Shown here: positions 1 to 64,000 of the stretch, piece by piece
Layout: the number at the start of each line of letters is the position of its first letter
How positions within the stretch are numbered: the stretch's first letter is position 1
Assembly (NCBI RefSeq): GCF_030734285.1
Contig: NZ_CP132294.1
Location: 2,728,001 to 2,792,000, forward strand
Direction of reading: 5' to 3'
Length of the DNA: 64,000 bases
Source of the DNA: Natronococcus sp. AD-5
GTDB taxonomy: Archaea > Halobacteriota > Halobacteria > Halobacteriales > Natrialbaceae
Position numbers and translations under genes: made by a program
The notes under the pieces: model-generated
Told to the model about the DNA's origin: nothing
What the model saw: the letters and a program-made list of their open reading frames with translations, nothing else
Databases searched by the model: none

Positions 1-1
1 C

Positions 2-124
2 GCGGCGAGTGCGATCGCGGCGGACCGCGGAGCGGATCTCGTCCGGGTCCACGACGTCCCCGAGAACGTCGCCGCGGTGCGAACGGCGCTCGCAGCGCGC
101 GACCCCGATGCGTTCGAGTGGTGA
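2..124 (+). CDS. folP: Dihydropteroate synthase C-terminus (partial, cut by window edge)
   Basis: The window opens inside a reading frame that ends with TGA at 122-124. The visible 40 residues contain the segment GADLVRVHDVPENVAAV. This matches the last strand and helix of dihydropteroate synthases, where an Arg-x-His motif near the end of the TIM barrel binds the pterin and phosphate. The enzyme condenses dihydropterin pyrophosphate with p-aminobenzoate in folate-type cofactor synthesis; in archaea related proteins may serve other pterins. The start lies outside the window, so length and fusion partners cannot be judged. Identification rests on this short motif only. Confidence 0.7.
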   Translation, partial: AASAIAADRGADLVRVHDVPENVAAVRTALAARDPDAFEW

Positions 125-217
125 GCGGTCGCAGACCGGCTCCGCACCTGCCGGTCCAACCTTCAACTGTTCCGAAACCGTACCGATCGTGAGTGCACCG
201 TACTCGGTGACCGATAC

Positions 218-961
218 ATGAGGGACGAACACGACCACGATCTGCAGTCGACCGTCGAGGCGGAGGGACTGGAAGAACTCGCAGACGATCCGATGGACAC
301 GGCGATGTCGGTCGCGATCGAGAGCGCTCGCGACGGCAAACTCGCCGCGCTCGGTGGCGGGCTCTTGCTCCTGTCGACGCTTCGATCGCTGGCTCGCGGT
401 CAACTCCGAACGCTGCCGAAGGCCGCCGTCGCCGCCGGTCTGCTCGGAATCGGCCTTCGCCAGCGCCGCTCGAGCGGGCCGACGATCTTCGAGCCGAGTA
501 CGGACGAGATCGGGGGTGAAACCGAAGGGAAAGAAATCTCCGACGAGGCGCGCGGAGCGGCCGAGCGTCCCGACTCCGGTCAGGAGTCGCAGATCGACGG
601 GAGCGGGGACGTCGAGGGGGCGGCGCAGCTCGGCGACGAGGGCGACACGGGCTCGCGGATCGAGTTCACCGACGACCCCGAGGACGCGGAGCCGCGGTCG
701 AAACCCGACGCCGAGAAAGACGAGGAGGATCCCCGGCGCGACACCGACGACGGTGCGGAAATCGACGTCTCGGACGCGGCGATGGCCGAGGAGGCGAGCG
801 AGGCGACCGGCCCGGACCCCGAACAGGCCCAGCCGACCCAGACCGACGCGACGGAACCCGAAGAGACGCCCGAGGAGGACGCGTCAGACATGAAGGTCGA
901 GCCGGACGAGGACGAGGACGAGGGCGAGAGCTCCGAAGCCGACGACGAGGACGAAACGTAG
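218..961 (+). CDS. Acidic protein with one hydrophobic segment, unknown function
   Basis: This 247-residue protein has two parts. Residues about 25-85 contain a Gly/Leu-rich hydrophobic stretch (LAALGGGLLLLSTL) followed by a basic patch, which could insert in or lie on the membrane. From about residue 90 to the end it is almost entirely Glu, Asp, Ser, Thr, Gly and Pro, with the last 30 residues nearly all acidic. Such tails are common in haloarchaeal envelope-associated proteins and are probably disordered. No catalytic motif is visible. It begins 94 bases after the dihydropteroate synthase gene on the same strand. The reading frame is supported by strong GC at third positions and by the acidic composition. 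Confidence 0.75.
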   Translation: MRDEHDHDLQSTVEAEGLEELADDPMDTAMSVAIESARDGKLAALGGGLLLLSTLRSLARGQLRTLPKAAVAAGLLGIGLRQRRSSGPTIFEPSTDEIGGETEGKEISDEARGAAERPDSGQESQIDGSGDVEGAAQLGDEGDTGSRIEFTDDPEDAEPRSKPDAEKDEEDPRRDTDDGAEIDVSDAAMAEEASEATGPDPEQAQPTQTDATEPEETPEEDASDMKVEPDEDEDEGESSEADDEDET

Positions 962-1009
962 TCGGCCGCGAAGCGCTATCTCGAGCCCCGCGTTCGCGAT
1001 CCGAGTGCT

Positions 1010-1738
1010 ATGAGAGACCCGCTGGGACTGATCAGACGCGGACTCGAGCGGCCGACGAAGATCCCGCGCTACCTCTGGGGATTGCTCGTCCCCTCGTCGC
1101 GCTGGGGTCCCGAGTGGCGACGGCGGGACGGCATCGTGCTGTTCGAGCCCGGCGGCTACGCCGCGAGTCCCCGGACCAGACCCGAGTTCGCGTCGAACCT
1201 CTACCACGAGGTAGTCGGACTGTGGGCGGTTCTGGACGAACACCTCGAGTGCGACGAGCGACCCGAAACCTCGCTCGAGGTCGGCTGCGGCTACGGTCGC
1301 CTCTCGCCGTGGATCGCGCGGCGCTCGGAGACCCACTACGGCGTCGATCCGGACGAGCGCGCGCTCGGAATCGCGGCGACGCAGTATCCGGACCTCGCGT
1401 TCGCTCGCGGGCGGGCGTCGTCGCTGCCGGTTCCCGACGGCGCGATCGGGCTGACGGTCAGCTGGACCGTCCTCCAGCACGTCGACGACTCGCGGATCGA
1501 AGACGCCGCCGCAGAACTCCGCCGCGTGCTCGCTCCCGGCGGACTGCTCGTCTGCTGCGAACGCGTCCGCCCGCCCGGCGACGATCACATCTGGCCGCGC
1601 TCGGTCGAGACCTACGAGCGACTGTTCGAGCCGCTCTCGCTCCGCGCGGCGTACGAGCGGCCCGTCGAACCGACGTGGAACGAAGCGATGCCGACCGACC
1701 GGCCGGCGGAGCGCGTGCTGGTCTTCCGGGCGCCGTGA
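1010..1738 (+). CDS. Class I SAM-dependent methyltransferase
   Basis: The 242-residue product carries the Rossmann-type SAM-binding motif I, LEVGCGYGRLSPWIA, at about residues 89-103. An acidic residue follows the second strand (VDPDERAL), then a motif IV-like segment (GLTVSWTVLQHV). This is the arrangement of Methyltransf_11/25-type small-molecule methyltransferases. The substrate cannot be read from the sequence. It lies 51 bases upstream of the glycosidase-like gene on the same strand, so the two may be co-transcribed and a sugar or polysaccharide substrate is possible, but that is inference. The ATG at 1010 gives a product of normal family length. Confidence 0.85.
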   Translation: MRDPLGLIRRGLERPTKIPRYLWGLLVPSSRWGPEWRRRDGIVLFEPGGYAASPRTRPEFASNLYHEVVGLWAVLDEHLECDERPETSLEVGCGYGRLSPWIARRSETHYGVDPDERALGIAATQYPDLAFARGRASSLPVPDGAIGLTVSWTVLQHVDDSRIEDAAAELRRVLAPGGLLVCCERVRPPGDDHIWPRSVETYERLFEPLSLRAAYERPVEPTWNEAMPTDRPAERVLVFRAP

Positions 1739-1789
1739 TCCGGCCGCCGCAGCCGGTCGGCACTTCCCCCTGCAGCACCTCGTGAACCC

Positions 1790-2878
1790 ATGGAGACGGT
1801 TCCGACCGTCCGGTACTACGCCCGAGAGCTCCGGCGGCGGCTGGCGCACTACGCCGAGAAGCGCCGCCACGGGTTTCGGGATCACGGCTCGCTCGAGCGG
1901 GCGGCCGACCGGATTCTGACGGCGCGGGCCGAGCGCGGGCTCGAGTCGGGCGGCCACTTCCACGGCGTCTGGCCGCGGGACCTCTGTTTCGCCGCGGCGG
2001 GACTGTCGGCGGCGGGGTACGACGACGTCGTCGCCGAAACGGGACGCTGGCTCGTCGACCAGCTCTCCGACGTCTTCTTCACCGACTTCCACGGGGGGTA
2101 CAACGCGGCGACGCCGGCGGAGGGCGCCGACACCTTCCCGGCGCTCGTGATCCTCCTGGCCGAGGCCGGACGACTCCGCGAGCACGCCGACGCCGTCGCC
2201 GATCTCGCCGCGCGACACCGGGAGCGGTTCGTCGACGACGAGACGGGGATCGTGACCGGTTCGGGGAGTTCCTGGTGGGACTCGGCGGCCGCCCCTCGAG
2301 AGGCGTACAACACCGCGATGTTGCTCGCGGCGATCGAACGGCTCGACGCCGCGGGCCTCGAGACGACGTTCACGGGCCGGGCTGAGCGAGTCCGTGACGG
2401 ACTGTTCAGGCTGTGGAATGGCGAGTACTTCGACGAACGCCGCGGCTCCGCGGTGCTCGCCTGCGACGCGAACGTCGTGCCGCTCTACTTCGACCTCGTC
2501 GACGAGGACCGCGCGCGGTCGATCGCCGGCGCGCTCGAGGGCCTCGAGACGGCGAACGGGCTCCGACTGCGCGAGCGGCCGTTCGCGCTCGGCGAGGTCC
2601 GGCCGTTCTTCCTGCTCCACCGGGACTACCACTTCCACGTCTGGCCCTGGAACAGCTTCGCGTACGCCAACGGGCTCGAGCGGTACGGACTCGACGATCG
2701 AGCCCGGCGGGAGGTCGACCGGATCGAGCGCGTCATGGCGCCCTACGGCAACTTCCTCGAGGTGCTCACGCTCGAGGGCGAGCCGTACGTGAAACGAGGG
2801 TACGCCAGCGCGGAGGACTTCACCGTCGCCGCGGCGCTGTGGGTGGAGTACGTCGAGGGAGCGCGACGAGAGCCGTGA
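1790..2878 (+). CDS. Six-hairpin glycosidase-like protein (GH15 / glucoamylase-like fold)
   Basis: The 362-residue protein resembles the alpha-alpha toroid of six-hairpin glycosidases. Evidence is the early GHFHGVWPRDLCFAA segment (residues about 55-70), where Trp-Pro-Arg-Asp is typical of the GH15 substrate pocket. Further aromatic- and acid-rich repeats follow, such as SSWWDSAAAPREAYNTAM and FHVWPWNSFAYANGL, at the usual hairpin spacing. No signal peptide is visible, so it is probably cytosolic and acts on glycogen-like or trehalose-like glycans. The catalytic acid and base cannot be assigned with confidence. It follows the methyltransferase by 51 bases on the same strand. It is shorter than full glucoamylases, which usually carry an extra N-terminal beta domain. 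Confidence 0.65.
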   Translation: METVPTVRYYARELRRRLAHYAEKRRHGFRDHGSLERAADRILTARAERGLESGGHFHGVWPRDLCFAAAGLSAAGYDDVVAETGRWLVDQLSDVFFTDFHGGYNAATPAEGADTFPALVILLAEAGRLREHADAVADLAARHRERFVDDETGIVTGSGSSWWDSAAAPREAYNTAMLLAAIERLDAAGLETTFTGRAERVRDGLFRLWNGEYFDERRGSAVLACDANVVPLYFDLVDEDRARSIAGALEGLETANGLRLRERPFALGEVRPFFLLHRDYHFHVWPWNSFAYANGLERYGLDDRARREVDRIERVMAPYGNFLEVLTLEGEPYVKRGYASAEDFTVAAALWVEYVEGARREP

Positions 2879-3018
2879 TCCGACGACGACGAAGCGCTCG
2901 TCGGGCGGCGTTCGTATCGCCGCCCGGGAGAGTCAATTTCTACCACCAAAACCCTCATTCGTGTGTCAGTTGTACGATATCGAGACCAACGCTGCGGCCG
3001 CGGGTGAAAAGAATTACC

Positions 3019-4704
3019 ATGAGCGAAACACCTCAGCGCGAGCGCGAACCGATCGATCCGGAGTTCGACCATCAGCGAACGGAGGGTGTCGACGAGGCGG
3101 CGCTCGAGGAGCTCCTCGAGCCGTACGCGATCGGGCGGGACGACCACGAGAACGCGCCCGCCTTCGTGATCCGGCCGGACGAGGTGCAGGAAACGCTCAG
3201 ACTCCTGCGGGACGAGGCGGGGTTCGATCACCTCTCCTGTATCACGCCCCAGGAGTACGAGGACCGCTACGAGTCGATCATTCACCTGACGAAGTACGAC
3301 CAGCGGACCCACGAGGTGACCCTCGTCGTTCCGCTACCGAAGGACGATCCCCGGTGTGAGACGGCCGAACCGGTGTTTCGGACGGCCGACTGGCACGAGC
3401 GCGAGGCGTTCGACCTCGTCGGGATCGACTACGAGGGTCATCCCGACCCGCGCCGGATCCTCCTGCCGGAGTCGTGGCAGGGGCACCCGCTCTCGATGGG
3501 CTACGACCAGGACAAGCCACAGGTCGTAGAGTTCGCCGAACACGCGAACCCGCTGCAGCCCGACCAGGAGGTCCCCGAGTCGGATACGATGCTCATCAAC
3601 ATCGGTCCGCACCACCCGGCGACCCACGGCGTCCTCCACCTCAAAACGACCCTGGACGGCGAGACGGTCGCCGACGTCGACCCCGACGTCGGTTACCTCC
3701 ACCGGTGCGAGGAGCAGATGTGCCAGCAGGGCACCTACCGCTACCAGATCATCCCCTACTCGAACCGGTGGGATTACACGGCGAATCTGCCCAACGAGTG
3801 GGCCGTCGCTCGAGCGATCGAGGACCTCGCGGACATCGAGGTCCCCGAGTACGCCCAGGTCCTGCGGACGATGGCCACCGAGTTCGGCCGGATGCTCGGC
3901 CACTTCCTCGCGCTGGGCACGTTCGCGCTCGACGTCTACGGCGACTTCACGGCCACCTTCCAGTACGCGTTCCGCGACCGCGAGGTCGTCCAGGACATCC
4001 TAGAGGACCTCACTGGACAGCGGATGATGTTCTACTTCTTCCGACTGGGCGGGGTCGCCTGGGACCTGCCGGAACCTCGCGAGGAATTCATCGAGAAGTC
4101 CCGCGACTTCCTCGACGAACTGCCCGCCAAGATCGACGAGTACCACGCCCTGATCACGGGCAACGAGATCTTCCAGATCCGGACCGTCGAGACGGGGATC
4201 CTCGAGCCCGACGTCGCGAAGTCCTACGGCTGTACGGGGCCGGTCGCCCGCGGCTCGGGGATCGACTACGACCTCCGCCGGGACGATCCCTACGGCTACT
4301 ATCCGAACCTCGAGTGGGACGTCGTCACCGAGGACGGCTGCGACAACTTCTCTCGCGTCCTCGTTCGACTGTACGAAATCGAGGAGTCCGCGAAGATCAT
4401 CGAGCAGTGTCTCGACCTGCTCGCGGAGTGGCCCGAGGACGAACGAACCGTCCAGAGCAACGTCCCGCGCACGCTGAAACCCGACCCGGACACCGAGACC
4501 TACCGCGCCGTCGAGTCCGCGAAGGGCGAACTGGGGATCTACGTCCGCTCCGACGGGACGAACAAACCCGCCCGGTTCAAGATCCGCAGCCCGTGTTTCC
4601 ACAACCTCTCGGCGCTGCCGGAGATGGCCGAAGGCGAGTACGTCGCCGACCTGATCGCCTCGCTGGGCAGCTTGGACATCGTGCTCGGGAGCGTGGATCG
4701 GTAG
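3019..4704 (+). CDS. nuoCD: NADH-quinone oxidoreductase-like subunit CD (fused NuoC-NuoD)
   Basis: This 561-residue protein joins a NuoC domain (residues about 20-185, with FDHLSCITPQEYEDRYE and WHEREAFDLVGI) to a NuoD domain (about 190-561). NuoD features include GPHHPATHGVLHL, whose His lines the quinone site, the NRWDY segment with the conserved quinone-site Tyr, GCTGPVARGSG, and the terminal SLGSLDIVLGSVDR. Subunit CD forms the quinone-reducing part of the peripheral arm of complex I-like enzymes, which in haloarchaea lack the NADH module. The frame is open further upstream, but the ATG at 3019 gives the correct N-terminus. No other nuo gene flanks it; haloarchaeal nuo genes normally sit in one long operon, so this copy looks like an orphan paralogue. 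Confidence 0.93.
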   Translation: MSETPQREREPIDPEFDHQRTEGVDEAALEELLEPYAIGRDDHENAPAFVIRPDEVQETLRLLRDEAGFDHLSCITPQEYEDRYESIIHLTKYDQRTHEVTLVVPLPKDDPRCETAEPVFRTADWHEREAFDLVGIDYEGHPDPRRILLPESWQGHPLSMGYDQDKPQVVEFAEHANPLQPDQEVPESDTMLINIGPHHPATHGVLHLKTTLDGETVADVDPDVGYLHRCEEQMCQQGTYRYQIIPYSNRWDYTANLPNEWAVARAIEDLADIEVPEYAQVLRTMATEFGRMLGHFLALGTFALDVYGDFTATFQYAFRDREVVQDILEDLTGQRMMFYFFRLGGVAWDLPEPREEFIEKSRDFLDELPAKIDEYHALITGNEIFQIRTVETGILEPDVAKSYGCTGPVARGSGIDYDLRRDDPYGYYPNLEWDVVTEDGCDNFSRVLVRLYEIEESAKIIEQCLDLLAEWPEDERTVQSNVPRTLKPDPDTETYRAVESAKGELGIYVRSDGTNKPARFKIRSPCFHNLSALPEMAEGEYVADLIASLGSLDIVLGSVDR

Positions 4705-4727
4705 GTCGGCGCCGGGAATCAGCCGGC

Positions 4728-5018
4728 TCAGCGCTCGTCGCCCGTCAGTTCCAGGTACTCGCGGCAGTGATCGCGGGCGGCCGCGATGTGATCGGCGGCC
4801 GCGCCCTCGGCCTCGTCCTCGAGTCCCCCTAGTTTCTTCGTTAATTCGGCCACTCGGTCGGCTTTCGGTCCCGGCTCGTCCTGGGTTCTGTGACCGTTCT
4901 GCTCCTCGTCGAGCCCTTCGACGATCGAGTCGACCTGGTTCTGGATCGTTCGATCGGCCGCGTCGCTGGCTCGCCTGAGTTCGTCGCGTGCGCGCTCGAG
5001 GTGAGATTCCTCCGACAT
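4728..5018 (-). CDS. Small helical protein, unknown function
   Basis: The 96-residue product is strongly charged and predicted helical throughout. It has heptad-like stretches: LERARDELRRASDAADRTI near the N-terminus and a terminal helix ending HIAAARDHCREYLELTGDER. Haloarchaeal genomes contain many short proteins of this style (from memory it resembles the DUF7553 group), and none has an assigned role that I know. It is convergent with nuoCD, with 23 bases between the stops, and divergent from the YeiH pair. The frame is supported by acidic bias and GC-rich third positions. Confidence 0.65.
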   Translation of the reverse strand: MSEESHLERARDELRRASDAADRTIQNQVDSIVEGLDEEQNGHRTQDEPGPKADRVAELTKKLGGLEDEAEGAAADHIAAARDHCREYLELTGDER

Positions 5019-5201
5019 ACCCCGACGTACGGATCGAAGCCGGATATATTCCGAGCGGGCGAGTGCTACCGGCCGGCGGATCGACTCGCCGTCTCACAGA
5101 TCGCCGCAGTAGATTCCGATACCCCGACAGCTTCGTCACAGGTTACTGCAATACATTCCTGTATCTCCGACGTGATCGGCAAACGTTAAGTACGCAGATC
5201 C

Positions 5202-5206
5202 GGAGG
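5202..5206 (+). promoter_or_regulatory. Shine-Dalgarno GGAGG before the 44-residue ORF
   Basis: GGAGG at 5202-5206 lies ten bases upstream of the ATG at 5217. Most starts in this window show no such site, so this one supports real translation of the short ORF ahead of the YeiH gene and implies a leadered mRNA. Confidence 0.6.
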
Positions 5207-5216
5207 AATCGAACGG

Positions 5217-5351
5217 ATGTCGCTCGAACGATGGAAGCGGGGTATCACGGCCGTTCGGTCTCGCTGGACGGATCTCGAGCGCGACTGGCGAAGCGTCGTC
5301 GTCGGCGCGACGATCGTCGCGCTGGCCGGAACGGTACGGATCCCCTGGTGA
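5217..5351 (+). CDS. 44-residue protein upstream of the YeiH gene
   Basis: A short ORF begins MSLERWKRGITAVRSRW and ends at TGA 5349-5351, only four bases before the ATG of the YeiH gene. The first half is basic and aromatic. The second half (SVVVGATIVALAGTVRIPW) could form one short membrane helix. A good Shine-Dalgarno site precedes it. The tight spacing suggests a translationally coupled partner or leader peptide of the membrane protein. It is too short for homology to be judged. The alternative is an N-terminal piece of the transporter split by a frameshift, but the downstream protein already starts like complete YeiH proteins. Confidence 0.55.
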   Translation: MSLERWKRGITAVRSRWTDLERDWRSVVVGATIVALAGTVRIPW

Positions 5352-5355
5352 CGAG

Positions 5356-6339
5356 ATGGACCTCGGCCGGTTCCTCCCGGGATTCGCCGTCCTCTGTCTC
5401 GGTGCCGTTCTCGCACGGGCCGTCGAACTGACCGTCGGTCTCAACCACCTGCTCGTCGCCATCGCGCTCGGATTCGTCCTCGCGAACGGGTTCGACGTTC
5501 CGGATCGGTTCGAGCCGGGAATTGCGACCCACAAGCTCTGGCTGGGTGCCGGGATCGTCCTCATGGGCGCGTCGTTGACGCTCGAGACGGTCCTCGAAGT
5601 CGGCGGACTCGTCCTGCTGGTCGTCGTCTGCGTGACCGTCGTCACGATCGTCGTCGTCGAACTGCTCGCGCGCAACGTCTTCGGGCTCGCCGACCGGCTC
5701 GGCTCGCTGCTCGCCGCCGGTGCGGGCATCTGCGGGGTGTCGGCGGTCGTGGCGGTCGCCGGGTCGATCCGCGCCCGGGAGGACCAGCTCGCCTACGCGG
5801 CGGCGACGGTCCTGCTGTTCGACGCGATCACCATCGTCGTCTATCCGATCGTCGGCGACCTGCTCGGGCTCTCCGGGCTCGTCTTCGGGGTCTGGGCCGG
5901 CACCAGCATGTTCTCGACGGGACCGGTCGTCGCGGTCGGGTTCGCTCACTCCGAGGTCGCCGGCCAGTGGGCGACGATGACGAAGCTCTCGCGGAACGCC
6001 CTGATCGGGGTCGTCGTCCTCGGCTACGCGAGTTACTACGCCCGGTCGGGGGCGGGCGGACGCCCCTCCGTGCGGACGCTCTGGGAGGAGTTCCCGAAGT
6101 TCGTGTTCGGCTTTCTCGCGCTCGTGATTCTCTCGAGCGCGGGCGTCTTCTCGTCGGCCCAGCTGGATTCGATCGAGAACGCCTACAGCTGGCTGTTCGT
6201 GCTCGCGTTCGTCGGTCTCGGCACGGAGATCCGGCTCGCGGAACTCCGGAGCACCGGCCTGACGCCCGCGGTCGTCGTGCTGGCGGCGCTGCTCGTCGCC
6301 AGCGGGCTCTCGCTCGCGCTGCTCACGCTGCTGGTTTGA
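5356..6339 (+). CDS. YeiH / UPF0324 family membrane protein (putative sulfate exporter)
   Basis: The 327-residue protein is polytopic, with roughly ten hydrophobic segments. It carries the landmarks of the UPF0324 (YeiH/YeeE-like) family: GFVLANGF near residue 45, HKLWLGAGIVLMGASLTL, LLAAGAGICGVSAVVA with the conserved GxGICG, and TKLSRNALIGVVVL near residue 210. Family members are annotated as putative sulfate or organosulfur exporters and some are controlled by a LysR regulator, but direct transport data are sparse. A conserved 44-residue-style ORF sits four bases upstream and is probably in the same transcript. No regulator gene is adjacent. Confidence 0.88.
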   Translation: MDLGRFLPGFAVLCLGAVLARAVELTVGLNHLLVAIALGFVLANGFDVPDRFEPGIATHKLWLGAGIVLMGASLTLETVLEVGGLVLLVVVCVTVVTIVVVELLARNVFGLADRLGSLLAAGAGICGVSAVVAVAGSIRAREDQLAYAAATVLLFDAITIVVYPIVGDLLGLSGLVFGVWAGTSMFSTGPVVAVGFAHSEVAGQWATMTKLSRNALIGVVVLGYASYYARSGAGGRPSVRTLWEEFPKFVFGFLALVILSSAGVFSSAQLDSIENAYSWLFVLAFVGLGTEIRLAELRSTGLTPAVVVLAALLVASGLSLALLTLLV

Positions 6340-6514
6340 CCGCGTCGATCGGCTCGGCGCGGCGACAGACGTCGACTCGAGGAATCCGGACGCGGCGTCA
6401 ACCGCGTCGTACGCGCGCGTTCGCCGCGTCGAAGGTGTCGGCAATACTCACCGCCGCAGGTGGACGGCGATACCTGTGTCGAAAATCGAGGATAGCGCCT
6501 CTCGCGCGTTCTCC

Positions 6515-7933
6515 TTACCGCTCCTCCCACTCGATCGCGTACTCGTTGGCGACGTCCGCGGCGATCGATTCGAATCGCTCGAACGCCATCGACGGCGGGT
6601 GCGGGTGGCGAGCCTCGATATCGTCGGGGAGGTCCGCGTGGTACCGGACGTGCGTCTCGACGTCGTACGGATACTCGTCCGTATCGACGCCGACGAACCC
6701 GTGACGGTCGCGAGCGTTCGAGAGCGCGCCTCGCCAGTCGTCGATCGAGGCCAGCCCCGCGGACTCGACGCCGTGGGAGAACAGCGTCGTCCGGATCTCG
6801 TCGTACGGCCGTGCGTCCTCGAGGTACGACTCGAGGAACTCGACGTCCGGCCGGGTGTTGAACGCGGCCCAGTAGGGGACGGAGCCGGTCCGGATGGTCC
6901 ACCACGGCTCGACCAGCGCGAACGACTGGACGAGCAGCCGGTCGACCGACCGATCACGGTCCGCGTACCGCTCCCGGTAGCGGTCGGCGACGAACGGACT
7001 CAGGTCCCGCGGATCGTCGAACGCGAGCCGTCGGATCTCGTAGCCGCGCTCGTCGGCGACGCGTTCGACGTCCTCGCGGAGCGCCGGCTCGAATCCCCAC
7101 TCGGATTCGGGGAGCGTCCCGTTCGGCTCCGGCACGTCCCACTCCGGGCGGTCGGCCCCCTGTCGCTCGAGGAAGTCGGCGACCCGCTCGCCGCCCTCGT
7201 AGTACTCCTCGGGGGAGAGGCCGCCGAGCCCGCCGAGCTGGAAGCTGTGGCGCTCGCCCACGTCGATCGCCGGCCACTCGTACCCGCACTCGAGCGAGAT
7301 GACGGTGCCGCCGGGTTCCAGCACCGTCTCCAGGAACTCCTCGTAGGCCTCGCCGAGCGTCCGCGATTTGACTCGGAAGTACGCCAGCTTCCTGACCATC
7401 AGCCGATCCTGGTTCGGATCGTGCATCTGGTGGAGCGAGACGTCCGGGTTGGCCTCGAGGAGCGGGGGCGCGTGCTCGGCGCCCCACCGAATATCTTCGC
7501 GGATCGCGTCGGCGTCCATCGACCGCTGGACCGGGAGGAGGAAGGTCTGGGGGAGCCACGGAACGCCGAGAAGCGCGGCGAGGTGGACCGCCGCGCCGTT
7601 GCTCGAGCCGACGATCACGGCGGGATAGCCGCGTTTGGGATACTGATCGACGACCCACCGGCGGAATCGTTCGACGTCGATATCGCCGAGTTCGTCGGGA
7701 TCGATCCCCTCGTTCGCGCCGCCCTGCGTGTAGATGGTGGTTCGGGCGTCCCGCGGCAGGGTATTGACCCGCTTCGCGAGCGGTATCAGTTTCGGGTGGA
7801 TCATCCCCAGTCTCGGGAACGCTTCGCCGCGGAGGTAGCTGGCGGCGGCCCGGACGAACACCGTCGTCGAGTCGAAGTTCGGGAGTCCCGGCGGCGTCGA
7901 TTCTTCTCCAGTAAACAGCCGCGAGACTCTCAT
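6515..7933 (-). CDS. Unknown protein with alpha/beta-hydrolase-like nucleophile elbow
   Basis: The 472-residue protein is not one I recognise. The N-terminal half has a beta-strand followed by GSSNGAAVHLAALLGV (residues about 110-125), a Gly-x-Ser-x-Gly nucleophile-elbow pattern typical of alpha/beta hydrolases. A nearby YPAVIV strand and later acidic and His residues (HQMHDPNQDR) could complete a triad. The C-terminal half (about 300-472) is rich in Asp, Arg and aromatic residues and may be a separate all-alpha domain. There is no signal peptide or membrane helix. It stands alone, convergent with the YeiH gene and divergent from the gene at 8152. The hydrolase suggestion is inference from motif shape only. 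Confidence 0.65.
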   Translation of the reverse strand: MRVSRLFTGEESTPPGLPNFDSTTVFVRAAASYLRGEAFPRLGMIHPKLIPLAKRVNTLPRDARTTIYTQGGANEGIDPDELGDIDVERFRRWVVDQYPKRGYPAVIVGSSNGAAVHLAALLGVPWLPQTFLLPVQRSMDADAIREDIRWGAEHAPPLLEANPDVSLHQMHDPNQDRLMVRKLAYFRVKSRTLGEAYEEFLETVLEPGGTVISLECGYEWPAIDVGERHSFQLGGLGGLSPEEYYEGGERVADFLERQGADRPEWDVPEPNGTLPESEWGFEPALREDVERVADERGYEIRRLAFDDPRDLSPFVADRYRERYADRDRSVDRLLVQSFALVEPWWTIRTGSVPYWAAFNTRPDVEFLESYLEDARPYDEIRTTLFSHGVESAGLASIDDWRGALSNARDRHGFVGVDTDEYPYDVETHVRYHADLPDDIEARHPHPPSMAFERFESIAADVANEYAIEWEER

Positions 7934-8120
7934 CGATCGCCCACCCAGAATCGGCGACGCGACGTCGCGGTTCGACTCGCGGTCGAATCCGACCGTCCGG
8001 CGTCGTTCGTCATCGGTCGTTCGAACGCCTACGACGGGCCGTTGGATAATAGTGCGGCCGGCGATAGCGCGACCGTCACGCCCGGAAACCGCCTCGGGAG
8101 GCCGCTCGAGCGATCGAACG

Positions 8121-8129
8121 ATTATAATG
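8121..8129 (+). promoter_or_regulatory. TATA box for the gene at 8152
   Basis: ATTATAATG at 8121-8129 is centred about 27 bases before the ATG at 8152. This is the spacing of a haloarchaeal leaderless transcript, and it favours 8152 over the second ATG at 8158. Confidence 0.6.
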
Positions 8130-8151
8130 CGTTCGTTTGCTATAGACCACC

Positions 8152-8550
8152 ATGCGGATGGAACTTCGGGTGTGTAAGCACTGTTACAACGGCGATCACG
8201 GGAACCCCCAGAAGACGGCGGTCACGAAGGACATGGTCGCCTGCGCCAGGCGGATCCGGGAGTACAAGGATCTCATCGGCATCGACTCGCTGTACATCTC
8301 GATGGCCGAGGAAGGCGACCGCGGCGGCGCCGAGGCGCTGACCGTCTACGTCGCGACCATCGAGAGCGATCAGATCCAGATGAACGACACCCAACTGGTG
8401 ATGGAGGACGACGACGGCAACACCCTCGTCTACCCCGAACCGGACGACGTCCTCGAGGTTCTCACGCGAAACATCGACCAGATCGCCGAACAGACGCGGC
8501 AGGACGTCACCGTCGAACTCTCGCCGGACAGCGCGGAACTCCTTTCCTGA
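8152..8550 (+). CDS. Small protein with N-terminal CxxC motif, unknown function
   Basis: The 132-residue product starts MRMELRVCKHCYNGDHG. The Cys-Lys-His-Cys pair and nearby His residues could bind a metal or take part in thiol redox. The rest is an alternating alpha/beta sequence with a strongly acidic end (DVTVELSPDSAELLS). I do not recognise the family. It precedes the large Fe-S protein on the same strand by about 120 bases. Because that gene seems to have its own promoter, the two need not be co-transcribed. A TATA box at the leaderless distance supports the start chosen. Confidence 0.7.
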   Translation: MRMELRVCKHCYNGDHGNPQKTAVTKDMVACARRIREYKDLIGIDSLYISMAEEGDRGGAEALTVYVATIESDQIQMNDTQLVMEDDDGNTLVYPEPDDVLEVLTRNIDQIAEQTRQDVTVELSPDSAELLS

Positions 8551-8644
8551 CGTTCTCGGCGCTTCGGTTCCGATCCGAGCGAGGGGCCTCGGCAGAACGA
8601 TCTGGTTCGGTGAGTGATATCTCTTTTTCAGGGTGCAAAATGTC

Positions 8645-8652
8645 TTTTATAA
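8645..8652 (+). promoter_or_regulatory. TATA box implying a leaderless GTG start at 8673
   Basis: TTTTATAA at 8645-8652 lies 25-26 bases before the GTG at 8673. The box overlaps the codons of two upstream in-frame start candidates (8610 and 8640), which therefore are unlikely to be on the mRNA. Confidence 0.6.
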
Positions 8653-8672
8653 TCGCCACAAATACGTCGTCC

Positions 8673-10811
8673 GTGAACGTTGGGTCCTTCATCTGCTCGT
8701 GCGCCGGGACGTGCGACATCGATCTGGAGGCCGCGCGGGAGGGGATCGATGGGGTCGACGTCGCCGCCAGTTCCCGACTGCTCTGTCAGGACGGACTCGC
8801 CGGCGTCGAACACGTCATCGAGGAGCACGACCTGCAGCAGCTCATCGTCACCTGTCCGGAGGCGACCGCCCAGGAGAAGATCGAAGAGACGGCGACGGAA
8901 CTGGGGCTCCACCCCGACGCCGTCGAGTTCGTCGATCAGCGCGAGAGCGCCGGCTGGGTGCACGACGAGTCGCAGGCGACCGCGAAGACCGCGCGGCTGG
9001 TCAACGCGCGCAACGCGGGCCTCGAGCAGGAGGCCGTCCACCGGTCGCTCACCCACGAGGCCGGCGACGCCGTCGCCGTGGTCGGCGATCCCGAGACGGC
9101 GGCCGGACTCGCCGAGAGCGCCGACGTGACCCTGGTCGCCGACGGGGCCGACTTCGCCGACGTCGAGTACGATCTCGACGACGTGACGATCGAACGCGGC
9201 CGCGTCGTCGCGGTCGACGGGAGTTTCGGCGAGTTCGAACTCGCGCTGCGCAGCCGCGTCACGGAGGACTGCATCTCCTGCATGAAGTGCGTCCACGAGG
9301 GGCCGCCGGGGAAGGTGACGCGGTACCCCGTCGACATCGACCCCGGCGTCGAGGACGAGTCGCTGCCCGAACTCTGCCCGACCGACGCCATCGACCTCGA
9401 GGGCGTCGAGCGAACCATCGAGGCCGACCAGGTCGTCTACCCGGACGCGAGCGACTCGGCCCGCGGCGGCCGCATCGGGTTTTACACCGCCCCGATCACC
9501 GCCTCGAAGGTCGCGGCGATCGAGCGGCAACTGGGCGGAATCACGAAACCGGAGTTTCTCGACCTCGAGATGGACGTCTGCGCCGCCGGCGACTCGAGCC
9601 AGACGGGCTGTAACGAGTGCGTCGAGGCCTGTCCGCACGGCGCCGTCGAGCGCGCGCGGATCGACGAGGTCGAGTTCCACGCCGAACTCTGCCAGAACTG
9701 CGGCGCCTGTACGAGTTCCTGTCCGACGGGCGCGACGATGCTCCGGGAGCCCTCGAACGAGCGCATCGCCCGCGAGGTCGAGGCGCTGCTAGCGCCCGAC
9801 GAGGTCGGGCGGAACTGGATTCCGGGTCGATCCGCATCGGGCATCGACGAGGCCGTCGTCGCCTTCGTCTGCTCGGAGCGGGCCGAGGACGCCCTGCGGG
9901 AGTACGGCCGCCTCGCGGCGGCCGGAAGGGCCGACGTCGAGTACCCGCCGATCCTGCCGGTTCGGGTCAACTGTACGGACACCGTCGGCGAGGCCCACGC
10001 GATGCACGCGCTCGCAGCCGGCGCCGACGGCGTCGCCGTCGTCGGCTGCGGGAGCAGCTGTCTGCACTCCGGCCCGGATCCGAAGGCCGAACTCGTCGAT
10101 CGCCTCAACCGGGCCACCGCGGATCTCGGCCTCGGCCGTCGCGTCGAGTTCTTCGCCCCGTCGGCCGGCGATCCCGACGAATTCGTCGACTCGGTCTCGG
10201 CGTTCGTCGACGACCTCGAGGACTCCCCCGTCCCCGCGGGTCAACACGAGGCGACCGGCGGCATCGACGATCCGGACCGCGAGAACCCGCCGTTCGACAG
10301 CCACGGCTGGACGCTCGAGAGCGTCCGCGCGATCCTCGAGCACGTCGATCCCGAACGGGAGGTCGTCCGCGGCCTGAAGGACTTCGGCCGCGTCGAGGTA
10401 GACGACGCCTGTACGCTGACGCCGACGTGCTCGAACCTCTGTCCGACCGACGCGCTCCGCCGGACCGAGACCGGCCTCGAGTTCAACCACGAGCGCTGCG
10501 TGAGCTGCGGCCTCTGCGAGGAGGGCTGCATCGAGGACGCGATCACCGTCCGCGACGGACTCGAGCTCTCGCTGCTCCCGGAGAACCGGCTCGACGAGGC
10601 GGACGATCCGGCGTGGTCGACGGTATTCGAGGGATCGATGCTCGAGTGTCGCGGCTGCGGGAAGGCGTTCACGAGCGAGCGCTCCGCGGAGCGGATCAAG
10701 GGCGAGGTGGGCGACCTCGTCTCCGGAATGATCCCCCACGACGAGGGCAGCATCTTCGACTACTGTTCCGACTGCCGATCGAGGCTGCTGTACCGCCGAA
10801 GCGGCGAGTGA
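8673..10811 (+). CDS. HdrA/MvhD-like multi-[4Fe-4S] electron-transfer protein
   Basis: Starting at the leaderless GTG, the product has 712 residues. Its N-terminus (VGSFICSCAGTCDIDL and later ESAGWVHDESQATAKTARLV) matches the start of heterodisulfide-reductase subunit HdrA. Ferredoxin-type clusters follow: CISCMKC with a later CP, CNECVEACPHGA, CQNCGACTSSCPTGA. A MvhD-like domain (VVAFVCSERAED through VVGCGSSCLHSG) comes next, then two more clusters (CSNLCPTDAL, CVSCGLCEEGC) and a CRGCGKAF...CSDC zinc-like end. The GxGxxG FAD site of true HdrA is not visible; the corresponding region reads AVAVVGDPETAAGL. It probably shuttles electrons in the cytosol, but its partners are unknown. No hydrogenase or HdrBC genes lie nearby. 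Confidence 0.85.
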   Translation: MNVGSFICSCAGTCDIDLEAAREGIDGVDVAASSRLLCQDGLAGVEHVIEEHDLQQLIVTCPEATAQEKIEETATELGLHPDAVEFVDQRESAGWVHDESQATAKTARLVNARNAGLEQEAVHRSLTHEAGDAVAVVGDPETAAGLAESADVTLVADGADFADVEYDLDDVTIERGRVVAVDGSFGEFELALRSRVTEDCISCMKCVHEGPPGKVTRYPVDIDPGVEDESLPELCPTDAIDLEGVERTIEADQVVYPDASDSARGGRIGFYTAPITASKVAAIERQLGGITKPEFLDLEMDVCAAGDSSQTGCNECVEACPHGAVERARIDEVEFHAELCQNCGACTSSCPTGATMLREPSNERIAREVEALLAPDEVGRNWIPGRSASGIDEAVVAFVCSERAEDALREYGRLAAAGRADVEYPPILPVRVNCTDTVGEAHAMHALAAGADGVAVVGCGSSCLHSGPDPKAELVDRLNRATADLGLGRRVEFFAPSAGDPDEFVDSVSAFVDDLEDSPVPAGQHEATGGIDDPDRENPPFDSHGWTLESVRAILEHVDPEREVVRGLKDFGRVEVDDACTLTPTCSNLCPTDALRRTETGLEFNHERCVSCGLCEEGCIEDAITVRDGLELSLLPENRLDEADDPAWSTVFEGSMLECRGCGKAFTSERSAERIKGEVGDLVSGMIPHDEGSIFDYCSDCRSRLLYRRSGE

Positions 10812-10836
10812 TCGCGCGGGGCGGCACCCGGCCCCG

Positions 10837-11211
10837 TCAGGGGCGATCGTCCGGCGTCTGCTGATCCTCGTCGAGAAACGCGCGAGCGAACAGGTCCACG
10901 TGGAGCTTCAACAGGCGCTCGGGCTCGAGCCCCGTCTCCGCGCCCTGGGCCTCGAGAAAGGACGCGAGGTCGTCGCTCGGCTCGTAGTACGCCGTCGTCT
11001 CCTCCTCCCCGAGTTCGAACTCGACGCCGACGGCGCCCGAAACGAGGTGTTCGATCTCCAGGAGCGCCTGCTCGACTTTCGCCTCGACCGCGGCCGACTC
11101 CGTCATGACGCGCGAGTCGCCCCACCGCTCGGCGGCCTCGAGGAACCGGTCGCTCAGTTCGATGGTCAACGCGTCCGATCCGTCGCCGGCGTCCGGCCGT
11201 TCGTCCGACAC
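10837..11211 (-). CDS. Small acidic protein, unknown function
   Basis: The 124-residue product is acidic and mostly helical (LSDRFLEAAERWGDSRVMTESAAVEAKVEQALLEIEHLV). A short stretch with Glu and Tyr (GEEETTAYYEPSDDL) leads to a C-terminal helical hairpin. No known motif is visible. It is convergent with the Fe-S protein gene, with 25 bases between the stops, and is followed on its upstream side by the AOR-paralogue operon on the same strand. Acidic bias and GC-rich third positions support coding. Confidence 0.65.
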   Translation of the reverse strand: MSDERPDAGDGSDALTIELSDRFLEAAERWGDSRVMTESAAVEAKVEQALLEIEHLVSGAVGVEFELGEEETTAYYEPSDDLASFLEAQGAETGLEPERLLKLHVDLFARAFLDEDQQTPDDRP

Positions 11212-11295
11212 GGCTGTTACTCACCCATATCGGTCCTGTGATCGGGCCGAGTGGTATTAACGCTTCGGCGGATGAGCCGAACCTCGCTCGAGCCG

Positions 11296-12078
11296 TCAGG
11301 ACTCGAGGTCCCAGCCGGCCTTCTCGGCCGCCGTCTCGAGCGGGACGAACTCCCAGTCGGCGGCGTCGGCGATCGCGTCGTCGCCCTCGAGGCCGATGAC
11401 GACCATCCGCTCGGCGTAGAACATCGACGTGCGGTCGATCTCGCGAAGCCGCTCGCCCGGGCTCGTCCCGCTGCCGGTGAAGAAGTCGGCGTCGACGGCG
11501 TGGGTCCGCTGGAACTTCGTGATCGCGTGGGTCTCGACGTCGCCGACGATCCCGATCCAGTCCGCCCAGGAAGAGGCGTCCGCGAAAACGGCTGCGGGGG
11601 CCGCCAACCGCCGAACCGCCCGGTAGGTGAAGGCGATCGTCATGTCGTCGACGCCGCCGCCGTGCGGACCCTCGGCGGCCGATCCCGCCGGTCGCGGCTC
11701 GGCGGTCGGCTCCTCCGGTTCGGCCATCGTCTCTTCGGGCTCGCTCGAGTCGCCGGCGCCCGCTCCGCCGCTCTGCGTCGGGATTCCGACGGGCCCGCCC
11801 CTGTTCGCCCGGGGGACGTGCGGTGCGGGTTGCGACGAAGGATCGGTGTCGGCGTCGGTTTCGACGTCGGCAGCCGCGGTCGATTCGTCCGACGCCGCGT
11901 CCGAGGTCTCCGGTCCCGCATCCGATCGCTCGACCGCGGGACCGGTGGTCCGCGGCGGGTCCGGTTCCCCCTCGGGGCTGCCCTCGCCGCGCCAGAGCCA
12001 GTCGCCGGGGTTCGCTTCCTCGGTCTCCGCTTCGTCCTCCCCCACGTCGAGTTCGTCGAGGTCGATTCGTTCAGTCAT
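11296..12078 (-). CDS. Acidic protein with conserved C-terminal domain, partner of the AOR paralogue
   Basis: The 260-residue protein has a disordered acidic first half (residues 1 to about 145, rich in Glu, Asp, Pro, Ala and Ser). An ordered C-terminal domain of about 110 residues begins DDMTIAFTYRAVRRLAAP and contains WADWIGIVGDVE, AITKFQRTHAVDADFF and FYAERMVVIGLEG. From memory a haloarchaeal DUF of this type (DUF7124) exists; no function is known to me. Its ATG overlaps the stop of the AOR-like gene by eight bases (ATGACTGA), so the two are surely translated together. That suggests a shared complex or pathway. Confidence 0.75.
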   Translation of the reverse strand: MTERIDLDELDVGEDEAETEEANPGDWLWRGEGSPEGEPDPPRTTGPAVERSDAGPETSDAASDESTAAADVETDADTDPSSQPAPHVPRANRGGPVGIPTQSGGAGAGDSSEPEETMAEPEEPTAEPRPAGSAAEGPHGGGVDDMTIAFTYRAVRRLAAPAAVFADASSWADWIGIVGDVETHAITKFQRTHAVDADFFTGSGTSPGERLREIDRTSMFYAERMVVIGLEGDDAIADAADWEFVPLETAAEKAGWDLES

Positions 12079-13852
12079 CGTCGGATGCTCGGTGCGTCGG
12101 TCGGTCGAACTCGAGGTCCTCGAGTCCGTGGCGTTCGATCGTCTCCTCGGTCGGGCAGCCGCGCTCGTCCCAGCCGCGCCGATCGTAGTAGCACTCGAGG
12201 GTCCGCTCGAACGAGTCCGGAGCGATCGCCGCCCCCTCGTTCGGGCCGCCCTCGAGCGGTTCGGTCAGCCGTTGCGGAAGCGCGTCGTCGTCCCGCGTGA
12301 ATCCCTCGCGGACGTTGAACAGCCGGATCAGCGTCCAGATGCGCGCGCCGGTCCGACGGAGTTCCTCGGGTTCGTACTCGCGGCCGATCGCCGCGAGCCA
12401 GTCCGCGCCGAGCGTCGCCGACAGCGCCTCGCCGAAGAAGTCGTCGGCGACGAGGCTCCAGAGCACCGCCCGGCGGTCCTGCTCCGCGATCACCGCGTTC
12501 ACGCGGTCGGCGCGGCTCCAGTCGGTTCCCGCGAGCGCCTCCACCTCGACGGGGCGGGCCCGGCGGTGACAGGCGCCGCGGTCGCTCGTCGCGTACGCGA
12601 GCGCCATCGCCGACGCGCCTCGAGGATCGTACGACGGCAGCGCCATGCCCTTCACCGACGGGATCAGGTCGTCGCCGCCGTACTCAGCGGCGGCCGCGTC
12701 GGTTCCGTCCGCGAGGGCGTCGCCGAGCGGAGTCGAGCGGGTCGCGATCTCCTCGATGAGCCGGCGGGCGTCGTCCTCGTCGCCGAAAGAGAGGTCGCGC
12801 TCGAGCAGCCCCGTCTCGCTCGCGCGGATCGCCCACGCGACGGCGTTGCCGCCGGAGATCACGTCGAGCGCCAGCCGATCGCAGATCGACCCGAGCGCGG
12901 CGACGGCGTCGAAGTCGTCGATGCCCAGCCCCGCCCCGAGCGAGATCGGCGTTGAGCCCCGCGGCACGCTCTCGCCGTCGTCGCTCTCGACCTGGAAGCC
13001 GCCCGGAACGGGGTCGTCGGCCCGCTCGCGGTCGTGGGCGGCATCGCGGACGGCCTCGATGCCGATCCCCTCGGCGCCCTCGAACGTCCCCTCCTGCCAG
13101 CCGTGCGTCGGCAGGACGCCCACCTCGTTCGCGAAGTCGAGCGTCTCGAGGGTCTCGCTGGCGGCCTGCCAGCGGCCGGTGTCGTCGGCGGCGAACGCCG
13201 CCTCGTACTTCTCGCGGAGTTCGCGCAGGTCGTCGTCGGGTTCCGGCGGGCCGTCGCGGGCGACCAGGGCCTTCAGTCGCTTGGCGCCCATCACCGCACC
13301 AGCGCCGCCGCGGCCGGCGTGGTGGTCGCCGCCGTCGGAGGCGATCGTGGCGTACGAGACGCCGTTCTCGCCGGCGGGGCCGATACACGCGACCGCGGCG
13401 TCCGGGACCCGCTCGTCGGTCTCTCGAGCGTCGAGTCCCCACCACTTCTCAACTGACTCGATCGAGACCTCGCCGCCGGCGATCGAGAGCGCGACGGGGC
13501 GGTCGGCGCGACCGGAGACGATGATCCCGGCGTGGTCGCCGAGCGATCCCGCGAGTCGGCCGGCCATCGATCCCCCCGCGTAGGAGTCCAGGAACGCCCC
13601 CGTCAGCGGGGATTTCGTCACGACGACGTACCGTTGCTCTCCGGGGAGATACCCCGTCAGCGGCCCGGTGAAAAAGCAGAGCACGTTCTCGTCGCCGAGC
13701 GGATCGGCGCCGGTCGCCAGTTCCTCGTACAGGTACCGCGCGCCGAGGCCCTTGCCGCCGATGTACTTCCGGCGCCACGCGTCCGGCACCGGTTCGCTCC
13801 GCACGGACTCGTCCGCGAGATCGACGCGAACGACAGTGTCCCCCGTTACCAT
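12071..13852 (-). CDS. Aldehyde:ferredoxin oxidoreductase-family protein lacking Fe-S cysteines
   Basis: The 593-residue product is an AOR-family tungstopterin protein. N-terminal hallmarks include YIGGKGLGARYLYEEL (residues about 30-45), FFTGPLTG, VVTKSPLTGAFLDSYAGG and GRGGAGAVMGAKRLKAL (about 181-197); later come LPTHGWQEGTFEGAE and DRLALDVISGGNAVAW. In characterised AORs one [4Fe-4S] cluster is held by a Cx2Cx3C motif just after the EGTFEGAE-like segment and by a Cys near residue 490. Here residues 270-300 contain no Cys, and the later position reads WSLVADDFF. The six cysteines left are scattered. Met at 13852 is preferred over a start 30 bases upstream because it gives the family N-terminus. 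The gene overlaps the downstream acidic-protein gene. Confidence 0.88.
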   Translation of the reverse strand: MVTGDTVVRVDLADESVRSEPVPDAWRRKYIGGKGLGARYLYEELATGADPLGDENVLCFFTGPLTGYLPGEQRYVVVTKSPLTGAFLDSYAGGSMAGRLAGSLGDHAGIIVSGRADRPVALSIAGGEVSIESVEKWWGLDARETDERVPDAAVACIGPAGENGVSYATIASDGGDHHAGRGGAGAVMGAKRLKALVARDGPPEPDDDLRELREKYEAAFAADDTGRWQAASETLETLDFANEVGVLPTHGWQEGTFEGAEGIGIEAVRDAAHDRERADDPVPGGFQVESDDGESVPRGSTPISLGAGLGIDDFDAVAALGSICDRLALDVISGGNAVAWAIRASETGLLERDLSFGDEDDARRLIEEIATRSTPLGDALADGTDAAAAEYGGDDLIPSVKGMALPSYDPRGASAMALAYATSDRGACHRRARPVEVEALAGTDWSRADRVNAVIAEQDRRAVLWSLVADDFFGEALSATLGADWLAAIGREYEPEELRRTGARIWTLIRLFNVREGFTRDDDALPQRLTEPLEGGPNEGAAIAPDSFERTLECYYDRRGWDERGCPTEETIERHGLEDLEFDRPTHRASDDD

Positions 13853-13920
13853 ACAGTTTCGTGTCGATACACGGCGAGTCACAAGTAAAAGTTTCTCGCA
13901 CGCCGATTACGGCTCACCGC

Positions 13921-14649
13921 TCAGACGACGCCGACGACGGGGTCGTCGTCGATCAGCCGGGTGAGGACGACGCGCGAAACGTCCCGCCGGTCGCGGACCG
14001 CCCGCGCGATCTCTCGCGCCGTCTCCTCGAGTTCGGGCGAATCCACCATGTTGAGCAACGGAACGACGGCCGCGTTGTCGGGAACGTCCTTCCAGCCGCC
14101 CCGGTCGCTCGTCAGGACGGTCGCGACGTCGGCCGCCGAAATTCGATCCCCGGGCTCGAGGTCCGTGGTCGCGGCGACCCGCTCGGGGCGGTGGACGTGC
14201 TCCTCGTCCAGCCGCCGGCCGACGACCTTGGCGCTCGCGATCGGGACGACGACGTCGGCCGTAGCCGGGAGTTGCGGTTCGTCGTCGGCGGGCGCCTTGA
14301 ACCAGCGGGTCCGCGCGCCGTCGGCCTTGACGACGACCGAGACGTCCGCCTCGAGATCGCGCGCGAAGTCGTCGACGGTTTCGGGATCGTAGCCGAGGTA
14401 CCGGTCCGACCCCTCGCGACCGGCGACGACGCCGATCGGCCACGCTTCGGCCGATTCGATCGCCTCGAGCGGCCGATCCGTCACGGCGACCTCGGCGACG
14501 CGCTCCCCGAAGGGCGGAATGCGGACGGTCGCGGTCACGATCGCGCGCTCGAGTCGGTCGGCGAGCGCGTAGAGGGTCGATTTCTTGCCGCCGGCTCCCA
14601 CGACACACGTCAGCGCGCCGTCCGCGTTTAACGCCTCGACGAGGTCCAT
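13921..14649 (-). CDS. yqeC: YqeC-like (selenium/molybdenum cofactor-associated) protein
   Basis: The 242-residue protein shows a Walker-A-like loop near the N-terminus (CVVGAGGKKSTLYALA, residues about 14-29) and the characteristic VKADGARTRWFKAPADDEPQ segment (about 110-129). A DVVVPIASAKVVGRRL stretch follows. These are landmarks of the YqeC family, which in bacteria travels with selenium-dependent molybdenum hydroxylases and XdhC/MocA-type maturation genes; the reaction is unsettled. Here it lies 68 bases upstream of the AOR-like gene on the same strand, in line with a role in pterin-metal cofactor handling. The internal ATG at 14649 is chosen because 19 codons of upstream extension are Arg-rich and untypical. 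Confidence 0.8.
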   Translation of the reverse strand: MDLVEALNADGALTCVVGAGGKKSTLYALADRLERAIVTATVRIPPFGERVAEVAVTDRPLEAIESAEAWPIGVVAGREGSDRYLGYDPETVDDFARDLEADVSVVVKADGARTRWFKAPADDEPQLPATADVVVPIASAKVVGRRLDEEHVHRPERVAATTDLEPGDRISAADVATVLTSDRGGWKDVPDNAAVVPLLNMVDSPELEETAREIARAVRDRRDVSRVVLTRLIDDDPVVGVV

Positions 14650-14733
14650 ACTACGGACGCGTAGCGCTCCGAGATACTTGTACCTGCGTACCGAACGGAG
14701 TAGCAAAAACGCCGCCGACGGCTCGCGATCCGC

Positions 14734-15609
14734 TCAGAGGTCTCGAGTACGGATCGTTCCGTCGATCGTTACGACGTTATCGTCGATATCGTAGGAGACC
14801 TCGCGCCAGTCGTCGAAGTCGTTCCCCTCTTCGGTGTACGCTTCGATATCGCGTTCGATAATAGCGTTCTCGTCGATGAACACGGTCACGAACGTGATAT
14901 CGGTCTCGTCCTCGCCGATCTCGAAGGTCATTCCGAAAGCGACCTGGTCCTCGAACCGACCGCGTTCAACGTCGGTTTCCTCGATCCGCGAGTGACTGCC
15001 GGCCATCGTGATGTGTCCCGGCGAGAGTTCGTCACCGAGAACCTCGAAGTCCTGGTCGCGGTCGGCGTAGCGCTCCGCCTCGCCCTCGGCGGCGTCGACC
15101 ACGAGTTGAGCGGTCTCGACGGCGTCCGGGTCGTCGTAAACGCTGATGACCGCGTCGTCGGAGACCGCGTACGCAGTTGCCTCGTTCGGTCCCTCGTAGA
15201 GCTGGTACCCCTCGTACGATCGACCGGCACTGTACTCGTCCCTTTCGAGCGACGAGCCGACGCGCTCCGCGTCGAACTCGCCGAGAACGACGTCGTATCG
15301 CCCCGCTTCGATGTATCTGGTGACCTCGTCCGGATGAGGGTTCGCGAAGTCGACGTCGACGTACGACTGCTGATACTCGTCCCAGTCGCTCTCGCTCATG
15401 TATTCGGCGACTTCCTCGACCTCGGCCGGCGAGGTCGTCGTCACGGTGTAGTGCTCGGTATCGAGTAGATCGGGCGCTACGAGCCAGTCCTCGATGTCGT
15501 CGAAACCGCTACTGCCGACGACGGGGAGTGAGCCAGTGCAGCCGGCTAACCCCGTAAGGCCGATCGTCGTGAGTGCCCCGCTTGCTTTTAAAACAGCCCT
15601 TCGTTCCAT
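14734..15609 (-). CDS. Tat-type lipoprotein, unknown function
   Basis: The 291-residue product begins MERRAVLKASGALTTIGLTGLAGC, a signal peptide with twin Arg and a lipobox (LAGC, Cys at about 24). The mature protein should be anchored by lipid on the outer face of the membrane. The mature part is acidic with alternating strands and helices, and its second half shows repeated beta-hairpin-like segments (AFGMTFEIGEDETDITFVTVFID). No enzymatic motif is visible. The chosen start follows the lipoprotein signal; five upstream codons are also open. A strong AT-rich promoter lies 45-60 bases upstream. Confidence 0.8.
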   Translation of the reverse strand: MERRAVLKASGALTTIGLTGLAGCTGSLPVVGSSGFDDIEDWLVAPDLLDTEHYTVTTTSPAEVEEVAEYMSESDWDEYQQSYVDVDFANPHPDEVTRYIEAGRYDVVLGEFDAERVGSSLERDEYSAGRSYEGYQLYEGPNEATAYAVSDDAVISVYDDPDAVETAQLVVDAAEGEAERYADRDQDFEVLGDELSPGHITMAGSHSRIEETDVERGRFEDQVAFGMTFEIGEDETDITFVTVFIDENAIIERDIEAYTEEGNDFDDWREVSYDIDDNVVTIDGTIRTRDL

Positions 15610-15651
15610 CGCCAGTCGAAACACTCGAATCAGCTGATAAAACAGTTCCCA

Positions 15652-15661
15652 TATTATATAA
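15652..15661 (-). promoter_or_regulatory. TATA-like element upstream of the lipoprotein gene
   Basis: On the minus strand the segment reads ATTATATAAT, in a locally AT-rich patch. A start of transcription about 26 bases on would leave a leader of roughly 20 bases before the ATG at 15609. The rest of 15662-15881 is AT-rich and holds no gene I can support. Confidence 0.45.
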
Positions 15662-15881
15662 TTGCTACCGGTTAATCGATTCAGTCCCCGCTGTGACCGA
15701 GTTTCAGCGGTAGATTCGTCGAATAGTAACTAATTCCTATTATTCTATTTTTTATAGATGTGCAGGGTGGCGATTGAATTTACGGCGGTCGTGTTTCACG
15801 ACCCACGAGTCATTTCACAGAGGGTGGACTACTCGAGCGATGTTCTCGCGCGACGGTCGCCCGCGAGATACCCGATACCGG

Positions 15882-16943
15882 CTACAGCATTCCGCGTTCG
15901 TCCCGCAGGGCCCGGTACTGCTCGAGGTACCGCGACGCGATCGCGTCGCGGTCATAGTCGGCGAACGCCTCCTCGAGGTCCCGGTGCTCGAGGTCGCCCG
16001 CCGCGCGGATGGCGTCGGTGAGTTCCTCCTCGCTGGTCGTCCGAAAGCCGCGCTCCCAGCCCTCGACGAGTTCGTGGGCGCTCGAGTTCGCGTGGTACTC
16101 GACGATCCCGACGCAGCCGCACGCGAGCGCCCGCAGGAGCTCCGTCGGGAAGGCGCAGCGCTCGGCCGTCTGGGCGAAGACGTGGGCGCCGCGGTAGGCG
16201 GCGATCCGCTCCTCGAGCGACAGGTCGCCGACGAACGCGACCCGGTCGTCGATCCGGAGATCGCCCGCGAGCCGCTCGTAGGCGGCGCGCTCGGGGCCGT
16301 CGCCGACGACGGTCGCGCTCCAGTCGTGCCCGCGGAGTTCCGCGAGCGCCAGTAACAGGCTCTCGAGGTTGGCGCCCTCGTCGAGCCGCCGGGCGTAGAT
16401 CACCTCGACTCGGTCGCCGGGCGGAACGGCCTCGATCCGCTCGAAATCGATCGGGTTCGGCACGGCGTCGACGATGCGACCGTCGGCGCCCCGCTCGCGC
16501 ACCCGCGTTCCCACGAGCTCCGAGGGCGTGACGATGCGGTCGGGACGTCCCGTCGCCAGCCGCGTCCACCGATCGTCGGCGACCCCGTCGTCTCCGTACC
16601 ACTCGACGACGAACGGAGCGCGCGCGAACGACGCGCCGAGATTGGCCGCGAGGACCTGACCCGACGGCTGCGCGCTCGCGTGGACCACGTCGGGTCGCGT
16701 CCTCGCGACGACGAACGGCACCCGGAGGAGAAACGATCGACGCGCCTCGAGGCCGACCGAGACGCCGTGGTACGTGATCCCGTCGCGCTCGATCGTCGCC
16801 CGCTCTCCGGGCCAGAACCGAGTGCAGAACACGTGGACGTCGTGACCTCGCGACGCGAGGAGGTCGACGACGGTCCGGAACCGCCGATTCGTCTCGGTGT
16901 CGCGGTGGTGAGCCGTTTCGGCCGAGACGAACGCGATGCGCAT
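15882..16943 (-). CDS. Family 4 glycosyltransferase
   Basis: The 353-residue protein has a GT-B fold signature of GT4. The N-terminal domain starts MRIAFVSAETAHHRDTETNR and continues with LASRGHDVHVFC. The C-terminal Rossmann domain has RIVTPSELVGTRV, WSATVVGDGPERAAYERLA and a late ECAFPTELLRALACG-type motif (here ERCAFPTELLRALACGCVG), whose Glu contacts the nucleotide sugar. It most likely adds a hexose to a lipid or glycan at the cytosolic membrane face. Donor and acceptor are unknown. The ATG at 16943 replaces a 12-codon extension that precedes the family N-terminus. No other glycosylation gene is adjacent. Confidence 0.85.
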   Translation of the reverse strand: MRIAFVSAETAHHRDTETNRRFRTVVDLLASRGHDVHVFCTRFWPGERATIERDGITYHGVSVGLEARRSFLLRVPFVVARTRPDVVHASAQPSGQVLAANLGASFARAPFVVEWYGDDGVADDRWTRLATGRPDRIVTPSELVGTRVRERGADGRIVDAVPNPIDFERIEAVPPGDRVEVIYARRLDEGANLESLLLALAELRGHDWSATVVGDGPERAAYERLAGDLRIDDRVAFVGDLSLEERIAAYRGAHVFAQTAERCAFPTELLRALACGCVGIVEYHANSSAHELVEGWERGFRTTSEEELTDAIRAAGDLEHRDLEEAFADYDRDAIASRYLEQYRALRDERGML

Positions 16944-17065
16944 ATGCCGTCGGCACGTAACGGGAGGATAAAAAGTCACTTCTTTTGTCCAGTTATCGGC
17001 CGGAACCGGTCCGCTCGGACTCGCCTTCCCCGAGGAAGAACCCGTCGAGCGAATCGACGGAACCG

Positions 17066-17764
17066 TTACTCGATCCTCCCGAAGAAGCCGCTCGATTCGT
17101 CGTCCTCGCCGTCGTCGTCCTCGTCATCCTCGTCATCCTCGTCGTTATCGTCGTCATCGCTCTCATCTTCGTCGCCGGATCCGTCGTCATCGTCGCCGGA
17201 TCCGTCGTCTTCGTCGTCGTCGCTCTCATCTTCGTCACCGGATTCCTCATCTTCATCGTCGGACTCCTCGTCTTCATCGTCACCGGATTCGTCGTCCTCG
17301 TCATCCTCGTCGTCCTCGTCGTCAGCCTCGTCACCGTCGGATTCACCGTCATCGCTTTCGTCCTCGTCATCCTCCTCGTCTTCGTCGTCATCGCTCTCAT
17401 CTTCGTCACCGGATTCGTCGTCATCGCCGTCCCCAGACTCTCCGTCTTCGTCGTCGGACTCCCCGTCGTCGCTCGTCGATTCGCTGCCGTCCGTCTCGTC
17501 GTCGACAGACTCGTTTCCTTCCTCGTCCGATCCGTCGCCATCATCGTCGTCGGTCGAGACGGCGTCGGACGGATCCTCGTCCGTACCGGGCGGTTCGTCG
17601 ACGGCCCCGCCGGAGTCCGGGCCGTTCCCGCCGGGGCCGAGGCCGAGACCGACGCCGGCGACGGTCGCGCCGATGGCGACGAGAACGACCAGCGCCGTCG
17701 CGAGAACGACACCGGCCGAGACGCCGTCGCGTGCATCGCGCTCGCGTCTTCGCTCGGTTGACAT
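17066..17764 (-). CDS. Single-pass membrane protein with long Asp/Glu/Ser tail
   Basis: The 232-residue product starts with a short basic segment (MSTERRRERDARD), then one clear membrane helix (VSAGVVLATALVVLVAIGATVAG). About 180 residues follow that are almost only Asp, Glu, Ser and Gly, with repeating DDED, SGDEDESDD and EDDEDES units. It ends with a small hydrophobic tag, GFFGRIE. The topology suggests an N-in anchor with a polyanionic outer tail that could bind cations or hold water at high salt. No enzyme motif is present. The antisense strand is open too and reads as Val/Ile-rich protein, which is the expected shadow of such codons. Confidence 0.7.
   Translation of the reverse strand: MSTERRRERDARDGVSAGVVLATALVVLVAIGATVAGVGLGLGPGGNGPDSGGAVDEPPGTDEDPSDAVSTDDDDGDGSDEEGNESVDDETDGSESTSDDGESDDEDGESGDGDDDESGDEDESDDDEDEEDDEDESDDGESDGDEADDEDDEDDEDDESGDDEDEESDDEDEESGDEDESDDDEDDGSGDDDDGSGDEDESDDDDNDEDDEDDEDDDGEDDESSGFFGRIE
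17105..17480. repeat. Trinucleotide low-complexity tract (TCG/TCC/TCA/TCT units)
   Basis: About 375 bases of imperfect triplet repeats encode the Asp/Glu/Ser tail on the minus strand. On the plus strand they appear as tcgtcctcgtcatc-type runs. Tracts of this kind can change length by slippage or recombination, always in steps of three, so the protein frame would be kept. Confidence 0.7.
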
Positions 17765-17998
17765 CGTGCGACGATAGAGACATCGAACCATGATTGTTAA
17801 GCGCCGCAAACCGTCGAAACGGGATCGAGCGCGCCGTGTAAACGGACTCGAGGGTCGGGCGCGAGCTCTCTCCGTAACGATCGCTAGCAGCGAATCGACG
17901 GTGCATCGGGTAGGCGGTCGGTAACGAACCGTTCTCGACGACGAACGGTGCGGTCCGGAACCGAAACGACTACCGGAACGCGTTCGTACCGCTGTCCC

Positions 17999-19834
17999 AT
18001 GGGAACCGACGACATCGAACGCTATCTCAACATCCGCAGCGCCTACGGCGCCTCGTTCGGCCCCGCGGGCGAGCGCCTCTCGTTTCTGATGGACACGACG
18101 GGCGTTTCGCAGATCTGGACGCTCACCGAACCGCGCGAGTGGCCCGAACAGCGAACCTTCTACGACGAGCAGGTCAGCTTCGCCTCCTGGTCGCCGGAGC
18201 GACCCGAACTGATCTTCGGGATGGACGAAGGCGGCAACGAGCGCGCCCAGCTGTATCGCCTCGACGCCGAAACCGGGTCGATCGAGAACCTAACGGCGAT
18301 GCCCGACGCGAAACACCGCTGGGGCGGCTGGAGCCACGACGGCGAGCGGTTCGCGTTCGCCTCGAACCGCCGCGACGAGGCCGCCTTCGACGTCTACGTC
18401 CAGAACCGCGAGGAGACCGACGAGGCGGCGACACTCGTCCACGAAGGCGACGGCTGGCTCTCGCTTTCCGGCTGGAGCCCCGACGACTCCCGACTGCTCG
18501 TCTCGCAGGCCTACTCCAACTTCGACCAGGACCTGTACGTGCTCGACCTCGAGAGCGGCGACCTCGAGCACCTCACGCCCCACGATGGTGACGTCCGCTA
18601 CCAGAGCGCCAGTTGGGCGCCCGACGGCGAGGGGATCTACCTGATCACCGACGAGGGCGCGGCCGATCTGCTCTACCTGGCCTACCTCGACCTCGAGAGC
18701 GGCGACCTCGAGACCGTCGTCGGTGGAGGCGAATGGAACGTGGACGGCATCGCACTGGACGACGAGACGGGCCGGTTCGTCTACTCGCAGAACGTCGAGG
18801 GCTACACAGAGCTCGCCGTCGGCGAGTTCGACGCGGACGACCCCGCCGAATTCGAGACGTTCCCCGAGCCCGACCTTCCGGGCGGCATCTCGGGAGGCGT
18901 CAGCTTCGACCCGGACGCCGAGCGATTCGCGCTGTCGACGAGCGGCGACGCCGTCAACACGAACGTCTTCGTCGTCGACGTCGAGACCGGCGAGGCCGAG
19001 CGGTGGACGGACGCGCCGACGGCGGGGATCCCGCGGGAATCGTTCGACGAGTCCGAACTGGTGCACGTCGAGAGCTTCGACGGACTGGAGGTTCCCGGCT
19101 TTCTCACCCTCCCGGACGAGGACCAGGCGGGTGAAACCGCGAACGACGACGGCGAAGTTCCCGTAATCGTCGACATCCACGGCGGCCCCGAGAGCCAGCG
19201 GCGGCCGTCGTTCTCGAGCGTCAAGCAGTACTTCCTCGACCGGGGCTACGCCTACTTCGAGCCGAACGTGCGCGGCTCGGCGGGCTACGGCGCCGACTAC
19301 GCCGCCCTCGACGACGTCGAGAAGCGGATGGACTCGGTCGCCGACGTCGAGGCCTGCGTCGAGTGGTTGCGGGACCACCCGGCCGTCGATCCGGATCGGA
19401 TCGCCGCAAAGGGCGGCTCCTACGGCGGGTTCATGGTACTCGCCTCGCTGACCGAGTACCCGGATCTCTGGGCGGCCGGAATCGACATCGTCGGCATCGC
19501 CAACTTCGTCACGTTCCTCGAAAACACCGGAGATTGGCGCCGCGAGCTCCGCGAAGCGGAGTACGGCAGCCTCGCGGAGGACCGCGAGTTCCTGGAGGAG
19601 ATCTCGCCGACGAACAACATCGAGAACATCGAAGCGCCGCTGTTCGTCCTCCACGGCGAGAACGACCCTCGAGTTCCGGTCGGCGAGGCCGAACAGATCG
19701 CCGAGAAGGCCCGAGAGCAGGGCGTTCCGGTTCGAAAACTGCTCTTCGACGACGAGGGCCACGGCTTCTCGAAGCTCGAGAACCGCATCGAGGCGTACTC
19801 GGCGATCGCGGACTTCCTCGACGAGCACGTTTAG
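17999..19834 (+). CDS. S9 family prolyl oligopeptidase-like peptidase
   Basis: The 611-residue protein has an N-terminal seven-bladed beta-propeller-like part (residues about 20-350) with repeated W-S-x-D-G units, for example WSHDGERFAFASNRRDE and WSPDDSRLLVSQA. A C-terminal alpha/beta hydrolase domain follows. The triad is visible: Ser474 in GGSYGGF, Asp556 in ENDPRVP and His588 in EGHGFS. No signal peptide is seen, so it probably trims peptides in the cytosol or acts as an acylaminoacyl peptidase. The ATG at 17999 follows an Arg/Thr-rich open stretch that is unlikely to be translated. It is a single-gene unit. Confidence 0.92.
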   Translation: MGTDDIERYLNIRSAYGASFGPAGERLSFLMDTTGVSQIWTLTEPREWPEQRTFYDEQVSFASWSPERPELIFGMDEGGNERAQLYRLDAETGSIENLTAMPDAKHRWGGWSHDGERFAFASNRRDEAAFDVYVQNREETDEAATLVHEGDGWLSLSGWSPDDSRLLVSQAYSNFDQDLYVLDLESGDLEHLTPHDGDVRYQSASWAPDGEGIYLITDEGAADLLYLAYLDLESGDLETVVGGGEWNVDGIALDDETGRFVYSQNVEGYTELAVGEFDADDPAEFETFPEPDLPGGISGGVSFDPDAERFALSTSGDAVNTNVFVVDVETGEAERWTDAPTAGIPRESFDESELVHVESFDGLEVPGFLTLPDEDQAGETANDDGEVPVIVDIHGGPESQRRPSFSSVKQYFLDRGYAYFEPNVRGSAGYGADYAALDDVEKRMDSVADVEACVEWLRDHPAVDPDRIAAKGGSYGGFMVLASLTEYPDLWAAGIDIVGIANFVTFLENTGDWRRELREAEYGSLAEDREFLEEISPTNNIENIEAPLFVLHGENDPRVPVGEAEQIAEKAREQGVPVRKLLFDDEGHGFSKLENRIEAYSAIADFLDEHV

Positions 19835-19938
19835 CCGCGCGGTTCGACGGCTCGAATCGTCTGTGCTGACTCCTATTACTTCTCCCGTCGAAGTGTTACC
19901 GGTACAATAATACAGCCGAACTTTCATTATCGGACCAC

Positions 19939-20871
19939 ATGCCCGCCATCGAAACGTCCGCCCTGACGAAACGGTACGGCGAGGACGTTCTCGCCGTCTC
20001 GGCGCTCGATCTGACGATCGAGAGCGGAGAGATCTTCGGCTTTCTCGGCCCCAACGGCGCCGGGAAGTCGACGACGATCAACGTGCTGCTCGATTTCGTC
20101 CAGCCGACCTCGGGCACCGCGACGGTGCTCGGTCACGACACGCGCAACGAGACCGAGCGCATCCGCGAGCGAATCGGCGTCCTCCCCGAAGGTGCGACGG
20201 TTTACGAGCGGCTCACGGCCCGCGAACACCTCGAGTGGGTGATCGACACGAAAGGCGCCGCCGACACGCCCAAGGAACTCCTCGAGCGCGTGGACCTGCT
20301 CGAGGACGCCGACCGGCCTGCCGGCGGCTTCTCGAAGGGGATGCGACAGCGACTCGGCCTCGGCATGGCCCTCGCCGGCGATCCCGACCTCTTGATCCTC
20401 GACGAGCCCTCGTCCGGGCTCGACCCGACGGGAATCCAGGACATGCGCGAACTCCTGCGCGAGGAGGCGGCGTCGGGTACGACGGTGTTCTTCTCGAGTC
20501 ACATCCTCTCGGAGGTCGAGGCGGTCTGCGACCGCGTCGGCATCATGAACGAGGGTGAACTCGTCGCCCTCGACACGATCGAGAACCTCCGAGACGAATC
20601 CGCCGGGACCGCTACGATCGACGTCGAACTCGCGTCGGTTCCGGACTCGCTGGACGTGGCGTCGGTCGACGGCGTCCAGCAGGTCGCGGTCGACGGGAAC
20701 GTCGTCACCGCGGTCTGCGCGGACGCGAGCGTGAAAGTCGACGTCGTCCGCCACCTCGACGAGCGGGCGACCGTCACGGACGTCCTCTCGGCGGACGCGT
20801 CGCTCGAGCAGCTGTTCAACCGGTACACCGGGGAGTCGACCGAGGCCGACGAACCCGCCGCCCGGAGGTGA
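19939..20871 (+). CDS. ABC transporter ATP-binding protein
   Basis: The 310-residue protein contains all ATPase motifs: Walker A GPNGAGKST (about residues 38-46), a degenerate signature FSKGMRQRLGL, Walker B LLILDEPSSGLDP and the H-loop SSHILSE. About 70 residues after the ATPase core form the accessory domain common in ABC-2-type exporters. It pairs with the permease gene, which begins four bases after its stop behind a full Shine-Dalgarno site. The likely function is ATP-driven export of an unknown compound or maintenance of envelope components. The start at 19939 is the only Met ahead of the first strand. Confidence 0.93.
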   Translation: MPAIETSALTKRYGEDVLAVSALDLTIESGEIFGFLGPNGAGKSTTINVLLDFVQPTSGTATVLGHDTRNETERIRERIGVLPEGATVYERLTAREHLEWVIDTKGAADTPKELLERVDLLEDADRPAGGFSKGMRQRLGLGMALAGDPDLLILDEPSSGLDPTGIQDMRELLREEAASGTTVFFSSHILSEVEAVCDRVGIMNEGELVALDTIENLRDESAGTATIDVELASVPDSLDVASVDGVQQVAVDGNVVTAVCADASVKVDVVRHLDERATVTDVLSADASLEQLFNRYTGESTEADEPAARR

Positions 20872-20873
20872 TC
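20864..20873 (+). promoter_or_regulatory. Shine-Dalgarno GGAGGTGATC overlapping the ATPase stop codon
   Basis: A ten-base match to the 16S rRNA 3' end spans the last codons and stop of the ATPase gene and sits just before the GTG start at 20876. It points to translational coupling of the two ABC subunits. Confidence 0.7.
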
Positions 20874-20875
20874 GC

Positions 20876-21724
20876 GTGAACGTCGTCTCGGTCGCGAAGC
20901 GGGATTTCCTCGACGTCCGCCGGGCGAAACTCGTCTGGGCGCCCGCCGCGCTCTACGTCCTCTTCATGCTCCTCTTTTACTGGGGCCAGAGCAACAGCTC
21001 CGAGCCGGAGTTCTACTGGGTGCTGTGGAATCTGGCCGGTCTCGGCGGCGCGCTCGTGATCCCGCTCGTCGCCCTGGTCGCGGCGTACCTCTCGATCGCG
21101 GGCGAGCGCGAGTCGGGCAGCATCAAGTACCAGTTGAGCCTCCCCGTCTCCCGGACCGACGTCGTGGCGGGGAAGCTGCTGGCCCGATCGGCCGTCGTCA
21201 CCGTCGCGCTCCTCGCCGCGTTCGCCGTCGGGATCGTCGCCGCCCGGGTGCTGGTTCCCGACATGAGCCTCGAGTACGGCGAGTACGCGGCCTTCGCGGG
21301 ATTGACGCTGCTGTACGCGCTGGCGTACGTCTGCGTCGCCGTCGGCATCTCCGCGGCGACGGCGAGCCGATCGCGTGCGATGGCCGGCGCCATCGGCTTC
21401 TTCTTCGTCTTCAACCTGGTCTGGAACTTCCTGCCGGTCGGCCCCACGCGAATGGTCGAGTTCGCCCTCGATCGCGCCGGGATCGACTACTCCGAGACTC
21501 TCCTCGAGTTCGTCTTCAGCCTCAGCCCGACCGGGGCCTACCTCAACGGGATGGGGCTGGTCTTTCCGTCGGACTTCGGGCCGCTCCAGGCCGTCGGCGC
21601 CGGGAGCGGCGTCGGCGATCCGTTCTACGTCCAGGACTGGTTCATGCTGGTCATCTTGCTGGGCTGGGTCGTGCTACCGCTCGCACTCGGCCGGTGGCGC
21701 CTCGAGCGCGCTGACCTCGGCTGA
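20876..21724 (+). CDS. ABC-2 type permease
   Basis: The 282-residue product starts with GTG behind a near-perfect Shine-Dalgarno site. It has six hydrophobic spans: about residues 20-37, 52-73, 105-125, 140-160, 175-195 and 255-275. The segment AYLSIAGERESGSIKYQLSLPVSRTDVVAGKLL between spans 2 and 3 is the coupling-helix region typical of ABC-2 exporters such as NosY/CcmB-like proteins. It should form the membrane channel for the ATPase encoded upstream. The substrate is unknown. Confidence 0.9.
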   Translation: MNVVSVAKRDFLDVRRAKLVWAPAALYVLFMLLFYWGQSNSSEPEFYWVLWNLAGLGGALVIPLVALVAAYLSIAGERESGSIKYQLSLPVSRTDVVAGKLLARSAVVTVALLAAFAVGIVAARVLVPDMSLEYGEYAAFAGLTLLYALAYVCVAVGISAATASRSRAMAGAIGFFFVFNLVWNFLPVGPTRMVEFALDRAGIDYSETLLEFVFSLSPTGAYLNGMGLVFPSDFGPLQAVGAGSGVGDPFYVQDWFMLVILLGWVVLPLALGRWRLERADLG

Positions 21725-21780
21725 GAGCGGGTCGTCCCCCTCGGCGGAATCCGGTCGGATTTCGAATCGTCGACTTTCGC

Positions 21781-22842
21781 TCAGTCGATGACGCCCGTCT
21801 TCGTCGCGACCTCTCGAGCGGCCCGCTCGTTCATCCCGTCGCCCAGGATCGTGTAGCGATCGCGGATCGCGTGGCAGGTCGTCAGCGCCTCGATCACGGT
21901 CTCGTCGTCGATGCCGAGTTCCGCCGCGGTCGTCGGCGCGTCGATGCTCGCGAGGGCGTCCCGGATGTCCCGCCAGATGCCGCGCTCGCCGCCGTGGAGG
22001 TAGGCGATCATGATCGAGCCGACGCCGACCTGGTGGCCGTGCAGCGCCGCGCCGGGCACCAGTCGGTCGAGCTGGTGCGAGAAGAGGTGCTCGGCCCCGC
22101 TGGCCGGCCGCGAGGAGTCGGCGATGCTCATCGCGACGCCCGAGGACATGAGCGCCTTGGTGACGACCCAGGCCGACTCCTCGAGCCCCGGTCGGATGAG
22201 GTCCGCGTTGTCGACCAGGATCTCGGCGGTCATCTCCGAGAGCGCGGCGGCGTACTCGGAGTACTCGACGTCCTTGAGCCGCTTCCCGAGCCGCCAGTCC
22301 ATCACCGCGGTGTAGTTCGAGATGATGTCCGCACAGCCGGCGGTCGTCAGCTCCCAGGGCGCCTCCGCGAGCACGCCGGTGTCGGCGACGACCGCGAGCG
22401 GCGGCTCGGCCGCGACGCTGTGGCGGGTGTCCCCGTCCGGCACCGAGCCGCGGTTGCTGACGATGCCGTCGTGGCTGGCCGCCGTCGGCACCGAGAGAAA
22501 GCCCATCTCGAGGTGGTCGCTGGCCATCTTCGCGATGTCGATCGCCTTCCCGCCGCCGACGCCGACGAGGTAGGAGGCATCTTCGTCCTCGGCGGCGGCG
22601 ATCACGCGCTCGACCGCGTCGAACGTGGCCGATTCGACCGTGACGATCGCCGGCTCGATGCCGGCGGCCTCGAAATCGGCCGCGATCGGATCGGCGGCGA
22701 CGCGGCGCGGCGTGGGGCTGGTCACGAACAGCGGCCTCCCCTGCAGGTGGAGTTCGTCGACGGCGTCGACGACGTCCGACAGCACATCGTGTCCGACGAT
22801 CACGTTCCGGGGGAGTCGAATCCACGTCGACTTCTCGAACAT
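21781..22842 (-). CDS. egsA: sn-glycerol-1-phosphate dehydrogenase
   Basis: The 353-residue protein is an iron/zinc-type alcohol-dehydrogenase-fold enzyme. It has the NAD(P)-binding VGVGGGKAIDIAK (about residues 93-105), SVPTAASHDGIVSNRGS, and metal ligands in SGAEHLFSHQLD and HGHQVGVG. It reduces dihydroxyacetone phosphate to sn-glycerol 1-phosphate, the backbone of archaeal ether lipids, in the cytosol. The Met at 22842 (MFEKSTWIRLPRNV) matches the family N-terminus better than one nine codons upstream. It is convergent with the ABC permease gene and appears to be monocistronic. It acts in the same lipid pathway as the reductase at 62024. Confidence 0.95.
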   Translation of the reverse strand: MFEKSTWIRLPRNVIVGHDVLSDVVDAVDELHLQGRPLFVTSPTPRRVAADPIAADFEAAGIEPAIVTVESATFDAVERVIAAAEDEDASYLVGVGGGKAIDIAKMASDHLEMGFLSVPTAASHDGIVSNRGSVPDGDTRHSVAAEPPLAVVADTGVLAEAPWELTTAGCADIISNYTAVMDWRLGKRLKDVEYSEYAAALSEMTAEILVDNADLIRPGLEESAWVVTKALMSSGVAMSIADSSRPASGAEHLFSHQLDRLVPGAALHGHQVGVGSIMIAYLHGGERGIWRDIRDALASIDAPTTAAELGIDDETVIEALTTCHAIRDRYTILGDGMNERAAREVATKTGVID

Positions 22843-23047
22843 ACGTTGGCCGACACACGCCTGAACCATACGTGTTTTTCCTCGCCGCCGGACGGGTGGC
22901 GCTGCCCGGTACGCGGTATCTTCCGAATCGAGATAGCGACGCGAGGTGACGCGATGCAGACGGCGCGAGACGAGCGCACGCCGGCGCGAATCGCCGGCCG
23001 CACGCGCACTATCTCGAGTGGTCTCAGAGCGTCGGACCGGTCGTCGC

Positions 23048-24037
23048 TCAGAACGTATCCAGGATCCCGAGCACGCGCTCTTCGTTCTCCCGTCCGGGCC
23101 CGTGCTCCTGTCCGTCCCGATCGGTCTCCAAGTGATCCTCGACCGACCGCGCCATCGCCTCCTCGAGCGGCGTCGACCCCCACCCCAGGCCGGCGAGCTT
23201 CGCGGTCGCGAGGACGTGCGGGTACGCCCGGTAGAGGACGTAATCGTCGGGTCCGATTCCGCCGGCCTCGAGTTCGCGGGGGCCCGCGGTGACGACCTCG
23301 ACCGTGGTATCCAGTTCGTCGGCGATGAGGTCGACCGTCTCCTCGAGCGTGACGAGTCGCCGGTCGCCGACGTTGTACGCCTCGCCGGACTCCCCTCGCT
23401 CGGCGACGATTCGGAGGGCGCTGGCGACGTCCTCGACGTACGCGCGGTGCCAGACGTTCGTCCCGTCGCCGGGAACGACGACGCGGTCGAAGCGGTTCAC
23501 CCGGTCGATCCAGAAGTCCAGTCGCTCGGTGTAGTCGTGAGGGCCGTAGACGATGCACGGGCGAACCGACATGGCGTTGACGCCGCGTTCGGCGGCGGCG
23601 AAGATAGCGCGGTCGCCCTCGGCCTTCCGCGCGCCGTAGGTCTCGCCGGAGTCGTCGGCCGCCTGCTCCGTGGTGCAGTTTTCGAGGGGCGTCTCGCCCT
23701 CGCGCTTGGGTATCTCCTCGTTTCCGTAGGCGGCGCCGCTCGAGACGTAGACGTACGCCTCGCAGTCGCCGAAGATCCGGGTCGCCGCCTGCACGTCCTT
23801 CGGGGAGTAGGCCACGCAGTCGAAGACGGCGTCGGGGTCGACCTCGTTCGCGGCCGCCTCGAGCGCCGAGTCGTTCGTCCGGTCGCCCTGGCGGTGAGTG
23901 ATCCGATCATCGTCGGCGAAGGGGTTCTCGTGGTTTCCTCGGTTGAAGATCGTCACGTCGTAGTCGTGCGCCAATAGATCTTCGACGAGGTGGCGGCCAA
24001 TGAACCGCGTGCCGCCGATGACGAGTGCGGTGTCCAT
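23048..24037 (-). CDS. NAD-dependent epimerase/dehydratase family protein
   Basis: The 329-residue protein is an extended short-chain dehydrogenase. It opens with MDTALVIGGTRFIGRHLVEDL, where GGTRFIG is the nucleotide-binding glycine motif of the subgroup that includes chloroplast CSP41-like and isoflavone-reductase-like members. It has YVSSGAAYG (active-site Ser region), and the catalytic Tyr-x3-Lys is seen as YGARK (about residue 140). VRPCIVYGPHDY lies in the substrate-domain start. A nucleotide-sugar or RNA-binding role is possible; the substrate is unknown. The frame is open 97 codons further upstream, but that stretch is Arg/Pro-rich shadow sequence and the ATG at 24037 gives a normal N-terminus. 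Confidence 0.88.
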   Translation of the reverse strand: MDTALVIGGTRFIGRHLVEDLLAHDYDVTIFNRGNHENPFADDDRITHRQGDRTNDSALEAAANEVDPDAVFDCVAYSPKDVQAATRIFGDCEAYVYVSSGAAYGNEEIPKREGETPLENCTTEQAADDSGETYGARKAEGDRAIFAAAERGVNAMSVRPCIVYGPHDYTERLDFWIDRVNRFDRVVVPGDGTNVWHRAYVEDVASALRIVAERGESGEAYNVGDRRLVTLEETVDLIADELDTTVEVVTAGPRELEAGGIGPDDYVLYRAYPHVLATAKLAGLGWGSTPLEEAMARSVEDHLETDRDGQEHGPGRENEERVLGILDTF

Positions 24038-24389
24038 GTGCGGTCGTCGTCGCTCCGACGGAAAACGATAGCGAAGCGGACGGTTCGAACGGCAAAGCGG
24101 TACGGTCACGGGTCTCGGAGAACCCCACGTCGGTACGCGCGGCGGCCGCGTCGCAACCGACTCGATGACAGAAGGTCGATCGACCGTCTCGTTCTCCCGT
24201 GCTGGCACCTCCCTGATGTAACCGGGTATTCGATACCGCGCCGGGGGCCGAGTGTCCGACCGCTCGATCGCTCTACGGCCGCATTTCGGGAGTGATACCG
24301 GGTTTTTTCGCGATGCACGATAACTCACGCTCTGGTTTTATTTCGTCGTTCGGACTAGGACGACGTGCCGGAACGTACCGCGGCGAACG
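24038..24389. other. Divergent intergenic region with promoter for the downstream gene
   Basis: No gene is supported here. A T-rich element around 24335-24343 (GGTTTTATTTC) is a candidate TATA box for the plus-strand gene that follows, predicting an mRNA start near 24366. The region separates two divergent genes and should hold both promoters. I see no strong repeat in it. Confidence 0.4.
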
Positions 24390-24437
24390 GTGTCAAGCGA
24401 GCAATCCACGCCGACGGAATATCCAGACGACAACACC

Positions 24438-25949
24438 ATGAGCGATCCATACGACGAACGGCGACGCGACCGAGGCACCGACCGCTCGAGGGACGAGCGA
24501 GAGTACGAGGACGGACGCGGCCGGCGAATCGACGATCGCGATCGGAACCGCGAGGAGTTCGATCGCGGTGAGCGAACCGACGCTCGTCGGTCCGGAGACC
24601 GGCACCATCGCGGATCGGATCAGCAAGGTTCGACGCCGTACGGGGAATCAGGCTGGGAAGAGCGTCCAGCCGGTCGCGACGAACCCGACCGCCGGGACGA
24701 CCAGGGCCGCGGCGACCGTCGAGAGACGGGCGGCCGCCCGCCGCAAGGTCCCGGCGAATACGGTGGCGAGCCGCGAGGCGAGCGCGGACGCAGTCGGTAC
24801 CAGCAGGAAGGCCAGTACGGCCAAGAGCGCCAGTTCGAACCCCGCGGAGAAGGACGCGGCGGATCCCGGCGAGGAGACCGGGACCGAGGACGCGGCCGGG
24901 AGAGCGGATTCGAGACCGACGCGAGATCGGAGGCGGACCTCGAGTACGGCGGCTCCGCCCGTCACGACGACCGCGGGCGCCCCACCGCCCGCCGAGAAGA
25001 ACAGCCACGACGAGAGGAGTACCACCAGCCGAGCGGCCGCCGGGGCGAACGACCTCCGGCGGAGCAGCCGCCGCAGCAAGGCAGTCAGCGGCAGCAGGGT
25101 GACCGGCAACGACAACCGCAGCAAGGAGGTCGACGGCGGCACCAACGAGGCGGCCAGCGGCGGCAACAGCGAGGGCAGCGAGACCAGGACGAGTATCGAA
25201 GTCAGGACCAGCCGCGCCGCCGCGGCTCGCAGGATCAGTGGCCGCAGGACCACCGCGAGCAGCGCGGGCGAGAAGGCGAGCAGCGAGCGCAGGATCAGCA
25301 GCGCGGGTACCACGAGCAGGATAGACGGCGGCGTTCGTCCCAGGGCGAACTCCATCAGCAGGGGCAGGCACCTCGAGATCGGCGATCGCCGTCCCAGCAG
25401 GGAGGCCAGCGCCGCTCCGAGAGCCGCCAGCAGGACCAATACGAGCAACGAGAGACCCCGCGCGGCGGCCAGCAACGGGATCAGTACGACCGGCGAGGCT
25501 CTTCGCGCGACGATCAGCGACGGGAGCGGCGCGATCGCGGAGAGACCCCGCGATACCACGGTGAGCAGCGACGAGAGCCGCAGCAGCACGGGCGCGGGCG
25601 TCAGTCGGAAGACCGTCAGCAGGAGCGGTACGGCCAGCAGGGTCCGCCGCGCGGCGACCGACGACAGCGCGAGCAGTCCGACCGTCAGTCGCAACACCAG
25701 CGGCGAGACGCCGACGACGAACGACGACGGGACCGCCCGCAGTCGGGCGGCGGACTCCAGTACCGGCAGGGCGGCACGCGCGACGAGCACGGAAGCTGGA
25801 CCGACGAGTCGGATCGCGGCTCCGACGAATACCGCGACGATCGGCGGGGGTACCAGGAGAGCGATCGCGACGACGATAGCAACCGCCGTCACGTCCACGA
25901 GAACGAGCAGTCCGGCGAGGAGCGACACGACCACTACCGGTCCGAGTAA
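24438..25949 (+). CDS. Intrinsically disordered Arg/Gln/Gly/Asp-rich protein, unknown function
   Basis: Read from ATG 24438 the product has 503 residues; an in-frame GTG at 24390 would add 16. It has almost no aliphatic residues and virtually no Lys or Cys. Arg is the commonest residue (roughly a quarter by eye), followed by Gln, Asp, Glu and Gly, with many RGG, RRG, QQG, QRQQ, DRR and GRG units. Tyr occurs at intervals (QYGQER, YHEQD, QYDRR). This resembles disordered RNA-binding or condensate-forming proteins and is unlike normal acidic halophile proteins. The frame also has long open shadows in two other frames, one of them antisense and hydrophobic. This frame is preferred for its promoter and GAC/CGC-type codon use. 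Function is unknown. Confidence 0.6.
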   Translation: MSDPYDERRRDRGTDRSRDEREYEDGRGRRIDDRDRNREEFDRGERTDARRSGDRHHRGSDQQGSTPYGESGWEERPAGRDEPDRRDDQGRGDRRETGGRPPQGPGEYGGEPRGERGRSRYQQEGQYGQERQFEPRGEGRGGSRRGDRDRGRGRESGFETDARSEADLEYGGSARHDDRGRPTARREEQPRREEYHQPSGRRGERPPAEQPPQQGSQRQQGDRQRQPQQGGRRRHQRGGQRRQQRGQRDQDEYRSQDQPRRRGSQDQWPQDHREQRGREGEQRAQDQQRGYHEQDRRRRSSQGELHQQGQAPRDRRSPSQQGGQRRSESRQQDQYEQRETPRGGQQRDQYDRRGSSRDDQRRERRDRGETPRYHGEQRREPQQHGRGRQSEDRQQERYGQQGPPRGDRRQREQSDRQSQHQRRDADDERRRDRPQSGGGLQYRQGGTRDEHGSWTDESDRGSDEYRDDRRGYQESDRDDDSNRRHVHENEQSGEERHDHYRSE

Positions 25950-26034
25950 CGCGAGCGCTTCGCGTATCGTCGGGTTGCTCCGGCGCGACCCGTAAATCCC
26001 GCTCGTTTTTGTCGCACCGCTCGCACGTTCGCGT

Positions 26035-26510
26035 ATGAGCGGCACGTACGTCCTCGCGGTCGACGTCGGGCGACCGATCACCCTCGAGGTCGGTGCGCTC
26101 GGGACGCGCGAGTTCGCGGCGGAAACGTACGCCTACGTCGGCAGCGCCTTCGGGCCCGACGGCTTCGCCCGCCTGGATCGCCGTCGGAGCACGCTCCGAC
26201 GAGCTCTCACTCGCTTCGCTCGCGAGACCGCCGCCGGGAACTGGCTCGCGGCGAGCGCGACACCACCCACTGGCACGTCGACTACCTGCTCGGACATCCC
26301 GAAACGATCCTCGAGACCGCCGTTACGTTCCCCGACGCGGACCGGGAGTGCGAGTTAGCGGCGTGGCTTCCCGGCGAGCCGGTCGTCGACTTCGGCGCCT
26401 CCGACTGCGGTTGCTCGGGCCACCTGCTCGAGACGCCCGGCGCAGAAGCGCTGCTCGAGGCGGCCGCGGACGCCGGCGGCGTCCTCGAGACCGAGTGGAG
26501 GGACGACTGA
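26035..26510 (+). pseudogene. DUF123 (GIY-YIG-like) gene broken by a 50-bp insertion
   Basis: The first part starts MSGTYVLAVDVGRPITLEVG and runs through FAAETYAYVGSAFGPDGFARLDRR, the N-terminal half of DUF123/GIY-YIG-related proteins (YVGSAFG is typical). After 26189 the frame shifts. The missing half continues in another frame from 26238 as ELARGERDTTHWHVDYLLG, then DCGCSGHLLETPGAEALLEAA, ending with TGA at 26508-26510. Removing exactly 50 bases (about 26190-26239; the edges are ambiguous) restores one frame of about 141 residues with the conserved HWHVDYLLGHP. The protein may be a nuclease-fold protein of unknown substrate. As it stands, only a 107-residue chimeric product can be made, so the gene is probably inactive. 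Confidence 0.72.
26183..26225. repeat. Palindromic element inside DUF123
   Basis: GTCGGAGC at 26183-26190 and GCTCCGAC at 26193-26200 form a perfect 8-bp inverted repeat with a two-base loop. It is followed by GAGCTC and by CTCGCTTCGCTCGCGAG-like sequence (26205-26225), itself partly palindromic. From memory, TCGCTTCGCTCG-type palindromes are scattered through many haloarchaeal genomes. The element coincides with the 50-bp insertion. Confidence 0.55.
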
Positions 26511-26523
26511 GCGACGCCGAACA

Positions 26524-26528
26524 TTATA
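26524..26528 (+). promoter_or_regulatory. TATA box for the AhpD-like gene
   Basis: TTATA at 26524-26528 is centred 27 bases before the ATG at 26553, consistent with a leaderless transcript starting at the initiation codon. Confidence 0.55.
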
Positions 26529-26552
26529 CCGATCCGCTTCGAAGTCGCGGGT

Positions 26553-27149
26553 ATGCCCGACTCCGAACCCGACCCCGAACTCGCGGACGACGCGATGGAT
26601 CGATTCCCGGTTCCCGACTTCGAGGAGCTCCCCGAGGACCTGCAGGAGCGAATCGCGGACGAGACGGAGCGCGCCGGGTTCACCCCGAACGTGTTCTCGG
26701 CGCTCGCGTACAAGCCCTCGCACTTCCGGGCCTTCTTCGAGTACCACGACGCGCTCGTCGAGGATACGGCCCTCGAGCGCGAGGAGATCGAGATGATCGT
26801 CGTCGCGGTCTCCGGCGTCAACCACTGCTACTACTGCAACGTCGCTCACGGGGCGCTCGTGCGGATCTACGCCGAGGACCCGCTGCTGGCCGATCAGCTG
26901 GTCGCCAACTACCGGACGGCGGACATCAACGACGCCCACCGGACGATGCTAGACGTCGCCGTGAAGCTCACCGAGCGGCCGACCGAGGTCGAGGAGGCGG
27001 ATCTCGAGGCCCTTCGCGACGCCGGCTTCGGCGAGGAAGCGATCTGGGACATCGCGGCCGTGACCGCGTTCTACAGCCTGAGCAATCGGCTGGCGATGTT
27101 CGCCGACATGCGGCCGAACGAGGAGTTCCACACGCTGGGTCGCGACTGA
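26553..27149 (+). CDS. Peroxidase-related AhpD / carboxymuconolactone decarboxylase-like protein
   Basis: The 198-residue protein belongs to the AhpD-like fold. The active-site motif is NHCYYCNVAHGALV (about residues 89-102), giving the redox pair Cys-x2-Cys with a His three residues after the second Cys. The flanks, GFTPNVFSALAYKPSHFRAFFEYHDAL before and DVAVKLTERPTEVEEADLEALRDAGF after, match the alkylhydroperoxidase-like 'peroxidase-related enzyme' subgroup. It probably reduces peroxides in the cytosol through the vicinal Cys pair; the electron donor is unknown. It is monocistronic with its own leaderless promoter. Confidence 0.9.
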   Translation: MPDSEPDPELADDAMDRFPVPDFEELPEDLQERIADETERAGFTPNVFSALAYKPSHFRAFFEYHDALVEDTALEREEIEMIVVAVSGVNHCYYCNVAHGALVRIYAEDPLLADQLVANYRTADINDAHRTMLDVAVKLTERPTEVEEADLEALRDAGFGEEAIWDIAAVTAFYSLSNRLAMFADMRPNEEFHTLGRD

Positions 27150-27273
27150 CGAACGCGAACGGCTCAAACGAGCGTTTCACCCTGGAACCGCTCGTGAGCC
27201 GTCAACGCCGTTCCGCGAAAGGAGAGACCAGTTCGAAAATTCGGTTCGACGAGCGGAACCCCGCAGCCGTCGG

Positions 27274-31821
<4,548 letters not shown>

Positions 31822-32220
31822 ACAACCGGGTTGCGGGAACAGTCATAAGAGGCTACCCCATAATGACTAAGTGTATTATATACGCATATGGACCTCATTA
31901 AGGTGTTTATCTAAAACTATTATTCATGGAGCAATGTCGCCGTCAGTGATCAGTTATCTATCGGATATGAGTGGCGAATTGACAATTTTATAATTATAGA
32001 ACTGCGCGTATGTCGCTACTCGCCGAAGAGTAAGCGGTTTCCCAGGAAAGGTGTCAGAGGCACGTAGTGTTCACCCACCAGAGTGAACACCACACCCGTA
32101 CGTCGTTCTCCCGTGATAAGCACTATGTGGTTAAACGATTAGGTTTCGATTGTGGTTATCTCACGTGGGGACGCACGTGTGACTCGCACGACGCGGATCG
32201 AACGCAGAGAAGGTATCGGT
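31822..32220. other. AT-rich intergenic region with inverted repeat between proS and gltB
   Basis: No gene is supported. The region 31860-32010 is markedly AT-rich for this genome (TATATAC, TTTTATAATTATA), as expected for a regulated promoter. At 32067-32074 and 32083-32090 GTGTTCAC and GTGAACAC form a perfect 8-bp inverted repeat with an 8-base spacer. It lies about 245 bases upstream of gltB and 130 bases upstream of the proS stop on the opposite side. It could be an operator or the stem of a terminator. Confidence 0.45.
31842..31850 (-). promoter_or_regulatory. TATA-like element for gltB
   Basis: On the minus strand CTTATGACT is centred about 25 bases upstream of the gltB ATG at 31821, which suggests a leaderless mRNA. 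Confidence 0.45.
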
Positions 32221-33702
32221 TTAGTAGGACTTCGCGAAGTACGCGACTTCGTCGGCCGGTTCACCGCAGACCCCGCACTCGTCGCGGTCGGGTTCGACGA
32301 CCTCGCCTGCGGTCGACCCTCCCTGCTCTTCGAGCGGCTGCATGACGATCTCGGCGGCGATCTTTTCCTTAATGGCCTCTTCGCAGGCCTGGTCGCCGCA
32401 CCACGGCGTCTTCACGTAGCCGCCGTGCTTACCGATCGTCCCGAGGATGTCCTCCGGACTGTACGCGTCGCGAACGTTCTCCTCGAGGTTCTCCTCGGCC
32501 GTCTCGTACAGCTTCTCGAAGATCGTGTCGAGGTGTTCGTCGACGGTGTCGACGATGCCCTCGCGGTCGGCCACGACGTTCTCGTTGTCTGGACGGTGAA
32601 CCAGCGTGACCTCCTCGTCGTCGGCCTCGTTCGGGCCGATCTCCAGCCGGAGGGGAACGCCGTTGAGCTCGTGTTCGTTGAACTTGAAGCCGGGGTTGCG
32701 CTCGTCGCGGTCGTCGAGTTCGACGCGGACGCCGGCCGCCTCGAGTTCGTCGGCGATCGCTTCGGAGTAGTCGAGGACCTTCTCCTTGGTGTCGGCCTGC
32801 CAGATGGGGACGATGACGACCTGGGTGGGCGCGATCGTCGGCGGGAGCACGAGCCCCTGGTCGTCCGAGTGGGTCATGATGAGCGCACCCAGCGCGCGCC
32901 AGGAGAGTCCCCACGAGGTCGTGTACGCGGTCTGCTCCTCCTCGTCTTCGTCGGCGAAGGTGATGTCGAACGCCTCGGCGAAGCTCTGCCCGAGGTGGTG
33001 GCTCGTCGCCCCCTGGACGGACTTGCCGTCGGGCATCAGCGCCTCGACGGTGGTCGTCGTGTCGGCGCCGGGGAACTTGTCGTGTTCGGGCTTCTTCCCG
33101 CGGAGGACCGGAATCGCGAGGTGTTCCTCGAAGACGCGCTCGTACTGACTCAGGCGGGTCCAGACCTCCTCCCAGGCGCCCTCGTCGGTCGCGTGGGCGG
33201 TGTGGCCCTCCTGCCACATGAACTCCTTCGTCCGGAAGAACGGCTTGGTCTCCGTCGCCTCCCACCGAACGACGGAACACCACTGGTTCAATCGGAGGGG
33301 GAGGTCGCGGTGGCTGCGCGTCCAGTCGGCCATGAACGGCGCGATGATCGACTCGCTGGTCGGACGGACGGCGAGTCGCTCCTCGAGTTCCTCGTGGCCG
33401 CCGTGGGTCACCCAGGCGACTTCGGGGTCGAACCCCTCGACGATGTCCTTCTCGCGCTCAAGGAAGCTCTCCGGGATGAACATCGGGAAGTAGACGTTGT
33501 CGACGCCGGTCTCCTTGAACCAGCCGTCGAGCGTGTCCTGGAGGGACTCCCAGAGCGCGTACCCGCGAGGCTTCGTGACGATGAACCCGCCCATCGGCGC
33601 GTAGTCCGCGAGATTCGCCTTCTGGACGACCTCGGCGTACCACTCGCCGGGCTTGTGCGATTTCGACTCGGTGATCCCGAGTTCCTGACTCTCGTCGCTC
33701 AT
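32221..33702 (-). CDS. proS: Prolyl-tRNA synthetase (archaeal/eukaryal type)
   Basis: The 493-residue protein is a class II aminoacyl-tRNA synthetase. Motif 2 is visible around LRLNQWCSVVRWEATETKPFFRTKEF, and motif 3 lies in the GALIMTHSDDQGLVLPPTIAP region. The C-terminal extension specific to the archaeal/eukaryal type has a zinc site (TPWCGDQACEEA and RDECGVCGE) and ends with Tyr (YFAKSY). It charges tRNA-Pro in the cytosol. The ATG at 33702 (MSDESQELGITESK) is chosen; the frame is open for 29 more codons with untypical sequence. It appears to be a single-gene unit. Confidence 0.95.
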   Translation of the reverse strand: MSDESQELGITESKSHKPGEWYAEVVQKANLADYAPMGGFIVTKPRGYALWESLQDTLDGWFKETGVDNVYFPMFIPESFLEREKDIVEGFDPEVAWVTHGGHEELEERLAVRPTSESIIAPFMADWTRSHRDLPLRLNQWCSVVRWEATETKPFFRTKEFMWQEGHTAHATDEGAWEEVWTRLSQYERVFEEHLAIPVLRGKKPEHDKFPGADTTTTVEALMPDGKSVQGATSHHLGQSFAEAFDITFADEDEEEQTAYTTSWGLSWRALGALIMTHSDDQGLVLPPTIAPTQVVIVPIWQADTKEKVLDYSEAIADELEAAGVRVELDDRDERNPGFKFNEHELNGVPLRLEIGPNEADDEEVTLVHRPDNENVVADREGIVDTVDEHLDTIFEKLYETAEENLEENVRDAYSPEDILGTIGKHGGYVKTPWCGDQACEEAIKEKIAAEIVMQPLEEQGGSTAGEVVEPDRDECGVCGEPADEVAYFAKSY

Positions 33703-33932
33703 GCCTCGAAAGTCAGTCAGCGCGGTCTTAAACCATGCGAAGGTGTGCGAACAGACGATCGGATACCGCCTTGCCGTCGGACACCGCACGTTCCGCGTCG
33801 TTGCCGCGCAGGCGGTACGAACTCGAGCGAACTCGATCCGGCCGCGTGCTCCGATACCGCCATCGGGTCGTCGAGTCGGTACTCGAGTGTGCGGGTTCGC
33901 ACTCGACGTCGAAAATCGGGAGAACGGAGACG

Positions 33933-35741
33933 TTATTCGGAGAGGGGCGACTCGCGCCGCTCGCCGTCGGCGGCCGCGTCAGTAGCGGAAGCGCGGATTC
34001 GCTTGCCACGATCGGGGGACGAATCGTCGGTGTACGCGCCGTGCTCCCGCGGATAGTCGGCGTGCAGCTCGTCGTCGTAGCCGTTAACCATGTCTCCCCA
34101 CGCCTCCTCGGCCATCTCCTGGCTCGTGGCCGGAGTCGTCTCGCCCGGCTCGTCACGGCCCTCGGGCTCGCGGATCCCGAATCGTTTGCGGGTCTCCGTC
34201 TCGACTTCGGCGGTGAGGTGCATCCCGAGATGCAGACTGTCCAGCAGTCGCTGCGTGACGTTGTCCGTGATCAGCTCGCAGGCTGCGCGGTCGTCGCCAG
34301 CCTCGAGGAGCGCCCGGGCCTTTCGTTCGATCGCGTCGCGCTCGGCGAGCAGTTCCCGTTCGAATCCCTCGATCGCACCGACCACGTCGCGGTAAAACTC
34401 GTCCGGTCGGTCGCACGTGAAGTACAGCAGTCGCTTGAACTCCCGGGTCGCGTAGCGCGTGGCTTCCTGAAGCTGCCAGTCCTGATCCAGAAAGTTAGCC
34501 GCGGCGTTCGACGTCATGTAGCGATGCTGGCGGAACTCCGGCGGTACCCGCTCGGCGGCGATCGGGATCGGAACGAACGGGGTGGTGATCGCACTCGTCA
34601 CGGCGGTCCACAGCGTCTGCAACTCTTCGTGTGCGTCGGGCCGCAGGTGGGCGACCTGTCCGTAGCCGGCGAAGTCGGTCGACCAGCGAGGGTCCCGAAC
34701 CAGCGCGAGCATGTCTTCGAGACTCACCGGCGCCATCTTCTCGAGTTCCCGCTCTCGCTCGAGCGGGTGACGGGCACCCTGATAGAACTCGGGGTAGGTG
34801 TACTCCTCGACCGGCTCCTCGGCGGGGAACTCGCCGGCGCCATACACCTCGAGCAGGTTGAGGGTATCGCCCTCGCCGTCCCACCACCCCTGCTCATCGG
34901 CGAAGCTGACGAGCCGATCGGAGGCCGCGTAATCCGGGTCGTCTTCGTGGTCGACCGGGAAGTCGAGGATGTAGCCGAAGTACGAGACCCGCACCTCGTC
35001 GGCACCGAGGCGCTCGGCGGCCCAAAGATCGCCGTCGGGATGAGCGTAGTTGATGAACACCCAGCCCTCGTCCTCGTCGGCGAACAGGTGCGAGTTGCCC
35101 CCGTAGGTCGAGTACCCGTACTCGTCCATCAGTCCGCCGACAACCTCGACGGCTTCTCGGGCCGTCGAGGCGCGCTCCATCGCCGCTTTCGCGAGATCGG
35201 AGTACTGAGGACCGGTCTGCGGTGCCGCCTCCTCGGCCATCTCGACGAGTTCCTCTCGCGAGGGCGACCAGATGTCGCGGGCGGCCACGCCGTGTTCGTT
35301 GAGTCCGCCGTTGGTCAGCGGCGGTGGAAAGCCGGCAAACTCCGAGTACATCGAAGCGACGTACTTGTTCGTCTCCTCGGCCTGCGGGATCTCGATCAAC
35401 TCGCCGGGTATGTCAGCTTCTTCGGTGACGCCGACTGTGGTGGTGGCGTCTTCGGGATGGTGTTGTCGCGGAACGATCTCGATCCAGTGGCTAGACGGTT
35501 CGTGTCCGAATCCGCCTAGCAGGGTGGATCCGTCATCGGTCAGATCGCTGCCGACGTAGAAGCCGGTGCTTTTGCTCGGCGGGGATTCCAGTCCTCGTCC
35601 GGCAGTCGCGCCGCTGTCCACCTCGCGATCGGTTTCGGTTTCCTCGTCGGTAGCGTCGTTTCTCCCCGTATACCCGGTAAGCAGTCCGGCGGCAACCGCG
35701 AGCGCGCCGAAGCTGCGCCGGGTGAGTCGTGTCAAATCCAT
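33933..35741 (-). CDS. Peptidase C69 (dipeptidase)-like secreted protein lacking the catalytic Cys
   Basis: The 602-residue product opens with a Tat-type signal (RLTRRSFGALAVAAGLLTG). The body follows the C69 Ntn-hydrolase family: STGFYVGSDLTDDGSTLL (residues about 58-75), NEHGVAARDIWS, GGLMDEYGYSTYGGNSHLFADEDEGWVFI and LVSFADEQGWWD. Two expected cysteines are changed. After the signal the lipobox position reads TGYTG (Tyr24). The nucleophile position before TGFYVG is Ser58, where C69 enzymes have Cys. The usual Arg-x-Glu-Asp after the first strand is also altered (GGFGHEP). Only two Cys remain, both near the C-terminus. It could be a Ser-type Ntn hydrolase or an inactive binding protein at the cell surface. 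Confidence 0.8.
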   Translation of the reverse strand: MDLTRLTRRSFGALAVAAGLLTGYTGRNDATDEETETDREVDSGATAGRGLESPPSKSTGFYVGSDLTDDGSTLLGGFGHEPSSHWIEIVPRQHHPEDATTTVGVTEEADIPGELIEIPQAEETNKYVASMYSEFAGFPPPLTNGGLNEHGVAARDIWSPSREELVEMAEEAAPQTGPQYSDLAKAAMERASTAREAVEVVGGLMDEYGYSTYGGNSHLFADEDEGWVFINYAHPDGDLWAAERLGADEVRVSYFGYILDFPVDHEDDPDYAASDRLVSFADEQGWWDGEGDTLNLLEVYGAGEFPAEEPVEEYTYPEFYQGARHPLERERELEKMAPVSLEDMLALVRDPRWSTDFAGYGQVAHLRPDAHEELQTLWTAVTSAITTPFVPIPIAAERVPPEFRQHRYMTSNAAANFLDQDWQLQEATRYATREFKRLLYFTCDRPDEFYRDVVGAIEGFERELLAERDAIERKARALLEAGDDRAACELITDNVTQRLLDSLHLGMHLTAEVETETRKRFGIREPEGRDEPGETTPATSQEMAEEAWGDMVNGYDDELHADYPREHGAYTDDSSPDRGKRIRASATDAAADGERRESPLSE

Positions 35742-36092
35742 GCTTTATCTGATTCCCTTACCGCTTCGATCCGATGTATGATAAATGCTACCAAATATCA
35801 AACAGAGTGAGTGATGCGACCGACGGAACCTCGAAGTGTGATTCGATCGTTCAGCTACCGGTCGGCAGTTTCCGCGGATACCGGCCTGCTTCCGAGATCC
35901 AGTCCGTCCGTGAAGACCCTCCAGCTATCACTACTCGCACGTTCGCGAGTCGGGCGGGGTTCGCGATTTTCGGTCCGACGATTCTCGGTCGCTCTTCGCC
36001 GTTGCCCCCGCAAATCGGCGGAGCGGAGAAACGGTCGACACGCGGTTTCCAGTTGTCGAATACTTATGCAGATCGGTTACAACCGGTAGACC
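35742..36092. other. Divergent promoter region
   Basis: The region between the C69-like gene and the quinone oxidoreductase gene holds no supported ORF. TACTTATGC at 36061-36069 is centred about 28 bases before the ATG at 36093 and is a good TATA candidate. The first 60 bases next to the C69-like gene are AT-rich and should hold its promoter. Confidence 0.4.
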
Positions 36093-37064
36093 ATGAAGGC
36101 TATCGAAGTAACGGAGTACGGCGACGGCGATCAGCTCGAGGTCGTCGACCGGAACGCGCCAGAGCCGGGCGCCGGCGAAGTGCGAATCGAGGTCGAGGCC
36201 GCCGGCATCAACTTCGCGGACATCATGCAGCGTCGGGGCGTCTACCCGGGCGGCCCGGACGCACCGTACGTTCCCGGCATGGAGGCGGCGGGGACGATCG
36301 ACGCGACCGGCGAGGGCGTCGGGCTCGACGAGGGCGACCGCGTCGTCGGGATGCTCAACGGCGGCGGCTACGCGGAGTACGTCACCGCCAACGCCCGGAT
36401 GCTGTTTCCGATCCCGAAGGGAATGGGCTTCGAGGCGGCCGCCGGCTTCCCCGTCCAGTTCCTCACCGCCCACAGCTGCCTGTTCGAGTGGGGCGACCTC
36501 GAGGAGGGAGAGACCGTACTCATCCAGGCCGCCGCGGGCGGCGTCGGCACGGCCGCCGTCCAGCTGGCCTCGAGCGCCGGCGCGGAGGTGTTCGGTACCG
36601 CGAGCACCGAGGAGAAACTCGATCTCGCGGCCGACCTCGGCTGCGACCACCCGATCAACTACACCGCGACGGACTTTCGGGACGTCGTCGATCGGGAAAC
36701 CGACGGCGAGGGCGTCGACCTCGTCTTAGAGAGCGTCGGCGACGACGTCTTCGAGCGCAGCCTCGACGCGACGGCCCACTTCGGACGGATGGTCACCTAC
36801 GGCGTCGCGAGCGGCGTCCCCGCGAGCGCCGAGAACAGGCGGCTGCTCTTCGAGAACAAGACCGTGAAGGGGTTCCACCTCGGGCAGGCCGTCGCCCACG
36901 ATCCGAGCAGGATCATGAAGGCAGTCCCCGAGCTCACGCAGGAACTGACGAGCGGCGACCTCGAGGTCGTCGTCGGCGAATCGTTCGCGCTCGAGGACGC
37001 GGCCGAGGCCCACCGGTTCATCGAGGATCGAAAGAGCTCCGGCAAGGTGTTGTTGAAGCCGTAG
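36093..37064 (+). CDS. NADPH:quinone oxidoreductase (zinc-free MDR family)
   Basis: The 323-residue protein is a medium-chain dehydrogenase/reductase without the zinc ligands of alcohol dehydrogenases. Visible motifs are NFADIMQRRGVYP, PYVPGMEAAGTI, the Rossmann loop IQAAAGGVGTAAVQLA (about residues 145-160) and the C-terminal EAHRFIEDRKSSGKVLL, typical of the QOR/zeta-crystallin subgroup. It likely reduces quinones or enones with NADPH in the cytosol. It is monocistronic, with a TATA-like element at leaderless distance, and convergent with the helicase operon. Confidence 0.92.
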   Translation: MKAIEVTEYGDGDQLEVVDRNAPEPGAGEVRIEVEAAGINFADIMQRRGVYPGGPDAPYVPGMEAAGTIDATGEGVGLDEGDRVVGMLNGGGYAEYVTANARMLFPIPKGMGFEAAAGFPVQFLTAHSCLFEWGDLEEGETVLIQAAAGGVGTAAVQLASSAGAEVFGTASTEEKLDLAADLGCDHPINYTATDFRDVVDRETDGEGVDLVLESVGDDVFERSLDATAHFGRMVTYGVASGVPASAENRRLLFENKTVKGFHLGQAVAHDPSRIMKAVPELTQELTSGDLEVVVGESFALEDAAEAHRFIEDRKSSGKVLLKP

Positions 37065-37118
37065 CGGCCGCCGAACGGTCGGCGCGTAACGGCCGTTTTT
37101 CAGAAACCGACGCTCGAG

Positions 37119-40100
37119 TCAGCCGTCGAAGGTGACGTCCCACTCGAGCACGTGGTCCGCGAAGTCGGCCTCGTCGAGCGGCTCGCCGCCGACGAACCGG
37201 AACTCGCCGGCGACCGTATCGCCCTCGAGGACGCCGGGGAGCCAGAGCTGGTCGTCCTCCCACATCCGATCGTAGGGGACCTCGTCGACGGCGAACCACT
37301 CCGGGCGGGCCTCCTCGGATGCCCGCGGCTCGCCCGCGAACGTCCGGGTCCGGAACACGTGACAGAACGTGTGGGCCTCGTCGTCGAGCACGAACGAGAG
37401 TTCTCCCGCCTTCTCGAGGTCGACCGGGTCGGCCTCGAGGCCGACCTCTTCCCGGGTTTCCCGGACGGCGCACTCGCGGGGCGTCTCGCCCTCCTCGAGT
37501 TTGCCGCCGGGGCCGTTGTACCACCCCTCGCCGAGACCGCGGCGCTTCTCGATCAGGAGTACCTCGTCGCGGTCGCCGCTTCCATCCCGGAGCGGGAAGC
37601 AGAGCGTCGCCTCGATCATACCGGCGCGTTCGTCCGGGGTCAAATAAATGCGTTCGATCGTTCGCCGTCGGTCGTCCGCGCGGTCGGCGGCGTACCCCTC
37701 GGGCGCACAGCCCAGCGATCGGTGCGGACAGAACCGACAGTGCTCGCCCGGCCTCGTCTCGAGGTACGAGGGGTCGTCGACCGCCTCGAGCGTTCCGCGG
37801 ACCGACGTCCACGCCGGGAGCGCGTCGGGTGCGAACAGGTCGACGCGAGGGCCGTCGACCGCGCCGACGTAGACGTAGCCGACGGCCGAGACGGGCTCGT
37901 CGAACCGTCGATCGCAGGCGCGGGCGTACAGCGCGAGTTGAGTGGCGTCCGCCGCGTCGATGCGCTCGGCGGTCGCCTTGTAGTCGAGCACGGCGATTCC
38001 GCCGCTACCGTCCCCGCCAGTCGGGGGAAGCCGCCGAACCGAGTCCACGTAGCCGACGACGTCGCCGGTGACCCCGTCGACGTCTTCCAGCGCGAACGGT
38101 AACTCCGCGGCGAGCGGTTCCCAGTCGGCGACCGGCCGATCGTACGCGGGCGCGGTCGCCTCGAAGTAGCGATCCACGCAGGCGAGGACGGCCTCGCGGT
38201 GCTCGAGCAGCCCCCGCGCGGTCAGCTGTCGGACGGCGGCCTCGCGCCACTCGGATCGCGTCTCGTACTCGCGATGGAACGCCTCCTCGGCAACGTCGTG
38301 GAAAACGGAGCCGACGACTCGCGCGCCGGAACCCGTCCCGGTCTCACCTTCTCGGATCATCCGTCCGTCGCCGCCGGCGGCGACGGGGTCGTCGACCGCG
38401 CGGACGACGTGATCGAGGTAGTGTTTTCGCGGGCAGGTGTCGTGGGTCTCCATCGCCGTGTAACTGTGGCGCATCGCGACGGGGAGTTCGCCGGCGTCCG
38501 AGAGCGTCTCGACCGGAAATCGGACGGTCGTCGGGGCGAGGGCGGACGGTCGCCGGCCGCCCGGCACCCGAAGCTCCGCGTCGGTCTCGGGACCGTGACT
38601 CGCCGCGTCCGCGGCCGGAAGCAGAGTGCCGTCCCGTAGCAGCCGGCCGAGCCGGTGGACCGTCTCGATCGCCTCGCGGGTCTCTAGCGGTTCGACGGGT
38701 CGATCGTCGTAGCCGGCGTAGTAGGTGATCGTTCCCGGTCGCTCGTCGGCGGCGAACGCGACCTCGTCGGTTCGGTCCGCGACCGTCCGCGGGTACGTCT
38801 CCCGGACCTGGTCGACGCTCTCGGTCACCGTCGACCAGAGATCCATCCGCTGGCCCGTCACCGACCACTCGATCGCCGGGGCGAGACACGCTTCCGCGGT
38901 CGAGGCCGCGAGCTCGGTCTCGTCGCCGTCGTACTCGTACTCGGAGCCGAACAGAAAGAGGTGGTTCTCGGCTCGCGTGAGCGCGACGTGGAGCACGCGC
39001 CACTCCTCGCCGACGGTTTCGGCCGCGAGATCCGCGAGCAGGGGCGACTCGACGTCGTCGGCGAGCGTCGCGGCGAGCAGCCGGTAGCGGGCGTGCTCGG
39101 CGTAATCGCCGTCGACGCACCACTCCTCGTCGGAGAGGTAGGGGACGAGCACGGTGTCGAACTCGAGGCCCTTCGCCTGGTGAACCGTCATCACGTCGAC
39201 GCTGTCCGTCGACTGCGTGCCGCAGGTACGGTCGCTCCCGCCGCCGCGGAGCGTTCCCTCGAGCGCGTCGACGACCTCCGCCGAGAGCGTCTGTACCACC
39301 GTTTCGGGGTCGTACCGCTCGACGAACCGCTCGATCCGCTCGAGATCGGCCCGCTCCTCGCTCGTGAGGAACCACTCGAGCCGGGTCAGTTCGCGAAAGC
39401 GGGCGAGAAAGCCCGACAGCGGGTAGACGTCCCGCAAGGTCTCGAGCTCCTCGAGGTGAGCGCGCGCTCGCTCGAGCCGGTCCGTCGCCTCGAGCGCGTC
39501 GGTATCGACGTCGAAGACGGCGTCGTACAGCGATTCCGACCGCTCTTGAAGGGTCGCGAGGTCGTCTGCCGGAAGCCGGTAGCGATAGAGGAGGACGCGC
39601 CGGAGGTGTGCGTCCGCAGCCGGGTCGACCAGCACGCGGAGGTACGAGAGGAGCGTCCGGATGCCGGGCGAGATCTCGCCGCGCGGCGAGCCCGAAATCT
39701 CGTAGGGGATCTGCCGGTCCCGAAGTTCGTCGGCGACCGCCTGCGCGTGCCGGTTGGTCCGGACGATGACCGCGACGTCCTCCAGCGTCCGCTGCGGGAC
39801 GTTCTCCGCCGCCCCGTTGAGGAGCCGCGAGACGGTCGTCGCGACCTGCTCGGCCGTCGAGAGGGGGATCTCGTCGCTTTCGATCTTCGCGACCCGATCC
39901 GGCGGATCGTCCTCGTCGTAGGCGCCGGGCGTGCGACCGACCTCCCGGAGCGTCTTCGAGGACTGCGGCCCGTAGTCGCAGCGATTCGTCAGGTCGAGGA
40001 TCTCCTGGCGCGAGCGGAAGTTGAGCTCGAGTTCGATCGCCTCGTGGTCGTCGTAGACGTCGGCGAGTCGGTCGAGCCCCTCGCGGTCGGTGCCGCGCCA

Positions 40101-41324
40101 GCCGTAGATCGCCTGGTCCTTGTCGCCGATCGCGAGCAGCTCCGGGCGGTCGGGGCCGGCCGTCAGCTCGGTGATGAGCGAAAACTGCGTCGCGTCGGTG
40201 TCCTGGAACTCGTCGCAGTACACCTGATCCCACTGGTTCGTGATCTCGCCCGCGACGGCGTCGTCCTCGAGCAGCCGGGTCGCCGTTCGAACCAGCTCGT
40301 CGAAGTCGAAGACCCGTTCCTCCGCGAGGGAGGCGTGGTAATCCGCGTACACTTCGGTGTAGTGGCGGGCGAGCCGGAGGAACTCGACGTAGTGTTTCAG
40401 GCGGCCGAACGGCGTCTGTTGGATGCGGCCGGTCGCCGCCCCCCAGATCTGGTTGCCGAACAGCGCCCGCGGCAGGTGTTTCGTGGTCGGCTCCTCGAGC
40501 GAGAGGACCTCGATCGTGTCGGTCACGCAGGTCTGGAGGACGCGCAGGTACCGGTCGACGTCCCGGACCACGTCGTCCTCGCGGAACGGCGCCGGCGCCT
40601 CGGCGATCTTCTCCCGGCAGTAGGTAAGGAGCGTGCCGTACTCGACCAGCGACTCGCGGGCCGCCCCGAGGTGCTCGTCCCGGTTGAAGTAGCGCAGCGC
40701 CTCGTTGTCGAACGAGAGCTCTTCGTCGGCGGTTCGCTCGAGCCAGAGGACGAACTCGTGACACAGCTCGAGGGTGCGGACGTCGGGCAACCCCTCGCGG
40801 AGCTCGTCCGGCATGACGTCCTCCTGGCTCATCGCCTGGATAAAACGGTCGACGGCGTCGGCGAGTTCGGTCGGCGAGCCGTCGCCGGCCGTCGAAGCCG
40901 CGAAGTCGTACTCGCGCTCGGCGAGGAGTCGGCCCACGATCCGGCGGCGTTTCCGTTCGGTCACGACCTCGAACTCGGGGGAGTAGCCGAGGTAGTAGGC
41001 GTACTCCCGGACGAGCCGGTAACAGAAGGAGTGGTAGGTGTAGACGTCGATCGCCGCCGCGGCGTCGGGGGCGAGTCGCTCTGCGACCGCCTCGCGGATG
41101 CTGGCCGCGGCCTCGTTCGCAAACGTCACCACCAGCACGTCGTCGGGATCGACCGCGTCGCGCTCGATGGCTCGTTCGAGGCGCATGAGCATCGTCGTCG
41201 TCTTCCCCGTTCCGGCCCCCGCGTCGACGGACGTACAGGCTCGTCGACTGTCGATGACCGTCCGCTGGTTGCCCCGCGGCTCGACTGGCGCCGGCTCGTC
41301 GCCGGATGCGTCGGAATCAGCCAT
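37119..41324 (-). CDS. AddA-like UvrD/RecB helicase-nuclease continuous with a Nudix hydrolase
   Basis: The 1401-residue reading frame begins with an SF1 helicase: Walker A GAGTGKTTT (Lys41), DEFQDTD for motif II, MTVHQAKGLEFDTVLVP and VLHVALTRAENHLFLFG for motifs V-VI. A RecB-type PD-(D/E)xK nuclease follows (about residues 900-1210), with TCPRKHYL, AVLDYKAT, QLALYARA and Fe-S cysteines CRFCPHRSLGC. Residues 1236-1401 are a Nudix hydrolase with the box GGKLEEGETPREC...REEVG. AddA homologues normally end after the Fe-S cysteines. The Nudix Met (37619) has its own TATA box 26 bases upstream, so it may also be made alone as a sanitising pyrophosphatase. The start overlaps the preceding gene by eight bases. 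It is the motor-nuclease of an end-resection complex. Confidence 0.85.
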   Translation of the reverse strand: MADSDASGDEPAPVEPRGNQRTVIDSRRACTSVDAGAGTGKTTTMLMRLERAIERDAVDPDDVLVVTFANEAAASIREAVAERLAPDAAAAIDVYTYHSFCYRLVREYAYYLGYSPEFEVVTERKRRRIVGRLLAEREYDFAASTAGDGSPTELADAVDRFIQAMSQEDVMPDELREGLPDVRTLELCHEFVLWLERTADEELSFDNEALRYFNRDEHLGAARESLVEYGTLLTYCREKIAEAPAPFREDDVVRDVDRYLRVLQTCVTDTIEVLSLEEPTTKHLPRALFGNQIWGAATGRIQQTPFGRLKHYVEFLRLARHYTEVYADYHASLAEERVFDFDELVRTATRLLEDDAVAGEITNQWDQVYCDEFQDTDATQFSLITELTAGPDRPELLAIGDKDQAIYGWRGTDREGLDRLADVYDDHEAIELELNFRSRQEILDLTNRCDYGPQSSKTLREVGRTPGAYDEDDPPDRVAKIESDEIPLSTAEQVATTVSRLLNGAAENVPQRTLEDVAVIVRTNRHAQAVADELRDRQIPYEISGSPRGEISPGIRTLLSYLRVLVDPAADAHLRRVLLYRYRLPADDLATLQERSESLYDAVFDVDTDALEATDRLERARAHLEELETLRDVYPLSGFLARFRELTRLEWFLTSEERADLERIERFVERYDPETVVQTLSAEVVDALEGTLRGGGSDRTCGTQSTDSVDVMTVHQAKGLEFDTVLVPYLSDEEWCVDGDYAEHARYRLLAATLADDVESPLLADLAAETVGEEWRVLHVALTRAENHLFLFGSEYEYDGDETELAASTAEACLAPAIEWSVTGQRMDLWSTVTESVDQVRETYPRTVADRTDEVAFAADERPGTITYYAGYDDRPVEPLETREAIETVHRLGRLLRDGTLLPAADAASHGPETDAELRVPGGRRPSALAPTTVRFPVETLSDAGELPVAMRHSYTAMETHDTCPRKHYLDHVVRAVDDPVAAGGDGRMIREGETGTGSGARVVGSVFHDVAEEAFHREYETRSEWREAAVRQLTARGLLEHREAVLACVDRYFEATAPAYDRPVADWEPLAAELPFALEDVDGVTGDVVGYVDSVRRLPPTGGDGSGGIAVLDYKATAERIDAADATQLALYARACDRRFDEPVSAVGYVYVGAVDGPRVDLFAPDALPAWTSVRGTLEAVDDPSYLETRPGEHCRFCPHRSLGCAPEGYAADRADDRRRTIERIYLTPDERAGMIEATLCFPLRDGSGDRDEVLLIEKRRGLGEGWYNGPGGKLEEGETPRECAVRETREEVGLEADPVDLEKAGELSFVLDDEAHTFCHVFRTRTFAGEPRASEEARPEWFAVDEVPYDRMWEDDQLWLPGVLEGDTVAGEFRFVGGEPLDEADFADHVLEWDVTFDG
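37642..37649 (-). promoter_or_regulatory. Internal TATA box for a separate Nudix transcript
   Basis: On the minus strand CATTTATTTG (TATTTA core at 37642-37649) is centred 26 bases upstream of the in-frame ATG at 37619, which begins MIEATLCF, a natural start of haloarchaeal Nudix proteins. A leaderless mRNA for the 166-residue Nudix domain is therefore likely. Confidence 0.5.
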
Positions 41325-42357
41325 CGAAGCGCACCTCCGCGGCGAGGTGGTCCTGACAGCAGACGGTGTAGCCGCAGTCCGAACAGGCGTGGGTCTCGAT
41401 CTCCTCCCACTGCGCGCTCGGATCGAACGACTCCGCGACGACGTCGCCGGCGACGTCGACCAGCCGGGAATCGACCGTCTCGTTGCGATGTTCGTGGGTC
41501 ATCCCGTACGTGTGGTGGTCGACGTAGACGTCGGTGAGGTCGATCGGCTCGATCGACGCCTCGACGGTGTCCTGTACCCAGTTGACCGCGGTCCCCGACC
41601 GGTCGGCGAGCGGAAGCTGGACGTACCGACAGGTTCGATCCCCGAGTTCGAGGTCGTCGCGGAGGTTCCGGAGTCCGTCGAGGACGACGGCCGTCTCGAA
41701 GAGCGCGCCGACGACCCGCGGTTCGAACGTCTCGGTACCCGGATCGAAGTGGTCGACGAACAGCGAAGCGACGTCGCCCTCCCACTCCGATCGATAACGG
41801 AGGAATCCGAGCGGCGCGAGCGTCTGCACGAATCGGACGCCCACGAGCGCGGCGCCGTCGCCGTAGACGTAGTCGACCGGCGCGTCGATCCGCAGTTGCG
41901 TCGCGCTCGTTCTCGCCTCGGCCGAGTCGGAAAGCGGACGCGTGCTCGCGAGCGGACGGTCCGGCCCGACGAACTCGCCGTCGGGGGTCGACGCCTCGAG
42001 CCGGTCGATCCCCGCTGCGTGTTCGACCCCGAAGCGTTCGAGATACGCCTCGAGCGTCGCCTCGAGAACCGTCCGTTCGTGGCGGCGCTGCGCCCGCGAG
42101 TGGAACCGCTCGTCGTGGCCGCGCCACAGCTCCGAGAGTCGGTTCGAGGCGGCGGCCCCGAGCTCCTCGGCGTCGGTCTCTCCGCTGCGTAACGCGTCGC
42201 AGAGGGCCGTCCGCAGGAGGTCGACGCGATCGCGGGTCGATCGCTCGTCGTCGCCGCGCTCGAGGTCGTGCACGTGGGCGAACTCGTACCGCCGAGGGCA
42301 GTGGAGGTAGGTCTCGAGACCGTCCGCGGAGAGCGTCGGAACGCCGTCGTCAGTCAT
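41317..42357 (-). CDS. Degenerate RecB-type nuclease with Fe-S cysteines (AddB C-terminus-like)
   Basis: The 346-residue protein resembles the C-terminal nuclease of AddB as a free-standing chain. It starts LSADGLETYLHCPRRYEF (first Fe-S Cys with the conserved Pro-Arg) and ends CSDCGYTVCCQDHL (remaining cysteines). The central region has the expected strand pattern (APVDYVYGDGAALVGVRFV), but the Asp/Glu-x-Lys end of the nuclease motif reads VGVRF, so cleavage is doubtful and a structural or DNA-binding role is more likely. The gene is sandwiched between the AddB-like helicase remnant and the AddA-like gene with eight-base overlaps on both sides, so all three should be made together. Confidence 0.72.
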   Translation of the reverse strand: MTDDGVPTLSADGLETYLHCPRRYEFAHVHDLERGDDERSTRDRVDLLRTALCDALRSGETDAEELGAAASNRLSELWRGHDERFHSRAQRRHERTVLEATLEAYLERFGVEHAAGIDRLEASTPDGEFVGPDRPLASTRPLSDSAEARTSATQLRIDAPVDYVYGDGAALVGVRFVQTLAPLGFLRYRSEWEGDVASLFVDHFDPGTETFEPRVVGALFETAVVLDGLRNLRDDLELGDRTCRYVQLPLADRSGTAVNWVQDTVEASIEPIDLTDVYVDHHTYGMTHEHRNETVDSRLVDVAGDVVAESFDPSAQWEEIETHACSDCGYTVCCQDHLAAEVRFDG

Positions 42358-44572
42358 CGCGGAGCACCTCCCCGGCGGCGAACTCGAACTGCGAGCGGAT
42401 CGCTTCCGCGAGTTCCGGATCGACGTCGCCCGCCTCGAGGACGACCGCGATCTCCTGGAACAGCTCCTCGGTCTGGGCGAGATCGGCCGTGCCGCCGGTG
42501 CTCGCCTCTCGGAGCACCCGCTCGAGTTCGCTCCGCGGTTCGTCGAGCAGGGCCTCGATCGCGCCGGTTTCGCCGGAGATCGTCGCAGCCGTTCCCGCGT
42601 CGACGTCCTCGAGCGCGAGCCCCGGCGCGGACTCGATCAGTTGCAGGTAGCGCGACTCGTCGTAGGTGCGCCGGAGTCCGCCGGAGCCGCGCTCGTAGGA
42701 GCAACAGTACAGGACGTCCTCGGCCGCGCGCGAGGCGAGAGCTAGTCGTCGTCGCGCGCGCTGGGCGTGGTACGTCTCGAAGGGGTCGGCGACGTCGGCC
42801 GCGTCGGCGATCGGCGCGAACGTCGACGCGATCTCCGCGGTCGACGGATCGGTGACGGCGGGATAGGTCTGCATCTCCCGGAGCCACGCCTGCGGGAACA
42901 ACTGCGTGAGGAACTGCTCGCCCGGGTACTGCTCGTCGATCAGATCGAGCAAGAAGACGGCCCGCCGCGAGTCGTACTTGAGGTCGTCGGCCGCACAGAC
43001 CGCGACGCCGCCGGTCGGCGGTCGGGTCTCGACGGCGTGGACGTAGGGCGCGTCGTACTGGATCGTCCGCCGGAGCATCCGTCGCAGCCCCCGCCAGTCC
43101 GGTGCGACGAGGTCCGTCCCCTCGACGAACCGGGCGATCTCGAGCACGCGCCGGACGCTCTCGAACTGCTCTCTGGCGTCGACCCAGGTCTCCTCGCGGG
43201 CGATCCGTCCCTTCAGGTCGGTTCGCCGGATCCACCGCTCGAGCGACCGCTCGACGCTCGCGTCGGCACACGCCTCGAGCAGCGACGGGGTGAACTCGGG
43301 GACGCGGGCGCGAAGTCGCTCGAGCGAGTCGTCGGACGCGTCCTCGAGCGCCTCGCGCGTCCCGTCGCCGCGCGCCCGACGACACTGGAGCGCGACGAAC
43401 GCGTAGAGTTCGTTGACGACGGGGTCCTCCGCGAGCGAGGAGGTGCCGATCGTCGCCGTCGGAATCCCCGCCTCGCGGAGTCGGCGTCTGATCTCTGGAA
43501 CTCGTTCGATTCGCGGCACTGCGACGGCGATTTCGTCGTACGGCCAGGCGCGACGGTCGGCGAGCGACCGGATTTCGGCGGCGACGGCCCGAACCTGCTC
43601 GCGCGCGGTCCGGGTGTGGATTCGACGAGCCCGTCCCGTCTCGGAATCGGGTTGCGCGTCGGTCGCGCCCGTCGACGGCGCCTCGCCCGTGGCGAGGAAT
43701 CGCGTAATCGCGCTATGCGGCGGTCGCGTGGATGCGTCGATCCCGTTGCTTCGATCCGCGTCGGGTTCGACGCGCTCGACCTCGAGTCCCGCCGCCGCCG
43801 CGATCGCCTCGACCGAGCCGGATTCGACGCGGGTTCGGTCGACGCTGGCGTGGCGTTCGCCCAGACAGACCAGGTCGGCGTCCCGGGTGAGCGCGGCGAG
43901 GTAGCGCCGGTCGAGCCGTCGGTACTCCTCGAACTCGACGGCGAGAACGGCGTCGAACGAGTCCGTGACGCGGGTCCGAACGCCGTCGACGTCGTCCTCG
44001 AGCAGCGAGACGGCTCGCGGGATCACGTCCGCCCGCTCGACGAAGCCCCGTTCCTCGAGGACCTCGTGGAATCGGTCGTTCATCGCGTACAGGAAAGCGA
44101 GACACTCGTGCGGATCCTCGAGGTCGTCCAAGCGGAGCCGCTGGCGGGTCGCCGCGAGCAACAGCTGTCCGACGTCGCGGGCGAAGCTCTCGTGGCGGGC
44201 GGCGCGCTCGAGGTAGTCGGGGACGTCGCGGCTCGCGCCGTCGATCACCAGCGAGATGAGCTCGATTCGTTCCTCGTACTCGAGCCGGTCGAGCGGCGGA
44301 TCGTACGCCTCGACGGTCTTCGAGGCGTGTTCCGGGAGCGACTCGACGCGGGGCGACCGGGGTACGCCGGCGGACGGTTCGGCGTCAGCGAGCGTCTCGG
44401 CGAGCGCGTCGAGTCCCGCCGGATGGCGCTTCAGGACCAACACGTTCCGGGAGCCGTGCGCCGAGACGAGCCGCTCGTACGCTTCGGCGACGGCCGCAGA
44501 CAGCTCGTGTCGGGGTTCGGGGAGGAGTTTACAGGTGCCCTCGAGCGAGGGCGGCGTCGTACCCATCAACAT
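42350..44572 (-). CDS. AddB-like protein (inactivated helicase part)
   Basis: From the ATG at 44572 the product has 740 residues. The pattern follows AddB/RexB: an N-terminal Rossmann domain where the Walker A loop should be (NVLVLKRHPAGLDAL, no GKT/S), a long helical part, REQVRAVAAEIRSLADRRAWPYDEIAVAVPR (about residues 325-355, the AddB motif in which a helicase would set motif III-IV), and a late GGVAVCAADDLKYDSRRAVFLLDL like the last ATPase strand. It should be a non-motor subunit that recognises DNA in the complex. Its stop overlaps the next gene (ATGACTGA). A TATA box lies 26 bases upstream of 44572; Met at 44566 is an alternative. Confidence 0.7.
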   Translation of the reverse strand: MLMGTTPPSLEGTCKLLPEPRHELSAAVAEAYERLVSAHGSRNVLVLKRHPAGLDALAETLADAEPSAGVPRSPRVESLPEHASKTVEAYDPPLDRLEYEERIELISLVIDGASRDVPDYLERAARHESFARDVGQLLLAATRQRLRLDDLEDPHECLAFLYAMNDRFHEVLEERGFVERADVIPRAVSLLEDDVDGVRTRVTDSFDAVLAVEFEEYRRLDRRYLAALTRDADLVCLGERHASVDRTRVESGSVEAIAAAAGLEVERVEPDADRSNGIDASTRPPHSAITRFLATGEAPSTGATDAQPDSETGRARRIHTRTAREQVRAVAAEIRSLADRRAWPYDEIAVAVPRIERVPEIRRRLREAGIPTATIGTSSLAEDPVVNELYAFVALQCRRARGDGTREALEDASDDSLERLRARVPEFTPSLLEACADASVERSLERWIRRTDLKGRIAREETWVDAREQFESVRRVLEIARFVEGTDLVAPDWRGLRRMLRRTIQYDAPYVHAVETRPPTGGVAVCAADDLKYDSRRAVFLLDLIDEQYPGEQFLTQLFPQAWLREMQTYPAVTDPSTAEIASTFAPIADAADVADPFETYHAQRARRRLALASRAAEDVLYCCSYERGSGGLRRTYDESRYLQLIESAPGLALEDVDAGTAATISGETGAIEALLDEPRSELERVLREASTGGTADLAQTEELFQEIAVVLEAGDVDPELAEAIRSQFEFAAGEVLRDD

Positions 44573-44594
44573 CACCGACTATGCCGCAATTCGT

Positions 44595-44602
44595 ACTTAA
44601 AT
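44595..44602 (-). promoter_or_regulatory. TATA box of the AddAB-like operon
   Basis: On the minus strand ATTTAAGT is centred 26 bases upstream of the ATG at 44572, in the 130-base divergent gap with the CBS gene. Confidence 0.5.
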
Positions 44603-44677
44603 GTACGCAGGAAGGTCACGCGCGTTGTCCCGATCGGGGCTCCGCGATTCCGTCCAATTGCACCGGTTGGCCAATTC

Positions 44678-44684
44678 TTATACT
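44678..44684 (+). promoter_or_regulatory. TATA box of the CBS-domain gene
   Basis: TTATACT at 44678-44684 is centred 25 bases before the ATG at 44706, the leaderless spacing. Confidence 0.5.
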
Positions 44685-44705
44685 CCGGAGCGGCTATCGT
44701 ATAGC

Positions 44706-45113
44706 ATGGAGGACATTTTCGTCGCTCGAGTGATGTCGACGGACCTGCAGACCGTGACGCCCGAGACGCTCGTCGAAGACGCGGGACGGGTGATGCTCGA
44801 ACGCAACGTCGGCTCAGTCATCGTCGTCGACGAGGAGAACCAGCTCAAGGGGATCCTGACGACGACCGACTTCGTCAACATCGTCGCCGAGAGTCACCCG
44901 AAGGCCGAGACCTCGGTGTCGCGGTACATGAGCACGGACGTCGTCACGGCGTCCGCACAGGACGGCATCCGCGACGCGGCCGACCTCATGATCGAACACG
45001 GCTTCCACCACCTGCCCGTCGTCGACGAGGACGAGGGCGTCATCGGTATGGTGACGACGACGGACCTGGCTTCCTACCTCTCGCGCGTGAAATCGCCCAG
45101 CCCGAAGTCGTAA
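44706..45113 (+). CDS. CBS-domain pair protein
   Basis: The 135-residue protein consists of two CBS motifs. The first is ARVMSTDLQTVTPETLVEDAGRVMLERNVGSVIVVDEENQLKGILTTTDF and the second is SRYMSTDVVTASAQDGIRDAADLMIEHGFHHLPVVDEDEGVIGMVTTTDL. Such stand-alone Bateman modules bind AMP, ATP or related nucleotides and act as energy or ligand sensors for a partner. No partner is evident next to it. The ATG at 44706 is preferred over a 35-codon extension because it starts the first CBS strand and has a promoter at the right distance. It is divergent from the AddAB-like operon. Confidence 0.93.
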   Translation: MEDIFVARVMSTDLQTVTPETLVEDAGRVMLERNVGSVIVVDEENQLKGILTTTDFVNIVAESHPKAETSVSRYMSTDVVTASAQDGIRDAADLMIEHGFHHLPVVDEDEGVIGMVTTTDLASYLSRVKSPSPKS

Positions 45114-45481
45114 CGGGTCACCGCGACTCCGTCGCTCGAGGTACTGTTGCGCACTCAGTCGTCGGCCCCGCTCTCGCGGCCGGTCGTCCCGTGTTTGTGG
45201 AGCAGCGACATCTGCTCGCGGAGGTCGACGCCCGGCGCTCGTACGTGCGGATGCGGTAGGCGTACTGCTGATGGTGAGGATCGCGATCATACCGTTCTCG
45301 ACAGCCGGAAGGCGACAGGTGTCGTAATAATCACGATAGTGGATATATTCAGTGCACTCGAACTCTGGTAGTGATTTAGATCCCACCAGCACGGCCCGTA
45401 TGCCCCGATTAACTATCGACGGCTCCGTCGCAAACATTCATCGAAGGAAACAAGTCATCCGGGAGACGTTCGGAACATATC
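45114..45481. other. Gene-poor stretch after the CBS gene
   Basis: No intact gene is supported. The first part may hold a decayed fragment, listed separately. The stretch 45320-45380 is AT-rich (AATAATCACGATAGTGGATATATTC) and could be a promoter, but nothing sits at the right distance; the gene at 45482 starts about 130 bases further on. Confidence 0.4.
45155..45300 (-). pseudogene. Possible decayed C-terminal gene fragment
   Basis: On the minus strand the sequence reads RDPHHQQYAYRIRTYER in one frame and, after a one-base slip, PGVDLREQMSLLHKHG followed by a TGA at 45155-45157. Joined, this looks like the end of a real protein, but no upstream part is open. The family is not recognised. It could be chance. 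Confidence 0.25.
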
Positions 45482-46099
45482 ATGAACGGTAAACGTCGAT
45501 CGGTCGTCGTGGGAATCGGGACGACGCTACTCACGGCGATCACCGGGTATCTCAGCGCCGACGAGGCTGACTCGAGCGACGACAGGGGTGACGGCGCCGC
45601 AGACGAGGGGGTCGATCCCGACCCGATTATCGTCGATCGGAGAGCGCCCGACCCGTCGCTCGTCTGGGTCGACGACGAGCCCGTCGCCGACGGGCGACAC
45701 GAATTCTCCGCCGAGATCTACAACGCCGGGGCGCCGGGGACCGTCGGCGTGACGCTGCTCTGGCTGGACGACCCGGGGACGGAGTCGGACGGCGAACCTG
45801 CGACGCGCCGTGAGCGGTTCTTCGAGGCCAACGAGCGCGGAGAACTGTCGGTTACGACCCGGGTCCCCGAGGAGTACAGCGCGTACGATCTACAACTCTG
45901 GGTGAACGAACTCGGCGTCGAGATCGAGAACGGCGGCGGCAGCGGCCGCATCGAGGTCACCGTACTCGAGAGCGGTCGGACCGTCGACGGAGCCGAGTTG
46001 CAGATCGACGCCGGAGAGACCGTCTCGGTCGCGTTCGACGGCGACTACGCCGAAGCCAATCCCGGCGATCTCGACCTCGAGGTGCGTCCGGCACGCTAA
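45482..46099 (+). CDS. Secreted or surface protein with beta-sandwich-like domain, unknown function
   Basis: The 205-residue product begins with a short Tat-like signal (MNGKRRSVVVGIGTTLLTAITGYLSA) and an acidic linker (residues about 27-50). It ends with a domain of alternating beta strands (HEFSAEIYNAGAPGTVGVTLLW, SGRIEVTVLESG, GETVSVAFDG). That pattern, NAG...TVGVTL with a later hydrophobic strand set, resembles CARDB or Ig-like surface domains. No catalytic residue is seen. It lies 224 bases upstream of the secreted subtilase on the same strand. Confidence 0.7.
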   Translation: MNGKRRSVVVGIGTTLLTAITGYLSADEADSSDDRGDGAADEGVDPDPIIVDRRAPDPSLVWVDDEPVADGRHEFSAEIYNAGAPGTVGVTLLWLDDPGTESDGEPATRRERFFEANERGELSVTTRVPEEYSAYDLQLWVNELGVEIENGGGSGRIEVTVLESGRTVDGAELQIDAGETVSVAFDGDYAEANPGDLDLEVRPAR

Positions 46100-46323
46100 C
46101 TCCGAAGCGACCCTGGTCGCGGGGACGCCCCCGCATCGACGATCGAGTCGGTTCTCGAGGCGCCCGCCGTTACGGGTTTTCGACGGTTCATATAACTCTT
46201 TGGACGTATTGGAAATATAGACAGTAATAGTAACGCGTATACGGTCGCTACCGACTGGTCTTTTTAGGGAAGATCGACGACGGGCCGTCCGATCGTCGCC
46301 GTCGTCGTTCCCCGAACCCGACC

Positions 46324-47658
46324 ATGAAACGACGAACCTTCATCACGGCAAGCGGTGCATCGCTCGGGACACTGGCGCTCGGTCCGTCGACGACCGCGGC
46401 GGATTCGACCCGCCGATTCCTCGTCGATCGCTCGAGCCTTCGGAACGAGGACGAGGTCGAGGTCGTCCACGAGCTATCGCCCGTCGACCTCCTCGCGGTC
46501 CGGGCGACGGAGTCGACGCTCGAGGACGCGGGAGCGGCGTACGCACCCGATATCCGAGTCGATCCGACGGGGTACCGTCCAGCGCGGCAGAGTCGCGTCG
46601 AGTACCCCGGGGAAGGGGAGGAGCTGTTCCAGTACCAGTGGGACAAGCGGGACCAGGGAATTCCGGAGGCCCACGAGATCACCCGCGGCGAGGACGCCCG
46701 CGTCGCGATCATCGATACGGGGATCGCGACGGGCCACCCCGATCTGAGGGACCAGGTCAACCTCGAGCTCTCGAAGAGCTTCGCCGACGACGAGTACGGC
46801 GTCGGCGAACCCTACGGCGGGACCCACGGAACGCACGTGGCGGGAATCGTCGGTGCGAGCGACGGGACCGACGCCGGCGTCGTCGGCTCGGCACCCGGCG
46901 CGGAGCTCGTCGACCTGCGCGTCTTCGGGCCGTCCCTCGAGAGTACGGATCGAGGGGAGGTCCCGCCGGCGTACTGGGGCGACACCTACATGGGCACGGT
47001 GCTGGCGGCGCTCGTGTACGCCGCCGAGATCGGCTGCGACGTCGCCAACCTCAGCCTCGGCTGGACGTGGACGATGCGAACCGAGGGCTGGGGCAAATTC
47101 TGGGGGAAGGCCCACCAGCGCGTCGGGCGGTACGCGAGTCGGCAGGGAACCCTCCACACCCACGCGTCCGGCAACTGGGGCGAGAGCCTCCAGTTCAACC
47201 AGGACGAGACGGACTCCTCGCAAACCGCCGGCGGAATCACGACGAGCGCCACGGGACCGATCGGCTTCGATCCCGAGACCGGGGAGTACGACGAACCGCC
47301 GCACGCTCCGTCGACGTACACGACGCACGGCGTCGGCGCGATCGACCTCGCAGCCCCAGGCGGGAGCGCTGGCGACTCCACGTACGACGACGTCGTGAAC
47401 GCGATCGCGATCCCGGCGTTCGACGACGACGGCGAGTACCAGGGTGCCGAGTACGGCTACGGCTGGCTGGCGGGCACCTCGATGGCGGCCCCGCAGGTCG
47501 CGGGCGCCGCCGCGCTCGTGAAGGGCACCAACCGGCGGTACAACGCGAATCAGGTGAAAAACACCTTACACCGCGTCGCGTCGAGGCCCGACGAGTACGA
47601 GCGCAAGTACTACGGCCGCGGCGGCTACCTCGACACCCTGGCTGCGGTGGAAGACTAG
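46324..47658 (+). CDS. Secreted subtilisin-like serine protease (S8 family)
   Basis: The 444-residue preproprotein has a Tat-like signal (MKRRTFITASGASLGTLALG), a short propeptide (to about residue 110) and the subtilase domain. Triad: Asp131 in IIDTG, His168 in THGTHVAG, Ser386 in GTSMAAPQVAG. The oxyanion Asn lies in ASGNWG. It should be exported folded and degrade proteins outside the cell, like halolysins, but it lacks the C-terminal extension some halolysins carry. The region just upstream (46180-46270) is AT-rich with a TTTTTA element at 46261-46266, giving a short leader. Confidence 0.94.
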   Translation: MKRRTFITASGASLGTLALGPSTTAADSTRRFLVDRSSLRNEDEVEVVHELSPVDLLAVRATESTLEDAGAAYAPDIRVDPTGYRPARQSRVEYPGEGEELFQYQWDKRDQGIPEAHEITRGEDARVAIIDTGIATGHPDLRDQVNLELSKSFADDEYGVGEPYGGTHGTHVAGIVGASDGTDAGVVGSAPGAELVDLRVFGPSLESTDRGEVPPAYWGDTYMGTVLAALVYAAEIGCDVANLSLGWTWTMRTEGWGKFWGKAHQRVGRYASRQGTLHTHASGNWGESLQFNQDETDSSQTAGGITTSATGPIGFDPETGEYDEPPHAPSTYTTHGVGAIDLAAPGGSAGDSTYDDVVNAIAIPAFDDDGEYQGAEYGYGWLAGTSMAAPQVAGAAALVKGTNRRYNANQVKNTLHRVASRPDEYERKYYGRGGYLDTLAAVED

Positions 47659-48326
47659 CCGCGCTCGAGCGCTATCGACGGGAGTTTCGAAGGGGTCGAG
47701 CGAAGGGCGCTCGCGGTGCCCCACCGTGTGAACCGCTGCGTTCGCCGGTTATCGGTCGCACGACCGGTCTGGACCCCAGCTCGTCGGAGACCTGACGTGG
47801 AAGACGCCGTCGCTCTCGGTTTCTGATAGCGTGGCGACTACCTCGGAACTCTCTCAGACGAATTCTACCGGTGAGGAGGGACGACTCACGCACTTACACC
47901 GCGAGCGAACGTCTCGGACATCTCGAGGTCGCCACACTGCAGACAGCGGTAGCCCCCTCGAGTTCTCCAGACGGTTCGACAGCACGATCGACAACAGCGG
48001 GTCATTGACCGATTCAGCAGTCTGGCCGGTATGTATCTTCGGATTTCGTTTCGAGTCCGTGAGAACGGTAATCAATCGCGATCGACGGAGGGGGACTGAC
48101 CTCTCTACGGGAGCTGCTCGAGTACTTGACGTCTCAGCGGTCTCCGGATGCGGTTCTGGACCCGCTTCGGCCCGGCCGTAAACGAAAGGCCCGCAACGTC
48201 GTTGCACGGATCCTTCTGGGTCCCCGTCTGGAAGCTGCTTATACCAGATCTCGAACTACTCCGACCGGACTAAGACCACACGTATCGCTCGTACGTTCGG
48301 CTCACGAACCGTTAGCGCCGATCGAT
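47659..48326. other. Gene-poor region
   Basis: Nothing longer than a few dozen codons is convincing here, apart from a short cysteine-rich minus-strand ORF listed separately. The base composition is somewhat lower in GC than its surroundings and all frames have frequent stops. It may be old gene debris between the subtilase and the membrane protein gene. Confidence 0.4.
47886..48005 (-). CDS. Possible 39-residue zinc-finger-like micro-protein
   Basis: A short ORF begins MTRCCRSCCRTVWRTRGGY and continues RCLQCGDLEMSETFARGVSA. Cys4-Cys5, Cys8-Cys9 and Cys21-x2-Cys24 could bind one zinc as a small ribbon. Haloarchaea encode many such zinc-finger micro-proteins, usually with CPxCG motifs; here CLQCG is the closest. 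A TATA-like element (AGATACATA on the minus strand, about 48031-48039) is at leaderless distance. The alternative is a fragment of a transposase or other zinc protein. Confidence 0.35.
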   Translation of the reverse strand: MTRCCRSCCRTVWRTRGGYRCLQCGDLEMSETFARGVSA

Positions 48327-49685
48327 TCAGGTCGGCCACGAACCGCACTCTTGTCTGTCTAAGTCGCCGCCGGTTATCGCGATCCACCGCACTTCCTTCC
48401 AGCTCAACCGATAATGGCAGACCTCCGGTTCCATCTGTTCCCAGTAGATCGTCTGCATCGACGGAACGTCACCGTCCTCCGGTGAAATCGGGAGATCCTC
48501 GTCGACGCCAGCCTCCTCTTCCAGCGTCTGAAGCGTCGACTTCGTCGACGACGAGTTAACGTACCAATCCGTTCCAGAGAAGATGAGTAGCCCCATGACG
48601 AGGGCGACGAACAGGCGGTGACGGGTCGTCCCGGTCGCATCGTGACCGCGGTCTTCCGTGACCGTCTCTTCTGCGACCGACCATCGAGCGGTCGCGCGTT
48701 CAACAGCGATGGCGACACCGAGCGCGACGAAGGCGAGCCAGAGGGCTGCATCCGTCGACCCGTCCAAATTGATGAACAGCATCTGGAAGGTGAGTAGCAC
48801 GCCACCCGCCGGGATCCACCATCGGTCCCGGAAATCGTGGACGATGGCGTATCCCCAACCGTACAGCGCCACCGGGAGGAGCACCGAACCGTACCCGAGC
48901 GTGATCAGTACCCTATAAAAGTGTTCGGTCAGGGTGGACGGCGAGCCGGCCACCAGCGGCGCGACGATCGCTTGCACGATCATGGGGATGAGCGCACCGG
49001 TCGCTCCGAGCGCGAGAACGACGACGCCGGTCACGAGACCGCCGCCCGCGACGGTCCAGACCGCGTTTTTCGCTCCGGCCCGCTGATACGCCATTCCCAC
49101 GACTAATAGCGCGAAGACGCCACCCGGTTGCCAGGAACCGGCGCTGAGCGCCGCGAGGGCTCCGGCGAGAAACGGCCGATCGCGGAGAGCGAGGATGAGC
49201 GCGAGAACGCCGAAAAAGAGCGCGTAAAACTGTGATCGAATCCCCTCCGAGGGGAGGACGAAGAGCCCCGGAACGACGAGCATCGTGAGGCTGGCAGCAA
49301 CCGCCGCCGCGTCGTTTTCGGTTAGGAAGCGTGCGAGCCACCCGACGAGTAGCATACTCGCGGCGGTGATACCCATCGTGAGCGCTACGCTGAGGGCGTG
49401 CAGAACGACCATATCCCCGCCGGAGAGAACGGCGAGAACGGCCGCGATACCGAACGGTACGGGCGGGTTCACGTCCCAGACGTCGACGTACGGCACGCCA
49501 CCCTCGAGGATGTACCAGCCCGTGTGCTGGAAGAGCGCCGGGTCGGTTGCGATCGTCGCCGTGTCGCCGTTCATGTACCTGGCCCATGCGATGATGAGGA
49601 ATCCGACGATAAACGAGGCGGCGACGATCGGACCAACGATAGTTATCCAACCGAAGTGTGGCCGGAGCCGTGAACGTATGGACAT
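48327..49685 (-). CDS. Polytopic membrane protein, GT-C glycosyltransferase-like
   Basis: The 452-residue protein has about ten membrane helices and a soluble C-terminal region with two Cys (EVCHYRLSW and RQECGSW). The segment DPALFQHTGWYILEGGVPYVDVWDVNPP (residues about 47-75) resembles the first extracellular loop of polyprenol-dependent GT-C enzymes such as dolichyl-phosphate-mannose mannosyltransferases, where Asp and Glu near helix 1 form the active site. It could transfer a sugar from a dolichol phosphate onto a surface glycan or glycoprotein. That function is inferred from the loop pattern only. No glycosylation neighbours are present. Confidence 0.7.
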   Translation of the reverse strand: MSIRSRLRPHFGWITIVGPIVAASFIVGFLIIAWARYMNGDTATIATDPALFQHTGWYILEGGVPYVDVWDVNPPVPFGIAAVLAVLSGGDMVVLHALSVALTMGITAASMLLVGWLARFLTENDAAAVAASLTMLVVPGLFVLPSEGIRSQFYALFFGVLALILALRDRPFLAGALAALSAGSWQPGGVFALLVVGMAYQRAGAKNAVWTVAGGGLVTGVVVLALGATGALIPMIVQAIVAPLVAGSPSTLTEHFYRVLITLGYGSVLLPVALYGWGYAIVHDFRDRWWIPAGGVLLTFQMLFINLDGSTDAALWLAFVALGVAIAVERATARWSVAEETVTEDRGHDATGTTRHRLFVALVMGLLIFSGTDWYVNSSSTKSTLQTLEEEAGVDEDLPISPEDGDVPSMQTIYWEQMEPEVCHYRLSWKEVRWIAITGGDLDRQECGSWPT

Positions 49686-50539
49686 CGTGATGAATCACAC
49701 CGGATGTATCGTTACGAACATCAGAGAGCCACCTCATTGCATCGGTCACTTTCATCCCGAAAGCTTCGCTATCCGTTACTATCGGCTCCGCTATCTAGTA
49801 GTAAAACAATCACGTTAATGCCTACACCTCACAGATACTGTATTTCTGTTTTTCTAGACTTCCTCGTTCCCTCGCCGATTTTGGCAACGAGAGATAGTTT
49901 TCCAGTACGGTACCGAGGAGCAAAGCGACACCGACGCATTCCCCCGAAAGGACCGGGTAGTAAACGAGACAGGTTCGGTTCACGTACCATTACAGTACTG
50001 TAGATACGTGAACGTCGATCGAACGACCGTTTCTTCCCGGAGTCCTGTACTACCGGCCGGATAAACACGATACCGATAACCGCGAAAGTAGTTCCTAAGC
50101 CGGTGCTGTGCCTCTACCACCGAACTAAATTATAAACTACTTGGGTTAAATACGGAATTCGCTTGGGTGGGCCAATACATAGTAGCATTAATCGTGTACG
50201 TTATCTGTATCCCGTATATTGGATACCTCATTTCGGCGAAAATGTGTACCGTCGCGACCAATACATGCGCGCATACCGTGGAGAATCGCAAAAATTTCAG
50301 CGGGATACGCTCGAGTGGATCGTTCCATTCGCCTCTCGTATTACTCGCCGCAATCAGGGCCCGATTCTCTTCCTCCGCTTTACTTCGGCGCGATCGCAAA
50401 TGGGAAGCCTTGCGGTGCTACTGCGCGGCGCCACGGAGGATGGTCGTCCCGTCTGCGTAGTAGCTACGACTACACCGCACCTTGCAACGAAAACCCGTCG
50501 ACGTTCATCCGAGGCGACCGGGTAACCATCGGACGAAAA
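49686..50539. other. AT-richer region without a supported gene
   Basis: About 850 bases have lower GC than the rest of the window and many stops in all frames. Short ORFs of 60-100 codons exist on both strands, but none has a haloarchaeal codon bias or a recognisable motif. The composition and the pseudogene at its right end suggest decaying sequence or an old junction of acquired DNA. I see no terminal repeats or transposase. Confidence 0.4.
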
Positions 50540-50994
50540 CTACGCAACGTTGTTCTGACCGTCCGGGACGATCGTCACAGGGATAGGCGATCCTATCACG
50601 ACAGACTCGGCCACACTACCGAGCATCATTTTCTGGATTCCGGATCGACCACGGTTACCCATCACGATGTGATCTACGCCCCAGTTTTCGGCGTATCCGA
50701 GGATTTTTCCGCAGGGTCTCCCGCCTCGATGGCTGTTTCGATTTCCCGATCGCGGGCTGCGTCCTTCGCACGGTACTCATCGAAGATCTGTTCGACGGCT
50801 TCGCGTCGCTCTCGCTCCTGTTGTTCGGCCTTTTCGAAGTCGAAGCCCTCGGCGCTCACGTAGTTGAATACGGAGACTGGATTCAGTACGTGTAAGAGCG
50901 TGATCGCCGCCTCCGGAATCTCTTCCAAGACGTATTCGAAGGCAGTCTCAGAGCTAGACGACATGTCTACCGGAACGAGGATATGCTGCTCCAT
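50540..50994 (-). pseudogene. Universal stress protein, frameshifted in a homopolymer
   Basis: The gene starts MEQHILVPVDMSSSSETAFEYVLEE at 50994. It runs in frame to GDPAEK, then meets a run of five A (T run at 50704-50708 on the plus strand). One extra A would continue as ILGYAENWGVDHIVMGNRGRSG, then IQKMMLGSVAESVVIGSPIPV, ending TAG at 50540-50542. That restored 151-residue protein has the UspA ATP-binding motif G-x2-G-x9-G-S. As written the protein stops after 106 residues (stop at 50674) and loses this motif. Either the gene is recently inactivated or the run was miscounted in sequencing. Confidence 0.8.
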
Positions 50995-51178
50995 GTAGAG
51001 TATTCGCTCCGAGCGAGCACAACACTTCTCAGTTACTCTCCTTTCGAACAAAAACTAGTGTCGCTTGGTAAGTTCGGTATCGGCGTCAGCTGGATGGACT
51101 CTCCGGGGTCGAGCAAACGCGAAGGGGTCGCGATGTCCGACGAGTCAACGACTGAACGGGTGAAGCGACGTGAAGAAG

Positions 51179-51250
51179 TGGACTCGCCGGGATTTGAACC
51201 CGGGGCCTCTTCCTTGCGAAGGAAGCGATCTGCCACTGATCTACGAGCCC
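51179..51250 (-). tRNA. tRNA-Ala (anticodon CGC)
   Basis: The minus-strand segment folds as a cloverleaf. The acceptor stem is GGGCTCG paired with CGAGTCC, with one G-T pair and discriminator A. The D arm contains AGTGGCAGAT. The anticodon stem is CTTCC/GGAAG around loop TTCGCAA, giving anticodon CGC (reads GCG, alanine). The T arm is CCGGG/TTCAAAT/CCCGG. Length is 72 bases without an encoded CCA and with no intron. It lies between the damaged universal-stress gene and the rhomboid gene. Confidence 0.95.
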
Positions 51251-51334
51251 TCGCACGTTCATACCCACGGTTTCTATTTGTAGCTTGTGTTTCGGGATCG
51301 ACGTGCGGGTTCGACACACGCCTCGAGCCCGGCC

Positions 51335-52009
51335 TCAAACCGTCGACGCGCTCCGCGAGCGCCGCGACCGCGTCTCGAGCGCGCCGGCACGGCCCGCCAG
51401 CAAACCCACCAGGAAGCCGGTGAAGTGGGCGATCAGGGCGACGCCCGGCTGGGCCGTCGCCAGGGTGACGATCGCGGCGAGCACGAGGAAGACCCCCAGC
51501 GTGACCCACTGTGAAACGTCGATGACCGAAGCGAACGCCGACGAGAGCCGGTTCGAGGCCAGCAGGTAGCCGAGCAGGGCGAAGACGGCCCCGCTGGCGC
51601 CGAGCACTCCCTCGGTCGGCGCGACCCCGACGAACGGAGTCGACGCGAGCGCACCCGTGATGAGAATCTGGGAGACGCCCGCGAGCGAACCGGTGACGAG
51701 AACGAAGGTGTGAAAGCGAAGTCGGGTCGTCGCTCGAGCGACCGGCCAGCCGAACAGGATCAGCGCGACGCTGTTCGAGACGAGGTGGTCGAGGCCGGCG
51801 TGGGCGTAGACGCTCGTGACGATCGTCCACGGGTTGTCTACGAGTGGCGGCGCGAGGACGAACAGCCCGATCATCGCGCCGGCGGCGTCGGTGAGCGCCT
51901 GGAGCACGTAGACGACGGCGAAGATCACCAGCAGGTCGACGAGCGGGTCGCTCGAGTCGGACTGCTCGTCGGGGCGCGAGGCGGGCCGCGAACGCGATCG
52001 TCTCGGCAT
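51335..52009 (-). CDS. Rhomboid-family intramembrane serine protease
   Basis: The 224-residue protein has six hydrophobic spans. The catalytic Ser lies in GVLGASGAVFALLGYLL (GxSG in span 4) and the His in ALIAHFTGFLVGLLAGR (span 6). HAGLDHLVSNSVALILFGWPV in the second span is the conserved His-x2-Asn region, here HLVSN. It cleaves other membrane proteins within the bilayer; its substrates are unknown. The ATG at 52009 follows an open extension with a less likely start nine codons upstream. Confidence 0.93.
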   Translation of the reverse strand: MPRRSRSRPASRPDEQSDSSDPLVDLLVIFAVVYVLQALTDAAGAMIGLFVLAPPLVDNPWTIVTSVYAHAGLDHLVSNSVALILFGWPVARATTRLRFHTFVLVTGSLAGVSQILITGALASTPFVGVAPTEGVLGASGAVFALLGYLLASNRLSSAFASVIDVSQWVTLGVFLVLAAIVTLATAQPGVALIAHFTGFLVGLLAGRAGALETRSRRSRSASTV

Positions 52010-52101
52010 ACACTGTACTTGTGGGACGAGCGTCAAAAGTGCACACTGCTTACCGCATCCTGCGTATGAAGTACGGGGGCGACAGTCGCCACTACGGGCG
52101 C

Positions 52102-52116
52102 AAAAGAACGGAAAAA
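52102..52116 (-). terminator. U-rich terminator after rpsJ
   Basis: On the minus strand, 26-40 bases past the rpsJ stop, the RNA would contain UUUUU and UUUU tracts (A runs at 52112-52116 and 52102-52105). A short perfect inverted repeat (GGCGAC-A-GTCGCC, about 52078-52090) follows. U tracts are the main archaeal termination signal. Confidence 0.5.
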
Positions 52117-52141
52117 CCGCAACGGGGTCGCGACCGAGTCG

Positions 52142-52450
52142 TCAGTCTTCGAGGACGATCTCGATCGAGACGTCGTTCGGCACCTGGATGCGCATGAGCT
52201 GTCGGAGTGCGCGTTCGTCGGCGTCCAGATCGATCAGGCGCTTGTGGACGCGCATCTCCCAGTGCTCCCACGTGGCGGTGCCCTCGCCGTCAGGCGACTT
52301 CCGGGTCGGCACCTCGAGGGTCTTCGTCGGCAGCGGGATCGGACCGCTCAGGTTGACGCCGGTGTTGTTCGCAATCTCGCGGACGTCGTCACAGATGTCG
52401 TCGAGGTCGTCTGGACTCGTACCCGCGAGTCGAACGCGTGCCTGCTGCAT
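52142..52450 (-). CDS. rpsJ: Ribosomal protein S10
   Basis: The 102-residue protein begins [23 protein letters not shown] and shows [45 protein letters not shown], the archaeal S10 pattern. S10 belongs to the 30S head near the tRNA sites. It directly follows the EF-1alpha gene with zero spacing (TAAATG), so the two are co-transcribed, a classic archaeal arrangement. A U-rich terminator follows. Confidence 0.97.
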
Positions 52451-53719
52451 TTATTTCTCGTTGACGTCGAGGACCTTACCGGCCGCGATGGTCTGACCCA
52501 TGTCGCGGATGGCGAAGCTCCCGAGTTCGGGGATCTCGCTGGACGGCTCGATGCTGAGGGGCTTCTGCGGTCGGATGGTGACCACAGCAGCGTCACCCGA
52601 CTGGATGAAGTCGGGGTTCTCCTCGGCGACCTCGCCGCTCGAGGGGTCCATCTTCTTGTCGATGGACTCGATCGTACAGGCGACCTGTGCGGTGTGGGCG
52701 TGGAACACCGGGGTGTAGCCGGCGGTGATGACCGAGGGGTGCTGCATGACGACGATCTGGGCCTGGAACGTCTCGGCGACGCTCGGCGGCTCGTCCGCAG
52801 GACCACAGACGTCGCCGCGGCGGATGTCGTCCTTGCCGATGCCGCGGACGTTGAATCCGACGTTGTCACCGGGTTCGGCCTTCGGGACCTCCTCGTGGTG
52901 CATCTCGATCGTCTTCACTTCGCCGCCCACGTCGCTGGGCTGGAAGGAGACGTTGTCGCCGACGTTCATGACGCCGGTCTCGATACGTCCGACGGGGACG
53001 GTACCGATGCCGGAGATCGTGTAAACGTCCTGGATCGGGAGGCGAAGCGGCGCGTCCGTCGGCGGCTCCGGCTCCGGCAGGTCGTTCAGGGACTCGAGCA
53101 GGGTTTCGCCGTCGTACCACGACGTGTTGTCGGAGGCCTCGGCGATGTTGTCGCCCTCGAACGCCGAGATCGGGATGAACGAGGCGTCTTCGGTGTTGAA
53201 CTGGACCTGCTTGAGCAGCTGCGAGACCTCCTCGACGACTTCGTCGTAGGTGGACTCCTTGTAGTCGACGACGTCCATCTTGTTGACGCCGACGATGAGC
53301 TCGTCGATACCCAGCGTGCGGGCCAGGAAGACGTGCTCCTGAGTCTGGGGTGCGACGCCGTCGTCGGCGGCGACGACGAGGACGGCGTTGTCGGCCTGGC
53401 TCGCGCCGGTGATCATGTTCTTGACGAAGTCGCGGTGGCCGGGACAGTCGACGATCGTGAAGTAGTAATCGTCGGTGTCGAACTCCTGGTGGGCGATGTC
53501 GATGGTGACACCGCGCTCTCGCTCCTCGGCGAGGTTGTCCATCACGTAGGCGAACTCGAATCCGCCCTTGCCCTTCTCTTCGGCTTCTTCGCGGTGCTGT
53601 TCGATGACGTGCTCCGGGACGCTCCCCGTCTCGTAGAGGAGTCGGCCCACGAGCGTACTCTTCCCGTGGTCAACGTGACCGATGATGGCCAGGTTCTGGT
53701 GGGGTTTGTCTTCGCTCAT
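52451..53719 (-). CDS. tuf: Translation elongation factor EF-1alpha
   Basis: The 422-residue GTPase has G1 GHVDHGKST, the G2 Thr in GVTIDIAH, G3 DCPGH, G4 NKMD and the SAFEGDNI segment after it, followed by the two beta-barrel domains. It delivers aminoacyl-tRNA to the ribosome in the cytosol. The ATG at 53719 starts [20 protein letters not shown] strong TATA element (GATATAAG on the minus strand, 53743-53750) lies about 26 bases upstream of the start. It is the first gene of the unit with rpsJ. Confidence 0.97.
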
Positions 53720-53742
53720 TGTTGTAGCTCACGCGCAAAGGC

Positions 53743-53750
53743 GCTTATAT
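53743..53750 (-). promoter_or_regulatory. TATA box of the EF-1alpha/S10 operon
   Basis: On the minus strand GATATAAG is centred 26-28 bases upstream of the EF-1alpha ATG, giving a nearly leaderless mRNA. Confidence 0.6.
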
Positions 53751-53933
53751 CGGTATCTTTTGCCCGTTGCGGTTAAAACCATTTCGAAAGCGTATTCCGG
53801 TCATCCCGACGCCTGCTTGCGGTTTGTGTCTAGTACACACGGATCTCGGCTCCGAACGGCGACGGATCCATCCGGCGGCGCTCTTCGGGTCGCGATTCTG
53901 AAGAACGATGCGAACGCCGGCGCCGATCTCGAG

Positions 53934-54881
53934 CTATCGCTTCGGCAGTCGTCCGACGTCGGATAACACCGCGGTCGCCGTTTCCGGACCGCCCGCACCG
54001 CGGCCGCTGTTGTGGAGACTGCCGGCGTGTTTCGTCTCGATCTGGACGATGTTGCGCGTTCCCGTCACGGCGAGCGCCCCGTTTTCGGGGACGAGGCGCG
54101 GACCGACGCGAACGCCGTCTCGAGACGCCTCGCCGATGAGCCGGATCGTCCGGCCGTCCTCGGCGGCGAGGTCGAGCGCGCTGCCGGGAATGTCCTGGAT
54201 CCCCTCGACCGTCGCGTCCTCGAGCGAGAACCCGCCCTCGGCCAGCACGTTCGCGAGGATGACGAACTTGAGCGCGGCGTCGGTGCCGTCGACGTCGAAC
54301 GTCGGATCGGCCTCCGCGACGCCTAAGTCCTGGGCTTCCGCGAGGACGTGTTCGTAGTCCAGTCCCTCGGCGGCCATCCGCGTGAGGATGAAGTTCGCGG
54401 TCCCGTTGAGCACGCCCCGGACCGCGGTGACGGCCTGCGGCGTCGAGTCCTCGACGGTCGAGAGCACGGGGATCGCGCCGCCGACGGTCGCCTCGAACCG
54501 GACCGATCCGTCGCTCTCGGCCTCGAGCGCCCGCAGTTCTTCGTACCGTTCGGCGACGGGGCCTTTGTTCGCCAGGACGACGTGTCGGTCGGCCTCGAGC
54601 GCGCGTTTCACGTGCGTAAAGCCCGGTTCGGCGTCCCCGAGCGTCGTCGGCGTCGCCTCCACGAGGACGTCGTAGTCGGTCTCGAAGACCGCCGTCGGGT
54701 CGTCCGGACCGACGGGTTCGTCGCCGAGTTTGCGCTCGAGCGCCCCGTCGACGTCGATGCCGTAGGGATCGATCGCGGCGTCGCTCGAGTCCGCGAGTGC
54801 GACGACCTCGTGGCCGTACTCGCCGGCGAGTTCGGCGACCGATCGCCCGACGTCGCCGGCGCCGAGGATCGCGAGTCGCAT
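53934..54881 (-). CDS. hom: Homoserine dehydrogenase
   Basis: The 315-residue protein starts with the nucleotide-binding loop MRLAILGAGDVGRSVAEL. It has the catalytic and substrate region VVLANKGPVAERYEEL, the dimer-domain motif GGAIPVLSTVEDSTPQAVTAVRGVLNGTANFIL, and GVAEADPTFDVDGTDAALKFVILANVLA, all standard for homoserine dehydrogenases. It reduces aspartate semialdehyde to homoserine for threonine and methionine synthesis. It lacks the C-terminal ACT domain, which is supplied instead by the separate gene just upstream, whose stop shares one base with this ATG. Confidence 0.95.
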   Translation of the reverse strand: MRLAILGAGDVGRSVAELAGEYGHEVVALADSSDAAIDPYGIDVDGALERKLGDEPVGPDDPTAVFETDYDVLVEATPTTLGDAEPGFTHVKRALEADRHVVLANKGPVAERYEELRALEAESDGSVRFEATVGGAIPVLSTVEDSTPQAVTAVRGVLNGTANFILTRMAAEGLDYEHVLAEAQDLGVAEADPTFDVDGTDAALKFVILANVLAEGGFSLEDATVEGIQDIPGSALDLAAEDGRTIRLIGEASRDGVRVGPRLVPENGALAVTGTRNIVQIETKHAGSLHNSGRGAGGPETATAVLSDVGRLPKR

Positions 54882-55435
54882 CAGGCCTCACCTCCGAGCA
54901 GCGGTTCGACGACGGTGAGATCCTTGTCCGCGCCGATCGATCGGACGACTTCGAACACTCGGTCGGACCGGCCGGAGTCGATCGCGAGCCGAAGTCGGGC
55001 GCTCGAGGTCGCGTCGGTGCCGTCGGGCGCGGCCAGCGAGAGATCCTGGACGACGGCGTCGGCCTCGTCCTCGATCCGCGAGAGCGTCTCCGAGAGATCG
55101 TTCTCGACGAGGTGCCCGATCAGGACGACGCTGATCTCCTCCCCGTAATGCTCGGCGCCGGCCTGGATGACGTTGACGCCGGCGTCGCGGAGCCCCTCGA
55201 CGATGTCGTCGAACCGGTCCGGGGGACTCTCGAGGTCGACCTCGACCGGGATGTGTCCGCGAGGTGTGATGTTTCCGCGCTCGTGGTGAATACTCAGGAG
55301 ATTGCCGCCGTTGTCCGCGATGGGCGCGAGCGCGCGAAGTAACTCGCCGGGTTCGTCGACGAGTTCGAGACGGACGGTGTAGGCACGAACGCCGCCGTCC
55401 GTCTCGGCTTCGTCCTCGGCGGGCTCGTCAGCCAT
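54881..55435 (-). CDS. ACT-domain amino-acid-binding protein
   Basis: The 184-residue protein has two regulatory ACT-type regions: YTVRLELVDEPGELLRALAPIADNGGNLLSIHHERGN (about residues 17-55) and a second, more divergent one (about 90-180, VLIGHLVENDLSETLSRIEDEADAVVQDLSLA). It overlaps the homoserine dehydrogenase start by one base (TGATG-type junction). It most likely senses threonine or another pathway end product and controls the enzyme as a separate subunit. The start at 55435 (MADEPAEDEAETDGG) is preferred over a Met nine codons upstream. Confidence 0.9.
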   Translation of the reverse strand: MADEPAEDEAETDGGVRAYTVRLELVDEPGELLRALAPIADNGGNLLSIHHERGNITPRGHIPVEVDLESPPDRFDDIVEGLRDAGVNVIQAGAEHYGEEISVVLIGHLVENDLSETLSRIEDEADAVVQDLSLAAPDGTDATSSARLRLAIDSGRSDRVFEVVRSIGADKDLTVVEPLLGGEA

Positions 55436-55592
55436 CGACACCACCTGCTTGCGGGCGTCCACGCGTCATTATGATATGACTCCGTATCGGGCGGGTAAAA
55501 GGATATAGGAGGTATCAAAACTCTCCGGCCGTGCCAACAGCCGGCACGCCGCCGCGTCCCGAGGTGACCGAATAGCGTAACTGAGCGCGGTT

Positions 55593-55955
55593 TCAGAGGT
55601 GGTCTTCTCCGGGGTTCGACGACCCCCAGTCGCCGCGGCCCCCTTCGGTTCGATCGATCCCCATGATCGACTCGGCCTGCTCGGGCCCGCCGAGGCTCTC
55701 GCGGGCGTCCGGGATGCGAACCGTGACCTCGTCGATTTCGGGCCACGTGAGGAGTTCGGCCTCGATGTTACTCGTCGTGATGTCGCCGACCGAACAGCCC
55801 TTGCAGCCGCCGCCGAGTTCGATGACGACCTCGCCGTCGTCCGGATCGGCCTTCCGAACCGCGCTGGTCCCCCCGTGCATCTGGATGATCGGCATTTCCC
55901 GCGTGAGCCACGCCTCGACTCGCTCCTTGAGCGGTGCGTCCTCGGAGTCAGTCAT
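55593..55955 (-). CDS. NifU-like Fe-S scaffold protein
   Basis: The 120-residue protein is a NifU C-terminal-domain protein with the cluster-binding motif GGGCKGCSVGD (about residues 48-58), preceded by MPIIQMHGGTSAVRKAD. The two Cys hold a [4Fe-4S] cluster between subunits during assembly and transfer. The acidic tail after about residue 75 (DARESLGGPEQAESIMG) is a halophile addition. It is not linked to other Fe-S assembly genes here. Confidence 0.9.
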   Translation of the reverse strand: MTDSEDAPLKERVEAWLTREMPIIQMHGGTSAVRKADPDDGEVVIELGGGCKGCSVGDITTSNIEAELLTWPEIDEVTVRIPDARESLGGPEQAESIMGIDRTEGGRGDWGSSNPGEDHL

Positions 55956-56004
55956 CGGTCTCGCTAGGAACTCGAGCGGTGAATAGGTTTGGAGTCCGCG
56001 CCGG

Positions 56005-57459
56005 TCAGCGCCGGCCGTCGCGGCGCCGGCGCAGCCACTCGAGCGCGACCGCGCCGCCGGCAGCGCCGGCGGCCCCGACCGCGGTGAACCCTGGAATAGT
56101 ATCGGCGTCTGCGTCCGCGTCCTCGCTCGTTCCGCCGTCGGTGGTTCCGTTCTCAGCCTCGTCTTCGTCGGCGTCGGTCTCGAGTTCCCCGGGATCGGTC
56201 AACGACGGCGGATCCGCCTGCTCGCCGGCCTCGATCGGGAAGGTGTACAGCGCTCCCTCGATGGTCGTGTTCGGAACCATCTCCGTACTACTCGCGACGA
56301 ACGTTTCGCCGGGCTCGGCGACGCGTGCGGTCCAGAACGCCGCCTCCGCGGGGTCGCGCCACCCGGCCAGTTCCTCCGGATTGACGGGGTCGCCTACGTC
56401 GTGGATCGTCACGCCGCCCTGGTACCACGAGGCGTAGAGTCGACCGCCCCGGATTTCGAAGTTGTGCGCCGTCGTCCACAGCCCGCCCTCGTACGTTTCG
56501 TCCGCCGCCGCGGGCGCGTCGATCGACGACTGGAATTCCGGCTCCGCCGGATCGCTCACGTCGTAGAGGTCGATTCCCCCCGGTCCGTCCGGTTCGTCGC
56601 CGCCGGTCGCCCACGCCTCCCGGCCGACCGCCAGCAGGTCGCCGGCGTCGTCGACCGCCGAGTAGTGGTCGTTACCCGGCAACCCGAACTGGGCCTCCTC
56701 GCCCTCGAGGAGCAACGCGAACTCGAGGTCGGTTCCGCTCACGTGCGAGACGTACTCGGGCTCGGTCGGGTCGCTCACGTCGAGCAGGTACGTGCCGGGG
56801 TCCCAGTGGGCGACGTAAGCGATCCCGTCCCGGACGTAGACGTCGTGGTTGTACCGAGCGCGCCAGAAGACGTCGCGCCAGCCGGGTTCGCGATCGAGCA
56901 GCGACCAGCGGCCGACCTCCTCGACGCCGTCGCCGACGTCGAAGATCACGAGCGGGTTCTCGTCCTCGTCGTTCGCGACGACGAACAAGAGATCGTCCTC
57001 GAGATAGCAGTTGTGAATGTGATACCCCGTTTCGTAGGGGTCGGTTACCGGTTCGGGGGTTTCCGGATCGCTCACGTCGTAGACGACGAACCCGTGAAAG
57101 ACGTCCCTGGCGGTCCCGTGGGCCGGCCCGACGAGCGCCAGCCGGTCGCCGTCGACGTCCACGTCGAGGATATCGGTCAACGGGCGGTCGTCGGCCTCGA
57201 GTCCCCGTTCCTCGGCGAGGATCGTCGGTTCGGCGGGGTCGCTGACGTCGACGGTCGCGAACCCGTCGGCGACGGCGAGGTAGGCGACGTTACCGGCGTC
57301 GCCGACGACGGCCTCGGTGGCGCCGTCGACGGATACGCGACCGAGCGGTTCGTACGAATCCTGCCGTGTGGCCGCGGCGACCGACGCGGAACCCGCCCCC
57401 GGAATCGACAGGGCAGTTCCGGCGACGACGCCCGCTCGAAGGAGGGTTCTCCGGCGCAT
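56005..57459 (-). CDS. LVIVD-repeat surface protein with PGF-CTERM anchor
   Basis: The 484-residue protein begins with a Tat-type signal (MRRRTLLRAGVVAGTALSIPGAG). Propeller-forming LVIVD-like repeats (residues about 40-400) follow, each with a VYDVSDP or FATVDVSDP-type core, for example YLLDVSDPTEPEYV and IDLYDVSDPAEPEF. After a Glu/Asp/Thr linker it ends IPGFTAVGAAGAAGGAVALEWLRRRR, a PGF-CTERM-like signal recognised by archaeosortase A for lipid anchoring at the cell surface. The ligand is unknown. Confidence 0.88.
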   Translation of the reverse strand: MRRRTLLRAGVVAGTALSIPGAGSASVAAATRQDSYEPLGRVSVDGATEAVVGDAGNVAYLAVADGFATVDVSDPAEPTILAEERGLEADDRPLTDILDVDVDGDRLALVGPAHGTARDVFHGFVVYDVSDPETPEPVTDPYETGYHIHNCYLEDDLLFVVANDEDENPLVIFDVGDGVEEVGRWSLLDREPGWRDVFWRARYNHDVYVRDGIAYVAHWDPGTYLLDVSDPTEPEYVSHVSGTDLEFALLLEGEEAQFGLPGNDHYSAVDDAGDLLAVGREAWATGGDEPDGPGGIDLYDVSDPAEPEFQSSIDAPAAADETYEGGLWTTAHNFEIRGGRLYASWYQGGVTIHDVGDPVNPEELAGWRDPAEAAFWTARVAEPGETFVASSTEMVPNTTIEGALYTFPIEAGEQADPPSLTDPGELETDADEDEAENGTTDGGTSEDADADADTIPGFTAVGAAGAAGGAVALEWLRRRRDGRR

Positions 57460-57516
57460 AGTCGTACCAGGAAGCGAACAAGTAAATAACGTGGGTCGAC
57501 CGCGGGCCGAGCGGCG

Positions 57517-58494
57517 TCAGCTTCGCATCCGTTTTCTGTCGCCCGTCCCCTCGGTCAGGGCGCTCGCGATCGCACCCTCGAGGACGACGTCGTCGCCGTA
57601 GTCGGTGACGTGGAACTCGGGAACGTTGTTCAACAGCATCTCGGAGACGCGCTCGCGGATCGGATCGACGACCAGTTCCTCGTTGTGGAGGGCGACGGCG
57701 CCGCCGAAGGAGACGACGATCGGCGCGAACGACTGGACGATGTTGGTGACGCCGATGGCGTTCCAGTGAGCGAGCTGGTCGATCACGTAGTCGGCCAGTT
57801 CGTCCTCGCCGGCCATCTCGAAGACGTCCTTGGCAGTGAACTCGGGGCCCTCGAGCGGCAGATCCGTCGAAATAGTCGGATCGTCGTCGTTGAGCAGTCG
57901 GGCGAAGTCGGGGATGGCGTTGCCCGAGCAGTAGGCCTCCCAGTGGCCGTCGTGGCCGCAGCCGCAGGTCAGCCGGCCGCGCGGATCGACGACGCAGTGG
58001 CCGACCTCGCCGGCGTTGCCGTCCCAGCCGGCGAGGATCTCGCCGTCGCAACAGACGCCGGCGCCGATCCCGGAGGAGATCGTGATGTAGACCATATCGT
58101 CGGGGTTGCGCGAGGCGTGGAACCGCTCGCCGATAACCCCGGCAGCGGTGTCGTTGTGGAGATAGACCTCGTCGCTGTCGACGAGTTTCTCGATGGGGCC
58201 CGTCAGCGGAATCCGGTCGATCGAGTCGGGGAGGTTCGCCGGATCGATCACCGCGCCCTCCGCGAGGTCGAACGGGCCGATCGAACCGATTCCCACGGAG
58301 ACGATCTCTTTCGGAGCGATACCAGCGTCACCGCATGCCTCGCGAAGCGTCCGGAGAACGCCTTCGGTCACGTCGATCCCGGTGGGTCCCCGGGGGGTCC
58401 CGCTGCGGCTGATCCCGATCGTCGTTCCGTCGTCCTCAGCGACGGCCGCTCGGACGTTCGTCGCGCCGAGATCGACGCCCGCATAGTAGACCAT
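57517..58494 (-). CDS. ROK-family glucokinase
   Basis: The 325-residue protein has the ROK pattern. The phosphate-binding start is YAGVDLGATNVRAAVAED (about residues 4-21), with LHNDTAAGVIGE containing the catalytic Asp region, GIGAGVCCDGEILAG, and GEVGHCVVDPRGRLTCGCGHDGHWEAYCSG with the His and Cys ligands of the structural zinc. Haloarchaeal members of this kind are glucokinases that feed the semi-phosphorylative Entner-Doudoroff route or storage. A T-rich element lies about 30 bases upstream. It stands alone. Confidence 0.88.
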   Translation of the reverse strand: MVYYAGVDLGATNVRAAVAEDDGTTIGISRSGTPRGPTGIDVTEGVLRTLREACGDAGIAPKEIVSVGIGSIGPFDLAEGAVIDPANLPDSIDRIPLTGPIEKLVDSDEVYLHNDTAAGVIGERFHASRNPDDMVYITISSGIGAGVCCDGEILAGWDGNAGEVGHCVVDPRGRLTCGCGHDGHWEAYCSGNAIPDFARLLNDDDPTISTDLPLEGPEFTAKDVFEMAGEDELADYVIDQLAHWNAIGVTNIVQSFAPIVVSFGGAVALHNEELVVDPIRERVSEMLLNNVPEFHVTDYGDDVVLEGAIASALTEGTGDRKRMRS

Positions 58495-58619
58495 GCTATC
58501 CTAGAGACAGCCATCGCCGTACTTAACTACCGGTATCTTGACTCGATTGCGAGTAGGTAGCGCGACCCACTTGCTCGATCGTCGACACACGTATGCGACT
58601 CTATAGCATAATTAGTCAC

Positions 58620-59072
58620 ATGGCTACCGACCAGCACGGGACCGAGACGGAGCCGGGAGCCGCACTCACCGACGCGGAACTTGAGGCGCTTCACGAGGTC
58701 GAACTCGGACTCGAGTGGCTCCAGCGCGCGCAGGGCAACCTCCTCGAGTTTCATCACGCGACGGGCCACGGGATGGATCACCTCTACGAGGCCGAAGCGC
58801 TGCTCGACGCCGCCGGCCACGAGGGACTGGCGGACGCGATCCGGACGGAGCTGCTTCCCCACGGCGTCGTCGACGGCGATCGATGGTCCTACGACGTCCT
58901 CGAAAGCTTCCAGGAGACGATGCTGACCGAGACCGTGCGCTTCGAGCGGCGCGTTCGCCGCGAGCTGGCGGACGGACAGCGCCACGTCTGCGAGCGATGC
59001 CAGGAGCGTGAGTGGAAAGAACGGGCGGCGCGGTCTCGACGTTCGAGCGACGACGAGGAGAGTAGCCACTGA
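58620..59072 (+). CDS. Small helical protein with C-terminal CxxC, unknown function
   Basis: From the ATG at 58620 the product has 150 residues. It is mainly helical (ELEALHEVELGLEWLQRAQGNLLEFHHATGHGMDHLYEAEALL), with several His residues in the first half (EFHHATGHGMDHLYEAE) that could bind metal, and a late Cys pair (HVCERCQERE). A basic, Ser-rich tail ends it. I do not recognise the family beyond its halophile style. The frame extends nine codons upstream, but 58620 is the better start. Confidence 0.7.
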   Translation: MATDQHGTETEPGAALTDAELEALHEVELGLEWLQRAQGNLLEFHHATGHGMDHLYEAEALLDAAGHEGLADAIRTELLPHGVVDGDRWSYDVLESFQETMLTETVRFERRVRRELADGQRHVCERCQEREWKERAARSRRSSDDEESSH

Positions 59073-59139
59073 ACGCCGGTGCACCCGATCGCACGGCTGC
59101 CGTGCGACCGGTGTAGAAACCGCTTCGGTCGTTCGATGG

Positions 59140-59595
59140 CTACTCCGCGCTCCGGACGAACGTCACCGGGCAGGGCGAGGAGAGCAGGACCTCCTGTGCG
59201 GTCGAGCCGAAGACCGCCTTCCCGGTCGGCGAGCGACGGCGGCCGCCGACGACGACCCGGTCGGCGGCGACCCCGGTCGCGAGTTCGACGATCGTCGGCC
59301 CGTGGTCGCCGATCGCGCCGCGAACGTCGTAGTCGATTCCCTCTTCGTCGAGTTCGCTTTGCAGGTTTCTGATCGTCGAGTGGCGAGACGCGACCTCGTC
59401 GGGGCGAATCTGGTCGCTGTCGGCGTTCATCTCGAGGTTGTCGAGGACCTCCTCGTACTCGTCGTCCGTGAAGACGTGGGCGAGAACGACCGTCGCGTCG
59501 GACGGTTCGGCCACTTCGATGACCGTCTCGGCGAGTTCGTCTGTACGGTCGGCGTCGCCGGGACCGACGGCGAGCAGGATCGTCTGGAGTGTCAT
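59140..59595 (-). CDS. Universal stress protein (UspA family)
   Basis: The 151-residue protein starts MTLQTILLAVGPGDADRTDELAE. It ends with the nucleotide-binding motif GGRRRSPTGKAVFGSTAQEVLLSSPCPV (G-x2-x-R then G-x9-G-S pattern), typical of ATP-binding UspA proteins. It is a cytosolic dimer likely used in stress adaptation. It is an intact family member, in contrast to the frameshifted one at 50540. A TATA element at leaderless distance supports Met 59595 over one five codons upstream. Confidence 0.93.
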   Translation of the reverse strand: MTLQTILLAVGPGDADRTDELAETVIEVAEPSDATVVLAHVFTDDEYEEVLDNLEMNADSDQIRPDEVASRHSTIRNLQSELDEEGIDYDVRGAIGDHGPTIVELATGVAADRVVVGGRRRSPTGKAVFGSTAQEVLLSSPCPVTFVRSAE

Positions 59596-59617
59596 ATGTC
59601 CACTATGCATGGCGATC

Positions 59618-59626
59618 TACTTAAAC
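59618..59626 (-). promoter_or_regulatory. TATA box of the universal stress gene
   Basis: On the minus strand GTTTAAGTA is centred 27 bases before the ATG at 59595, the leaderless spacing. Confidence 0.5.
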
Positions 59627-59782
59627 GCCGGACTTTCTCGAAACAGAACGTCAGGTGGGCTGGAACCTGCTCGGCCGGACGCCGGGGTAGCGGTCGCTTC
59701 GGTCGAGAAACCGCCCTCGCGCCCGGGTAGCGTGCGTTCCGGTGGCTACTATACGCGTTCGCGACGTCGTCGAGCGCAGAGG

Positions 59783-60523
59783 ATGAACGAACTCGACCTC
59801 TCGAACCGGACAGTGCTCGTCACGGGCAGCGCCAGGGGCGTCGGCCGCGAACTCCTGCTCGCGACGGCCGCCCGCGGAGCGGAGACCGCCGTCCACTACC
59901 ACACCAGCGCGGACGCCGCCCGCGAGGTCGCAGACGCGGCGCGCGAGCGCGGCGCGGCGGACGCGATGACCGTCCAGGGCGACGTCACCGATCCGGAGAG
60001 CGTCGACGGCATCTTCGCGGCCGTCGAGGCCGAACTCGGCTCCGTCGACGTCCTCGTGAACAACGTCGGCGACTTCGCGCCCGAACACTGGGCGGAGCTC
60101 GACTTCGAGACCTGGAACCGGGTGCTCGAGACCAACCTCAACGGCACCTACCTCTGTTCGAAGCGCGCGCTGCCGGCGATGCGCGAGGGCGACTACGGCC
60201 GGATCGTCAACGTCGGCTACGCCTCGAGCGAGAAGGGGATGGTCAACCCGACGAACTTCCCGTACTTCGTGGCGAAAGCGGGGGTGCTCATGTTCACGCG
60301 GATGCTCGCGGCCGACACGCAGGACGACGGGATCACGGTCAACGCCATCTCGCCGTACGTCGTCGAGAACTCCGACGAGTTTCCCGAGGAGTTGCCGCGC
60401 GATCGACCCGCCTCGTTCGAGGACCTGATCAACCCGCTGCTGTTCTTTCTCGATCCGGACAGCGAGTACATCAGCGGGGAGAACGTGGAGGTCGACGGCG
60501 GGTGGTTGCCCGAGACGGTGTGA
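59783..60523 (+). CDS. Short-chain dehydrogenase/reductase (3-oxoacyl-ACP-reductase-like)
   Basis: The 246-residue protein is a classical SDR with the cofactor loop VTGSARGVGRELL (about residues 13-25), NNVGDFAPEHW for the NNAG motif, the catalytic Ser in YASSEKG and Tyr-x3-Lys in FPYFVAKAGVLMF. The C-terminal GENVEVDGGW is typical of FabG-like members. It uses NAD(P)H on a keto or hydroxy substrate that cannot be read from the sequence. The ATG at 59783 starts the first strand correctly; the frame is open far upstream by chance. Confidence 0.92.
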   Translation: MNELDLSNRTVLVTGSARGVGRELLLATAARGAETAVHYHTSADAAREVADAARERGAADAMTVQGDVTDPESVDGIFAAVEAELGSVDVLVNNVGDFAPEHWAELDFETWNRVLETNLNGTYLCSKRALPAMREGDYGRIVNVGYASSEKGMVNPTNFPYFVAKAGVLMFTRMLAADTQDDGITVNAISPYVVENSDEFPEELPRDRPASFEDLINPLLFFLDPDSEYISGENVEVDGGWLPETV

Positions 60524-60614
60524 GGCAGATCGTTTCGAATTCCGCCGCTCGAGCGAGCGCTAATTCGCGGACGAAAGGCACTGCGAGTCGAGTACGGCGG
60601 CGTGAACGGCGCGG

Positions 60615-60971
60615 TTACTCGGACGGGGCCGACAGGGCGAGCTCGAGGTAGGGAGCCAGCGAGTCGGCCTCGACCTGCAGGGACACCGTCTCGCGGTCGG
60701 CGTCGTACCGGACGAGGCCGGCGTCGGTCAGGTGCGGAACGTGGGTGTGACAGAGACCGGTGAGGAGTCGCTCGTAGCGGTCCCGCGTCGGCTCGCCCTC
60801 TTCGATGGCGATGTATTCGGCGACGTCTCCGAGGGCGACCGCGCCCGGTTTCTGGACGAGATACTGCAGCATGTGCTGGCGGCGCAGGTGAGAGAGCGCC
60901 TTGAACACCGTCGTCGGGGAAACTCCGTCGGACGTACTACGAGTGTCGGGGTCGATTGCGTTGGACTTCAT
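60615..60971 (-). CDS. Winged-helix regulator (DUF7344-like)
   Basis: The 118-residue protein carries a helix-turn-helix of the ArsR-like type: TVFKALSHLRRQHMLQYLVQ (about residues 23-42), GDVAEYIAIEEGE as the recognition part, and LTGLCHTHVPHLTDAGLVRYDAD at the wing. This layout is the DUF7344 group common in haloarchaea, thought to be DNA-binding regulators of unknown signal. It is divergent from the small gene at 61189 only in arrangement; targets are unknown. Confidence 0.85.
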   Translation of the reverse strand: MKSNAIDPDTRSTSDGVSPTTVFKALSHLRRQHMLQYLVQKPGAVALGDVAEYIAIEEGEPTRDRYERLLTGLCHTHVPHLTDAGLVRYDADRETVSLQVEADSLAPYLELALSAPSE

Positions 60972-61188
60972 GAGGTTTTCCGGCTCGGCTTACGGCTGCG
61001 AGTGACGACTCGTTCGTCTCATTCCGCGACTTCAGCAGAGTCCGATTACTCCGACACAGGGGACGGTCTTAAGTCCACCGGAATGGTTAACTATATGATA
61101 GTACGAGTGTCCGGCGCGAATCACTATCCAGCGGACAACACTGAAAAATCGAATTCTCACGGACGGCGACGCTACAACGCGAGAGTGG

Positions 61189-61407
61189 TTACTCCTCGAT
61201 GAACTTCGGCTCGTACGGCGATTCCTCGTCGGAGTGGTTCCGCTGGATCGTAACCGTCCAGTCCGGCGCGTCGGCCGCGGGAACGGGAATCTTCCACGTC
61301 CGTTCGACGGTCGCACCGCGGGCAAACGCGGTGGCGATCAGGTCCGTCAGATCGCGCTCGAAGTCGGCAGTCAGTTCCGCTTTGGAGGGGGTATCGGTCG
61401 GTGACAT
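61189..61407 (-). CDS. Short protein, unknown function
   Basis: From the ATG at 61407 the product has 72 residues: MSPTDTPSKAELTADFERDL followed by a helical segment and a strand set (ERTWKIPVPAADAPDWTVTIQRN). It is acidic and small, and small haloarchaeal proteins with a Trp-rich single domain of this size are common. No function is known to me. The frame is also open 20 codons further upstream, but that stretch is basic. Confidence 0.6.
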   Translation of the reverse strand: MSPTDTPSKAELTADFERDLTDLIATAFARGATVERTWKIPVPAADAPDWTVTIQRNHSDEESPYEPKFIEE

Positions 61408-62023
61408 TGGAAGTTTCGAAGGGGAGTCGTCGCACAGAGATCTGGCACTCGGACGGCCGGGCCGCACGTACTGACTCTGTCTGCTGTGGGTAGCGAGCGA
61501 CTATAACCGACTCGTTTTTTGCCAGCGCCTCAACAGGTGACTCGCGGCCGTCCGGCAACTCCATCTCGAGGAGGACTGCGACGGGGACGAACCGAACGGC
61601 AGATGGTGCCCGACGGTGGTCGTTCGGTCGATCGTGACTTCGCCGAGACGGATCCGAGCGATCCGCGTCGCTCCCGAGCAGGGCGCGCCGACGGAGCGAG
61701 TCGACCGCGTACGGGCGTTCCGCCCGCCGCGGCCTCGAGGGCGACCGGGAGTGGACTAGTGCTTGTTCTCCGAAGACGGGTCGCAGGCACCCGACGAGCG
61801 TTCGATAACCGTTACCCGAGAACACTCGAAGCCGGGAGCGAGATTACCGTGACGACGAGCAAATCGATCCCGGCGCCGACGCAGCGCTGATCGACTTCCA
61901 GGAGGGGTTCGACGACCTGCCGTGGGGTGCGCGGAATCGAGTGAGGTCTCGCGACTACCGCCGTCCCCACGGTTAGAAATCGGCCGACGCGTCGATTCGG
62001 CTATCGTTACCGATCGGATCCGG
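61408..62023. other. Region without a supported gene
   Basis: The frames here are short or have shadow-type composition. A stretch near 61840-61975 on the plus strand reads DEQIDPGADAALIDFQEGF, then DDLPWGAR, and stops at TAG 61973-61975, but there is no start in its frame. It may be a leftover C-terminus. The rest shows nothing I can interpret. Confidence 0.35.
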
Positions 62024-63268
62024 TCACCACGGCAGCTCGAGGTCGAGTTGCTGCTTCGCGAAGCGCGCGAGCAGCGACGCGTCCTCGACGCCGAGCAGTT
62101 TCGTGATTGCCAGCGGGTTGCCGTTGTTCGCCTTCGCCAGCGTCTCCTCGTCGAGGCGTCCCAGATCCGCCATCAGCTTGTCGTAGCGGTCGTTGGAGGC
62201 CAGGTAGAGCAGCTGCGTCATCAACAGTCGCTTCTTGGCGTTCGGGGCGACCTTCGTGTGCCAGAGCGAGTCGTACACGCCGAGGTTCTCCGCGTTCGGC
62301 TCGACGTTCCCGTGTTTGAGACAGCTGTCGGCGGCGGCCGCTGCCATCCGGCCGGACTGCATGCAGGTGTGGATCCCCTCGCCCCACAGCGGGTCGACCG
62401 TCGGCACGGTGTCGCCGATCGCCATGAACCGGTCGGTGTGGACCCGGCCCGGCATCTGAATGTGGGCCGAGCCGCGGTGTTGCTTGCCCTCGAGTCGCGA
62501 CGCGTTCCGGAACCGCGGGTCGGTGTCGAGCCAGTGGGTGAGGTAGTCGTCGATGCTGAAGTCGTCCCGGGCGTACTGGTCGTGGCTGTCGTTCTGGATG
62601 TAACAGACGCCGACCTTGGCGGTGTCCTCGCCCGTGTGGAAGATCCAGGAGTAGCCGCCGGGCGCGATGTTGTGGTCCAGCCGGAGCATCATGGCGTCGT
62701 GGAGGTCGGCGAAGCCGGGGCGGTCGACCTCGATCCCCTCGAGTTCGTACTCGATGCCGATGGCGTGGTTCTCCCGCTGCAGGTCGCTGACGCCGAGTTT
62801 CTTCGCGAGCGGCGCGGCCGGTCCGGTCGCGTCGACCACGATTTCGGCGTAGACCTCCTCGTCGCCGTTGTAGGTGACGCCGACGGGCTCGCCGTCCTCG
62901 ACGATCGGCGCGGTCGCACGCGCGTCGAACCGGTACTCGGCGCCTTCGTCGCGGCCGTCGGCGACGAGGAACCGCTTGAAGTCCGCGAACTCGAGGACGG
63001 CGCCCGACTGTTCCTGGACGTAGTGGTTCGAGGGCGACTCGAGGACGACCTTGTCGGTGTACTGCATCACCACGTCGTCGGGGATGCCGAACGAGGCCAT
63101 CATCGACGGGAACGTCCCCGCGGTCGACTTGTTGCTCTGGCGCGGGAAGTCGTCTTCCGACTCCGTCTCGAGGACGACGACGTCGTAGCCTCGCGTCGCG
63201 AGGTCGCGAGCACACTGGGCGCCGGCCGGTCCGGCCCCGGCGATAACTACATCGTAACGCTCGTTCAT
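62024..63268 (-). CDS. Digeranylgeranylglycerophospholipid reductase (FAD-dependent)
   Basis: The 414-residue protein starts with the FAD-binding loop YDVVIAGAGPAGAQCARDLATRGYDVVVLE. It has the geranylgeranyl-reductase signature DATGPAAPLAKKLG, RLDHNIAPGGYSWIFHTGEDTAKVGVCY and the second FAD-contact motif FMAIGDTVPTVDPLWGEGIHTCMQSG. It saturates the isoprenoid chains of archaeal ether lipids, using FAD at the membrane surface. The ATG at 63268 (MNERYDVVIAG) is the natural start; a short upstream extension is unlikely. Confidence 0.93.
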   Translation of the reverse strand: MNERYDVVIAGAGPAGAQCARDLATRGYDVVVLETESEDDFPRQSNKSTAGTFPSMMASFGIPDDVVMQYTDKVVLESPSNHYVQEQSGAVLEFADFKRFLVADGRDEGAEYRFDARATAPIVEDGEPVGVTYNGDEEVYAEIVVDATGPAAPLAKKLGVSDLQRENHAIGIEYELEGIEVDRPGFADLHDAMMLRLDHNIAPGGYSWIFHTGEDTAKVGVCYIQNDSHDQYARDDFSIDDYLTHWLDTDPRFRNASRLEGKQHRGSAHIQMPGRVHTDRFMAIGDTVPTVDPLWGEGIHTCMQSGRMAAAAADSCLKHGNVEPNAENLGVYDSLWHTKVAPNAKKRLLMTQLLYLASNDRYDKLMADLGRLDEETLAKANNGNPLAITKLLGVEDASLLARFAKQQLDLELPW

Positions 63269-63452
63269 GGTCTCGAAACTGTCTCGCCCCCTAATGAGTT
63301 TGTCCAAGCCGTTGCGCTCCCGCGTGTTCCCGGTCGATCGCCCGAGCGCCGCCGAGAGAGGCGCTCGCCCCGGATAGGAGGAGTTTCAGGGTCGGCGTGG
63401 CGGTACGGCCGCGTTCGCCGCGACTTCGACGGACCGCGGGAGTCACTGCTAG

Positions 63453-63602
63453 TCACTCGGAGTACCCTTCCTGCATGAACGTTCCCTCGGCCTCGTAGAT
63501 CGAAACGAGCTCTTCGACGAACTCCTCGCGGGACTGGCCTTCCTCGCGGTAGCCGTCGAGCCGTTCCGCGAGGTCGTCGCTTATCTCGAGCGTGCGAGTC
63601 AT
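63453..63602 (-). CDS. 49-residue ribbon-helix-helix-like protein
   Basis: A small ORF, too short for most gene lists, encodes MTRTLEISDDLAERLDGYRE followed by EGQSREEFVEELVSIYEAEG and TFMQEGYSE. The alternation of a short strand (TLEISDDL) and two helices is the ribbon-helix-helix or antitoxin-like pattern seen in haloarchaeal DUF7557-type proteins. It could bind DNA or form the antitoxin of a pair, but no toxin gene is adjacent. It is divergent from the PRC-barrel gene. Confidence 0.75.
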   Translation of the reverse strand: MTRTLEISDDLAERLDGYREEGQSREEFVEELVSIYEAEGTFMQEGYSE

Positions 63603-63725
63603 GGGAGGCGGTTATCGGTCCCGACGCCGGCGAACGACAAATAAATCGGGGGCCGCACGTGCAGCTACCGCGGCCGGCACGAGACGGCACGGCGATTATT
63701 CCGCCTCCCGACGAATCGTCGCGTC

Positions 63726-63965
63726 ATGAAAGTCACACTGACCGACGACGAGGTCGGCAAAAAAGTGATCGACGCGGAAGGCAAGGAACTCGGCATCGTC
63801 GCGAAGGTCGAGGGCGGCCGCGCGTCCGTCGATCCCAACCCGAGCGTCGCGGAACACCTGCTCGCGAAGATCGGCTGGGAGGGCGAGGACGAGGAGGACT
63901 ACCTCGTCACGGAGGACATGATCGACCGGGTCGACGACGAGATCGTCCTGCAGGGCGATATCTAA
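63726..63965 (+). CDS. PRC-barrel-like small protein
   Basis: The 79-residue product begins MKVTLTDDEVGKKVIDAEGKELGIVAKVEGGRASVDPNPSV and ends EDYLVTEDMIDRVDDEIVLQGDI. The GKKVIDAEGKELGIVAKVE and DEIVLQG pieces form the small beta-barrel of PRC-barrel proteins. Such proteins act in RNA processing or as electron-transfer or scaffold modules; the role here is unknown. The ATG at 63726 gives the full domain. It is complete in the window. Confidence 0.85.
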   Translation: MKVTLTDDEVGKKVIDAEGKELGIVAKVEGGRASVDPNPSVAEHLLAKIGWEGEDEEDYLVTEDMIDRVDDEIVLQGDI

Positions 63966-64000
63966 CTCGGCCCGAATCACGCGAGTTCGGCTCGCAACTC

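Follow-up and report, generated by a model that had tools for sequence, protein, structure and literature searches.

The closest described systems are the large subunits of the class I WOR/AOR enzymes, represented by Pyrococcus furiosus aldehyde oxidoreductase (PfAOR; 1AOR), the electron-bifurcating AmWOR (9MQX), and Haloferax volcanii WOR83 (9Q1T). Aldehyde oxidoreductases (AORs) have Glu313, Tyr427, His448, and Thr243 in common near the metal, and Glu311 and Tyr312 are highly conserved as well (PMC12096430, PMC13328260); all tungstoenzymes described contain at least one Fe4S4 cluster (PMC12096430). The window (the whole 64,000-nt stretch of Natronococcus sp. AD-5 DNA that was analyzed) encodes a family member, AORX, that shares with class I WOR/AOR large subunits both AFOR domains, Thr243, Tyr427, and His448, and glycine-rich cofactor-binding motifs but differs from them in having no [4Fe-4S] ligands, in carrying Arg-Gly-(Ala/Ser/Gly) in place of Glu311-Tyr312-Glu313, and in the replacement of Asp489 by Trp. 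Among the open-access papers searched, none was found to describe an AOR clade without the cluster.

A second group of described systems comprises the accessory proteins of molybdoenzymes. In bacteria, FdhD sulfurates the cofactor of formate dehydrogenases (FDHs) and hands it on; FdhD and XdhC bind cofactor via Rossmann/nucleotide sites. Halobacteria possess FDH without fdhD, and the responsible proteins have been named an open question (PMC10609526). For YqeC, in turn, an accessory role has been proposed in the system of selenium-dependent molybdenum hydroxylases (SDMH) (PMC2276186); deletion of yqeC in C. difficile gave no clear phenotype (PMC11448449).

The AORX gene and its altered active site

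AORX lies at positions 12071 to 13852 on the minus strand, where a reading frame of 593 codons runs from an ATG at 13852 to a stop at 12071 without internal stops. The 593-aa product matches PF02730 (AFOR_N; 216 bits) and PF01314 (AFOR_C; 327 bits) over its full length (cut-offs, 30 and 27, respectively), and the Pfam domain search found no DNA-binding or additional domain. An AlphaFold2 model built from 85 aligned sequences (mean pLDDT, 91.9; pTM, 0.93) displays the three-domain AOR fold and matches 1AOR (TM-score, 0.92; rmsd, 2.1 Å) and 9MQX (TM-score, 0.92) over the whole fold. By fold and domains, AORX belongs to the AOR/WOR family.

The preliminary description of this DNA had claimed an AOR-family paralogue without [4Fe-4S] ligands, and alignment to 1AOR bears this out: the positions of PfAOR Cys288, Cys291, Cys295, and Cys494 are occupied in AORX by a gap, Asp, Gly, and Asp, so that Cys is found at none of the four. 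The AOR hallmark motifs quoted in that description are present in the translation, and, as it had stated, no Cys follows EGTFEGAE, the entire interval up to SICDRLALD being free of this residue. The former Cx2Cx3C loop (residues 275 to 286; 12995 to 13030, minus strand) now reads RERADDPVPGGF, and the fourth cluster ligand, Cys494, is replaced by Asp470 (12443 to 12445, minus strand), which is invariant in two alignments (75/75 and 76/76). Across the AORX clade, the Cx2Cx3C loop has turned into REx...GGF, with a gap at the position of Cys288, a variable residue (D, E, S, A, G, or R) at that of Cys291, and Gly at that of Cys295. Four further AOR paralogues encoded in the same genome each possess the CxxCxxxC motif and the late Cys.

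Two observations go beyond the preliminary description, namely, the minus-strand location of the gene and a further loss at the active site. RGS (residues 298 to 300; 12953 to 12961, minus strand) stands where PfAOR has the conserved Glu311-Tyr312-Glu313, and this motif is gone from every AORX orthologue: Glu311 is replaced by Arg in 74 of 75 family members, Tyr312 by Gly in 75/75, and Glu313 by Ala, Ser, or Gly in 75/75, with Trp in place of Asp489 in all members. Retained are Thr243, Tyr427, and His448 (75/75), as well as the segments GRGGxGxVMGxKxLK and SPLTGxFLDSYxGG. Because AORX has neither the electron exit nor Glu313, the proposed general acid, the published AOR mechanism cannot operate in it. 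Without these defining catalytic features, AORX should be classed neither as an aldehyde oxidoreductase nor as a proven tungstoenzyme.

Orthologues, single origin, and selection

Loss of the cluster is common to all full-length AORX orthologues examined (54 to 91% identity, from dozens of genera of Halobacteria), each of which has 0/4 [4Fe-4S] ligands. The preliminary description had named two observations that would count against it, Cys residues of this protein at the four cluster positions and sister species with the motif, the latter pointing to a strain-specific defect; neither was seen in AORX and the orthologues examined, and the loss is not a local defect. Its occurrence in all of these orthologues, from many genera, cannot be put down to chance or to sequencing error. 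Several Haloarcula species are among the organisms with an orthologue.

AORX has a single origin: in a phylogeny from which the trait columns were removed before tree building, and which derives from a short search without bootstrap, the roughly 70 haloarchaeal orthologues, all without the Cys ligands, fall into a single clade (SH-aLRT, 100), to which a Cys-bearing clade is sister (99). This small haloarchaeal sister clade (L093, L094, L095, and L129) keeps all four Cys residues and the EYE motif, is 44 to 45% identical to AORX over the whole length, and has Asn93Tyr, Arg182His, and Ala183His in common with it. As an observation in its own right, these four proteins, with Tyr93, His182, and His183, are the closest catalytic-type relatives of AORX. 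The nearest homologue outside Halobacteria (L121), with no Moco genes in its neighborhood, keeps all Cys residues and already has Trp at position 489, and the Asp489Trp change therefore probably came first. Given that the other changes also occur in the sister clade or in L121, those specific to the AORX clade are the losses of the cluster and of the EYE motif.

In comparisons with close relatives, AORX has dN/dS values of 0.14 to 0.32, denoting purifying selection, and 17% of the columns in the family alignment are invariant, including those of the new residues Arg285, Glu286, Trp475, and Asp480 (603-aa numbering). Together with the intact 593 codons, these values uphold the earlier view that the gene is not decayed.

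Genomic neighbors and co-occurrence with YqeC and formate dehydrogenase

The next gene upstream of AORX (13921 to 14649, minus strand) encodes YqeC (TIGR03172, 167.7 bits against a cut-off of 73; PF19842), which bears the nucleotide-binding-type motif VGAGGKKST and whose model gives weak fold matches (TM-score, ~0.4) to P-loop NTPases of the SIMIBI type, such as the cofactor chaperones MeaB/IcmF. On the other side of AORX, the start of a DUF7124 protein gene (PF23439; 11296 to 12078, minus strand) shares 8 bp with the end of AORX, making translational coupling of the two possible. There follow a small conserved protein (10837 to 11211, minus strand), for which no Pfam or NCBIfam match was found and which recurs in the cluster at 15 loci, and, on the plus strand, an HdrA-like polyferredoxin protein with an FlpD domain (8673 to 10811; assigned by domain matches). 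The latter recurs in the formate dehydrogenase version of the cluster (21 loci) and is possibly an electron-transfer partner of FDH. Upstream of the HdrA-like gene, positions 8152 to 8550 encode a short Cys-containing protein for which no NCBIfam match was found. Elsewhere in the window, positions 17066 to 17809 (minus strand) encode a predicted membrane-anchored protein with a very acidic, low-complexity Asp/Glu/Ser tail, opposite which long overlapping frames occur on the other strand. The fdhA genes of this genome are located away from AORX.

In a survey of AORX neighborhoods (67 loci and a few more), fdhA was detected near AORX at 41 loci (TIGR01591, above cut-off), YqeC at 35, the HdrA-like polyferredoxin at 21, and a TorD-like chaperone at 21; DUF7124 occurs at 22 loci and is on the same strand as, and near, AORX at 19. 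Some loci also contain FdhB-, NrfD-, MobA-, MoaA-, and MoaD-like genes, names that derive from sequence reading without a family search. Where YqeC is present, it lies upstream of AORX at 33/34 loci, usually as the next gene, and within 0.85 kb at all but one (L013). The two genes are divergent at some loci and co-directional at others, where a mobA-like gene sometimes separates them. At many loci AORX is accompanied by YqeC but not by fdhA, and in Halorubrum AORX is found beside YqeC with no fdhA within 8 kb.

The distribution of AORX is nested within that of YqeC. Among 174 Halobacteria genomes that are at least 90% complete, AORX (identity of ~52% or more) occurs in 98; in comparisons partly corrected for phylogeny, with counts transcribed by hand from tables, YqeC is present in all 98 of these genomes versus 24/76 of those without AORX (P = 5e-26), and a strong match to FDH is present in 94/98 versus 33/76. 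The same pattern holds within the 12 genera in which AORX is present in some genomes and absent from others: genomes with AORX always have YqeC, which is absent from 19 of the 34 genomes without AORX. YqeC itself occurs in 117/125 FDH-containing genomes versus 5/49 without FDH (FDH-positive genomes total 127 in the AORX comparison and 125, as strong matches, in the YqeC comparison). AORX is absent from 23 genomes that have both FDH and YqeC; FDH therefore does not depend on it there, and AORX would be an auxiliary rather than a universal FDH factor. A search for FdhD (PF02634) found it in none of 59 Halobacteria genomes, the control search detecting it in 8 other genomes.

With YqeC directly adjoining, the AORX system resembles the YqeC/YqeB accessory system of SDMH, but it differs in that it is tied to formate dehydrogenase rather than to SDMH and in that genomes with YqeC mostly have no SelD (107 of the 122 YqeC-containing genomes among the 174). 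SelD occurs in just 15/174 genomes and, above cut-off, is absent from 85 of the 98 with AORX; a selenium link of AORX through YqeC was rejected for most genomes on this account. SelD is present in the genome to which the window belongs: at another locus of this genome (L133; G000 C2:423405-434034), a second YqeC adjoins true SelD and a cluster with XdhC-like/DsrE-like genes, which makes the locus a candidate for an SDMH system.

Proposed role and alternatives

The reading that we prefer, at a probability of roughly 45%, is that AORX, an AOR/WOR family protein that is redox-dead, binds a Mo/W cofactor of the bis-pterin type, or an intermediate of that cofactor, and acts with YqeC in maturation of the haloarchaeal FDH cofactor. 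The two-pterin pocket would have been retained, whereas the [4Fe-4S] electron exit and the catalytic acid are gone; together with YqeC, a P-loop protein, AORX may mature, hold, or deliver the cofactor of haloarchaeal formate dehydrogenase, a route that would serve organisms without FdhD. Speaking against this reading are the 23 genomes that have FDH and YqeC but not AORX, the Halorubrum loci without nearby fdhA, and the distance of the fdhA genes from AORX in the window's own genome. We infer pterin binding, a carrier or scaffold role, and direct action on formate dehydrogenase. In holding, modifying, or delivering a pterin cofactor for one molybdoenzyme, AORX would resemble FdhD, XdhC, and TorD-type Moco chaperones; unlike these, to which its fold is unrelated, it would be a re-purposed enzyme body. 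A more specific version, in which YqeC and AORX are the missing FdhD substitute of haloarchaea (AORX as a tungstoenzyme body converted into a dedicated bis-pterin carrier for FDH, and YqeC as a factor for loading or sulfuration that is driven by nucleotide and independent of selenium), is possible, though we lean against it.

Of the three roles raised in the preliminary description, a cofactor-binding paralogue is favored by the co-occurrence and adjacency of YqeC and by the linkage to FDH and Moco genes, and a different electron acceptor is weakened because Glu313 and Glu311/Tyr312 were lost together with the cluster. Invariant Thr243, Tyr427, and His448 argue against a mere carrier, as they could mean that the active site is still used. 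In that case, AORX would remain an enzyme in which a Mo/W bis-pterin cofactor supports a non-redox reaction or cluster-free redox chemistry (hydride or direct substrate-to-substrate transfer) through Tyr427, His448, Thr243, and the new Arg. This alternative, which we consider unlikely, draws on the conservation of those three residues (75/75), on the new Arg-Gly pair at 311 and 312, and on the class II BCR and YdhV relatives, which bind the cofactor although they, too, lack second-shell residues (PMC12096430); against it, no tungstoenzyme described is without an Fe4S4 cluster (PMC12096430). Moreover, AORX has lost the general acid Glu313 along with its partners Glu311 and Tyr312, and its genomic context comprises cofactor maturation and FDH, with no substrate pathway.

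Respiratory complexes commonly contain pseudo-catalytic subunits, and the recurrence of fdhA and HdrA-like genes at AORX loci would also suit AORX as a structural subunit of the formate dehydrogenase/HdrA-like complex or as its sensor of cofactor level. We regard such a role as decidedly unlikely, however: YqeC is a stricter partner of AORX than is FDH (98/98 versus 94/98), many loci combine YqeC and AORX without fdhA, and AORX has no DNA-binding or extra domain. It is very improbable that AORX is still an ordinary AOR, its center unusual in that the cluster is rebuilt on other ligands such as the invariant Asp and a Glu, Asp, or Arg of the new loop. P. furiosus WOR5/ASOR does use three Cys and one Asp (PMC12096430), and the Asp at position 494 is invariant in AORX, but the loop contains no Cys, the position of Cys295 is Gly, and the catalytic EYE motif is lost as well; the variability of the loop position aligned with Cys291 in particular makes alternative ligands unlikely. 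A decaying pseudogene or a sequencing or annotation artefact, to which the missing motif alone might point, is refuted by the dN/dS values, by intact copies in dozens of genera, and by the conservation of invariant new residues.

Domain-based annotation would name AORX an aldehyde ferredoxin oxidoreductase, and yet the known AOR mechanism cannot apply to this widespread haloarchaeal branch. The strict tie between AORX and YqeC offers a lead on how halobacteria without fdhD insert and sulfurate the FDH cofactor (PMC10609526). As for YqeC, which is named a selenium cofactor protein, the data argue for a mostly selenium-independent role in Halobacteria.
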